The notes under the pieces are model-generated. The model worked only from the letters and a program-made list of their open reading frames with translations, was not told where the DNA came from and did not search any database. Positions 1 through 43,991 of a DNA stretch of 43,991 bases are shown here, piece after piece (positions within the stretch are counted from its first letter, which is position 1; every line of letters begins with the position of its first letter). The position numbers and the translations under genes are program-made. Source of the DNA: Rubripirellula obstinata (GTDB lineage Bacteria; Planctomycetota; Planctomycetia; Pirellulales; Pirellulaceae); NCBI RefSeq assembly GCF_001642955.1, contig NZ_LWSK01000044.1, positions 1 to 43,991 of the forward strand, written 5' to 3'.

Positions 1-2
1 GG

Positions 3-116
3 GTGGCAGACTCGCTAACGCCGGGCATCCATGTTGCTCGCGAAGAGGATTTGGGACTCTCCCAGACGGAACAAAACCTGCGCAATCGCCTAGCTGCCGC
101 AACCCCAAACTTTTAG
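3..116 (+). CDS. C-terminal end of an unidentified protein (partial)
   Basis: An open frame enters from the left edge and ends at the TAG at 114-116. It encodes 37 residues, ending in Ala-Ala-Ala-Thr-Pro-Asn-Phe. The composition (acidic and Gln/Arg-rich, helix-like) is plausible for a real C-terminus, and a repeat follows within ten bases, as after several other genes here. No domain is recognisable and I assign no function. It could be a chance open frame. Confidence 0.35.
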   Translation: MADSLTPGIHVAREEDLGLSQTEQNLRNRLAAATPNF

Positions 117-123
117 CGGACCA

Positions 124-165
124 GGCGATGCCCACGCGGTTAAACAATTTAAAAACCCTTCGCGG
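124..165. repeat. Element A, right-half fragment
   Basis: Contains the right inner arm of element A (gcgatgcccacgcggttaaac) followed by the terminal-type sequence aaacccttcgcgg. Both match the right half of the copy at 24670-24720. The left half is absent because the preceding gene ends at 116, so this is a truncated copy. The rest of 117-294 holds no recognisable gene. Confidence 0.7.
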
Positions 166-294
166 CGCTTGCCTGCACCCCCCTCGACGGTCGATACAAC
201 GCCGGTGACAGTAAAAGGATGTTAGCGACTGCCTAGCGATCGTTACATCCCACAGACCTCCTAATCTTCCTTATCTAACACACCCAATACCATC

Positions 295-1545
295 GTGACT
301 TCAGACTCACTCGACACCGCGGTTGCCCCAGAATCCTTTGCTGAATCGCCGGTTCCGCTTCGGCTCAAACCCGGTCGGCACTTTCCCTTTCTGGCTCGCC
401 ATCCCTGGGTTCACGCTCACGCGATGTCCGAACATGGCGACCGTTTGCCGATGGGCCAAGTCGTCGATCTGCTGGACCATGACGGAAACTGGGTCGCACG
501 TGGGGTGATCAATCCCAACTCGCGGCTTCGAGTTCGGCTGTATGTCTTTGATCAGCAAACCCCGATTGACGCCGATCTTTGGCGAAGCCGATTAGATGAT
601 GCGGTCGCGCGTCGCAAACTGGCGACCCCATCAAACCCCAATTCGGCAAACCCCGATTCGGCCGAACGTTTGGTGTTCAGCGAATCGGATCTGATCAGCG
701 GCATGATCGTCGATCGTTACGCGGACTGTTTAGGTGTTCAGTTCACTGCGGGTGGGCTGCTGAGATGGCGAACGGAGATTATGGACCATCTGAAATCCAT
801 CACCGGAGCTCGTGCGGCGATGGTCAAGGTCGATGCCAAGACCGCGAAACACGAAGGAATCGAAGCGATCGAAGCGTGGCACGGAGACACCGAATTGACC
901 GAACCGGTGACCTATCATCAGAACGGGTTGAAGCTGACCGTGGACCTGCGGCACGGTCAGAAAACCGGCGGCTACTTGGACCAACGAATAAACCAGGAAA
1001 TTGCGGCGGGGTACCTGGCAGGAAAACGCGTTTTGGATATGTGTTGTTATCACGGAGGTTTCGGATTGGTCGCCGCTGCACGCGGGGCCAAATCGGTCCT
1101 GGGTGTGGACACCAGCAAAGCAGCGATTGAAGTCGCTGGGAAATTGGCTGCTGACAACGGGTTAGACAATGTCTCATTCGCAAATGGAGATTGTTTCGAC
1201 TGGCTCAGCGAAGCGGCACAGCGGGGCGAAAAGTTCGACGCCGTCATCCTGGATCCACCAAGATTTGCCGGTTCCAGACACCAAGTCGATCAAGCGATTC
1301 GGGCCTACCGACGGCTCAACAGCAGTGCGATCGACTTGCTACCCCCCGGTGGGATCCTGGTCACCTGCAGTTGCAGCGGCCGAGTTTCCAGGTCCGACTT
1401 CCTGAACATGTTGATGGACGTCGGCCGAAGACGAAGAAGAGACTTGGTGATGTTAGAAAATCGAGGCCCGGCTCCCGACCATCCCGTCGCGATCTCTTGC
1501 CCCGAAAGCAACTATTTAAAATGCGTGATTGCTGAAGTGCGATAA
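295..1545 (+). CDS. Class I rRNA large-subunit methyltransferase, RlmI-like
   Basis: Predicted S-adenosylmethionine-dependent methyltransferase of the RlmI/RlmK-type family (RlmI makes m5C1962 in 23S rRNA). The 416-residue protein has an N-terminal PUA-like domain (about 25-110, with a HPWVHAHA stretch). A linker carries TGGYLDQR, then comes a Rossmann methyltransferase domain with the SAM loop around VLDMCCYHGGFG (about 246-257), an acidic GVDTS strand end, and the catalytic-type motif DPPRF (about 323-327). A later CSCSG segment supplies the Cys expected in m5C enzymes of this family. The start is GTG at 295; no in-frame ATG lies before the PUA domain. Family assignment is strong. The exact target base is inferred. 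Confidence 0.88.
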   Translation: MTSDSLDTAVAPESFAESPVPLRLKPGRHFPFLARHPWVHAHAMSEHGDRLPMGQVVDLLDHDGNWVARGVINPNSRLRVRLYVFDQQTPIDADLWRSRLDDAVARRKLATPSNPNSANPDSAERLVFSESDLISGMIVDRYADCLGVQFTAGGLLRWRTEIMDHLKSITGARAAMVKVDAKTAKHEGIEAIEAWHGDTELTEPVTYHQNGLKLTVDLRHGQKTGGYLDQRINQEIAAGYLAGKRVLDMCCYHGGFGLVAAARGAKSVLGVDTSKAAIEVAGKLAADNGLDNVSFANGDCFDWLSEAAQRGEKFDAVILDPPRFAGSRHQVDQAIRAYRRLNSSAIDLLPPGGILVTCSCSGRVSRSDFLNMLMDVGRRRRRDLVMLENRGPAPDHPVAISCPESNYLKCVIAEVR

Positions 1546-1606
1546 TCATCGCGTTATAATCACGCCGCGATAATCACAGCTTTACAATCACAGCGAGATA
1601 ATCACC
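1541..1606. repeat. Short direct repeats of a TAATCA-type motif
   Basis: Between the methyltransferase and the FHA gene, a motif of the form (g/t)a(t/c)aatca(c/t) occurs five times in about 65 bases, at roughly 10-17-base spacing. The first copy overlaps the stop codon at 1543-1545. It may be a slippage-derived mini-repeat or a cluster of binding sites; nothing else supports either reading. Confidence 0.5.
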
Positions 1607-1681
1607 TGATTGATGGCAGGCGATACGCTAGAAACTATACTGCCATCTTACGACTACTCGTTATTCAGTTGGAATTCCCCC

Positions 1682-2347
1682 ATGCCGGGCGTAACCCTCA
1701 AGATTCTTCATGGTGCCGATCGCGGAAAAGTGTACGAGGAACTCTCGCCACCATTCACCGTCGGCCGAGAAGAGGGCAATGACATCCAGCTCAATGACGA
1801 ACGAGTCAGCCGATGTCATTTCAAGGTCCAGAAAGATAACGATCGCTTAGTGCTGACCGACTTGGAAAGCACCAATGGCACCAAGGTCAACGGCGTCGAA
1901 TGCCAATTAAAAATCCTTCGACACGGTGACTTGGTTGCCGTCGGTCGAAGCTTAATGTTGGTCGGCAGCGAATCAGAAATCGCAGCTCGCTTGGCCGCAA
2001 TGGGAACCGAAAACCCAACTCTCTCGCGAGACATGTCGTCGTCCGAACAATCACTGGCCGTGGAAGTCAGTGCCGAGCCTGACAGTCCTGTTCCGGCCGA
2101 GGTCATTCAACTGCATGAAGTCCCCTCGATTCCAGACGGATTGTCGCCCGGTCAAAAAGCACAGCTTTGCGAAATTCTTGACTACCTACAATCTCGAATC
2201 CACCGCCTGATCGAATCAGCCCGAACCGACGAAAACAATCAAGAAGTGATGCTGAAACTATCAGCCTGGCAACGCATGCTCGACACCCAATCACGGATCG
2301 CCACCATGACACGCCAAATCGCAGACCCCGATTGGCCAGAGGAGTGA
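1682..2347 (+). CDS. FHA-domain protein
   Basis: A 221-residue protein with an N-terminal forkhead-associated domain, a phosphothreonine-peptide binding module. Diagnostic residues are FTVGREEGNDI (Gly-Arg loop), the Ser/His of RVSRCHFKV, and the LTDLESTNGTKVNG strand with the conserved Asn-Gly, ending near residue 100. The C-terminal half is a charged helical region (about 155-221) without a known domain. I chose the ATG at 1682 because the FHA fold starts right after it. The same frame stays open upstream to a TTG/ATG pair at 1610/1613, which would add 23-24 residues of non-homologous-looking sequence. A role in Ser/Thr kinase signalling is inferred from the domain only. Confidence 0.85.
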   Translation: MPGVTLKILHGADRGKVYEELSPPFTVGREEGNDIQLNDERVSRCHFKVQKDNDRLVLTDLESTNGTKVNGVECQLKILRHGDLVAVGRSLMLVGSESEIAARLAAMGTENPTLSRDMSSSEQSLAVEVSAEPDSPVPAEVIQLHEVPSIPDGLSPGQKAQLCEILDYLQSRIHRLIESARTDENNQEVMLKLSAWQRMLDTQSRIATMTRQIADPDWPEE

Positions 2348-2351
2348 GAAG

Positions 2352-2423
2352 AGCTGTTAGCGATTAGCAATTAGCTGCTAGCTCTACAAAGCTGGTTTTG
2401 CTAGAAGCTAATCGCTAACAGCT
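2352..2423. terminator. Hairpin between convergent genes
   Basis: Perfect 17-nt inverted repeats at 2352-2368 (agctgttagcgattagc) and 2407-2423 lie between the stop of the FHA gene and the stop of the oppositely oriented recombinase. A bidirectional terminator role is likely by position, though there is no clean T-run. The arm sequence resembles the TAATCGCTAAC words upstream of gltX (36838-36850), so it may also be a repeat family. Confidence 0.55.
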
Positions 2424-2433
2424 AATCGCTTCC

Positions 2434-3387
2434 TCACGCTCGCGGGTGGAATTGCGAGTGGACTTTCTTTAGGCGTGAATGCTCGACGTGCGTATAGATT
2501 TGCGTTGTTTGGATGCTCGCGTGGCCTAGCATTTCTTGCACTAGGCGAAGGTCTGCTCCGCCGGCCAACAGGTGAGTTGCAAAGCTGTGCCGCAAACTGT
2601 GCGGGCTGATCTTTTCGTCGATGCCAACGCGTTTAGCATACGCCTTCACCAACCGCCACAACTGAACCCGATCGATCGCACGACCGCTTCGGGAAAGAAA
2701 CAACTCTTCGGGCGGATGAGGACTCTTGGCCGCTAAGTCGCCTCGCAACTCTTCCAAGTATCGCTTGATCGACGCGATGGCTCGACCGCCAAGCGGTACC
2801 ATCCGCTGCTTACCACCCTTGCCTTCACATCGAAGATGCTTTTGAGCCATCGATAGATCTCGCACGCGAAGGTTGCAAACTTCTGACGCTCGACATCCCG
2901 TCGCGTACAACACTTCTAGCATTGCAACATCGCGTTGCCAGAATTTGTCAGACCGCTTAGGTGAATTCAAAAACGATTCGACTTGGCGCATCGTCAATAC
3001 GCCGGGCATCCGCTGCCACATCTTCTGAGTCATGATCAACTCAGCGGGGTTATCGGTGACGACGCCCTCTAGCTGCAAGAACTTGTAGAACGTGCGAACG
3101 GCGACAATGTTGCGCGAGATCGAAGCGGGTGCCAGATCCTCTTCCTGCAATGTCCCGACGTAACCAGACAAATCTTGGATCGTTAGATCGGGCAATCGCC
3201 GCGTATCAACCCAAGCCACGAAACGCCGCATGTCGTTTCCGTAGGCCGAGATCGTGTTGGCCGCCAAGTGGCATTCGCCGCGCAGGTAATCCAAAAACTC
3301 TTGGCATAGCGTCGCCGTCGCCCGTCCAGACCGAACCGCAGGCCCGGCACTGGCGAGTTGCTGAAGCTTGGTAACGCGTTTTGCCAT
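2434..3387 (-). CDS. Tyrosine recombinase, XerC/XerD type
   Basis: Site-specific recombinase of 317 residues, the usual length of XerC/XerD, which resolve chromosome dimers at dif. It has an N-terminal SAM-like core-binding domain (about 25-110, FLDYLRGECHLAANTISAYG) and a catalytic domain with a complete active site: Arg166 (GCRASEV), Lys190 (EGKGGK), His263 and Arg266 (HSLRH), His289 (LGHAS) and the nucleophile Tyr298 (QIYTH). The start is the ATG at 3387. The sequence looks more like XerD than XerC, but paralogue choice is not certain. No phage or integron context is visible, so a housekeeping role is favoured. Confidence 0.9.
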   Translation of the reverse strand: MAKRVTKLQQLASAGPAVRSGRATATLCQEFLDYLRGECHLAANTISAYGNDMRRFVAWVDTRRLPDLTIQDLSGYVGTLQEEDLAPASISRNIVAVRTFYKFLQLEGVVTDNPAELIMTQKMWQRMPGVLTMRQVESFLNSPKRSDKFWQRDVAMLEVLYATGCRASEVCNLRVRDLSMAQKHLRCEGKGGKQRMVPLGGRAIASIKRYLEELRGDLAAKSPHPPEELFLSRSGRAIDRVQLWRLVKAYAKRVGIDEKISPHSLRHSFATHLLAGGADLRLVQEMLGHASIQTTQIYTHVEHSRLKKVHSQFHPRA

Positions 3388-3438
3388 TTAGAATTCCCTC
3401 AGCCAGTACACTCGCATTGAGATCGCTTGCACGCCCCC

Positions 3439-3508
3439 GTAGCTGATCCCGCCAGGGTTGAGTCGAGCATCGTCGGATCAACGACTGAACCCTGGCGGGA
3501 TCAGCTAC
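3439..3508. repeat. GTAG-footed palindrome, family B
   Basis: Perfect 21-nt arms (gtagctgatcccgccagggtt at 3439-3459, its complement at 3488-3508) continue for several more bases with one mismatch around a short loop. The same sequence recurs at 7981-8050, 24544-24750 and 26940-27009. Outer ends are GTAG and CTAC. The element fills the gap between the divergent recombinase and galE. Confidence 0.9.
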
Positions 3509-3629
3509 GCTTTCAAACAGTCGCTCTGAAAACGCGGACCCTTCATCAACATCGACGCGATCAATTAAGCTATTCACTCGGCATCAACTGTTGCCGATCA
3601 TTCCAATCACTCCTATTTGACCTTTTGCC

Positions 3630-4613
3630 ATGAATGTTTTGGTTGTCGGCGGCGCTGGCTACATCGGATCTCACGCGGTTCGGCTTCTTATCGACGCCGG
3701 ACACACCGTTCGGGTCTACGACAACCTCTCGCGAGGCCACGCGGCGGCCGTGCCCGACGGCTTGCTGATCCAGGGTGACTTGGCCGACCGACCAAAAATC
3801 GTCAAAACGTTAAAGGAAGAAAAGATTGACGCAGTCATGCACTTCGCGGCCTTTGCGTTGGTCAACGAATCCGTCAACGATCCGGCACTCTATTACCGCA
3901 ACAATGTCATCGCCACGATCGAATTACTCGATGCGATGATGGAAGCCGACGTCAAGAAATTTGTCTTCAGCAGCACGACGGCGACCTACGGCGAACCCGA
4001 GATCATTCCCATCGCCGAAACGACTCTACAACAACCGATCAATCCGTACGGGTTTACCAAGCTGGTCGTTGAACAAGCTTTGGCGGACTACGCCGCGGCT
4101 TACGGACTTGGTTACGCGGCACTGCGTTACTTCAACGCGGCCGGCGCTCGCCCCGACGGAACGATCGGCGAAGACCATGATCCCGAATCGCATTTGATCC
4201 CGATTGTTTTACAGGTCGCTCTTGGACAACGTGAACACATCACTGTTTTTGGTGACGACTATCCAACACCCGATGGCACCTGCATTCGCGATTACATTCA
4301 CATCGATGATTTAGGCGCAGCACATTTGGCTGCACTCGAAAAGCTGGAACTCGGCAAAGGGATCTGCGTCAACTTAGGCACCGGTCGCGGCACCAGCGTC
4401 CGCCAGATCATTGACACTTGCCGCGAAGTGACCGGCCACCCCATTCCCGAAGTCATGGGCAAGCGCCGTGAAGGCGATCCACCTGAACTGGTCGCCGACG
4501 CAAAACTCGCCAAAGAATTCCTGGGCTGGGAAACCAAGTACAACGACCCCAAGTCAATCATCGAAACCGCTTGGAATTGGCACAAATCACATCCGACCGG
4601 CTATCCAAAGTAG
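3630..4613 (+). CDS. galE: UDP-glucose 4-epimerase
   Basis: Interconverts UDP-glucose and UDP-galactose in nucleotide-sugar metabolism for cell-surface glycans. The 327-residue protein is an extended short-chain dehydrogenase. The NAD-binding loop GGAGYIGSH lies at 7-15, DNLSRGH at 31-37, the FSSTTATYG strand at 113-121, and the catalytic Tyr140-x3-Lys144 in NPYGFTK. A FNAAGA stretch and the later IRDYIHIDDL motif are typical of GalE. The ATG at 3630 places the nucleotide-binding strand at the N-terminus, as usual. The TAG stop (4611-4613) lies within the GTAG foot of a repeat. It appears to be a single-gene unit. Confidence 0.93.
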   Translation: MNVLVVGGAGYIGSHAVRLLIDAGHTVRVYDNLSRGHAAAVPDGLLIQGDLADRPKIVKTLKEEKIDAVMHFAAFALVNESVNDPALYYRNNVIATIELLDAMMEADVKKFVFSSTTATYGEPEIIPIAETTLQQPINPYGFTKLVVEQALADYAAAYGLGYAALRYFNAAGARPDGTIGEDHDPESHLIPIVLQVALGQREHITVFGDDYPTPDGTCIRDYIHIDDLGAAHLAALEKLELGKGICVNLGTGRGTSVRQIIDTCREVTGHPIPEVMGKRREGDPPELVADAKLAKEFLGWETKYNDPKSIIETAWNWHKSHPTGYPK

Positions 4614-4640
4614 GCCGTAGCGAGCGGAGCGAGTTACGGC
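4610..4640. repeat. Short GTAG-footed palindrome at the galE stop
   Basis: The sequence gtaggccgtagcgag, a short loop, then gcgagttacggc forms an imperfect hairpin beginning exactly at the GTAG that supplies the galE stop codon. Its reverse complement occurs at 43833-43864, confirming a repeated element. It lies in the gap between the convergent galE and folD genes. Confidence 0.6.
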
Positions 4641-4696
4641 GTGTCAGCACAAAAGCCGCACCCCGCTCTGATCGCTACAACCTACGACCTACTCTT

Positions 4697-5599
4697 CTAC
4701 GATTGCAGCTTTGCCGCCATCAACGTGTTGTGCAACAACATCGCGATTGTCAGCGGCCCAACGCCACCAGGCACGGGCGTGATCGCGGACGCTTTTTGCG
4801 ACGCTTCGTCAAACGCCACGTCGCCAACCAATTTGTCGTTCACGCGATTGATCCCAACATCAATCACGACCGCGCCATCGGCAACCATGTCACCGGTAAT
4901 CATTTCCGGCACGCCGACTGCCGCGATCAGAATATCGGCACTCAAGCAGACCTGTTTTAAGTTGGTCGTTCGACTGTGAGCGATCGTGACGGTGGCGTTG
5001 GCAACTTCTTTGCCGCAGGAACCATCACGCTGAGCCAACATCATCGCCATTGGTTTGCCGACGATGTCGCTGCGTCCGACGACGACGACATGCTTGCCCG
5101 ACGCTGAAATATCGCAGCGGTGCAACAACTGGACAATGCCGTGTGGGGTGCAAGGCAAGAACCGATGACGCCCCTGCATCAGCAAGCCAACATTGACCGG
5201 CGAGAACGCATCGACATCCTTCAGCGGATCAACGGCGTCCAGGATTTGTCGCTCGTCAAAACCTTCGCCACCGTTGCCGCCGTTGCTGGCCGACGGAAGC
5301 GGCAATTGGACCAAAATCCCGTGGACAGCCGGATCGTCGTTTAGGCCTTGGACGACTGACAACAATTCGGCCTGAGTCGTCTCGGCGGGCAATCGCATCG
5401 TCCGACCGTCGATGCCAGCTTTCTCGCACGCTCGCGATTTATTCCGCACGTAAACCTGGCTGGCAGGGTCTTCCCCGACCAAAACCGCCGTCAGACAGGG
5501 TTTTGGACCACCCGATGCCACAAACTGGGCAACATCCTTGGCCACATCTTCGCGGATTTCGCCCGCGATTCGTTTTCCATCCAATCGAATAGCCGTCAT
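4697..5599 (-). CDS. folD: Bifunctional methylenetetrahydrofolate dehydrogenase/cyclohydrolase
   Basis: Oxidises 5,10-methylene-THF to methenyl-THF and hydrolyses that to 10-formyl-THF in the cytosol, feeding purine and formyl-Met synthesis. It is 300 residues; FolD is usually about 285. Tyr50 and Lys54 in SQVYVRNK are the catalytic pair, followed by HGILVQLPLP (about 93-102) and KDVDAF. The C-terminal NAD(P) domain has VVVGRSDIVGKP and ends with GGVGPLTIAML. A Gly/Asn-rich insertion (about 103-114, SASNGGNGGEGF) precedes the KDVDAF motif. The start is ATG at 5599. It is convergent with galE. Confidence 0.94.
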   Translation of the reverse strand: MTAIRLDGKRIAGEIREDVAKDVAQFVASGGPKPCLTAVLVGEDPASQVYVRNKSRACEKAGIDGRTMRLPAETTQAELLSVVQGLNDDPAVHGILVQLPLPSASNGGNGGEGFDERQILDAVDPLKDVDAFSPVNVGLLMQGRHRFLPCTPHGIVQLLHRCDISASGKHVVVVGRSDIVGKPMAMMLAQRDGSCGKEVANATVTIAHSRTTNLKQVCLSADILIAAVGVPEMITGDMVADGAVVIDVGINRVNDKLVGDVAFDEASQKASAITPVPGGVGPLTIAMLLHNTLMAAKLQS

Positions 5600-5801
5600 T
5601 GTCTGTTATTTCATCATTAGAAGAGGAGAAAGTAGCTTCGCAGGTCGGCGAGTCGGCCGCCAAAATGATCGCCATAGTGACGATAGCGACCGATCGTTAT
5701 AGTTACCCATTCACCGCAGGCTGCGGAAAATAGAATACCACATCGCGTCACCGAAAATTCAATGGACGCGATCAACAGAATCACACAGGATTTTCGTCCG
5801 G

Positions 5802-7547
5802 ATGTCTACCGACGCACCCCAGCAAGGCCCCCAATCGGGCATGAAGATTAGCCCAGTTGAGAAGATCAAAATCGCCAGCAATTTCCTGGCGGGCACCATC
5901 CCCCAGGAAATTGCCGCCGAAACCGATCACTTCGACAAAGACAACATCCAACTGCTGAAATTCCACGGCAGCTACCAGCAAGACGACCGTGACCGTCGCA
6001 TCGAAGCCAAGAAAGCCGGTATCGGCAAGTACTATTCGATGATGCTGCGGCTGCGAATTCCGGGTGGCCGAATCACGTCGGATCAGTTTCTGTCGATGCT
6101 GGACATGTGCGACGAACTGGGTGATTCGACGATGAAGATCACCACGCGGCAAACGATCCAACTGCACGGGATCCTGAAAGACAATTTGCGTCCGACGATC
6201 AAAAAGATCAACGACATCGCGTTGTCCACGCTGGCTGCTTGTGGTGACGTCAACCGAAACATCATGTGCTGCCCAGCCAAACGCAACGACGCGATCCACA
6301 CCGAACTGGAACGACTGACCGACGAATTGACCGAAGCGATGGCTCCGCAAACGCCCGCGTACCATCAACTGTGGTTGCAAGAACCCGGCAGCGACGAAAA
6401 GGTCTTGGAAGGCGGTGGTGTTCCCGAAGCGGAAGTCGAACCGCTCTACGGTGCGACCTACTTGCCACGTAAGTTCAAGATGGGCATCTCGTTGCCTGAA
6501 GACAATTGCATCGACATCTACACCCAAGACATTGGGTTGTTAGCGATCGTGCGCGACGGAAACATCATCGGTTACAACGTGTTGGTCGGCGGCGGCATGG
6601 GCACAACGCCTGCGAAGAAAAACACGTTCCCAGCGCTGGCCAAGCGAATGGCTTTTGTGACGCCTGAACAAGTTGTTGGCGTTTGCCAAGCAGTGTTGAA
6701 AGTTCAACGTGACAACGGCAACCGTGCCGATCGTAAGATCGCTCGGATGAAGTACTTGGTCGCCAACTGGGGCATCGAAAAGTTCCGCGCGGAAGTCGAA
6801 AAGTACTTTGGCGAACCGCTTGCCGATTGCACCGAAGACGACGTGACGGGTTTCGATGACCACATGGGTTGGCAGGACCAGGGTGACGGCAAATTGTCGT
6901 ATGGTCTGAACATCGAAAACGGTCGCCTGTACGACAACGACCAGCGTCAACTAAAAGCCGGCCTGCGAGCGATCTGCAAAGAGTTCAAAACCGAGATTCG
7001 CATGACGGGTCACCAGAGTGTGATTTTCACCGACATCGACGAAGCCGACAAAGACAAACTGATCGACTTGATCAAGTCACACAACATGCCAACGACCGAA
7101 GAAACCAGCACGGTTCGTCGTTGGTCGATGGCCTGCGTGGCGCTGCCGACATGCGGTTTGGCGATCACCGAATCCGAACGACGGCTGCCATCGATTATCG
7201 ACAAGCTGGAACAACCGCTGGCAAAATTGGGATTGTCAAACGAACGCTTTACGATCCGCATGACGGGCTGCCCCAACGGATGTGCGCGTCCCTACAACGC
7301 GGACCTGGCTCTCGTTGGCAAAGCGAAAGACAAATACACCTTGTTCGCCGGTGGCGGATGGTTGGGCAATCGCCTTGCCTATGTCTACAAAGACCTAGTT
7401 CCCGATGACATCGTCGTTGACGAAATGGTCGGCATCCTATCAGCGTTTAAAACTCACCGAGACGAAAACGAATCGCTCGGCGATTTCTGTGACCGCATCG
7501 GTGGCGAAGATTTGCAAGTCATGGCGGCGGCAGCCCCACGACCGTAA
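5802..7547 (+). CDS. Assimilatory sulfite reductase haemoprotein
   Basis: Sirohaem/4Fe-4S reductase predicted to reduce sulfite to sulfide with six electrons. The 581-residue protein has the duplicated ferredoxin-like and sirohaem domains of the CysI/ferredoxin-sulfite reductase group. A substrate-side TTRQTIQLHG motif lies near 114-123, and the four cluster Cys are 445 and 451 (ACVALPTC) and 490 and 494 (TGCPNGC). The latter is followed by ARPY, as in plant and bacterial sulfite reductases. Nitrite reductases of the NirA type share this fold, but the TCGLAITESERRLP segment fits sulfite reductase better. No flavoprotein (CysJ) gene is adjacent, so a ferredoxin donor is possible. Upstream, 5600-5801 holds no gene. 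Confidence 0.9.
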   Translation: MSTDAPQQGPQSGMKISPVEKIKIASNFLAGTIPQEIAAETDHFDKDNIQLLKFHGSYQQDDRDRRIEAKKAGIGKYYSMMLRLRIPGGRITSDQFLSMLDMCDELGDSTMKITTRQTIQLHGILKDNLRPTIKKINDIALSTLAACGDVNRNIMCCPAKRNDAIHTELERLTDELTEAMAPQTPAYHQLWLQEPGSDEKVLEGGGVPEAEVEPLYGATYLPRKFKMGISLPEDNCIDIYTQDIGLLAIVRDGNIIGYNVLVGGGMGTTPAKKNTFPALAKRMAFVTPEQVVGVCQAVLKVQRDNGNRADRKIARMKYLVANWGIEKFRAEVEKYFGEPLADCTEDDVTGFDDHMGWQDQGDGKLSYGLNIENGRLYDNDQRQLKAGLRAICKEFKTEIRMTGHQSVIFTDIDEADKDKLIDLIKSHNMPTTEETSTVRRWSMACVALPTCGLAITESERRLPSIIDKLEQPLAKLGLSNERFTIRMTGCPNGCARPYNADLALVGKAKDKYTLFAGGGWLGNRLAYVYKDLVPDDIVVDEMVGILSAFKTHRDENESLGDFCDRIGGEDLQVMAAAAPRP

Positions 7548-7571
7548 AGCTTGTCTTTATGCCTTGACGTT

Positions 7572-7769
7572 TTATGCCTTGACGTCCAGATGGCCCGCTG
7601 CAATCTGCTTCGACGCTTGCACCGTCGATTCGAGAATTTGATTGATCGCGTCGCCGGCTTGTCGTTGAGCGTCAAGTTGCTTCGCCATCACGGCAACGTT
7701 GATTTTCGCAGCCGTCGATTGCTGCTGGACGCTCAAAGCGGCGGAAACTGCCGGTGGAATGCTGGACAT
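7572..7769 (-). CDS. Small YjfB-like protein
   Basis: A 65-residue reading frame, MSSIPPAVSAALSVQQ..., with the pattern of the YjfB family (putative motility protein): a short N-terminal segment, a Gln/Ala-rich amphipathic helix, an internal Met-Ala-Lys-Gln-Leu-Asp segment and a second helix ending near ILEST. The function of the family is not established. The start is ATG at 7769. The stop lies in the second copy of a perfect 15-bp tandem duplication (7556-7570 and 7571-7585), so the 3' end may have been altered recently. It is convergent with the sulfite reductase gene. The assignment rests on a short sequence. Confidence 0.6.
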   Translation of the reverse strand: MSSIPPAVSAALSVQQQSTAAKINVAVMAKQLDAQRQAGDAINQILESTVQASKQIAAGHLDVKA

Positions 7770-8089
7770 TGGGTGAAACTCTTAAGCAAATGAAAGAAGG
7801 CGATCGCTCTTTTCCAGTTTTCGTTCCAACCATCCAGCGTGTTGCCGAAACCGCAGCGAAAACCAAAGATCGTTCAGCAAAGCGGGTCAATCGTTCCGGT
7901 CAAACAAACCTTAACGGCAACCAGCACCGAATCGAAGAAACCATCTCAAGACAACCTCAGAGGTTGCCAGCAACCTGCCCGTAGCTGATCCCGCCAGGGT
8001 TCAGTCGAGCTTGATCCGATCGTGGACTGAACCCTGGCGGGATCAGCTACGGTCTAGCCCGCTGTTTCATCAGTGTGTGACGATTCCGC
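7770..8089. other. Gap with a family-B palindrome, no gene
   Basis: This 320-base gap between the YjfB-like gene and fabH contains the palindrome at 7981-8050 in its right part. The left part (7770-7980) has short open frames without recognisable domains and I see no gene in it. It presumably includes the promoter of the YjfB-like gene near 7780-7850. Confidence 0.5.
7981..8050. repeat. GTAG-footed palindrome, family B (intact)
   Basis: The cleanest copy of family B: perfect 26-nt arms at 7981-8006 and 8025-8050, beginning gtagctgatcccgccagggt and ending ctac, around an 18-nt loop. It lies 40 bases beyond the fabH stop and could terminate fabH transcription, but it has no T-run. Confidence 0.92.
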
Positions 8090-9154
8090 CTACCAACGCA
8101 GCAATGCGGTGCCCCAAGTCAAACCGGCACCGAATCCGCACAGCAGCACGTAGTCGCTTTGCTTGATTTTCCCCGCGCGGACGGCTTCATCTAATGCCAA
8201 CGGGATGCTGGCCGCTGAAGTGTTGCCGTAGTGGTCGAGGTTGACGAACACGCGATCGGCGGGCACATCTAAGTTCGATACCGCGGAATCGATAATGCGT
8301 TGGTTGGCTTGATGCAGCACGACCGACGCCAATTGGTCCGCAGAAATTTCAGCATCGGCTAAGACATTTTTGGCGCTTTCATCAAACACGCGGACCGCCC
8401 ATTTGAAAACGTTCCGGCCGTCCATCTCTAAATACTGCTTGCCATCAGCAATCGTGCCGGGCGTGGTTTGCATTCGCGTTCCGCCAGCGGGTATGCAGAG
8501 CATCTCGCCACCGCAACCTTCGCTGCCCAGTTGATATGACAACACTTCGGCATCGCCATCCGCATCGGGCGTCATCAACACTGCTCCGGCGGCGTCGCCG
8601 AACAACGGGTACGTTTTTTTGTCTTCAGGATTGATCGTTCGACTCATCAAGTCCGCGCCGATAACCAACACGCATTGGTTGTTTCCTGCGGCGATGAATT
8701 GCCCCGCGGTAATCATCGCGTACATGAAACCTGCGCATGCCGCGTTGACGTCCATGGCGGGCGCGAAGGCACCGAGTCGCCGCTGCAAGTGGCAAGCGGT
8801 CGATGGCGTCGGGTGATCGGGCGTCATCGTGGCGACGATGATCAGGTCAACCTGATCCACCGTAACACCCGCCTGATCCAGACATCGGATCGCAGCCTCG
8901 TAACACAGATCGCTGGTCGCCTGGTCGTCAGTCGCGTGACGCCGAGCTTTAATGCCGGTTCGCCGCACAATCCAATCGCTGTCGCAACCTAGCTGTGCCA
9001 GGTCATCGTTGCTGACGACTTTTTCGGGAACAAAGGAACCTGTCGCTGCGATACGAACCGATGGAATTTTGCCCATTCGTCCGCGAGTCGCATGGTTCAC
9101 CGCTGGCTCGGTCCCGGAAACGGCAACCGTCGATTGAGAGTTTGGTTCTGACAT
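8090..9154 (-). CDS. fabH: 3-oxoacyl-ACP synthase III
   Basis: Condenses acetyl-CoA with malonyl-ACP to start type II fatty-acid synthesis. From the ATG at 9154 the protein has 354 residues. The conserved GTG/ATGSFVPE start of the fold lies at about 37-44, the nucleophile Cys140 in VNAACAGF, His in VVLHQANQRI, and Asn in HYGNTSAAS, completing the Cys-His-Asn triad. The last stretch CGFGAGLTWG is typical of the family. The ORF can be extended to 9217, but the extra residues are unrelated. An internal ATG at 9076 would give the usual FabH N-terminus and is a realistic alternative. The gene is divergent from the signal peptidase gene, so both promoters should lie between about 9076 and 9258. Confidence 0.93.
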   Translation of the reverse strand: MSEPNSQSTVAVSGTEPAVNHATRGRMGKIPSVRIAATGSFVPEKVVSNDDLAQLGCDSDWIVRRTGIKARRHATDDQATSDLCYEAAIRCLDQAGVTVDQVDLIIVATMTPDHPTPSTACHLQRRLGAFAPAMDVNAACAGFMYAMITAGQFIAAGNNQCVLVIGADLMSRTINPEDKKTYPLFGDAAGAVLMTPDADGDAEVLSYQLGSEGCGGEMLCIPAGGTRMQTTPGTIADGKQYLEMDGRNVFKWAVRVFDESAKNVLADAEISADQLASVVLHQANQRIIDSAVSNLDVPADRVFVNLDHYGNTSAASIPLALDEAVRAGKIKQSDYVLLCGFGAGLTWGTALLRW

Positions 9155-9257
9155 GCGAAGGGCTGATCGAGAAAATTCAGTTAGAATAAAATCTGTACAA
9201 CGCGAACAGACGTTCACCGGCGGTCACGCTGAATGTCGAAAGTATAGCCGGATCACA

Positions 9258-10298
9258 TTGCCCTTGTTAGATCATGTCAGCCGACGCCGTTTTGCGGCCA
9301 TCAGCATCGCGACCGCGGTTTTCGCGATCTCGGTATCGATCGTCAACACGATGCGACCGAACAAAGCGAAACCGAAGTACTTTCAGATTTCCGGTTTTTC
9401 GATGGCCCCAACACTGATGGGCCGATCCCAGATCATGCGTTGCCGTGCTTGTCTGTTTCAAAGCCGTTTCCCGATCGCCCCCGACCAGGTGGGATGCCAA
9501 TGTTCCCACTGCGGGCATGAACTTCAGCCCACCGGCGAAACCGTGGCTGCCGATTTGGTCCAGTCGAATGGTTCGGCGGATTCAGTCAAACGATGGGACC
9601 TAGTCGCGATTACGGGGACCAACCCGAACCGAGTCACGCAGCAAGTTGTCAAACGCGTCATCGGGGTTCCGGGCGACCAAGTCGATATTCGCGGCTCTCG
9701 ACTCACCATTAACGGAACCTTGATCAACGACCTGCCATCCATCCGTCAAAGTGATCGCCCATCTGTTTCGGTGTATCAAGAAACAGGGAAGGGCAGTTCG
9801 CGATGGAAAATCGATGGCGACTGGCTTGTCTATCATCACGTCAATCCTTATCGCGGATCGGCCCCCAGTCCAGTTCTTGATGATTACTCAGTCAACGTAC
9901 ACCTATCGCGTCAACTCGAACCGGTCACCGATTTGATGATCCGTTTCCGATCGAAGGCTTCTGAGTTTCAAAATGCAGAAATTGTGATTTGGAAACCTAA
10001 TCACGATTCCAGGTTCGCGGCGTTGGTTAGCGAACGAAACCCCATCGCCATTCGAATCCCAAACGGACATTGCGATCCCAGTGAAATAGAAACCAGCCAA
10101 ATAGAAATTCGACGACGAGTTCTTTATCGACTTCGCCCTCGCGACGACCGATCGAAGTACCCGATGCTGCTAGACAAAGACGAGTACTTTGTACTCGGCG
10201 ACAACGTACCTATCTCAGTTGATTCACGAGATTGGGGCGCAGTACATCGCAGCAAGATCTTGTGCTTGGTGTCACCCTTGGAATCAAAGACTCGCTAA
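9258..10298 (+). CDS. Type I signal peptidase (S26) with Cys-rich insertion
   Basis: Membrane-bound serine protease that removes signal peptides of exported proteins. One N-terminal membrane segment (AAISIATAVFAISVSIV) is followed by ISGFSMAPTL with the catalytic Ser, VVKRVIGVPGD with the catalytic Lys, and the late box EYFVLGDNVPISVDSRDWG. Between the Ser and Lys boxes lies a Cys cluster (CRAC, then CQCSHCGHEL), which resembles a zinc ribbon. The region between the Lys box and the late box is enlarged by about 110 residues. The start is uncertain: TTG at 9258 or 9264 places the membrane helix near the N-terminus, while an ATG at 9153 is in frame but would overlap the fabH start and leave no divergent promoter. 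I chose 9258. Confidence 0.85.
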   Translation: MPLLDHVSRRRFAAISIATAVFAISVSIVNTMRPNKAKPKYFQISGFSMAPTLMGRSQIMRCRACLFQSRFPIAPDQVGCQCSHCGHELQPTGETVAADLVQSNGSADSVKRWDLVAITGTNPNRVTQQVVKRVIGVPGDQVDIRGSRLTINGTLINDLPSIRQSDRPSVSVYQETGKGSSRWKIDGDWLVYHHVNPYRGSAPSPVLDDYSVNVHLSRQLEPVTDLMIRFRSKASEFQNAEIVIWKPNHDSRFAALVSERNPIAIRIPNGHCDPSEIETSQIEIRRRVLYRLRPRDDRSKYPMLLDKDEYFVLGDNVPISVDSRDWGAVHRSKILCLVSPLESKTR

Positions 10299-10307
10299 CC
10301 CGACGAA

Positions 10308-11825
10308 CTACTTCTTGCCGGGCCCATCGGAATTCCAAACCGGATCCACATGCGATTCGTCTTTTGATGCAAACCATCGGGTCAACGTCATTTTTTGACG
10401 TGTGTAAAACTGAACGCCTTCGGTTCCTTGAATATGCAGGTCACCAAAAAACGATTGATTCCAACCCGTGAACGGTAACCAAGCCATCGGTGCTGGCACG
10501 CCCACGTTGACACCGATCATGCCCGCATTGAAATGCCGTTTGAACTCGCGTGCCACGTAACCGCTTTGCGTAAAGACGGATGCACCGTTGCCAAACGGAC
10601 ACGCCTTGCCCACTTCAATCGCTTGTTCAAGTGAATCGGCGCGAACCACCGAAAGCAACGGGCCAAACACTTCTTCTTTCCACAGCGGCATGTCGATCGT
10701 AACCTGATCGACGACGCTTGGCCCCAGCAAAAATGAATCCCCCGCGTCGACGTTGCGACCATCAAGTACAACCGATGCACCGGAGGACGCAGCGCTGTCC
10801 AGATACCCGGCAACGCGATCGCGATGTTCGCCGCTGATCACCGGCCCCATCTCGGTTGCATCATTTCCATCGGTCAAACCGACCTTCATCGATGCGGCGT
10901 GACTCATCAACCCGTCGATCAACGAATCGCCGACGCTGCCAACGGCAACCGCCACACTGCCCGCCATGCAACGTTGGCCCGCACAACCAAATGCTGACGC
11001 AGCCAGCGCTTTGACTGACTGGTCCAAATCCGCATCCGGCATGATGATCAAATGGTTCTTGGCTCCGCCCGCCGATTGCACTCGTTTGCCGTGCGCACAT
11101 CCCACTTCGTAAACATACTTCGCGATCGTGGTTGATCCGACAAACGAAATCGCGGCGACATCTTGGTGCCTAAGCAACGCATCGACGACCGTTTTGCCAC
11201 CGTGGACTAAGTTGACGACTCCTTTGGGAACGCCAGCGTCCACTAACAATTCGATTAGCCGAATCGCCGATAGTGGAACCTTCTCGCTGGGTTTCAGCAC
11301 AAACGTGTTGCCGCAAGTGATCGCGATGGGAAACATCCACATTGGGACCATGTTGGGAAAGTTGTACGGCGTGATCCCGACGCAGACTCCCACGGGATGC
11401 CGATTGGTTTCGCCGTCGACGCCGCGCGCGATTTGCGGAAACGTTTGACCGGCGATCATGGCGGGAATCCCGCAAGCGAACTCGACCATTTCAAGCCCTC
11501 GCTGGACTTCGGCTTTCGCTTCGGCGTGAGTTTTTCCGTGTTCGCGAGTGAGCAAACGAGCGAGATCGTCAAAGTTTTCTTCGATCAATTCGCGGTAAGC
11601 GAACATCACTCGAGCCCGTTCAACGATGGGGGTTTCCGCCCAACCTTCCAATGCGGCGGAGGCCGATGCGACCGCTTCATTGACATCTTCGACCGTGCCA
11701 ATGGGACAACGAGCAATTTCTTTTCCAGTTGACGGATTCATAACCGCCGTTGTTTCTTCACAACCGCGACTGTTTTTCCATTGTCCTTCGACAAACATTT
11801 TTACGGTCTTGTTTTGACTTGTCAC
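10308..11825 (-). CDS. mmsA: CoA-acylating (methyl)malonate-semialdehyde dehydrogenase
   Basis: NAD- and CoA-dependent aldehyde dehydrogenase converting malonate semialdehyde to acetyl-CoA and methylmalonate semialdehyde to propionyl-CoA, with loss of CO2. The 505-residue protein has ITPYNFPNMVPMW (151-163), the NAD motif FVGST (228-232), and the catalytic Cys286 in GCAGQRCMA. GGAKNH (253-258) stands where hydrolytic aldehyde dehydrogenases carry the general-base Glu, a hallmark of the CoA-dependent group. The start is GTG at 11825; an ATG at 11798 also works. It faces away from the pyrimidine-degradation genes and would process their end products; valine or inositol breakdown are alternative roles. 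Confidence 0.93.
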   Translation of the reverse strand: MTSQNKTVKMFVEGQWKNSRGCEETTAVMNPSTGKEIARCPIGTVEDVNEAVASASAALEGWAETPIVERARVMFAYRELIEENFDDLARLLTREHGKTHAEAKAEVQRGLEMVEFACGIPAMIAGQTFPQIARGVDGETNRHPVGVCVGITPYNFPNMVPMWMFPIAITCGNTFVLKPSEKVPLSAIRLIELLVDAGVPKGVVNLVHGGKTVVDALLRHQDVAAISFVGSTTIAKYVYEVGCAHGKRVQSAGGAKNHLIIMPDADLDQSVKALAASAFGCAGQRCMAGSVAVAVGSVGDSLIDGLMSHAASMKVGLTDGNDATEMGPVISGEHRDRVAGYLDSAASSGASVVLDGRNVDAGDSFLLGPSVVDQVTIDMPLWKEEVFGPLLSVVRADSLEQAIEVGKACPFGNGASVFTQSGYVAREFKRHFNAGMIGVNVGVPAPMAWLPFTGWNQSFFGDLHIQGTEGVQFYTRQKMTLTRWFASKDESHVDPVWNSDGPGKK

Positions 11826-11835
11826 TGCGGTCTCC

Positions 11836-11900
11836 GGGTTACTCTAGTGAAGAATGCGTTAAGCTATCTCATCAATGAAGTTCTTCACTGAATGTAACCC
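11836..11900. promoter_or_regulatory. Interrupted inverted repeat in the divergent pyrimidine-catabolism promoter
   Basis: Arms gggttac (11836-11842) plus agtgaagaa (11846-11854) pair with ttcttcact (11881-11889) plus gtaaccc (11894-11900) across a 26-base spacer. It is centred in the 92-base gap between the mmsA and beta-ureidopropionase starts. Such symmetry suits a dimeric regulator acting on both units. It could equally form an mRNA hairpin in either leader. No regulator gene is adjacent, and the sequence matches neither repeat family of this window. Confidence 0.5.
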
Positions 11901-11917
11901 AACATAGGATCAAGTCG

Positions 11918-12790
11918 ATGCCGCGTATGGTTCGAGGAGCGTTAATCCAGGCGACGTTGTGCGAGAGTGCAACTTCACCTCCTGAGAAAATCAAACAGGC
12001 GATGATCGACAAGCATGTTGATCTGATTGAAAAATCTGCTCAGCAAGGCGCTCAAGTTTGCTGCTTGCAAGAACTGTTTTACGGACCGTATTTCTGCGCC
12101 GAACAAGACACCAAGTGGTACGGCATGACCGAACGGATTCCCGATGGTCCGACCACCAAGTTGATGATGGAACTGGCCAAGAAACACAAGATGGTGATGG
12201 TCGTACCAATCTACGAAGAAGACATCACCGGTGTTTACTACAACACGGCCGCAGTGATCGACGCGGACGGATCTTATATGGGCAAGTTCCGCAAGATCCA
12301 CATTCCGCATTGCGATCCAGGATTCTGGGAAAAGTTCTATTTCCGCCCCGGCAATCTTGGCTATCCCGTTTTTGATACGGCGATCGGAAAAGTCGGCGTT
12401 TACATTTGTTACGATCGTCACTTCCCCGATGGAGCACGTTGTCTTGGACTTGGCGGTGCCGAAATCGTGTTTAACCCGAGCGCCACAGTTGCCGGTTTAA
12501 GCGAATATCTTTGGAAGCTTGAACAGCCCGCCCACGCGGTCGCCAACCAGTACTTTGTCGGCGCGATTAATCGTCCCGGCAGCGAACAGCCGTGGAACAT
12601 TGGCGAATTCTATGGGCAGAGTTATTTCTGCGACCCACGTGGTCAATTCATCGCGCAAAGCGAAAAGCGAATCGAAGACGACATTGTGATCGCCGACATG
12701 GATTTGGACCTGATCCGCGAAGTGCGAAACACTTGGCAATTCTTCCGTGATCGCCGTCCCGAAACTTACGGGGCGATCACGGAGTTGTAA
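11918..12790 (+). CDS. Beta-ureidopropionase (N-carbamoyl-beta-alanine amidohydrolase)
   Basis: Nitrilase-superfamily amidohydrolase predicted to split N-carbamoyl-beta-alanine (or its methyl homologue) into beta-alanine, CO2 and ammonia, the third step of reductive pyrimidine breakdown. The 290 residues carry the superfamily triad: Glu52 in LQELFYG, Lys126 in GKFRKIHIP and Cys164 in YICYDRHFP, with a second conserved Glu138 (FWEKF). N-carbamoylputrescine amidases are close relatives and were considered. The downstream permease, dehydrogenase and dihydropyrimidinase argue for the pyrimidine role. The start is ATG at 11918. The stop overlaps the next start by one base (TAATG). Confidence 0.9.
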   Translation: MPRMVRGALIQATLCESATSPPEKIKQAMIDKHVDLIEKSAQQGAQVCCLQELFYGPYFCAEQDTKWYGMTERIPDGPTTKLMMELAKKHKMVMVVPIYEEDITGVYYNTAAVIDADGSYMGKFRKIHIPHCDPGFWEKFYFRPGNLGYPVFDTAIGKVGVYICYDRHFPDGARCLGLGGAEIVFNPSATVAGLSEYLWKLEQPAHAVANQYFVGAINRPGSEQPWNIGEFYGQSYFCDPRGQFIAQSEKRIEDDIVIADMDLDLIREVRNTWQFFRDRRPETYGAITEL

Positions 12791-14211
12791 TGTCTGAGAT
12801 TAAACCCACTGTCCTGTATGGCCTGGATGATCGACCGCCGCTTGGCAAATCGGTCATGCTGGCTCTGCAACACGTTTTGACCATGTTTGGTTCGACCGTT
12901 GCCGTCCCGCTGATGCTCGGGCCGATCATGGGCATGAACACGGCTCAGATTGCAGTGCTGATCTCCAGCGTGATGCTGTGCAGCGGAGTGGCAACGCTGA
13001 TTCAATCGACGGTGGGATCAAGGTTGCCGATCATCCAGGGCGTTAGCTTTTCGTTCCTTGCCGCGTTCTTCATGATCATCGCGGCCATTCACCCCGAAGG
13101 CGACGACACTGTGGCCGCTGGTGCTGCGATGCCTTACATCGCCGGCGCGGTGATGGTTGGCGCGGTGCTGGAAATGATCATTGGTTTTAGTGGTGCGATG
13201 GGTTTGATTCGCCGAGTGCTATCGCCGGTCGTTGTCGGTCCCGTAATCATGCTGATTGGATTGGCGCTGTATGAAGCGGGTGCTCCGATCGCAGCGACAC
13301 ATTGGCCGATCGCAATCCAAACCATCGTTCTGATTTCAGTTTTCTCGTTTGTGATTTCAGACAAACATCCCATCTTTCGAATGTTCCCGATGTTGTTGGC
13401 GATCGCTGGAACGGTCGCAACTTGCGCAGCGCTTTCGGCTGTAGGAATCTTTGGCCCGGATCATCCTGCCCGCCCCAACTTGGATGCGTTCAATCAAGCC
13501 GATTGGATTCGCACGACCGGTGTGATCTTTCCTTGGGGACTTCCAAAGTTTGATACCGGATTCATCATTGCCGTGATGGCGGGATACTTGGCATCGATGA
13601 TTGAAAGCTTTGGTGACTATCACGCCTGCAAACAAATGGCCGGCGGCGGCGATCCGACACCCGAAGAAATTTCGCGAGGCATCGGCTGCGAAGGAATCGG
13701 TTGTGCCTTAACCGGAGTGTTTGGCGGTTTCAGTTCCACGTCGTATTCTGAAAACGTCGGGCTGATCGGTTTGACCAATGTTGGGTCGCGGTTTGTGGTT
13801 CAAATCGGTGCAGTGATGTTGATCCTGCTTGGGCTGTTCGGCAAGTTTGGTGCGTTGGCTGCCGCAATTCCAACGCCGGTTGTTGGCGGTCTTTACTGCG
13901 CGATGTTCGGCCTGATATCTGCCGTAGGAATTCGTCAGTTTGCCAAGGCGGATCTATCGAGCGATCGTAATCTGTTCATCGGCGGGTTCGCTTTGTTCAT
14001 GGGAATCAGTGTTCAACATTACTTCAAAAACGGTGGCGTCGAAGCGGCAGAAGTTGCTCTGCCGGCGGCCATCAGCAGCGTCGTTTGTGCGGTCGGCCAG
14101 ACCGGCATGGCGGTGGCAGCGATTTTAGGAATCGCGATGGACAACTTGATCCCCGGAACTCGAGCCGAACGCGGACTCGATACTGAAACACTCGCTACAG
14201 GAGAAACCTAA
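12790..14211 (+). CDS. Uracil/xanthine permease, NCS2 (NAT) family
   Basis: Polytopic inner-membrane nucleobase transporter of 473 residues with many hydrophobic segments. The N-terminal LQHVLTMFGSTVAVPLML carries the substrate-site Gln-His, a middle segment has MIESFGDYHACKQ, and the family signature region reads SSTSYSENVGLIG. The latter resembles the uracil branch (UraA-like) more than xanthine or urate carriers, but substrate prediction from this alone is uncertain. It is translationally coupled to the preceding gene (one-base overlap) and abuts the next gene, whose AGGAG ribosome-binding site lies in its last codons. Uptake of uracil or thymine is the natural role in this operon. Confidence 0.92.
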   Translation: MSEIKPTVLYGLDDRPPLGKSVMLALQHVLTMFGSTVAVPLMLGPIMGMNTAQIAVLISSVMLCSGVATLIQSTVGSRLPIIQGVSFSFLAAFFMIIAAIHPEGDDTVAAGAAMPYIAGAVMVGAVLEMIIGFSGAMGLIRRVLSPVVVGPVIMLIGLALYEAGAPIAATHWPIAIQTIVLISVFSFVISDKHPIFRMFPMLLAIAGTVATCAALSAVGIFGPDHPARPNLDAFNQADWIRTTGVIFPWGLPKFDTGFIIAVMAGYLASMIESFGDYHACKQMAGGGDPTPEEISRGIGCEGIGCALTGVFGGFSSTSYSENVGLIGLTNVGSRFVVQIGAVMLILLGLFGKFGALAAAIPTPVVGGLYCAMFGLISAVGIRQFAKADLSSDRNLFIGGFALFMGISVQHYFKNGGVEAAEVALPAAISSVVCAVGQTGMAVAAILGIAMDNLIPGTRAERGLDTETLATGET

Positions 14212-15594
14212 ATGAGTTCTGCTACCTCGCCAAACCTGCCCATTTGCGACCACACACCGACGGCTTACCAAGGACCGTCGCGTGATCAAGTCCTGGCGAT
14301 GCGGCATCAATACGTCAATCCAGGTGTGCTGACGTATTACCGCGATCCCTTGATGATCGTGGAAGGCAACATGCAATATCTGTGGGACGAAACTGGCAAG
14401 CGTTACCTGGACGGATTCGCGGGCATTGTGACGGTCAGCGTTGGGCATTGTCATCCGCACGTTGCTGCGGCCGTCAAAGCACAAGCAGGCACGCTGCAGC
14501 ACACGACCACGATTTACTTGCACCCAACGATCGCACAATTCGCCGCCAAGCTGGCGTCGAAGATGCCCGAAAATCCCAACGGCGATCCGCTCGACAAGAC
14601 CTATTTCACCAACTCGGGCAGCGAAGCGAATGAAGTCGCTGTGTTGATGTCGCGTGAATTCACTGGTAACCAAGACGTGGTGGGTTTGCGAAACGGGTAC
14701 CACGGCGGAACGTCCGTCACGATGGGGCTGACGTCGCACGGGACTTGGAAGTTTCCCACCAATCAAACCGCCGCGATCACTCATTCGCACGCGGGATATT
14801 GTTACCGATGCCCCTACGATCTTGAGTATCCATCGTGCGGCCTGAAGTGTGCGCACGACATTAAAAATGTGATCGAGTACCAAACCAACGGACAGATTGC
14901 TTGCTTCATCGGCGAACCGGTTCAAGGTGTTGGCGGTGCCGTCGTGCCGCCGCCCGAGTACTTTCAAATTGTCTACGACATCGTGCGTCAACATGGCGGG
15001 CTGTGCATCGCGGATGAGGTGCAGGGCGGTTTCGGCCGAACCGGAAAACATTATTGGTCGCACCAAAACTGGGGCGTTCAACCCGACATCGTCACGATGG
15101 CCAAGGGAATCGGCAACGGTGCACCGCTGGGCGCAGTCACCACGACGACCGACGTCTCGCAAACGATGACCAACCGAATCCACTTCAACACCTACGGCGG
15201 CAATCCGGTATCGATGGCTTCCGGTTTGGCAACGATGGAAGTGATCGATGCCGAAGGGATTCAAGAGAACGCTGATGTCGTTGGCGGCCTGCTGAAAGAT
15301 GGGCTGTTAGACTTACAGTCCAAGCATGAACTGATCGGCGATGTTCGCGGACTCGGTTTGATGCTGGGCGTTGAATTGGTCACCGATCGCGTCAGCAAAG
15401 AGCCTGCAAAGACTGCCGCTGCGGATCTAATGGAACTGACCAAAGAACGCGGTTTGATTCTTGGCAAAGGCGGACTGCATGGAAACACACTGCGAATTAA
15501 ACCGCCGATGTGCATCACCAAAGATGATGCGCAGTTTATGTTAGCAACCCTCGACGAATGTCTTGAAATCGTGTCGAAGAATGCCTCGAATTGA
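14212..15594 (+). CDS. AGXT2-like class III aminotransferase (beta-alanine/beta-aminoisobutyrate)
   Basis: PLP enzyme of 460 residues predicted to transfer the amino group of beta-alanine or beta-aminoisobutyrate to pyruvate or glyoxylate, giving (methyl)malonate semialdehyde. Visible residues: the phosphate loop NSGSEANE (134-141), Asp268 in IADEVQGGFGRTG, and the Schiff-base Lys298 in MAKGIGNG. A Cys-containing stretch CYRCPYDLEYPSCGLKC (197-213) is characteristic of the AGXT2 (alanine-glyoxylate aminotransferase 2) branch, whose animal members use beta-aminoisobutyrate. The start at 14212 directly follows the permease stop, with AGGAG at 14199-14203. The following gene begins 14 bases later. 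Confidence 0.9.
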   Translation: MSSATSPNLPICDHTPTAYQGPSRDQVLAMRHQYVNPGVLTYYRDPLMIVEGNMQYLWDETGKRYLDGFAGIVTVSVGHCHPHVAAAVKAQAGTLQHTTTIYLHPTIAQFAAKLASKMPENPNGDPLDKTYFTNSGSEANEVAVLMSREFTGNQDVVGLRNGYHGGTSVTMGLTSHGTWKFPTNQTAAITHSHAGYCYRCPYDLEYPSCGLKCAHDIKNVIEYQTNGQIACFIGEPVQGVGGAVVPPPEYFQIVYDIVRQHGGLCIADEVQGGFGRTGKHYWSHQNWGVQPDIVTMAKGIGNGAPLGAVTTTTDVSQTMTNRIHFNTYGGNPVSMASGLATMEVIDAEGIQENADVVGGLLKDGLLDLQSKHELIGDVRGLGLMLGVELVTDRVSKEPAKTAAADLMELTKERGLILGKGGLHGNTLRIKPPMCITKDDAQFMLATLDECLEIVSKNASN

Positions 15595-15608
15595 TCAAAG
15601 GTCGATAA

Positions 15609-16736
15609 ATGCCCACGCTAGAAACCACCGTCAACGGCATCAAATTCCCCAACCCGTTTGTGATTGGATCGGGGCCTCCCGGTACGAACGCCCGAGTGAT
15701 CTGTCGATCTTTTGCCGATGGCTGGGGTGGATCGTCGGCCAAAACGGTTTCGCTTGATGCATCCAAAGTCGTCAACGTCGCGCCGCGTTACGGACGGTTG
15801 AAAGATTCCACCGGCGACCCGTATGGATGGGAAAACATTGAACTGATTTCAACGATGTCGTTCGATCAATGGCTCGATGAGTTCAAAGAAGTCAAAGACA
15901 AGTTCCCCGAACATGTTCTGATCGCTTCGATCATGGAGGAATACAACAAAGACGCGTGGTACGAGATCGTCGAGCGATGCGAAGGTGCGGGCGTCGATAT
16001 GTTTGAGTGCAATTTTTCGTGCCCACACGGATTGCCCGAGCGAAAGATGGGCGCAGCGATGGGTCAGGACTATGACATCCTTGCCGAGGTTTGCGGTTGG
16101 GTTGCCGATGCAGCGACCAAACCCGTCTGGGCCAAGATGACGCCCAACGTCACGCATATCGAAGATCCATCGAAGGCAGCTTTGGATGCCGGCATCAGCG
16201 GAATCTCAGCAATCAACACGATCCGCAGTGTGATCGGCGTCGATCTGGAAACGCTGCGGCCGATGCCGACGGTGGAAGGCTACACGACACCGGGTGGCTA
16301 TTCATGCAAAGCCGTCAAGCCGATCGCGCTAAGAATGACGATGGAAATTGCGGTCCTGATTCGAGACCAGTATCCCGAGGCGACGCTATCGGGGATTGGC
16401 GGGATCGAAACGGGCGAAGATGCAGCCGAGTTTATCTTGCTGGGTGCTGATACGGTCCAGGTTTGCACTGGCGTGATGAAGCACGGTTATAAACTGGTGC
16501 AAACGATGTCCGAACAGTTGCTGGCGTTTATGGAGAAGCATGGCTTTGAAACGATCGACGATTTCAAAGGCAAGGCTCTGCCGTACTTCACCACGCATGC
16601 CGACTTGGTTGCCCGACAAGCCAAAGCCAAGGCCGACAAAGCAGCCGCCCGAGCTGCGGCGAAAGGCATCACGAAGGACGAAGCTTGGGACGGCGACGAT
16701 TTCGTCAAGCAAAGTGATGACTTAGTCGGAAATTGA
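15609..16736 (+). CDS. preA: Dihydropyrimidine dehydrogenase, PreA-like, without ferredoxin domain
   Basis: FMN-dependent TIM-barrel enzyme predicted to reduce uracil and thymine to their 5,6-dihydro forms. The 375 residues include NFSCPHGLPER with the catalytic Cys138, AKMTPN (175-180), SAINTI (200-205) and GIGGIETGEDAAEF near the phosphate site. E. coli PreA is longer (about 411 residues) and ends in a two-cluster ferredoxin domain. Here no Cys occurs after residue 286, and the tail is a Lys/Ala-rich segment. No PreT-like partner gene is adjacent, so the electron route is unclear. A ribosome-binding site (AAAGG) precedes the ATG at 15609. A class 1 dihydroorotate dehydrogenase is the alternative, but the active-site loop and context favour PreA. 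Confidence 0.88.
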   Translation: MPTLETTVNGIKFPNPFVIGSGPPGTNARVICRSFADGWGGSSAKTVSLDASKVVNVAPRYGRLKDSTGDPYGWENIELISTMSFDQWLDEFKEVKDKFPEHVLIASIMEEYNKDAWYEIVERCEGAGVDMFECNFSCPHGLPERKMGAAMGQDYDILAEVCGWVADAATKPVWAKMTPNVTHIEDPSKAALDAGISGISAINTIRSVIGVDLETLRPMPTVEGYTTPGGYSCKAVKPIALRMTMEIAVLIRDQYPEATLSGIGGIETGEDAAEFILLGADTVQVCTGVMKHGYKLVQTMSEQLLAFMEKHGFETIDDFKGKALPYFTTHADLVARQAKAKADKAAARAAAKGITKDEAWDGDDFVKQSDDLVGN

Positions 16737-16755
16737 CCGGTTGTTTTGTTATCTT

Positions 16756-16790
16756 GTAGGCCGTATTTCGCTCCACTCAATACGGCCTAC
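16756..16790. repeat. GTAG-footed hairpin between preA and dihydropyrimidinase
   Basis: Perfect 11-nt arms gtaggccgtat (16756-16766) and atacggcctac (16780-16790) with a 13-nt loop. It has the GTAG ... CTAC ends of the other palindromes. It sits 20 bases after the preA stop and 13 before the dihydropyrimidinase ATG, and might attenuate or stabilise the operon mRNA there. Confidence 0.8.
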
Positions 16791-16802
16791 CCACCGATCC
16801 AC

Positions 16803-18200
16803 ATGACACTTCTCATTAAAAACGGCCGCATCATCACGGCCGACCAAGACTACCTCGCCGACATTTTGGTCGAAGGGGAAACGATCACGCAAATTGACAC
16901 GCTGATCGAACCCCGTAACGAAATCGAAGCGGATGAAATCATCGACGCAAGCGGGAAGTATGTTTTCCCAGGCTTCATCGATCCGCATGTTCATATTTAT
17001 CTGCCCTTCATGGGCACCTACGCCAAAGACACCTACGACTCGGGCAGCCGCGCGGCATTGCTCGGCGGGACGACAACGCTGATCGAAATGTGTTGCCCGT
17101 CGCGTGACGAGGATCTCGTCGAGGCATACGAACTTTGGAAAAGCAAAGCAGTCGGTATCTCGGCATGTGATTTCTCGTTCCACATGGGAATCTCGCACTT
17201 CGATGAAGACACTCCCGAACAAATCAATCGCATTGTTGACGATGGCATCACGTCGCTGAAGGTTTTCTTGGCGTACAAGGGAGCACTCGGCGTGACCGAT
17301 GACGAGCTGTACCAGACCTGCAAGGTTGCCAAAGAATTGAACTTGGTGGTGACCGCGCATTGTGAAAACGCAGACCTGGTCGCACAACTTCAAAACGAGT
17401 TGGTCGCTGCAGGCAAACTCGGTCCCGAATTTCACGAACCATCGCGACCCGTCACGGTGGAAGCCAGTGGCGTTCATCACTTTTGCACGTTCTTGGAAAT
17501 GACGGGCGCGAGCGGTTACATCGTTCACACGTCTTGCCGCGATGCCGTCGAAGCCGCGATGCCGTTTCGTGCTCGCGGAGTTGATGTGCAACTAGAAACG
17601 GTGATTCCGTACTTGGTGATGGACAGCAGCTACGCCGAGCGACCTGATTTTGAGGGCGCGAAGTACGTGATGAGTCCACCGATCCGCGACGTCTCGCACC
17701 AGCGTTATCTCTGGGACGCGATCGCGTCGGGAACCATTTCAACAGTCGCCACCGATCACGCTCCGTTCGACTTTGCGGGTCAAAAAGAAATGGGACGGCC
17801 GCCGGAATCCGACTTCACTAAAATTCCCAACGGAATTCCATCGGTCCAGCATCGGCCGGTGCTGTTGTATTCGTACGGCGTCGCCACGGGAAGAATTGAT
17901 CTGCATCGGTTCGTTGAACTGGTCTCCACGGCCGCAGCCAAACAGTTCGGCATGTTTCCTCGCAAGGGAACAATCCAAATTGGCGGCGACGCGGACCTGG
18001 TCGTCTGGGACCCCACTTACAAGGGCACCATCACCGACGACACGCGAGCGATGGACACGGACTACGAAGCCTTTGAAGGATTTGAAATCACAGGCCGTGC
18101 GGACGTGGTGACCTGCCGCGGACAGGTCTCAGTGCGTGACGGAATCTTTGTCGGTGAACTTGGGCACGGGCAGTTGGTGCCGAGGAATCGGGGCGGGTAA
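16803..18200 (+). CDS. Dihydropyrimidinase (D-hydantoinase family)
   Basis: Binuclear-metal cyclic amidohydrolase predicted to open dihydrouracil or dihydrothymine to the N-carbamoyl-beta-amino acid. From the ATG at 16803 it has 465 residues: metal ligands His62 and His64 in DPHVHIYLPF, the carboxylated Lys153 in SLKVFLAYKG, further His ligands in VTAHCENAD and IVHTSC, and the late Asp in ATDHAPFDF. An upstream ATG at 16746 would start within the hairpin and is unlikely. It belongs to the pyrimidine operon. Its last 25 codons (from 18126) form the first unit of a 195-bp tandem array, so the C-terminal coding end is repeated downstream. Confidence 0.93.
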   Translation: MTLLIKNGRIITADQDYLADILVEGETITQIDTLIEPRNEIEADEIIDASGKYVFPGFIDPHVHIYLPFMGTYAKDTYDSGSRAALLGGTTTLIEMCCPSRDEDLVEAYELWKSKAVGISACDFSFHMGISHFDEDTPEQINRIVDDGITSLKVFLAYKGALGVTDDELYQTCKVAKELNLVVTAHCENADLVAQLQNELVAAGKLGPEFHEPSRPVTVEASGVHHFCTFLEMTGASGYIVHTSCRDAVEAAMPFRARGVDVQLETVIPYLVMDSSYAERPDFEGAKYVMSPPIRDVSHQRYLWDAIASGTISTVATDHAPFDFAGQKEMGRPPESDFTKIPNGIPSVQHRPVLLYSYGVATGRIDLHRFVELVSTAAAKQFGMFPRKGTIQIGGDADLVVWDPTYKGTITDDTRAMDTDYEAFEGFEITGRADVVTCRGQVSVRDGIFVGELGHGQLVPRNRGG

Positions 18201-18905
18201 GGTTTAACCACGGATGGCTGTCGCGGGACCACGGATGTTGTGAGTAGGTTTGAGCATAAAAATCCGTGGGTCTGCGAAAGCCATCCGTGGGTATCTCGTT
18301 ACCGCAAATACCGCGGGCAAGTCTCAGTGCGTGACGCAATCTTTGTCGGTGAACTTGGGCATGGGCAGTTGGTGCCGAGGAATCGGGGAGGGTAAGGTTT
18401 AACCACGGATGGCTGTCGCAGACCCACGGATGTTGTGGGTAGGTTTGTGCGTAAAAATCCGTGGGTCTGCGAAAGCCATCCGTGGGTATTTCTGTACCGA
18501 AGACAATGCGGACACGTCTCAGTGCGTGACGGAATCTTTGTCGGCGAACTTGGGCACGGGCAGTTGGTGCCGAGGAATCGCGGCGGGTAAGTTTTAACCA
18601 CGGATGGCTTTCGCAGACCCACGGATGTTGTGGGTAGGTTTGAGCATAAAAATCCGTGGTCCCGCGAAAGCCATCCGTGGGTATCTCTTTACCGCAAATA
18701 ATGCGGACACGTCTCAGTGCGTGACGGAATCTTTGTCGGTGAACTTGGGCATGGGCAGTTGGTGCCGAGGAATCGCGGAGGGTAAGTTTTAACCACGGAT
18801 GGCTTTCGCAGACCCACGGATGTTGTGGGTAGGTTTGAGCATAAAAATCCGTGGTCCCGCGAAAGCCATCCGTGGTTATCTCTTTACCCTCAATTGCCTT
18901 ACACT
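18126..18905. repeat. Tandem array of a 195-bp unit (about four copies)
   Basis: The word gtctcagtgcgtgac recurs at 18126, 18321, 18516 and 18711, each exactly 195 bases apart. Every unit contains the last 25 codons of the dihydropyrimidinase, including its stop, followed by a palindrome (arms of the type ccacggatggctttcgcaga and complement, about 28 nt, with a 25-30-nt loop). The last unit decays after about 18888. Copies differ by scattered substitutions, for example a Gly-to-Ala change in copy 2. The period is divisible by three, so a long reading frame stays open on the opposite strand. Confidence 0.95.
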
Positions 18906-18944
18906 TCCCATTCTTAACCGCCCCGCACCTCTTACGATTGATCC

Positions 18945-19559
18945 GTGTCCGTGAGTACTGAAGAACATATCCTGGTTGTCCCTGAATCATTTGTGAACTC
19001 GATCGGGACCATCGACGGTTTTGAACCGGACGTGGATCGATTCTTGAAGCCGATCTTGGCGTCGGATCAACTGTCGTTTCAACCTCGCGGGGCGATGGAA
19101 GTCGATCCTAGTTTTAAGCAACTGATTCCCTACGTGCTGTTGGAATCGACGGATGCGAGCGGTGAAGTTCATCTGTTTACTTACACACGTGGCGGTGGTG
19201 GCGGTGAATCGCGACTGCACGCCAAACGCAGCGTTGGAATCGGCGGGCACATCAGTGCAGAAGACGCCGAAGGGGACGGTGATCCTTACACGATCGGAAT
19301 GCAACGCGAGTTGTCCGAAGAAGTGCAATTGGAGTCAGGGTACAGCGAGCAGCGAGTGGGACTAATCTACGACCCATCCAATGAAGTAGGCCAGGTCCAT
19401 CTGGGCGTCGTGCATTTGTTCAAGCTAGAAAGTCCGACGGTACGCAGCAACGAAGATGACTTGGCCGAAGGTGGTTTCGTTAGCGTCAAAGAGCTGAAAC
19501 AGGATCGCGATCGGCTGGAAACCTGGAGCCAACTCGCCCTCGATGCACTCTATTCCTGA
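18945..19559 (+). CDS. NUDIX-like phosphohydrolase
   Basis: A 204-residue protein with a diverged NUDIX box: Gly-Gly at 99-101 (GIGGHIS) and RELSEEV at 121-127 match the GX5EX7REUXEEXGU pattern, with a longer spacer (AEDAEGDGDPYTIGMQ). A Gly-rich turn (TRGGGGGESR) precedes it. NUDIX enzymes cleave nucleoside-diphosphate-linked compounds; the substrate cannot be read from the sequence. The start is GTG at 18945, with GTG 18951 the alternative. It is spaced only 3 bases from the cysteine desulfurase, so the two are probably co-transcribed. Confidence 0.8.
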   Translation: MSVSTEEHILVVPESFVNSIGTIDGFEPDVDRFLKPILASDQLSFQPRGAMEVDPSFKQLIPYVLLESTDASGEVHLFTYTRGGGGGESRLHAKRSVGIGGHISAEDAEGDGDPYTIGMQRELSEEVQLESGYSEQRVGLIYDPSNEVGQVHLGVVHLFKLESPTVRSNEDDLAEGGFVSVKELKQDRDRLETWSQLALDALYS

Positions 19560-19562
19560 ACC

Positions 19563-20738
19563 ATGAGCACGGAACAGGCGAATTCCATGATCTACCTGGA
19601 TCACCATTCCACCACGCCATGCGATCCGTTGGTGGTGCAAGCGATGTTGCCGTGGCTGACTGAATCGTTTGGCAATCCGCACAGTTCGCATGCGGCCGGT
19701 CGCGAAGCGGCCGAGGCAATCAATCGTTCACTCGATACGATCGCGACATGCCTGGGCGTGCCCGCCAGTTCGTTGGTGATCACCAGCGGTGCGACCGAAG
19801 CGAATAATTTGGCGATCCGAGGGACGTGTCTGCATCCGCGACAAAAGCGGCGTCACATTATCACCGCGGCCACTGAACATCCCGCCGTTTTGGATGTGGT
19901 CAGCGATCTTGGAAAACAAGGCTTTCGTATCAGCGTGCTGCCAGTCGATTCACTCGGGCACATCGACCTGAATCAGTTGGCGGATTCGATCGATGATGAC
20001 ACGGCAATCGTTTCGATCATGTGGGCGAACAATGAAATCGGCACCGTGGCTCCGATCAAAGCGATCGCCAAAATCTGCCACGACCAAGGTACAATCCTGC
20101 ATAGCGATGCCACGCAGACGCTTGGACGGATGCCGATCAACGTGCAGGACTCTGACGTCGATCTGGTCAGTTTTTCTGCGCACAAATGCTACGGCCCCAA
20201 AGGAACTGGAATCCTGGTTGCGGGCAATGGCAATCGACGAGTTCGATTGCGACCACAGATCGTTGGCGGTGGTCAGCAAAATCAATTGCGAAGTGGCACG
20301 ATGGCCCCGGCTTCGATTGTTGCCATGGCTACGGCAGTCAGCGGAGCTACGACCGACGTTAGCGATCAGGCTGGCCGACTAAATCAATTGCGGGATTCGC
20401 TTTGGTTCGGATTGCTGGATCAGATCGACGGTTTGACGCTGCACGGTCCCGCTTTGGATTCAGCGGATCGGTTGGCGGGAAATTTGAATTTTTCGGTGCC
20501 ACTGATTGAAGGCGAAGCTTGGATGGCGGCGACGCCGGAGGTTGCCTTTAGTACCGGGTCGGCGTGCAGCGATGTGAGCGATAAACCGAGTCATGTTTTG
20601 TCGGCGATCGGGTTATCGGAATCTGCCGCACGGCAAAGCGTCCGGTTCGGGATCGGTCGAACCAACACGCCGGACGAAATCCAACGAGCGATTGAGTTGC
20701 TAGCAAAATCACATGCACGGGTTTCAGCCGCACGCTAG
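19563..20738 (+). CDS. Cysteine desulfurase, NifS/IscS family
   Basis: PLP enzyme of 391 residues that removes sulfur from cysteine for Fe-S clusters or thiolation. YLDHHSTTP is at 11-19, His105 in ATEHPAV stacks on PLP, Lys208 in SFSAHKCYGPKG forms the Schiff base, and Cys335 in STGSACSD is the persulfide Cys in the flexible loop of class I enzymes. ATG 19563 is the start; an internal ATG at 19587 (MIYLDHH) would give the usual N-terminus. No iscU or sufU scaffold gene is beside it, so a general or tRNA-thiolation role is as likely as dedicated cluster assembly. Confidence 0.92.
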   Translation: MSTEQANSMIYLDHHSTTPCDPLVVQAMLPWLTESFGNPHSSHAAGREAAEAINRSLDTIATCLGVPASSLVITSGATEANNLAIRGTCLHPRQKRRHIITAATEHPAVLDVVSDLGKQGFRISVLPVDSLGHIDLNQLADSIDDDTAIVSIMWANNEIGTVAPIKAIAKICHDQGTILHSDATQTLGRMPINVQDSDVDLVSFSAHKCYGPKGTGILVAGNGNRRVRLRPQIVGGGQQNQLRSGTMAPASIVAMATAVSGATTDVSDQAGRLNQLRDSLWFGLLDQIDGLTLHGPALDSADRLAGNLNFSVPLIEGEAWMAATPEVAFSTGSACSDVSDKPSHVLSAIGLSESAARQSVRFGIGRTNTPDEIQRAIELLAKSHARVSAAR

Positions 20739-20770
20739 GCAGCCTACTGTTCCCAGACAGCCAAAGCTCC

Positions 20771-20843
20771 GTTTCCCGGCGTCAATTACCCACTAAATCT
20801 CTCTTTACGTACAGTAGTGGGTGGCGTTAATCTGTCGGGAAAC
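20771..20843. other. Bulged stem-loop upstream of the low-complexity protein gene
   Basis: gtttcccg (20771-20778) can pair with cgggaaac (20836-20843), and acccact (20788-20794) with agtgggt (20816-20822), giving a two-part stem with internal loops. It lies between the cysteine desulfurase stop and the next start. It might terminate the upstream unit or act as a leader; no T-run follows. Confidence 0.4.
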
Positions 20844-20926
20844 ACAGACTTCTAAAAGGTCGATAACCCGGTCAATGATGGCCGGTCGATTTAACACGAA
20901 GGCCATTCAACTCGAAGGATTGAGCG

Positions 20927-22954
20927 ATGGGCGGAATTCCCACCATGCTATTGATGATCGCCGCTGCGGGGGTCACGTACGGATGGCAGCCAGACAAAAA
21001 CGGCGACGACGCTTCGGCGGTCGAGTACATCGTGCAAGTCTCGCCAGCCGAACTTGTTCAATTGCAAAAGTCCGATAGCACTGCGGGTGGTAGTGCTGCG
21101 CACTCACAGATCAGCAGTGTGATTGATCCGGAAGTCCGTGGTCATGTTTCCAGGATTGTGCTTCGCGTCGGAACAGGCGACTTGCCACGAACAACGCCAT
21201 CCGCTTTGACCAGCCAGCGTGTTGCGACACTGAAACCTGATCCGCAGGGCGGTGGTGGCGGTTTTGGATTGCCATCGACCTTACAAAATTCCGCTAGCGA
21301 CGCGTTGAACAACGCCGCCAACCAGTTTGGCAATCAAGCGGTTGACCGTGCCGGCCGCGCCCTACAAAACGGTGCTGATCAAGCCGGGCAGAAAGCCAAC
21401 AATCTGCTTGATCGAATCCGAGGAAAGACTCAATCCGCCCAAGCTGCCGCCGGACGCGACGTCGTTCCGCCGCCATCGACTCGGCCCAGAAACGGCACCT
21501 TCGGAACATCGCAGCTCGGAAAATCGCAACTCGGAACCACACAACCCAACAACAATCTTGCCAATCAGAATCCATCAACCAGCCCCTTTGCCCAACCGCG
21601 TGCCGGTGGCCCATCCACTTCACCGACTAGGCAAAATTTGCAGACCGAACGTGACAACGAATGGAACCGGTTCGCGACACAGCAACAACAGCAGCAAAAT
21701 TCGCGAACTCCCAACGCCTCATTAGCCAGCAACGGTCTTCGTTCTTCGGATACATTTGGCCGCATGCCCAATGCTTTGCAGAACAGCGGAATGTCGCAGA
21801 ACAGCGGAATGTCAAACACCGATGCGAATCGAACCGGCCGCGAGCAAGACTTGGCTGGATCACGCAACACCGATGGAGTGTATTCGCAGATCGATCAGAC
21901 GAATCGTGATTTCCAGTATGGATACGGGACTGATTCGGCGAACAATCAACAAGCGCGCAGCACCCAATCCACTCGCGGTACCAACCAACAATCACGAAAC
22001 CCATCGTTAAATAGTCCGTCGAACAATTTTGCCGACCGAAACTCGCAAGGCAAACAGTACGTTGGCTCAAGCCGCCACAATCCGCGACTGAGCCAAGAAC
22101 AATTGGCCGCCGGGGCTTGGGATTTCGATGACTACAATCGCTTAGTCGATCGCAATGGACGGTTGGTCGAAACGGACGAACGCCAACCACGTTTTACGGA
22201 CCGCTCAGCCAACGGAACAACCTTCAACAATTTCCCTCGCACCAACGATTCACAAGCATCTTCACGCCTGAACTCTCCTTCGCTGAATGACCGTGGGATG
22301 GGTAACAACGGCGACTACGATCGCTCGATGGCTGGCAGACAATCATCAATGCAAAGTCGCGACGCGTGGGGACAGACAAACGGTAACGGTGATCAACGCG
22401 ATCGCTATTTCCAAGATCAGAACACGCGAGATCGGGATCGATTCGCCGGCAATTCGGTGACGAACATGCTGGACTCGCGAGACGGCTCACGTGGTTTGGA
22501 TAGCCGCGAAAGAGGATACTCGTCAAACAGTAACCAAAATCGAGACCCCGGCTACAATGATCCGAGGTACGCCAATTCCAGTTCGCAATACGGCGACCGC
22601 AATGACAGGGATCCTCGTTACGCGTCACTCGCCATCAGCGACCGAAATCCTGCAACACGTTCAAACTACGATCGCGCGGATTCAAATCGGCAGCCGGTCT
22701 CTAATCAGACCAATGGTAACTCGGAATTTAATTCAGGCATTTCACCGGGCCGAGTATCGCAGGCTGGATTTGTTCCCACGGGCAACATCGTCAAACCGAA
22801 ACCCGTTGCAGCACAGCCGTTATTCAATGGTTTGCTTTTGATTTCGATTGTTGCCAATCTGTATTTGATCTTCTGGCTCAAAAACTTGAGGGTCCAGTTC
22901 AAAGAAATGGTCACAGCGAAGCGAATGGCGAACTCCACAGCTTCGGTCGCCTAG
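20927..22954 (+). CDS. Large low-complexity protein with C-terminal membrane anchor
   Basis: I do not recognise this 675-residue protein. The first 20 residues are hydrophobic (MGGIPTMLLMIAAAGVTYGW), possibly a signal or membrane segment. Residues about 28-75 (VEYIVQVSPAELVQLQK) look folded. From about 100 to 610 the chain is dominated by Asn, Gln, Ser, Arg, Asp and Gly with short internal repeats (for example GMSQNSGMSN) and should be disordered. One clear membrane helix lies near 632-651 (LFNGLLLISIVANLYLIFWL), followed by a basic tail. The start is ATG 20927 with a GAAGGA-type ribosome-binding site. A wall- or envelope-associated role is a guess. Confidence 0.75.
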   Translation: MGGIPTMLLMIAAAGVTYGWQPDKNGDDASAVEYIVQVSPAELVQLQKSDSTAGGSAAHSQISSVIDPEVRGHVSRIVLRVGTGDLPRTTPSALTSQRVATLKPDPQGGGGGFGLPSTLQNSASDALNNAANQFGNQAVDRAGRALQNGADQAGQKANNLLDRIRGKTQSAQAAAGRDVVPPPSTRPRNGTFGTSQLGKSQLGTTQPNNNLANQNPSTSPFAQPRAGGPSTSPTRQNLQTERDNEWNRFATQQQQQQNSRTPNASLASNGLRSSDTFGRMPNALQNSGMSQNSGMSNTDANRTGREQDLAGSRNTDGVYSQIDQTNRDFQYGYGTDSANNQQARSTQSTRGTNQQSRNPSLNSPSNNFADRNSQGKQYVGSSRHNPRLSQEQLAAGAWDFDDYNRLVDRNGRLVETDERQPRFTDRSANGTTFNNFPRTNDSQASSRLNSPSLNDRGMGNNGDYDRSMAGRQSSMQSRDAWGQTNGNGDQRDRYFQDQNTRDRDRFAGNSVTNMLDSRDGSRGLDSRERGYSSNSNQNRDPGYNDPRYANSSSQYGDRNDRDPRYASLAISDRNPATRSNYDRADSNRQPVSNQTNGNSEFNSGISPGRVSQAGFVPTGNIVKPKPVAAQPLFNGLLLISIVANLYLIFWLKNLRVQFKEMVTAKRMANSTASVA

Positions 22955-22986
22955 TAGTCCATGTCAGCTCAATCTTCGGTTAGGAG

Positions 22987-23052
22987 GTAGCGGAAGTCGC
23001 GTAGACTTTCGGCGTCCCCCTCGTAGCCGAAACTCTTGGCGAGTTCCGCTAC
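22987..23052. repeat. GTAG-footed palindrome (diverged arms)
   Basis: Arms of 27 nt at 22987-23013 (starting gtagcggaagtcgcg) and 23026-23052 (ending gagttccgctac), with about five mismatches and a 12-nt loop. Ends are GTAG and CTAC. Confidence 0.8.
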
Positions 23053-23224
23053 CCGAAAATTGAGGTGACGCGGAATACTAGCAGTCCACAACAGCTTCGT
23101 TTGCGGGTGCAGCGCAAAAGCTGCGCAGCAGCGATGGGGGGACAGCTTGGGAAATGTCCCGAAACAACTTCCAGATTTCCCAATCCGAACCGAGCGACAG
23201 CGAGTCTTCGCTAAGCCCCAAGAC

Positions 23225-23333
23225 GTAGGCCGGCAACGAGCCGCTTCGGTGCTGTTCCGGTAGACGCTGTTACGGCAGAAGCTGTTTGCTCGGATTGCCG
23301 GAACTGCGTCGAAGACTCCTTGTTCCGGCCTAC
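23225..23333. repeat. GTAG-footed palindrome related to the 40.1-kb copy
   Basis: Begins gtaggccggcaacga and ends ccttgttccggcctac, an imperfect palindrome of about 109 bases. Words such as gttccgg, cggaactgcg and tgttccggcctac are shared with the outer arms at 40098-40360, so this is a diverged member of that family. Confidence 0.75.
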
Positions 23334-23895
23334 CTAAGTTTCTGGAACAGCGATGCAAAACTCCAAAATCGCTCGGGACTAGCCCGGATTTTTTACAACT
23401 CGAACGCGTAAACGAGGGATTTGCATGGAATCCCTCGCTCACGCATTTGGGTTGCGAAGAGTCAACCGCTAGCGAATTGCAGCCTTAAAAAACTTCAAAT
23501 CTGCACAGTTTTTGGCGTACTTCGTGCGGATTTGGTCATATGTATTTATCTAGGGATTGCCCCCTAGGTACAATGGGGTATTGATAAAGGAGATGGGCAC
23601 TCATTATCCACCTGCCAGCGGGAGTGGTGTGGTCGAAGCGATATCAGGTAGATTTTTCCGAACAAGCGTTCAGGGTTATTTCGTACCGTTGTTTCATAAA
23701 TCACTCCATTGACCGCTATTCGATGCGGGCACCGACAGCGAAACACGCCCCTACTTTGGGGAGACGCGCGTCGCAGCAATGCGGAATCCGCCGGGGAAGA
23801 ACCTTGGCAATGACTTCACTGGCGATCAGCCAATGCAGGGACCGGCGACTGAGCTGCCTACGAACTCAACCTATTCTTTGAAGACTAAAAAAACT

Positions 23896-24528
23896 ATGAC
23901 TGTGAAATTACTGATTGTGGATGATCACGAAATCATTCGTACCGGGCTGCATGCAATGTTTAGCGGCACCGATTTCGAGATCGCTGCGGAAGCGACGACA
24001 GCAGCCGAAGCGTTGGCAGAAGTTGAAAAAGCGACCCCTGATGCCGTCCTGATGGACATTCGCATGGAAGGTGGTGATGGCCTCAATGCCTTGGGCCGGT
24101 TGAAGCTCGATCATCCCGATCTTCCGATCGTCCTGTTTTCCGCCTACGACAACCCGACCTACATCGCGCGTGCGGTTGCCTTGGGTGCGTCAGGATATGT
24201 GCTGAAAAACGCGACTCGCGATCGATTGCTCGCCGCACTCAAAACCGCTGCTGCAGGCGAATCGGCTTGGACCCGCGAAGAGCTTCGCCGAGTTACCGGT
24301 GCTCTCGCGACACCTCGCCTGAGTCAGGATATCGAGGTTCCATTGACTCAGCGGGAAAGCGAAGTGCTGCGTCAAATGGCGTTAGGCCTGACCAACAAAG
24401 AAATCGCCAAGATGCTGGGCATCAGCTACGAAACGGTCAAAGAGCACGTTCAGCACATCCTGCGAAAGATCGGTGTCAGCGACCGCACCCAAGCCGCTGT
24501 TTGGGCAGTACGAAAGAACTTGGTTTAA
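23896..24528 (+). CDS. Response regulator, NarL/LuxR type
   Basis: Two-component transcription regulator of 210 residues. The receiver domain (1-120) has the acidic pair in IVDDHE, the phospho-acceptor Asp54 in VLMDIRMEGG, a Ser in LFSAYD and Lys in GYVLKNA. The C-terminal LuxR helix-turn-helix (about 145-205) reads LTQRESEVLRQMALGLTNKEIAKML and ends with VKEHVQHILRKIGVSDRTQAAVWA. The ATG at 23896 starts right at the receiver strand; an in-frame ATG at 23779 would add 39 unrelated residues. No histidine kinase gene is adjacent, so it is an orphan here. Confidence 0.92.
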   Translation: MTVKLLIVDDHEIIRTGLHAMFSGTDFEIAAEATTAAEALAEVEKATPDAVLMDIRMEGGDGLNALGRLKLDHPDLPIVLFSAYDNPTYIARAVALGASGYVLKNATRDRLLAALKTAAAGESAWTREELRRVTGALATPRLSQDIEVPLTQRESEVLRQMALGLTNKEIAKMLGISYETVKEHVQHILRKIGVSDRTQAAVWAVRKNLV

Positions 24529-24543
24529 TCAAGCGATTGAATC

Positions 24544-24750
24544 GTAGCTGGACCCGCCAGGGTTCAGTCGGTATGGACTGAACCCAACGCCGTGAAGAGT
24601 TTTGGTCCCGGAAAACACGGGTGTTCGTTTAACCGCGTTGGGCATCGCCCCGCGCGTTGTGCTAGCCCGAACGCGCGGGGCGATGCCCACGCGGTTAAAC
24701 GGTTTGGAAACCCTTCGCGGTATGGTCTGAACCCTGGCGGGATCAGCTAC
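24544..24750. repeat. Family-B palindrome interrupted by element A
   Basis: The outer element is family B: gtagctggacccgccagggt at 24544 and the matching right arm ending ctac at 24750. Its right arm is split by an insertion at 24586-24717 bounded by a 17-nt direct repeat (cggtatggactgaaccc at 24569-24585, one mismatch at 24718-24734). Removing the insertion and one repeat copy restores a near-perfect hairpin. The insert is element A, with ends aacgccgtgaagag and cccttcg and inner arms 24627-24658 and 24670-24700. Confidence 0.92.
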
Positions 24751-24764
24751 GAGACACTGCAAAT

Positions 24765-24802
24765 AAAAAAACCTCCGGCTGTTTCCAGCCGAAGGGTTTT
24801 TT
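24765..24802. terminator. Bidirectional rho-independent terminator
   Basis: A stem of about 10 bp (cctccggctg with cagccgaagg, loop tttc), flanked by A6-7 on the left and T6 on the right. It reads as an intrinsic terminator in both directions, between the convergent response regulator and rpsA genes. Confidence 0.88.
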
Positions 24803-24828
24803 CGTTTCACAATGGGAACCCCGCGATC

Positions 24829-26622
24829 TTACTCGCCAGTCGGGAACAGAGGCCCTGCGGCTCCTAGTCCACCCTTCAAATCGCCATCGTCCATGCTTGG
24901 CACCGATTCGCCGGCTTCGGCAGCTTCGGCCGCGGCAGCAGCTTTTTCCTGCTCTTCGCCCCAATCGACTCGTTTGAGCGACAGGCCGATCTTGCGTTCG
25001 TCGGTATCAACACGCAGCACCTTGACCTCGATGTCCTGGCCAACCTTGACCACTTCTTCGGGATCTTCGACCTTGTGCTCAGCAAGCTCGCTGATGTGCA
25101 GCAGGCCTTCCAAACCGTCTTGCAGGCCGATAAACACACCAAAGTTGGTGATCTTGGTGACTTGACCCTGGACCAGTTGGCCGGGCTGGAACTTGTCTGG
25201 AATGTCGCCATCCCAAGGATCGTTGTCCAATTGCTTCAGACCCAACGCGATCCGGCGGCGACTTTCGTCGACGCTGAGGATACGGCAAGCGATTTCCTGG
25301 CCCTTTTCCAGCATTTCGCTGGGGTGACCGATCTTGCGAGTCCATGACATGTCCGAAACGTGAAGCAGGCCATCGATGCCTTCTTCCAGTTCGATGAACG
25401 CACCGTAATTGGTCAGGTTTCGCACCTTGCCGGTGACGTCCTGGCCTTCTGGGTAACGCTCGATCACTTCGTCCCAAGGGTTCTTTTGGGTTTGCTTCAT
25501 GCCCAGCGACAATTGCTGACCTTCGGCATCGACGCCCAGAATTCGGACTTCGATCGCATCGCCGATGTTGACCAATTCGCTGGGGTGATTGACCCGTTTG
25601 GTCCAGGACATTTCGGAAATGTGAACCAGACCTTCGATGCCTGGCTCCAATTTGACGAACGCACCGTAGGACATGACGTTGACGACTTCGCCCTTGTGGT
25701 CGGTATCGACGGGGTACTTGCCCTCGATGTTTTCCCACGGGTTGCGGTCTTTCTGCTTCAGACCCAAAGCAATTTTTTGCTTTTCGCGGTCGATGTGCAG
25801 CACTTTGACTTCGATTTCTTGGTCGATCGACACCATTTCGGTGGGGTGACCGATTCGTTCCCAAGCCATGTCGGTGATGTGCAGCAAACCGTCGATCCCG
25901 CCCAGGTCCACAAAGGCCCCAAAGTCGGCGATATTCTTGACGATCCCCTTGCGGATTTGGCCGGTTTCCAGCTCTTTCATCAAGTAGGCGCGGTCTTCTT
26001 CACGCTGACGTTCGATCAACGAACGACGACTGATGACGATATTTCGACGCGTATCGTCGATCTTCAGCACTTCGGCTTGGATCACGCGGCCGATGAAATC
26101 GCCGATGTCGCCGGGACGACGAATGTCGACTTGGCTGCCGGGCAGGAACACGCTGACGCCGATATCGACCAGCAAACCACCTTTGATCTTTCGCATGACC
26201 GTGCCGGTAACGACTTGGCCTTCTTGGATCTTGCTGATGATCTCTTGCCAGCGAATGATTTCGTTGGCTTTTCGCTTCGACAGCGAGATCATGCCGTACG
26301 GGTCATCCGCGCGGCCCAGCTCGTCTTCCATCTCTTCGATCAGGACGGTGACGGTGCCACCGACGACCGGTTGTTCTTCGTCTGGATCCCATTCGCTAAG
26401 CGAAACGGTGCCTTCACTCTTGAATCCAACGTCAATCAGTGCCCATTCATCGTTGACTTCGACGATGCGACCTTCGACGATTTCGCCCTGGGCGTAGTCT
26501 TGCTGGTCCTGCTGCAAATACTCCAGCAACCACTCCTCGGCATCCTCCTCGGGAGCCAAGACGTCCAATTCGGCCGACAGATCATCGTCGTCGAGATTGC
26601 GAATGAGGTTACGATTTACCAT
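24829..26622 (-). CDS. rpsA: 30S ribosomal protein S1
   Basis: Translation-initiation protein of 597 residues with six S1 OB-fold repeats at about 43-115, 133-201, 218-288, 305-374, 391-460 and 477-546. Repeats 3-6 show the regular GxVxNxxxFGAFVxLxxGIxGLxHxSxxx pattern (for example YGAFVKLEPGIEGLVH). The N-terminus is acidic, and the C-terminal tail is Ala/Glu-rich and ends in a Gly/Pro segment. The start is ATG at 26622. Length and six-domain layout match bacterial S1. The opposite strand holds a long open frame that is only a shadow. It is a single-gene unit ending at the bidirectional terminator. Confidence 0.95.
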   Translation of the reverse strand: MVNRNLIRNLDDDDLSAELDVLAPEEDAEEWLLEYLQQDQQDYAQGEIVEGRIVEVNDEWALIDVGFKSEGTVSLSEWDPDEEQPVVGGTVTVLIEEMEDELGRADDPYGMISLSKRKANEIIRWQEIISKIQEGQVVTGTVMRKIKGGLLVDIGVSVFLPGSQVDIRRPGDIGDFIGRVIQAEVLKIDDTRRNIVISRRSLIERQREEDRAYLMKELETGQIRKGIVKNIADFGAFVDLGGIDGLLHITDMAWERIGHPTEMVSIDQEIEVKVLHIDREKQKIALGLKQKDRNPWENIEGKYPVDTDHKGEVVNVMSYGAFVKLEPGIEGLVHISEMSWTKRVNHPSELVNIGDAIEVRILGVDAEGQQLSLGMKQTQKNPWDEVIERYPEGQDVTGKVRNLTNYGAFIELEEGIDGLLHVSDMSWTRKIGHPSEMLEKGQEIACRILSVDESRRRIALGLKQLDNDPWDGDIPDKFQPGQLVQGQVTKITNFGVFIGLQDGLEGLLHISELAEHKVEDPEEVVKVGQDIEVKVLRVDTDERKIGLSLKRVDWGEEQEKAAAAAEAAEAGESVPSMDDGDLKGGLGAAGPLFPTGE

Positions 26623-27053
26623 GTAATTTCGTTATTTCCGGGCTGGAAGCTGGCCTTGCAGAAGAGCATCAGACGGCACTGATTGCTGCAAAAAGAGTGA
26701 GTTGGGACCTAAAGAGATGTCCAACGTGGCAGCTTCGGCGGGGGTTAGGGGGAACAAAAGGAAGTGGGCCGTTCGCTAGCGTGCGCTAGCGCCGATTCAC
26801 GTAACGTATCAAAGCAGAAAAATCGTCACAACAGGGAACCAACGCAAATCGCCGCAATTTTACTCGCAGACCTAGCCAGAGTGACGTCACAGCGGTATCA
26901 AAGCTGCCTTATCGATGCGCTTTTAGCTTACGGCCAGCCGTCGCTGATCCCGCCAGGGTTCAGACCAACACTCACCAAGAATCAACTGAACCGTGGCCGG
27001 TCCAGCTACCGCGACAACTCCTTTTATGCACCGCCGGCCCACTTCGGAAATCT
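26623..27053. other. Divergent intergenic region rpsA/rpiB
   Basis: A 431-base gap between divergent genes. It holds the family-B palindrome at 26940-27009 and a small palindrome gctagcgtgcgctagc near 26774-26789. It presumably holds the rpsA promoter and leader near 26640-26760. The forward frame through 26764-27165 has no recognisable domain and runs into rpiB in another frame, so I do not call it. Confidence 0.5.
26940..27009. repeat. GTAG-type palindrome, family B (decayed)
   Basis: The left arm is gtcgctgatcccgccagggt, with the G/A of GTAG changed to GTCG. The right arm reads aaccgtggccggtccagctac. Several mismatches mark an older copy of the family intact at 7981-8050. It ends 45 bases before rpiB. 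Confidence 0.85.
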
Positions 27054-27545
27054 ATGCCTGACGCCGCCAATCTCTCATCGTTTCCCCTACGAGTCGCCTT
27101 GGGTGGCGATCACGCCGGCTTTCCGCTCAAACAAGCCGTCGCCGAGCACTATGGGCCACGCCTGACATCGCTGATCGATTGCGGCACCGACAACGCCGAG
27201 AGCTGCGATTACCCCGATTTTGCGATCGCGGTTTCTCGTGAGATCATCCAGGGCCGAGCCGATCGCGGCATTGTGGTCTGCGGCAGCGGCGTCGGCGTCA
27301 GCGTCGCGGCCAACAAAATCCCCGGCATCCGAGCCGCGATCTGCCACGACACCTATTCCGCACACCAAGGCGTCGAACACGACGACATGAACGTGCTGTG
27401 CATCGGCGGCCGGATCATCGGATCATCGCTGGCGATGGAAATCATCGACGCTTTTTTGGCTGCCAAATACACACCCGGCGAAAGGCACGCCCGGCGGCTG
27501 GACAAAGTCTTAGAGATCGAAAAGAAGGGTTTGGAAATTCTGTAA
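27054..27545 (+). CDS. rpiB: Ribose-5-phosphate isomerase B
   Basis: Interconverts ribose 5-phosphate and ribulose 5-phosphate in the pentose phosphate pathway. The 163-residue protein of the RpiB/LacAB family has GGDHAGFPLK (17-26) near the N-terminus, DYPDFA, the catalytic Cys in IVVCGSGVGVSVAANK, CHDTYSA and the HDDMNVLCIGGR stretch with the expected His and Asn. ATG 27054 is the first start near the fold. Galactose-6-phosphate isomerase subunits are related, but the single gene favours RpiB. Confidence 0.92.
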   Translation: MPDAANLSSFPLRVALGGDHAGFPLKQAVAEHYGPRLTSLIDCGTDNAESCDYPDFAIAVSREIIQGRADRGIVVCGSGVGVSVAANKIPGIRAAICHDTYSAHQGVEHDDMNVLCIGGRIIGSSLAMEIIDAFLAAKYTPGERHARRLDKVLEIEKKGLEIL

Positions 27546-27551
27546 ATCTCC

Positions 27552-27627
27552 GTAGGCCGTGTGGAGCTCAGCGACACACGGCACCTCTTCGCAAACGCCG
27601 TGTGTCGCGGAGCTCCACACGGCCTAC
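27552..27627. repeat. GTAG-footed palindrome, family C
   Basis: 31-nt arms at 27552-27582 (gtaggccgtgtggagctcag...) and 27597-27627 with a single mismatch and a 14-nt loop. It is located between the convergent rpiB and DUF3471-like genes. A solo right arm of the same family is at 29206-29238. Confidence 0.92.
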
Positions 27628-27635
27628 AACTACAA

Positions 27636-28031
27636 CTAATCCGAAATCCGCTCGGCTGTTTGTTCGATACCGTTTTGTAAAAGCGTCACCGTTTGCGCTT
27701 TTCCATCTTTGAACTCATCGAACCTCAATGCCGCATCCACCACGCGGTAAAACCAAACCGTCTCGTTGATGGGATACACGCGGTGCGTCGGCTGATTGGT
27801 GATCCCAACCATCAAGCGATCACCTTCGCGGCGAACATTAAAGATAAAAGTTGGCTTCAACTGATAACGTCCGACGTTTCGATCCATCAACTCCTTTGAA
27901 ACATCCGCTCTTCGCTCATCAACCGGAACCATCGCTTCCCAGCCTGCACGGTGCGCGGCTCCGGGCCGGAAATAAAAGCAAGCCGTACAAACAAAGGCGT
28001 AGAACAGCAGATAGACGATCTGTTTTTTCAT
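27636..28031 (-). CDS. Small exported DUF3471-like protein
   Basis: A 131-residue protein with an N-terminal hydrophobic segment (IVYLLFYAFVCTACFYF), probably a signal or membrane anchor; a Cys in it could be a lipobox, but the context is imperfect. The rest resembles DUF3471, a beta-rich module often found after beta-lactamase-like domains: VGRYQLKP, REGDRLMVGITNQP, the VYPINETVWFYRVVDA segment and a final LLQNG. It is the last gene of a three-gene operon and overlaps the upstream gene by one base (TGATG). Its role with the sigma factor and membrane protein is unknown; a sensor or modulator is a guess. Confidence 0.7.
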   Translation of the reverse strand: MKKQIVYLLFYAFVCTACFYFRPGAAHRAGWEAMVPVDERRADVSKELMDRNVGRYQLKPTFIFNVRREGDRLMVGITNQPTHRVYPINETVWFYRVVDAALRFDEFKDGKAQTVTLLQNGIEQTAERISD

Positions 28032-28651
28032 CAGTTCCGCCCCTCGCGATTAAGTGGATTCAAGATCGGACCCGACGACTCAGGTTCGTTCAGCGATGCA
28101 CGAACTCGAACCAGTTCGTCTCGCTGGGGAACCAGATCTCTGTTCACCGCCCTCTGATTGAGCCAGTTGATACCTCGGTCCAGCAAGAAATAGCCAACGG
28201 ACATCTTCAGCGCCGTTGCGACCGGGTTCATTCCCCAAACGAAAACCAGGAAACCGATCGCCAAAGGTGCCAAGTACCACCAAGACACGTTTCGCAGCAG
28301 CCAGATTTGATAATCCAAATGAGCGATCTCCGCGCCGAGGTAATCGTCAACCGAAAGTTCAGGACGAGTGCGATAGCGACGGTTTCCCAGGTACAAAGAA
28401 ACACCGATCACCACCGCCGCCAAACAAGTCACGCACGCGCCAATTCGGGTCATCGCCGGCAAACGAGTGAAGATCGCCGGCGCAAAAAGCACGATCACAA
28501 CAACACATGCGATCGATTCTCGCAGGTCCCGAAAATTCAATTGGCGTCGCGACTTGACGACCTGCTGGCGAACCGTGTCCAGATCAAGACTCGTGTCGTC
28601 GGCTTCTGTTTCAAGCTGATGGAAGGCGTCTTTTAGTTCATCAATGTTCAT
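28031..28651 (-). CDS. Membrane protein, candidate anti-sigma factor
   Basis: A 206-residue protein with an N-terminal cytosolic helical region (about 1-45, rich in acidic residues and Gln) followed by hydrophobic segments near 48-65 and 70-88 and a second pair around 124-155. It overlaps the ECF sigma gene by four bases (ATGA), the usual arrangement of a sigma factor and its membrane regulator. No zinc-binding anti-sigma motif (HxxxCxxC) is visible, so the anti-sigma role is inferred from position and topology only. Confidence 0.65.
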   Translation of the reverse strand: MNIDELKDAFHQLETEADDTSLDLDTVRQQVVKSRRQLNFRDLRESIACVVVIVLFAPAIFTRLPAMTRIGACVTCLAAVVIGVSLYLGNRRYRTRPELSVDDYLGAEIAHLDYQIWLLRNVSWWYLAPLAIGFLVFVWGMNPVATALKMSVGYFLLDRGINWLNQRAVNRDLVPQRDELVRVRASLNEPESSGPILNPLNREGRN

Positions 28652-29148
28652 ACTTCACCCTCCTCAATTCGCTTGCCAATTCGATGCAGCCTGACACGAA
28701 TGGCACCTTCGCTGACACCCATCACGTCGGCGATTTGCTGGTTACTGCACCTGTCCAGAAACATCAACAACACCGCTCGATCGGTTTCACCGACCGACGC
28801 AATCAGCAGACGCAGGCGTTCATCGACATCGGATTCCGAGCTGGCGGGATCGACCACTTGAGCCGGCAAGGTTTCAGTCGCAGGAAACTGTTTACGACGA
28901 CGGGCGGCCGTTCGTCGCCAAGACATCGCCGTGTTCAGATGGACCCGGTAAGCCCATGTGTTCAATTCGCATCGGCCATCGAATCGAGCCAAACTACGCC
29001 AAAGCTGCAGCGCCAACTCTTGAAATAAATCGTCAGCCGCCTCGGGCGCGTAAGCCCTCGCGACGGCGAGCATTCGCGTCTGATGACTGCGAAAATACTG
29101 ATCGAAAAGTTTTTGCTTGTCTCGGTTCACAACGTGTTGGTCGCTCAC
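28648..29148 (-). CDS. ECF-family RNA polymerase sigma factor
   Basis: A sigma-70 family protein of 166 residues with region 2 (DQYFRSHQTRMLAVARAYAP then ADDLFQELALQLWRSLARFD, about 14-60, and NTWAYRVHLN) and region 4 with a helix-turn-helix (CSNQQIADVMGVSEGAIRVRL, about 132-152). Regions 1 and 3 are absent, as expected for ECF factors. The frame begins with TTG at 29151 and GTG at 29148; I prefer the GTG. It is the first gene of an operon with a membrane protein and a DUF3471-like protein. Confidence 0.88.
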   Translation of the reverse strand: MSDQHVVNRDKQKLFDQYFRSHQTRMLAVARAYAPEAADDLFQELALQLWRSLARFDGRCELNTWAYRVHLNTAMSWRRTAARRRKQFPATETLPAQVVDPASSESDVDERLRLLIASVGETDRAVLLMFLDRCSNQQIADVMGVSEGAIRVRLHRIGKRIEEGEV

Positions 29149-29205
29149 CAAGGGCGATTGTTACAGAGAATTCTAAAATTCTCGATGAACGGCACTCTTT
29201 CGCGA

Positions 29206-29238
29206 ATGCCGTGTGTCGCGGAGCTCCACACGGCCTAC
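29206..29238. repeat. Solo right arm of palindrome family C
   Basis: The 33 bases ending gagctccacacggcctac match the right arm of the family-C element at 27595-27627. The left arm is missing, although loop-like words lie just upstream (ggcactctttcgcgaatgcc). It ends three bases before the aroC stop. Confidence 0.8.
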
Positions 29239-29241
29239 AAA

Positions 29242-30483
29242 TTACCAAAGCTTGTGCGAATCCACGTCAATGGCTCGTGCCTGATGCGACAGCACGGCGT
29301 TGGCGAGTTCGATTGCCATGCGAGATTCCAACGTGACGCCGGCACGCACACCGACGCACGGATCATGGCGGCCTTTTTCGAGCTGAAAATCGATTTCTTC
29401 TAGGTTCTTGCGAATCGATTGCTGCGGCGTGTGAATTGTTGACGTCGGCTTGAAACCAACTCGCATCACGATCGGCATTCCTGTCGTGATGCCGCCGATC
29501 ATGCCGCCGTGTGTGTTGCCTTGGTAACCGGTGCTACGAATGGGATCGTTGTTCTGGCTGCCGGTTCGGCTGATCACATCGCTGCCGCTGCCGACTTCAC
29601 AGGACTGAACGGCATTGAGTCCGCCGAGCGATCCCATCAACCGGGCCTTCAAACTTTGATACAACGGATCACCGACCAATGCCGGCACGTTGACCGCGAC
29701 CACTTCCACGCACGCGCCGATCGAATCGCCTGCTTTGCGAGTTTCCTTGATCAATTCCGCAGCCTGACTCGCGAATTCCGTATCGATCGACGCGATCTCA
29801 CCCGCCGCCAATTTTGACTTCGCAGCTTCGACCTCCGCAGCATCGCTTTGCACGGAGCCGAACAGATCGGCGAGCGAATGCTTGGACTTCAACAACCCGA
29901 CTTGGCAGATTGAAGACAGAAACACCGTTCCAAACTTCTCGCTTAACAACGCGCGAGCGATCCCGCCGCCGACCACGTCACTAATCGTCGATCGATAACT
30001 GCTGCGTCCACCGCCACGCACGTCGACAAATCCGCCCGACTGATGGAACTTAACCAGATCGGTGTGACCGGGACGGACTTCGCCCATTTTGCCACCCTGA
30101 TCGCCAACCAATTGCGTGTAGTCGCCCGACTTTTTGGACGTTGATAAGACGATCGCAGCGATGGGTTCACCCGTGGTGTAGCCCTCTTCGTAGCCTTCGG
30201 TTTGAAATTCAGCTCCATCGACTTGAACACTGATCGCCGAACCGGTTAAGAGTTTTTCCTGATCGCTTTGAAACAGTCCAGACAGAAAGACAACTTTGTC
30301 TTTTTCGTTTCGAGGCGTGCCGTGCTTGTTGCCACCTGGCCGACGACGATCCAAAAACGACTGCACTTCATTGCGTTTTAAATAGATGCCGGGCGGACAC
30401 CCCAACACGATCGTCGTCACCGCCGGCCCGTGCGATTCACCCGCACCGGCAACGGAAAAGAAAGGTCCGCCGAGAATTTCCAT
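29242..30483 (-). CDS. aroC: Chorismate synthase
   Basis: Catalyses the final shikimate-pathway step, EPSP to chorismate, using reduced FMN. The 413-residue protein is somewhat longer than the typical 360-400. Family motifs are GESHG (15-19), LDRRRPG, RPGHTDL, RGGGRSSYRST with the substrate-binding Arg residues, QNNDPIR (FMN region) and a final RHDPCVG segment. It starts with ATG at 30483 and has a short gap to the sulfatase gene upstream on the same strand; co-transcription is possible. Confidence 0.94.
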   Translation of the reverse strand: MEILGGPFFSVAGAGESHGPAVTTIVLGCPPGIYLKRNEVQSFLDRRRPGGNKHGTPRNEKDKVVFLSGLFQSDQEKLLTGSAISVQVDGAEFQTEGYEEGYTTGEPIAAIVLSTSKKSGDYTQLVGDQGGKMGEVRPGHTDLVKFHQSGGFVDVRGGGRSSYRSTISDVVGGGIARALLSEKFGTVFLSSICQVGLLKSKHSLADLFGSVQSDAAEVEAAKSKLAAGEIASIDTEFASQAAELIKETRKAGDSIGACVEVVAVNVPALVGDPLYQSLKARLMGSLGGLNAVQSCEVGSGSDVISRTGSQNNDPIRSTGYQGNTHGGMIGGITTGMPIVMRVGFKPTSTIHTPQQSIRKNLEEIDFQLEKGRHDPCVGVRAGVTLESRMAIELANAVLSHQARAIDVDSHKLW

Positions 30484-30561
30484 GAATCAACACGTCAGAA
30501 AAAGAGAGAATTGTGAGGGTCCATGATAATCAACGACCTCTCTTTCACGTAGACCGGCTTG

Positions 30562-32394
30562 TTACCGTTTCCCAGCAGGCAAAACATGTTCAAGCAGGCG
30601 GTCGCTATATCCCTTTACCCGGATAGGTTCGGGCGATGAACCGGGTAGTTTGGCGAGCTGGTCGCGCAACGAATCGCTGATCGGAATTCGCATGTCGATC
30701 ACATTCAACGCTGCGATGGCGGCGAAATGGCCGTAGCGATCGGCGTTGGCAAGTTCAACCAATCGATCTTGCGCCGACGCTTTCAATGCTTCATCGTCGC
30801 TGATCACCAAGCCCTCGCAGGCAGCAATCGCGACGCTCGGGCATTCATCATCCATCATCGGTACCAAAGCCTCCGTGGCATGCCGCAGCGTCAAACCTCG
30901 CGCTGCCCAAAACCGCATCACACCCTGCGGATGCTGGCTCATTTTCACGAACACCTGCGAATCCGCTTGGTCATCGGTCGCATCCCAAGCCGCATCGGCC
31001 AGCGCCGCAAAGTCCACTTCCCCACTCAGTGCGACGTCGCGTGGAGCACGTCCGTCGGCGACTCGGTGCATCTCCGCTTCGGGGAACAAGCCCATATCCT
31101 TGGTGTCGATCATCCATGACTTCAATTGCGTCCGAAGTTCATTCAATTTTTCCTGATGCGTTGCATCGCCAGCCAGATTGTTGACTTCGTCGGGATCGTT
31201 TTGCAGATCAAACAATTCTTCAAACGGCTTGTTCTTCCAAACCTTCGCCTGAACTTCGTTCAGTTTCCCCTCGTCAAACATTTGTTTCCAAATCGCAGTC
31301 GTCGGCGTTTGGAACATGTAATCGATGTGCTTCAAGTAAGGACGATCGGGATAGAAATGTTTCATGTAGACATAGCGGCCATCCGTCACGCTGCGCACCA
31401 TGTCGATCCGTTCATCCATGCGGCCACGGTATCCAAACAAGTACTTTTTGGCTTCCCCGGCGTAGGGTCCGGCAAACGCAGTGCCCTGCATATTCGCCAG
31501 CGGTTCGGTGCCCACCAAACTGATAAGAGTCGGCGCAAGATCCACGAACGCGACCAATTGATCACTGACTCCACCCGCCGCGTAACCTGCCGGTGCAAGC
31601 GATTGGAACTGCTCGGGAACATGGACCAACAAGGGAACTCGCAATCCAGAATCAAACGGCCATCGTTTGCTGCGAGGCATCCCGCTGCCGTGATCGCCGT
31701 AATAAAAAACGATGGTTGAATCAGCCAAACCATCTTCTTGCAACTGGGCGAGCACCTGACCGACCTCGCGATCCATTTCAGTCATCCGGTCATAGTACTG
31801 AGCCCAATCGCGACGGACTTCGGGCGTGTCAGGATGGTAGGCGGGCAACTTCGCCTTGGCCGGATCATGGACCAGCGTGTGCGGCTTGTTGCGAATTTTA
31901 CTTTCGTGACTGATCGTGAAATTGAAGATCGAAAAGAACGGCATCGAAGCATCGGGGCGATTTCGGAAGTGTGCTTTCTTGCCTGAATCGTTCCATCCAG
32001 CGTCCTGTGTCGTGAAGTTGTAATCGGTCTTGTATCGATTGCTGCAGTAATACCCCGCTTCCCGAACGACTTGCGGATACAACTTCATACCCGTCGGCAA
32101 TTTCACTCCGCTGCGCATGTGATGCCCGCCCAACGATGTGGCATACATCCCGGAAATGATCGTTGTTCTCGCTGGGGCACAAACCGGTGCGTTGGACCAG
32201 CATGTTTTGTATCGCAGCGATTTTTCAGCCAGCCTGTCCAGGTTAGGCGTGTCAGCATACTCGTCGCCGTAGCAACCGAGTTGTTGACCGTTATCTTCAC
32301 TGACCAACCACAAGATATTGGGCCGAACTGATTCGCCTCTCGCGGACGAAATCGAAAACAGCAACAAGCAAACGCAACAACAAAACCGAAACAT
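30562..32394 (-). CDS. Exported type I sulfatase
   Basis: Formylglycine-dependent sulfatase of 610 residues. The N-terminal signal peptide is MFRFCCCVCLLLFSISSARG. The catalytic domain starts NILWLVSEDNGQ with a metal-binding Asp, and the sulfatase signature Cys72-Ala-Pro-Ala-Arg is the site converted to formylglycine. A later YGDHGSGMPR supplies Asp-His metal ligands and DLAPTLISLVG lies further on. After about residue 450 the chain has a helical HEAT-like tail. Such enzymes usually desulfate algal polysaccharides in the periplasm; the actual substrate is unknown. I chose the ATG at 32394, just before the signal peptide; the frame is open upstream to 32757 through repeat DNA. Confidence 0.92.
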   Translation of the reverse strand: MFRFCCCVCLLLFSISSARGESVRPNILWLVSEDNGQQLGCYGDEYADTPNLDRLAEKSLRYKTCWSNAPVCAPARTTIISGMYATSLGGHHMRSGVKLPTGMKLYPQVVREAGYYCSNRYKTDYNFTTQDAGWNDSGKKAHFRNRPDASMPFFSIFNFTISHESKIRNKPHTLVHDPAKAKLPAYHPDTPEVRRDWAQYYDRMTEMDREVGQVLAQLQEDGLADSTIVFYYGDHGSGMPRSKRWPFDSGLRVPLLVHVPEQFQSLAPAGYAAGGVSDQLVAFVDLAPTLISLVGTEPLANMQGTAFAGPYAGEAKKYLFGYRGRMDERIDMVRSVTDGRYVYMKHFYPDRPYLKHIDYMFQTPTTAIWKQMFDEGKLNEVQAKVWKNKPFEELFDLQNDPDEVNNLAGDATHQEKLNELRTQLKSWMIDTKDMGLFPEAEMHRVADGRAPRDVALSGEVDFAALADAAWDATDDQADSQVFVKMSQHPQGVMRFWAARGLTLRHATEALVPMMDDECPSVAIAACEGLVISDDEALKASAQDRLVELANADRYGHFAAIAALNVIDMRIPISDSLRDQLAKLPGSSPEPIRVKGYSDRLLEHVLPAGKR

Positions 32395-32491
32395 GACAGG
32401 CCCGAACAAGGTGATGAAAGGAAGAAGGCAATACCGACTTAGTTTACTCGAAACCCAAAGGTCATGGTGAGCCGCAGGCGGCTGAGAGAAC

Positions 32492-32715
32492 GTCCGGCTT
32501 AGGAGCCGGAGCATGCCGACCGGGGCAGGCTCTGTTAGTCCCGGTGGGACGGAAGCTCGATGCCGGGTGCGAAGCACCCGGAAACAATGCAACAAAGAAC
32601 CCTCTGAGCCTGGGGCGGCATGATCCGGGTGCTGACGCACCCGGCAGAGGGCTGTCACCGCTCCGCGGCTAAATTGGCGGGCTGACCGTCGGCATGCTCG
32701 CCATCTAAGCCGGAC
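32492..32715. repeat. Nested palindrome without GTAG foot
   Basis: Outer arms gtccggcttaggagccgg... (32492-32520) and ...catctaagccggac (32688-32715) enclose two hairpins, ccgggtgcgaagcacccgg (32563-32581) and ccgggtgctgacgcacccgg (32625-32644). The second is enclosed by ccctctg/cagaggg (32610-32616 and 32645-32651). Confidence 0.8.
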
Positions 32716-32737
32716 CTTCTCGTAAGCGACCGGGCCT

Positions 32738-32892
32738 ACCGCGCCAGCCCGAGGCAACGCCTTGAAAGGTTTCTAAACCGTTTAACCGCGTGGGCATCGC
32801 CCCGCGCGTCCACGCGCAACGAAACGCGCGGGGCGATGCCCACGCGGCTAAACGAACTAACACGTGTTTTCTCTTCACCGCGCCAGCCCGAG
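32738..32892. repeat. Element A with 16-nt flanking direct repeats
   Basis: Identical 16-mers accgcgccagcccgag at 32738-32753 and 32877-32892 flank 123 bases. Inside are terminal-type sequences (gcaacgccttgaaagg on the left, ttctcttcacc on the right) and the element A inner arms gtttaaccgcgtgggcatcg (from 32780) and its complement (to about 32854). Confidence 0.88.
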
Positions 32893-32920
32893 TCATTGCG
32901 GCCTGCGGCTCACAAAGTCA

Positions 32921-33982
32921 TCAGGCCGTTTTCTTCAAATGCCGATAAGCTTTTTGAGTTGCCATGCGACCGCGACGACTGCGAACGATCAACTCGCTAC
33001 GCAACAAGAACGGCTCGACTTCGTCTTCCAGCGTATCGCTGCTGACGTTCATCGTGTGGGCGATCGCATCCAGGCCGGTTGGTCCGCCGGCAAAAATTCG
33101 CATCAGCGTGTCCAGGTAGCCGCGATCTTGTTTGTCCAAACCCAAATTATCGATCCCGATCATGTCCAACGCCGCCTCACAAATGTCAGCGGTGACCTTT
33201 CCGCCCGCCTTGCTTTGCGCGTAATCACGGACCCACAACAATCGATTGTTCGCCATTCGCGGCGTGCTTCGACTGCGGTCCGCAATCACTTCGGCGGAAT
33301 CATCATCGACCGGCAAATTCAATTTCACTGAATTGCGTTGAACGATCTCGCAAAGGTCCTCCAGCGAATACCAACCGAGATGCTCGCGAATCTGAAAACG
33401 ATCTCTTAGCGGAGCACTCAACATGCCCGCTCGCGTGGTCGCTCCGATCAACGTGAAAGGTTTCAGGTCGTAGTTGAGCGTCCGAGCATTGACGCCTTCG
33501 CCCAGCACGATGTCGATCCGAAAATCCTCCATCGCGGTGTACAAGTATTCTTCCACCGGCTTGGGCACGCGGTGAATTTCGTCGATGAACAACACGCTGC
33601 CTTCGCCCAAATTAGTCAGGTAGGGCAGCAAGTCCTTGGGGGCTCGAATTCCGGCACCGTTGGCCATTTGCACCGTCGTGCCCATTTCCGAGGGGATGAC
33701 GGTGGCGAAGGTGGTTTTGCCTAGACCCGGTGGACCGTCGAACAAAATATGCCCCAGCGGTTCACCGCGACCCTGAGCCGCATCGATCGCAATTTTGAGT
33801 TTTTCGATCACGTCACGCTGGCCCACCATTTCATCCATTCGACGCGGACGCAGCGAGGAATCGTGGGGATCCGGTGTGTTCGAGGCGACAACGTTTCCCT
33901 CACCATCGACGGGTGGATCACCACCACCATCGGCTGCGGATTTCTCTGGATCAGATTGCTGGTAAACTGCTTCGCGTGCCAT
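32921..33982 (-). CDS. ruvB: Holliday junction branch-migration ATPase RuvB
   Basis: Hexameric AAA+ motor that drives branch migration with RuvA during recombination repair. The 353-residue protein has an N-terminal extension (about 1-40, acidic), LRPRRMDEMVGQ (44-55), Walker A GPPGLGKTT (83-91), Walker B VLFIDEIHR (130-138), and an IGATTRAGMLSAPLRDRF sensor/Arg-finger stretch. The winged-helix C-terminus ends RRGRMATQKAYRHL, usual for RuvB. The start is ATG at 33982. ruvA and ruvC are not adjacent. Confidence 0.95.
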   Translation of the reverse strand: MAREAVYQQSDPEKSAADGGGDPPVDGEGNVVASNTPDPHDSSLRPRRMDEMVGQRDVIEKLKIAIDAAQGRGEPLGHILFDGPPGLGKTTFATVIPSEMGTTVQMANGAGIRAPKDLLPYLTNLGEGSVLFIDEIHRVPKPVEEYLYTAMEDFRIDIVLGEGVNARTLNYDLKPFTLIGATTRAGMLSAPLRDRFQIREHLGWYSLEDLCEIVQRNSVKLNLPVDDDSAEVIADRSRSTPRMANNRLLWVRDYAQSKAGGKVTADICEAALDMIGIDNLGLDKQDRGYLDTLMRIFAGGPTGLDAIAHTMNVSSDTLEDEVEPFLLRSELIVRSRRGRMATQKAYRHLKKTA

Positions 33983-34032
33983 CGGCGGACCACTCCGTTG
34001 TGTACTTAATTATCGCAGGCGGATTGTAGCAG

Positions 34033-34118
34033 GTAGGCTCAGTGGAGCCTAAGCGACATCCGGCAATTCTGTCACAAATCAACCTAGCCGGATGTCGCTG
34101 AGGCTCCATTCGGCCCAC
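34033..34118. repeat. GTAG-footed palindrome between divergent ruvB and bioA
   Basis: 32-nt arms: gtaggctcagtggagcctaa... (34033-34064) and ...ggctccattcggcccac (34087-34118) with a few mismatches. It occupies most of the 155-base divergent gap. Confidence 0.85.
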
Positions 34119-34137
34119 GAAACCTCGAATTTGCATT

Positions 34138-35499
34138 ATGAACTCTCCTTCGCACGCCCATTGGCACGGCTTTACTCAAATGGCGGACTTTGAACCGCTG
34201 GTGATTGAATCCGCCGAAGGATGCTGGCTAACCACCACGGACGGAAAGCGGCTTTTTGACGGCGTTTCCAGCCTGTGGTGCAACGTTCACGGTCACCGGC
34301 ACCCCAAAATCGACGCCGCCGTCGCTGATCAGCTCAAGCGAGTCGCCCACATCACGACGCTGGGTATGTCGGCCGACGTGACCGATCAGCTAGCCGAAAA
34401 GTTAGCCGAAATTACGCCCGGCGAGTTGTCACACATCTTCTTTAGCAGCGATGGGTCGTCGTCGGTCGAAGCCGCGATGAAAATGGCGTTTCAGTATTGG
34501 CAACAGAAAACAAATCCATGTCCAAATAAAACAAAATTCCTGGCCCTGGGCAGCGCTTATCACGGCGACACCACCGGGTCAGTATCGCTGGGTGGCATCA
34601 AGTACTTTCATCAATTATTCGCCCCGATCCTGTTTGAACCCGTTCGCGGCCCGATCCCATGCAGTTATCGATTACCTGATTCTGTCAGCAGCGAAGACGC
34701 GGCCAATCATTACGCCACCGAAATTGAATCGTTGCTTCAGCAGCATCATGGATCCATCGCTGCGATCGTGATGGAGCCGCTCGTGCAGGGCGCGGCCGGC
34801 ATGATCACCCATCCGGTCGGCTTGCTGAAAATGATTCGCGATCTCTGTGACCGCTACGACGTGTTGCTGATTTGTGACGAAGTCGCCGTCGGTTTTGGAC
34901 GCACCGGCAAACTCTTTGCTTGCGAACATGAATCCGTCGTACCCGACATTCTTTGCATGGGCAAAGGCCTGACGGCCGGTTACTTACCGATGGCTGCCAC
35001 AATCGCTCGGCCGCATGTTTACGAAGCGTTTCTGGCTGACATCGCTGATTCAAAACAGTTTTTCCACGGACACACCTTTGGCGGAAATCCGCTAGCTGCC
35101 GCAGCGGCGATTGCGTCGATCGACTTGTTTGAAACCACCGACATCTTGCAGCAAGTCGATGCTAAAGCAACTTACTTGCGAGATCGCTTGAGACCGCTGG
35201 CCGATCATCCTAACGTTGGCGACATTCGTGGTCGCGGCTTGATGGTGGGCATTGAAATGATCGCGGATCAATCGACGCGTGAACCATTTGACTCGTCGAT
35301 GCTGATTGGAAAAAAAATCTGTGACGCCGCACTCGACCAGGGCGTTTGGATTCGACCGTTGACGGATGTGATCGTCGCGATGCCTCCGCTTTGCAGCACC
35401 GAATCGGAACTCGACTTTTTGGCGGACGCAATCATCGATTCCATTGAACAAGTCGTTCCCAATGAAGTCTGTTCGAGCACCTTGGCGAATCAATCATGA
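34138..35499 (+). CDS. bioA: Adenosylmethionine-8-amino-7-oxononanoate aminotransferase
   Basis: PLP aminotransferase of biotin synthesis that uses SAM as amino donor to turn KAPA into DAPA. The 453-residue protein has LWCNVHGHRHP (47-57) in the substrate region, SSDGSSSVEAA (103-113), AYHGDTTGS, the PLP Asp247 in ICDEVAVGFGRTG and the Schiff-base Lys276 in CMGKGLTAGYLP. The last is characteristic of BioA rather than other class III transaminases. No other bio gene is adjacent. The stop overlaps the following sigma-factor start by four bases (ATGA). Confidence 0.92.
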   Translation: MNSPSHAHWHGFTQMADFEPLVIESAEGCWLTTTDGKRLFDGVSSLWCNVHGHRHPKIDAAVADQLKRVAHITTLGMSADVTDQLAEKLAEITPGELSHIFFSSDGSSSVEAAMKMAFQYWQQKTNPCPNKTKFLALGSAYHGDTTGSVSLGGIKYFHQLFAPILFEPVRGPIPCSYRLPDSVSSEDAANHYATEIESLLQQHHGSIAAIVMEPLVQGAAGMITHPVGLLKMIRDLCDRYDVLLICDEVAVGFGRTGKLFACEHESVVPDILCMGKGLTAGYLPMAATIARPHVYEAFLADIADSKQFFHGHTFGGNPLAAAAAIASIDLFETTDILQQVDAKATYLRDRLRPLADHPNVGDIRGRGLMVGIEMIADQSTREPFDSSMLIGKKICDAALDQGVWIRPLTDVIVAMPPLCSTESELDFLADAIIDSIEQVVPNEVCSSTLANQS

Positions 35500-36071
35500 G
35501 CGAAAACGAATCCGAACCGGTCGACGTTTCTGACCCCGCGATCATTGCAAAGTACGAACCGTACTTGCGAATGCTCGCGAGGACGCAGATGCGACGAGCC
35601 TATCAGGCCAAAGTCGGTGCCAGCGACATGGTCCAACAAGCGATGCTGCAGGCGGTGCAGGGCATCGACGGTTTTCGCGGACAAACCGAAGCCGAATTCC
35701 GTGGCTGGTTGAGACAAATCCTGGCACATCATCTGTGCCATCTCGACCGCGACATGCACCGCGTCAAAAGGGACGTTCGCCGCGAACAATCGATCGAACA
35801 AAAGCTGGCACAATCGTCGATGCGATTAGAAGGATTGCTGGCCGGCGATGAAGCCACACCCAGCCAACATGCCATGGTGGGCGAAAACGTCATCCAGTTG
35901 GCGGAAGCCGTCGAGTCGCTGCCGCCCGATCAAGCCAACGCCATTCGACTGCATTACCTAGAAGGCATGAAGCTATCAGAAGTCGCCGAGGCACTCGAAA
36001 AAACAACCGGATCCGTCGCCGGCCTTCTGCATCGCGGCATGAAAACGATGCGCGAACAGTTTGTCGATTGA
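35496..36071 (+). CDS. ECF-type RNA polymerase sigma factor
   Basis: Sigma-70 family protein of 191 residues. Region 2 is YEPYLRMLARTQMRRAY ... ASDMVQQAMLQAVQGIDGFRG ... FRGWLRQILAHHL (about 20-85). Region 4 (about 130-188) has LPPDQANAIRLHYLEGMKLSEVAEAL followed by SVAGLLHRGMKTMRE. The start is ATG at 35496, inside the end of bioA (ATGA overlap), so it is translated from the same mRNA. The pairing of biotin synthesis with a sigma factor is unexpected and may be only positional. No anti-sigma gene is adjacent. Confidence 0.88.
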   Translation: MSENESEPVDVSDPAIIAKYEPYLRMLARTQMRRAYQAKVGASDMVQQAMLQAVQGIDGFRGQTEAEFRGWLRQILAHHLCHLDRDMHRVKRDVRREQSIEQKLAQSSMRLEGLLAGDEATPSQHAMVGENVIQLAEAVESLPPDQANAIRLHYLEGMKLSEVAEALEKTTGSVAGLLHRGMKTMREQFVD

Positions 36072-36140
36072 CACCCGAGCATTCTTTTAACGCTTCTCGG
36101 TGAACATAACCATCTGACACCGATTCCGCAGCGATTCTTT

Positions 36141-36773
36141 CTACTGATCGCGTTTTAGAGGGATCGCTCGGATCAAGTCGCCGCCACTGCGTGACACGTT
36201 CAAACTTGTCGTGGATTTTTCCAGCGAAAGAGTGATCGGGAATTCTTGGAAAACAATCGGAACATGCTGATGCAATGTGCAAACCACTTCCGGCGTTAAC
36301 TTTTTATTTGGGCTGGTTCGGTACAATGTCAACTTCCATGGATCACGATCGATCACCAGCAGTTCCCGTGTGCCCACTTCCGCGTAAAAGTCCAACTTCT
36401 CCAGCGTCTTGTCACCGGGGCTGACAATTTCGATCGCCAACTCGGGGCCTCCGAACCAATGGGAACCACGATCTTCGGCAGCAGTGTCGGGCTTAAAAAC
36501 CAAGACATCAGGAATGCGATAGTTCTTGGTCCAATCATCCGCCCGATCGCTGACGTTTGCACCCGCAAGCGTTCGGCCGAGATCTTGCCAATCGACTACC
36601 GAACCGATTGCGATCGACAATTCAGTCGCCAATGACTGGTGTTCGTTGTTAGCCAGTGGTGACATCATATAGACTCCCTCCCAAACCTCGTCGTATCGAT
36701 CAATTTGTCGTGCCTGACGATCAGCGATCAATTGGCTGGCGAAATCAGGGTCATTGACCATCACAGAAACCAT
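36141..36773 (-). CDS. Uma2-family (DUF820) putative nuclease
   Basis: A 210-residue member of the Uma2 family, which has a PD-(D/E)xK nuclease-like fold but usually no known function. Visible features: EVWEGVYMMSP near the N-terminus, NYRIPDVLVFK with the conserved Asp, PELAIEIVSPGDKTLEKLDFYAEVG with Glu and Lys of the presumptive active site, and ELLVIDRDPWKL. ATG 36773 is the start; ATG 36761 is an alternative. It stands alone, convergent with the sigma-factor gene. Confidence 0.82.
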   Translation of the reverse strand: MVSVMVNDPDFASQLIADRQARQIDRYDEVWEGVYMMSPLANNEHQSLATELSIAIGSVVDWQDLGRTLAGANVSDRADDWTKNYRIPDVLVFKPDTAAEDRGSHWFGGPELAIEIVSPGDKTLEKLDFYAEVGTRELLVIDRDPWKLTLYRTSPNKKLTPEVVCTLHQHVPIVFQEFPITLSLEKSTTSLNVSRSGGDLIRAIPLKRDQ

Positions 36774-36885
36774 AGAGGATGCTCCGAATCGAGTTGCATC
36801 AAACCAATGTCACTTCCGCCTCATTCTAACCCAAAACCTAATCGCTAACACCTAACGCCCAATCCCTAAAACCTAATCCCTACTC

Positions 36886-38433
36886 ATGATCCGCACTCGC
36901 TTCGCTCCTTCCCCCACCGGTTACCTTCACATTGGTGGCGTTCGCACGGCACTGTTTAATTGGCTGTTGGCTCGGCAATCCGGCGGGCAATTTATCCTGC
37001 GAATTGATGACACCGACGCGGGGCGAAATGTGGCCGAGGCCTTGCAGCCTATCTTGGACGGTTTCAAGTGGCTGGGAATGGATTGGGACGAGGGCCCCGA
37101 AGTCGGCGGGCCGCACGAGCCTTACTACCAATCGCAGCGGAGCGAATTGCACCAAGCCGCCGCGGCGAAGTTGCTGGCATCCGGTCACGCCTACCGCGAC
37201 TACGCCAGTGCCGATGACCTGCAAGCACTGCGAACGGAAGCGGAAAAGAAGGGCGAACGATTTTTTTACGATCGTCGCTTCATGGCCGAAGACGATGCGG
37301 CGGCCGCCAAGTACGAAGCCGAAGGTCGCGTCGCCACCATCCGGCTAAAGATGCCCCGTGAAGGCGAATGCGTCATCAACGATCTGATCCGTGGCGAAGT
37401 CCGCGTTCAATGGGCAACCGAACAAGACCACGTGATTCAACGCGCCGATGGAAGCTGCATCTACCACTTGGCCAGCGCCGTCGATGACCACGACTTGCAA
37501 ATCACCCACATCGTTCGCGCCGAAGAACACTTGCCCAACACGGCTCGACAAATTTTCATCTTGGAATCGCTCGGGTATGAACTGCCCCAGTTCGCACACC
37601 TGCCTTACGTCGCCGAACCGAGCGGGACGGCAAAACTGAGTAAACGAAAACTTTCCAAGTACGAAAAGAATAAAGACTTCGCCAACCTGCTGTCGCACGG
37701 TCGTTCGATCGCAGAACGCTGTGGCTTTGAAACATCCGCTGACACTTTCAATCCCGTCATCGTCGACTTCTATCGCGAAATCGGATTCGATGCCGACGCG
37801 ATTTTGAATTACCTAGTGCTGTTGGGCTGGTCGCTGGATGGTGAGACGGAAAAATTCACCGTCGATGAAATGATCAAGCACTTTTCGCTCGATCGCGTCA
37901 ACAAAGCACCTGCGTCGTTCGACCCACAAAAACTACTTTCGTTTCAAGGCGATGCTTTCGCCGCGCTGTCGCTGGAAACCCGAGTCGATCGTTGTCGCCC
38001 GTTCGCGGTTGCTGCTGGATTTATCACCGAAGAGGCCGCAGGACAAAACTTTGCCGCGATCGTCGATGGGGCAGGGGATCGAATCAAGATGGCGGGCGAT
38101 ATCCTGGACTTTGATTACTTTTTCAAAGACGACATCGCTTACGAAGAAAAAGCGTTCCAGAAACGAATCAACAAACCCGAGAATGCTCGTGAATTGCTCG
38201 TAAAACTGGCTGATTTCCTCGAATCAGACTCGTCCGACTTTGACGTTGACCGATCCAAAGCATTGGTCGAAGAATTCTGTACAAACGAATCCATTGAACT
38301 CAAGGACATCATTCACGCGCTGCGAGTGGCAACCACCGGCACCGCTGCCGGATTTGGCATGTTTGAAACGCTGGCGATTCTCGGTAAAGATAAGGTAGTG
38401 GCGAGGTCGCGTGACGCGGCTGCGAAGCGGTAG
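36886..38433 (+). CDS. gltX: Glutamyl-tRNA synthetase
   Basis: Class I aminoacyl-tRNA synthetase of 515 residues charging tRNA-Glu. It has [12 protein letters not shown] at 7-18 (the HIGH motif is H15-I-G-G), the [10 protein letters not shown] binding loop, FYDRRF, the [12 protein letters not shown] loop and a KMSKS-type motif KLSKR at 250-254. The anticodon-binding helical domain follows. The sequence is diverged from standard GluRS in the region before KLSKR ([16 protein letters not shown]). The TAG stop at 38431-38433 lies in a GTAG word of a decayed family-B arm. A leader of short CCTAA-type repeats (36836-36881) precedes the ATG. Confidence 0.92.
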
Positions 38434-38749
38434 CTGATCTCGCTAGGTAAGACATTGAACCATTTCCATTCCGCAAAACATGGCATCGATTCGTTTAACC
38501 GCGCGGGCAACGCCCCGCGCGTCGTGCGGGGCGAAAAGTAGCATGGCGGCCCCCCGCCGTGGACTCACCCCGCGCACTGTGGGGCCGCACGACGCGCGGC
38601 CCGAAAAGTAGCATGGCGGCCCCCCGCCGTGGACTCACCCCGCGCACTGTGGGGCCGCACGACGCGCGGGGCGTTGCCCACGCGGTTAAACGATTTAGAA
38701 GTCTAGTCAATGGACCGCCGCTCAATTTCCAGAACCATCCGGTATAGCG
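38434..38749. other. Repeat-filled gap between gltX and cytochrome c gene
   Basis: A 316-base gap. It starts with a decayed family-B left arm (gtagctgatctcgctagg from 38430) and is then taken up by an element A copy with a tandemly repeated loop (38492-38692). About 55 bases remain before the cytochrome start. No gene is supported. Confidence 0.6.
38492..38692. repeat. Element A with a loop containing a 70-bp tandem duplication
   Basis: 38-nt arms at 38492-38529 and 38655-38692 (one mismatch) of the type gtttaaccgcgcgggcaacg. Between them, a 70-bp unit beginning cgaaaagtagcatggcggcc occurs twice in direct orientation, at 38532 and 38602, running into the right arm. The unit includes gggccgcacgacgcg, also seen in the loop of the 40.2-kb copy. 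No clear flanking direct repeat was found for this copy. Confidence 0.88.
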
Positions 38750-40093
38750 ATGAAACGAATTCTTTCTCTTTTGATTTTTTTGCCAATCGCGTTGGTCGGC
38801 TGTAGCAGCGAAACCGAACCGATCGCTTCCTTCGAGCCGAACTTGGTCCACACGACCAAGTACGCGATCCAAGAAGAACTCGATATGGATCAGGCTTCCG
38901 ACGACGCGTTCTGGTTAGCCGAAACGATGTTTGGCACTCCTGATGAACCCAAGCTGCCAAAGTTTGTCATCGAGGACAACGACTTGGCTTCGTTGGTGTC
39001 CAACAAAAACCTGCGTCGAGCCTCCGGTCCAGCCGATGCCGAAGGTCGTGGACTGTATCGCAAACACTGTGCGACCTGTCACGGGATCACCGGCGACGGA
39101 CGCGGGCCCACCGGCGCGATCCAAATGCCTTACCCACGCGATTACCGCATGGGTGTGTTCAAGTTCAAAAAAGTGCCTCGCGGCGTCAAGCCGACCAAGG
39201 ATGATTTGGACTACGTGATCCGACATGGGATTGGCGGCACCGGCATGATCGCCATCCCCGCACTCAGCAATTCCGACATCGACGCACTGGTGGATTACGT
39301 GATCTATCTGTCTTGGCGAGGTGAGCTGGAACGCCAAGCCATTGACGGTGCGATCTTTGACGGCATCATCGAAGATGGGGAGCGGATCATCGACCCCGAA
39401 TACGCAGCCAAACTTGCGGCCGATCCTGGTCTCGCCGAACAGATGGAAGCGTTGGCTGATAAAGACGAAGAGGAACTCAGCGAATCAGAAGCGGCGGCCT
39501 TGGCCAAGTATGAAACGCATGTCGAAAACTGGGAGTACGCCGAAGAGTACGTGGCCGACATCGCTGAATCTTGGCTGGAAGCCGACGACGAAGTCATCGA
39601 AGTGCCTGATCCCCCCAGCGAGATTCCGGTCGCTGAAAATTACGAAGACATTGTCAAATTCCGCGCCGGCCCAAAAGCCGAATCCTTCGCGGCATCGGTC
39701 CAGCGTGGTCAAGAGCTTTTCAAAGGAAAGATCGCCGCGTGCAGCAAGTGTCACGGCGAACGAGGACTCGGCAACGGGCAAACCAACGACTACGACGATT
39801 GGACCAAAGACTGGACAACGCGTATCGGCCTCAAACCCGAAGACACCGATTCGCTGATTCCAATGCTGGCTCGCGGTGCCTTTCCGCCTCGCAACGCAGT
39901 GCCCCGCAACTTTGCCGAGGGCATCTTCCGCGGCGGATCGTCATCAAAAGATCTGTACCTGCGAATCACTCAAGGCATCGACGGATCGCCGATGCCAGCG
40001 GTCACCTTCGTCGATGGCGAGTTAGAGCAAACCGACGTCTGGCATTTGATCAACTTCATCCGAAGTTTGCAGAACGCCCCGGAAGCCACGTAG
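38750..40093 (+). CDS. Di-haem cytochrome c lipoprotein
   Basis: Periplasmic electron carrier of 447 residues, predicted to be anchored by a lipid. The signal is MKRILSLLIFLPIALVGC with lipobox Cys18. Two c-type haem sites: Cys107-x2-Cys110-His111 (CATCH) and Cys331-x2-Cys334-His335 (CSKCH). Likely axial Met residues are Met166 (GGTGMIAIP) and Met415 (GSPMPAV). The haem domains are separated by a long acidic helical linker (about 205-300). Partner oxidase or dehydrogenase genes are not adjacent, so the pathway is unknown. The start is ATG at 38750. Confidence 0.9.
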   Translation: MKRILSLLIFLPIALVGCSSETEPIASFEPNLVHTTKYAIQEELDMDQASDDAFWLAETMFGTPDEPKLPKFVIEDNDLASLVSNKNLRRASGPADAEGRGLYRKHCATCHGITGDGRGPTGAIQMPYPRDYRMGVFKFKKVPRGVKPTKDDLDYVIRHGIGGTGMIAIPALSNSDIDALVDYVIYLSWRGELERQAIDGAIFDGIIEDGERIIDPEYAAKLAADPGLAEQMEALADKDEEELSESEAAALAKYETHVENWEYAEEYVADIAESWLEADDEVIEVPDPPSEIPVAENYEDIVKFRAGPKAESFAASVQRGQELFKGKIAACSKCHGERGLGNGQTNDYDDWTKDWTTRIGLKPEDTDSLIPMLARGAFPPRNAVPRNFAEGIFRGGSSSKDLYLRITQGIDGSPMPAVTFVDGELEQTDVWHLINFIRSLQNAPEAT

Positions 40094-40097
40094 CAAC

Positions 40098-40360
40098 GTA
40101 GGCCGGAACAAGACGCGTTTCGCGGCGCAGTTCCGGCAGTCCCCCCAACGCCATGAAGAGTTTTTAAACTGTTTAACCGCGTTGGGCATCGCCCCGCGCG
40201 TCCGGGGCCGCACGACGCGGAACGAAACTCGCGGGGCGATGCCCAACGTGGCTAAACAAAACAATGTTTTTTGGCTGGATCAAATCTCTTCACGGCGTTG
40301 CAGTCCGCCCGCACCGTCATGCCGGAACTGCGCCGCGAAACGCGTCTTGTTCCGGCCTAC
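40098..40360. repeat. Three-level nested palindrome (GTAG element containing element A)
   Basis: Outer arms are perfect over 41 nt (40098-40138 and 40320-40360; gtaggccggaacaagacg... and ...cttgttccggcctac). Inside are terminal inverted repeats caacgccatgaagag (40146-40160) and ctcttcacggcgttg (40286-40300), and inside those the element A arms (40171-40200 and 40230-40257). The inserted element is flanked by gcagtcccccc (40136-40146) and gcagtccgccc (40300-40310). Confidence 0.93.
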
Positions 40361-40433
40361 GGTTTGACTCGGTGATTTGGTACCTTCATGGGCAATTGAT
40401 AACGTTTTCCCACGATCAAAACACGGGCTCTCG

Positions 40434-42146
40434 ATGAGCGATTCAGTACACGACAAACCTTCCGAAGCCGATTCCCCAAAAGAGTCTCGCCACTTCATCC
40501 AACAGGCGATTGATGCTGACCTGGCATCAGGCCGTTTCGATGGCGTTTTCACTCGTTTCCCACCGGAACCCAATGGCTATCTGCACATTGGGCACGCCAA
40601 GAGTATCTGCTTGAACTTTGCCTTGGCAGAAGAGTTTGGTGGCACCTGCAACCTGCGATTCGACGACACCAATCCGACCAAGGAAGAAACGGAGTACGTC
40701 AACGCGATCAAGGACGACATCGAATGGCTGGGATTCAAGTGGGACAACCTGCACTTTTCCAGCGACTACTTTGACAAGCTTTACGCGTGGGCCGAAAAGC
40801 TGATCGAGCAAGGTGATGCCTACGTTTGTGATTTGAATGCCGAGGAAACTCGCGAATACCGTGGATCGCTGACCGAACCAGGCCGCGATAGCCCCCACCG
40901 CGACCGCAGCCCCAAAGAGAACCTGGAACTGTTTCGCGGCATGCGTGACGGTAAGTTTGCCGATGGCGAAAAAACGCTGCGTGCAAAGATCGACATGGCC
41001 TCGCCCAACATCAACTTGCGTGATCCGGTCATGTACCGAATCCTGCGAGCCGAGCACCATCGCACGGGCGACAAGTGGTGCATCTATCCAACCTACGACT
41101 GGACTCACGGACAAAGTGATTCGATCGAAGGAATCACGTTCTCCATTTGCACGCTGGAATTTGAGAACCACCGTCCACTCTACGACTGGTATTGCCAAAA
41201 ACTGGGCATCCATCATCCACGGCAAATCGAGTTTGCAAAACTAAAACTCAGCACGCTGTTGATCGGCAAACGGCACATGCTGCGAATGGTCAAAGAAGGC
41301 CTGGTCGACGGCTGGGACGATCCGCGTATGCCAACGCTGTCGGGATACCGTCGCCGCGGTTACACGCCCGAATCGATTCGCAATTTCTGCGCTGACATCG
41401 GCGTCGCCAAATTCAACAGCACGATCGACATCATCCGCTTGGAAAATTCGGTCCGCGATCATTTGAACAAAGTCGCTCCACGACGCATGGCGGTCCTGGA
41501 TCCAGTCAAGCTGACGATCACGAATTGGCCGTCGGGCGAAGTCGTCACCAACGAAGCTGTCAACAATCCAGAAGATCCGAACGCTGGAAGTCGCGAGATT
41601 CCTTTTTCTGGTGAGCTTTACATTGAACGCGAAGATTTCCGCGAAGAAGCACCTCGTAAATTCTTCCGTCTAAAAAAAGGCGGAGCGGTTCGTTTGCGAG
41701 CCGGTTACATCATCGATTGCCAAGACGTCGTCAAGGACGACGACGGGAACATCACCGAAATCCTTTGCACCTACGATCCCGAAACCAAGAGCGGCGAAGA
41801 CAACTCGGGTCGCAAAGTCAAAGGCACGATCCACTGGGTCAGTGCCCAGCATGCCGCCGAAGTCGAAGTTCGTTTGTACGATCGACTGTTCACCGCCGAA
41901 GATCCAAGCAAGTGCGAAGAAGGCCAAACCTTCGTCGATCATCTGAATCCTGATTCTCTAAAAACCGTCACCGCGTTTGTCGAACCAGAATTGGCCAAAG
42001 CCAAGGTCGGCGACCGAGTCCAATTTGAGCGACTGGGTTATTTCATCGTCGACCAAGATAGCACCGATGACAAACGGGTCTTCAACCGAATCGTTTCGTT
42101 ACGCGACACCTGGGGCAAGATGGAAGCGAAGGGCAAGACGACGTGA
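40434..42146 (+). CDS. glnS: Glutaminyl-tRNA synthetase
   Basis: Class I synthetase of 570 residues that charges tRNA-Gln. The fold is complete: [16 protein letters not shown] with HIGH at 51-54, [38 protein letters not shown], the [17 protein letters not shown] segment and a two-part beta-barrel anticodon domain. The usual VMSKRK loop is replaced by LIGKRH (about 276-281), keeping only the Lys-Arg. Its presence suggests direct Gln charging, not the amidotransferase route. I start it at ATG 40434; an in-frame ATG at 40377 adds 19 unrelated residues. Confidence 0.94.
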
Positions 42147-42160
42147 GTTTGTAGACTCAA

Positions 42161-42231
42161 CGTAGAACGGAATTCATTCCGTTAATCGCGAACGATATCT
42201 GCCAATGTAACGGAATAAATTCCGTTCTACG
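42161..42231. repeat. Palindrome with GTAG/CTAC ends at the glnS end
   Basis: 23-nt arms cgtagaacggaattcattcc... (42161-42183) and ...ataaattccgttctacg (42209-42231) with one mismatch and a 25-nt loop. The GTAG begins one base inside the arm. It lies in the gap between glnS and the membrane-protein gene. Confidence 0.88.
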
Positions 42232-42247
42232 TTAAGCCAATAAGCCC

Positions 42248-43549
42248 ATGTTCCGATTCTCGATCCGCCAATTGATGCTGATGACGGCTTCCGTCGCGGC
42301 CGGTTTCGTGATGTCGCGTAGCGCAAGTGATGATCAAGTACTCGACAGCAGGCTGATGGCGTTTCTGCTCGGGATGATCAGCTTGCTTCTTGCAGTGGGG
42401 CTGGTTCAGCAAATCATCTGGCCGCCTGTCAGTTTGAACGCGACTGCCGGCCAACAAACACTCCGGCGAATTTGTCTCTCGCTGATTTTGCTGGGCATCG
42501 TCCTGGGCGTTTATCGAACCTGCATTCCCTATCCAGCTTCGGTGATTGCGCCGAACCAACCCCTTGAAAACGAAACCGTCAATTCTGAACTCGCGTTACC
42601 ACTTTGGTATTTCAGTTTGATGTTGGCAATAATGACGGCCCCATGGTTTTCCGGGGTTGCTGGGCGAAGCAAAAACCACAGCCAAGTTCTGGGAAAAATC
42701 ACCAGTACCGTCGTTTTCATTACAGTGCTCGTCTACTGCGTTGCAATGACGTTCTCAACGACTTACAGCTTTAGCCTGGTTAACACTGAGGTCGATGCCG
42801 TCTTCGATCAGCTTTCGCAAAGGAATGCTGTGGGAACGACGCATTTTGTCGAGTACTTTGACCGGACGCCTAAGCAGTTTCGTGACTTCGTTCAGTGGCA
42901 AGCCATCACTTGGCCGCCCGCGTTGTTGGCTTGTTTTGGGTTGATCGGCTGGGGCTCGACCGTCAAATCAAGATGGTGGTTGCTTGCCCTGGTGATTCTG
43001 ATTACACCCGCATGCGTCAATCTTTGTCGAATTGTCGGCAGCCAAGCAGAAAACGTTTTTCCGATTCAAACCAAAGCGATCCTGGGAAACCCAATTCCCG
43101 ACGCGATGCTTCTGGGGATTTGCTTTTTGCTCGTTGTCATGCGATTGGCAACAAAGCGACCTGAAATCCATCTTGCTGGTGACCAACCGAACGCACTTGA
43201 GCGAGAAACTTATGCGAGCGATCATGGTTTGATCGGCTGGGCATTGATGGCGATCGGTGTACTCGCGATCATCGGCCTGCGTCAGAAATACGTCGGCTTC
43301 GGAACGCTCGGTTACTACGAGATGTTACATGCTGGCTACAATCCGGAAGTCATCGTTGGCCCGCTGATGCTGTTCGTTGGGATGCAATGGCAATGGAGAC
43401 GATTTCGATTCCAAGAAGCCGCACAAGAACGATGGCCCTGTATTGGCAACCGTCAGTACTTATTGATACCGCTGGTTGGTTTTGTCTTGCTAGTCACCGC
43501 TGTGACATCGATTCCATTCGGCGTCGCCATGCTGCACATCGGTCTCTGA
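42248..43549 (+). CDS. Polytopic membrane protein of unknown function
   Basis: I do not recognise this 433-residue protein. It has about eight to ten hydrophobic helices (for example near 38-54, 77-90, 118-132, 151-167, 225-240, 245-258, 325-345 and 400-425) and one soluble stretch (about 170-215). The first residues (MFRFSIRQLMLMTASVAAGF) follow a pattern common at the N-terminus of many planctomycete membrane proteins. No catalytic motif is visible. It is the last gene of the window, and no neighbour hints at its role. Confidence 0.8.
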   Translation: MFRFSIRQLMLMTASVAAGFVMSRSASDDQVLDSRLMAFLLGMISLLLAVGLVQQIIWPPVSLNATAGQQTLRRICLSLILLGIVLGVYRTCIPYPASVIAPNQPLENETVNSELALPLWYFSLMLAIMTAPWFSGVAGRSKNHSQVLGKITSTVVFITVLVYCVAMTFSTTYSFSLVNTEVDAVFDQLSQRNAVGTTHFVEYFDRTPKQFRDFVQWQAITWPPALLACFGLIGWGSTVKSRWWLLALVILITPACVNLCRIVGSQAENVFPIQTKAILGNPIPDAMLLGICFLLVVMRLATKRPEIHLAGDQPNALERETYASDHGLIGWALMAIGVLAIIGLRQKYVGFGTLGYYEMLHAGYNPEVIVGPLMLFVGMQWQWRRFRFQEAAQERWPCIGNRQYLLIPLVGFVLLVTAVTSIPFGVAMLHIGL

Positions 43550-43991
43550 TTCAAAACACGATGTGATCAACTTTGTTAAGCCGCGCGAGCATCGCCCAAT
43601 GGCGATTGCTTCAGCCCCGGATGGGGCGGCAGCACTTTGCCGTGGGCCTTGGCCCACGGAGTCAAACGCAGAGAAAACCAAAGCCCCGGCAGGGGCGGCA
43701 GCGAGCACACGTCGGCGCTATTACGCCTCTGGGGCAAATGATGTGTTTCAGTCGCCTACCGGTAGCCAATCGCCACCAGCATAGAATTTTATCCAACGCC
43801 GTAAAGAGTTTTGGTCCCGGAAAATGCGCACCGCCGTAACTCGCTATGGCTCGCTACGGCCTACTTTTTGGTTCCCAGACGCACCCTGACCTGATGAAAA
43901 TCATTGCAACGCAGCAAATTGGGCAAGCTGCACCATGGCAGACAACACGAACTGCAGCGCTGTGAAGCATTGTGGCAACGGCACATTTCCA
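43550..43991. other. Terminal gap with repeat fragments
   Basis: No gene is supported in these 442 bases. Present are: two copies of gccccgg-(3 nt)-ggggcggcagc (43614-43632 and 43683-43701); a hairpin ccgtgggcc/ggcccacgg (43640-43659); a left-end fragment of element A (aacgccgtaaagagttttgg from about 43795); and a GTAG-type hairpin (43833-43864) matching that at 4610. The last 57 bases are open from an ATG at 43935, but too short to judge. Confidence 0.5.

Follow-up and report, generated by a model that had tools for sequence, protein, structure and literature searches.

A three-level palindrome upstream of glnS in Rubripirellula obstinata, very probably a REPIN that received a MITE with IS4-like ends in its loop

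The arrangement of REPs as inverted pairs (REPINs) together with RAYT genes has been described in PMC3116915, and GTAG REPs with RAYT genes were already reported for R. baltica in PMC3733652, where REPs are hypothesised to serve termination and mRNA stabilisation. On the side of the insertion sequences, the IS4Sa subgroup is tabulated in PMC2266710 with ends CA------T, a duplication of 8–10 bp and a size of 1150–1750 bp, and ISRm22 is assigned to it there. Insertion of IS elements into REPs is likewise documented (PMC1525189). Here we analysed a window of 43,991 nt, the whole stretch of DNA from contig NZ_LWSK01000044.1 of Rubripirellula obstinata, in which both kinds of element meet upstream of glnS. 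We consider it very likely that a REPIN was present first, that an IS4-like DDE transposase then put a 155-bp MITE into its loop with a 9-bp duplication, and that this MITE bears a core which is an independent repeat.

The original prediction had described 40098–40360 as a palindrome with three nested stem levels, and its coordinates proved correct to within one base. The outer arms are perfect, as predicted (complementarity 100% by sequence comparison), but measure 42 rather than 41 nt. Inside them lie the expected 15-nt terminal inverted repeats, paired at 14 of 15 positions, and these enclose a third pair of arms, which had been estimated at about 28–30 nt and measure 32 nt with 91% complementarity. 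The features of this locus and of a second nested site are:

40097–40138, forward strand: left outer arm, a GTAG-tagged REP of the REP1 family with its GTAG foot at 40098, pairing perfectly with 40320–40361
40320–40361, reverse strand: right outer arm, an inverted copy of the same REP that completes the head-out doublet (REPIN)
40137–40145, no strand: target duplication of 9 bp, left copy CAGTCCCCC, which starts on the last base of the left REP; length derived from 39 copies
40301–40309, no strand: target duplication of 9 bp, right copy CAGTCCGCC, matching the left copy at 8 of 9 positions; length derived from 39 copies
40146–40300, forward strand: MITE A (155 bp), with a 142-bp consensus from an alignment of 37 copies; ends CAACGCC...GGCGTTG
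40146–40160, forward strand: left terminal inverted repeat of MITE A, CAACGCCATGAAGAG; the family consensus starts with CAACGCCGTGAAG, in common with the IS at G000:C266
40286–40300, reverse strand: right terminal inverted repeat of MITE A, CTCTTCACGGCGTTG, from the paired-end search and the MITE alignment
40170–40258, no strand: core hairpin (third level) with arms 40170–40201 and 40227–40258 and a mini-palindrome GGGC-N3-GCCC in each arm
24544–24750, no strand: REP2 doublet with an A match inside (24585–24722), the second nested case in the window

Folded as DNA, 40098–40360 reaches −113.8 kcal/mol, compared to a mean of −52.7 for shuffled sequences (sd 3.8, n = 200; z −16.2). None of the 200 shuffles is as stable, and the fold displays all three stem levels. 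The stack starts 4 nt past the stop codon of the gene that precedes glnS. Stability and position alike would suit a stack that is maintained between the two genes as a hairpin for termination or RNA processing, its mobile origin being secondary, and so would the roles hypothesised for REPs in PMC3733652. However, the outer stem is not followed by a T-run, and the stack is missing from all 20 congeneric gaps, so that we regard such a maintained function as unlikely.

These gaps come from a search of 40 relatives with 1.5 kb around the locus, which matched in 34; 29 loci were read, 20 of them from congeners with both neighbours recognisable. Exact words for REP1, the core and the MITE ends are absent anywhere in the 20 congeneric glnS loci, and a lone GTAGGCCG occurs in one of the nine remaining loci. 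The gap upstream of glnS measures 83–167 nt in the four best-matching congeners versus 340 nt here, or 77 nt without the 263-nt stack. An orthologous gap with the outer palindrome only, which the original prediction had proposed to look for, was not found among these 20, none of which holds any level; nor does any of them carry the three levels as a unit, the pattern named there as speaking against nesting.

At the outer level, each arm is its own hairpin unit of the form GTAG-GCCGGAAC-variable-GTTCCGGC. The REP pattern GTAGGCCGGAAC-N(4-30)-GTTCCGGC has 323 matches in the genome (165 forward, 158 reverse) and the reversed control has none, i.e., a GTAG tag stands beside a short palindrome at high copy number. 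Most of these matches belong to inverted doublets whose loops measure near 24 nt. The exact subtype of the outer arms is confined to the glnS-upstream locus, with one other REP within 3 mismatches. In a sample of 61 pieces (1.22 Mb) we counted 42 head-out REP1 doublets, 41 of them without MITE A. The commonest span of these insert-free doublets is 88 nt (21 of 41), equivalent to a 24-nt loop; besides loops of 14–25 nt there are loops of 34, 46, 54, 90, 97 and 104 nt, and one pair lies 1061 nt apart. REP1 thus forms inverted pairs at a preferred distance. The doublet upstream of glnS spans 263 nt because the MITE is inserted in it; subtracting the MITE and one duplication leaves the REPs 19 nt apart, a loop in the normal REPIN range. 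Since 41 of the 42 doublets of the same family lack an insert, they can stand in for the missing ortholog with the outer palindrome only. Other REP-like palindromes that begin with or contain GTAG are found in the window at 3438–3509, 7979–8052, 16756–16790 and 27552–27627.

A profile search revealed 11 Y1_Tnp (PF01797) matches in the genome, and three of them (L064, L067 and L070) have REP1 within the fetched 1.5 kb, placing RAYT genes beside the same REP. On one flank of the 184-aa Y1 gene of L070 stand five REP1 doublets and on the opposite flank a single one, while L064 (230 aa) and L067 (a shortened 93-aa ORF with the same start) each have one REP1 upstream. L068, a 184-aa paralogue of L070, carries doublets of a different GTAG family (GTAGGCCGTAGCGAGC...) on both sides. 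The flanks of the other seven Y1_Tnp matches contain none of the scanned REP families. The motifs HWH and YIHWNPRKHGL are present in the ORFs of both L070 and L068. These paralogous RAYTs, at G000:C306 (L070) and G000:C33 (L068), each with its own GTAG REP family, form a natural pair for RAYT-REP specificity.

From its sequence we identify the outer level as a REPIN consisting of two inverted GTAG-tagged REPs. With the REPIN/BIME systems of the GTAG superfamily and their RAYTs, as described in PMC3116915 and PMC3733652, it has in common the GTAG foot, the inverted doublet and the preferred loop length, as well as the high copy number and the position of REPs next to Y1 transposase genes. Unlike known REPINs, the loop upstream of glnS has grown from 19 to 183 nt through the MITE, and the REP1 pattern is lineage-specific: within the genus it has 323 matches in the source genome, five in G013 and none in 20 other genomes.

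The middle level occurs without the outer one. A 301-nt query spanning the locus gave 87 matches, with 40 scored out of 622 first-look candidates, and elsewhere they are confined to positions 52–231 of the query, which correspond to the inner element without the outer arms. Paired A ends delimit 42 elements, 39 of which measure 131–178 bp from AACGCC to GGCGTT; the remaining three measure 232, 557 and 2130 bp. A is thus short and non-coding with terminal inverted repeats. Further A or core matches, some of them damaged, lie in the window at 32755–32881, 38457–38704, 123–168 and 43794–43828. The long mutually inverted repeats at 18208–18878, 83–170 nt in length and built on CCACGGATGGCT..., are apparently no kin of these elements. 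In the contigs C1, C13, C24, C46, C112 and C264 of the source genome, an A end lies within the first 51–162 bases, and the assembly therefore seems to break at A elements.

The flanks of the 39 copies agree at 75% in an 11-bp register versus 44% (sd 2) in shuffled pairs, and at 23–41% for all other lengths from 4 to 19. Within the 11-mer, positions 2–10 lie some 4 to 7 sd above the shuffled pairs, whereas positions 1 and 11 stay at the shuffled level over the 39 copies (23 vs 22.5 and 26 vs 27.2). Because the excess is limited to positions 2–10, A runs from a C to a G and duplicates 9 bp, and this fixed length is a property of the family; agreement is variable, 12 of the 39 copies matching at no more than 8 of 9–11 positions and some of them poorly. 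An 11-bp duplication with ends AACGCC...GGCGTT was therefore dropped, also because 13 of 14 IS copies of the congener G003 and two MAG copies show 9 bp. The duplications tend towards the context GGGN5CCC across the A family, and in the 9-mer of the window only the CC half of the GG-N5-CC preference fits. IS231-type elements have the target GGG(N)5CCC. Such a target, suggested by the 11-mer, was rejected since the ends and the 9-bp duplication fit IS4Sa better.

A probable partner for A resides in the same genome. One of its seven DDE_Tnp_1 matches lies inside an element with MITE A ends (G000:C266), as judged by comparison, within 2 mismatches of the MITE ends, of the 1.5-kb flanks of all seven genes. 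This IS measures 1591 bp from AACGCC to GGCGTT, or 1593 bp counting C and G, and both of its ends begin with CAACGCCGTGAAG, as does the A consensus; MITE and IS share their ends. Its 484-aa product P0001 has a DDE_Tnp_1 domain and, read by eye, the signature spacing Y-2-R-3-E-6-K as defined in PMC2266710. The best NCBIfam model, transpos_IS4_1 (IS4 family), scores 109.5 bits, 5.5 below the cut-off of 115, which is a curation threshold and no defining feature of the IS4 family; we therefore name the protein IS4-like. The flanks of the resident copy at C266 are without a matching duplication. Its homologue on C244 has just a left-end-like stretch with 4 mismatches, and C280 holds a 3'-end fragment having a right-end-like stretch (3 mismatches) and then core-like sequence.

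At E 1e-30, two of the 22 genomes searched in the genus hold relatives of the IS, namely the source genome and G003. The 14 copies in G003, with an identity of 39–43%, start with CAACGCCGTTAAGG, and 13 of them have identical 9-mers beside both ends CAACGCCGT...ACGGCGTTG, L179 being the exception. Twelve of these 9-mers are CCCCTCACC or its complement, and that of L187 is GGTGCGGGG. In many of the copies (L172–L187), CCCCTCACC on either strand is followed by CCAACCCTCTC, apparently a repeat itself, and some copies follow one another directly, separated by just 9 bp. Among 27 loci from GTDB genomes, we examined the five planctomycete ones (L232–L236). Two MAG loci, L233 and L234, have both ends and duplications, CCTGAAAGG and CCTGCCGGG, that match at 9 of 9 positions; L232 has the ends but no matching duplication, L236 ends before the right duplication, and L235 has no end pair.

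Against the table in PMC2266710, the ends CA------T and the 9-bp duplication agree with IS4Sa, as do DDE_Tnp_1, the YREK spacing and the length of 1593 bp. P0001 is likened to this subgroup by ends, size and duplication, and it falls under one NCBIfam cut-off. Unlike IS4Sa elements, A is non-coding with a hairpin interior. The middle level is, by these sequence features, a 155-bp MITE with IS4-like ends. It shares with bacterial MITEs a length of 100–200 bp, ends as in a resident IS, a target duplication and many copies; unlike them, its interior is a hairpin that is also found without IS ends, in tandem arrays. ISRm22, assigned to IS4Sa in PMC2266710, similarly uses REPs as landing sites, often within REP clusters (PMC1525189). 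In contrast to ISRm22, the element here is a MITE rather than an IS and is placed in the loop between two REPs; ISRm22 duplicates 6 bp (PMC1525189) versus 9 bp for A.

Nesting of A in REPs recurs. REP1-A junctions have three matches genome-wide at two loci, two of the matches being the glnS-upstream locus itself, while REP2-A junctions have 28 matches (control 0), which include at least one locus twice, once from either side. A recurring process, as originally proposed, is thus borne out. For the site near 24.5 kb the prediction was right about the combination of A with a REP palindrome but not about the outer family, which is REP2. In the sample, A or core matter lies inside 1 of 42 REP1 and 4 of 30 REP2 doublets, and inside 0 of 1 and 0 of 40 doublets of other GTAG families. 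To judge preference, 90 A loci were compared with random noncoding points (300 draws, within 60 nt), noncoding being crudely approximated as no ORF of 150 aa or more. REP2 lies near 14 loci versus a mean of 3.39 and a maximum of 11, which supports an enrichment. REP1 (6 of 90 vs mean 2.94, maximum 8) and the GTAGGCCGT group (9 of 90 vs mean 4.37, maximum 12) give no support for a preference over the 300 draws. Flanking of A on both sides was seen 3 times for REP2 versus 0.56 (maximum 3), once for REP1 versus 1.12 and once for GTAGGCCGT versus 1.59. A shift control gave larger A-REP contrasts, without correction for A lying in noncoding DNA. Within noncoding DNA, nesting in REP1 is no commoner than chance, and nesting in REP2 is commoner.

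The REP2 loops also bear on whether the three levels travel together as a single composite, e.g., an extended REPIN that is mobilised by a RAYT and takes the MITE along. The junction TCGGGTACAGCT|CAACG recurs in these loops, as a travelling composite would leave it, and the outer arms upstream of glnS show no difference in their 42 nt, as would those of a REPIN copied not long ago. Yet among 11 REP2-loop junctions that were read and start with TCGGG, one A end is found in seven and the opposite end in four. Both orientations of A at one target are expected of independent insertions, not of a unit, and point to composites that arose repeatedly, which disfavours unit movement for the REP2 composites. 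Moreover, REP1-A junctions exist at just two loci genome-wide and every level also occurs alone: searched separately, as had been suggested, all arms turn up independently elsewhere. We therefore hold movement as a unit to be very improbable.

Even less probable is the reverse order, with REPs settling on both sides of a MITE that was already there, or growth of the outer palindrome through a local inverted duplication. In their favour is the fact that no polymorphic ortholog settles the order, all 20 congeneric gaps being empty of every level. However, the duplicated 9 bp lie in the loop and overlap the left REP arm at its final base, which argues that the REP end was present when the MITE arrived, and arms that are members of a dispersed family speak against local duplication.

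In the favoured sequence of events, with the REPIN first and the MITE second, a RAYT (HUH Y1) acting on single-stranded DNA would have placed a REPIN with a loop of about 19 nt behind the stop codon. An IS4-like DDE transposase would then have put the 155-bp MITE into this loop, a step supported by the duplication and by the resident partner. The MITE carries the core hairpin between its IS-type ends. The assignment of the two events to RAYT and IS4-like transposase follows from the genes and ends described above, and their proposed order from the duplicated loop sequence. The prediction that one palindrome had inserted into the loop of another agrees with the target duplication, the separate existence of each level and the recurrence elsewhere.

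Among the three levels, the core hairpin is the most novel part. Merging A and core matches in the sample yielded 90 loci, 83 of them away from piece edges; 39 of these 83 have both MITE ends, 30 have one, and in 14 none was detected. Three or more of the 14 are complete cores (L154 5793–5881, L130 14346–14442 and 17656–17745), and others are fragments. In G003, cores form tandem arrays with a period of 98 nt and 13.5 copies (L188) or 105 nt and 12.8 copies (L190), with periods of up to 119 nt elsewhere, and among the matches listed of 689, the MITE consensus is represented in this genome by its core portion only. Many cores are found in 2 of the 22 genomes of the genus. The arrays of this cross-shaped hairpin unit occupy many sites of the single-contig congener genome (G003:C1; L188–L191, L212–L229). 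An Rfam search with four sources returned 12 sub-threshold matches (11 miRNA families, 1 sRNA) and none at the gathering score.

Of 118 units in G003, 90 have mirrored mini-hairpins, GCCC-N3-GGGC versus GGGC-N3-GCCC, and 8 units of one array are of GGCC type. All four local pairs are retained in both arms (12-nt arm centres) in 98 of the 118, while arm-to-arm pairing is down to 4–10 of 12. In the source genome, the local pairs are retained in 22 of 23 units, both arms are alike and arm-to-arm pairing is 11–12 of 12. This suggests that the local hairpins, not the long hairpin, are kept in the G003 arrays. However, array units are kin by duplication and the mirrored type (90, in either orientation) may stem from a single change, and hence the pattern is no proof of selection.

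The mini-palindrome GGGC-N3-GCCC of the core arms is compatible with the preferred target GGGN5CCC of the MITE family. The core arms contain GGGCGATGCCC, which with its complement accounts for 125 of the 248 exact GGGN5CCC sites in the sample, and MITE A thus carries its own family's preferred target. A ends lie within core arms in 15 of 218 cases, these ends being loosely defined (up to 3 mismatches allowed) and including chance matches. Together, these observations suggest that A would multiply its own landing sites, nesting in itself and in REPINs, with the core as an independent element of the genus that was captured between IS4-type ends; we put this forward tentatively, at somewhat less than an even chance.

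Integron attC sites have boxes of the form RYYYAAC/GTTRRRY and an unpaired central spacer. The core ends GTTTAAC...GTTAAAC fit these boxes and an integron integrase scores above the curated cut-off in 12 of 22 genus genomes, including the source (G000:C57:74713-75660, 427.8 bits), but there is next to no chance that the core is an attC site, a candidate we rejected because its stem lacks an unpaired spacer, a box pair with exact complementarity is absent from the five integrase loci scanned (one stopping early at a contig end), and many cores occur in only 2 of the 22 genomes.

REPINs, IS4-type MITEs and insertion of IS elements into REPs are known kinds, and the original expectation of an undescribed architecture does not extend to these components. 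It holds for the particular families and for the MITE-in-REPIN stack, which look undescribed: a literature search, reaching few subscription papers, returned no MITE-in-REPIN composite and no report of A as a planctomycete MITE.

The three-level palindrome would represent two transposition systems of unrelated chemistry, single-strand HUH and DDE, one inside the product of the other, with the core adding a third repeat. The G003 arrays offer a case for reading from sequence whether selection acts on local hairpins or on one long hairpin. Stacks of this kind place highly stable hairpins in the gaps between genes, are found where contigs of this assembly end, and would record the order of insertion.
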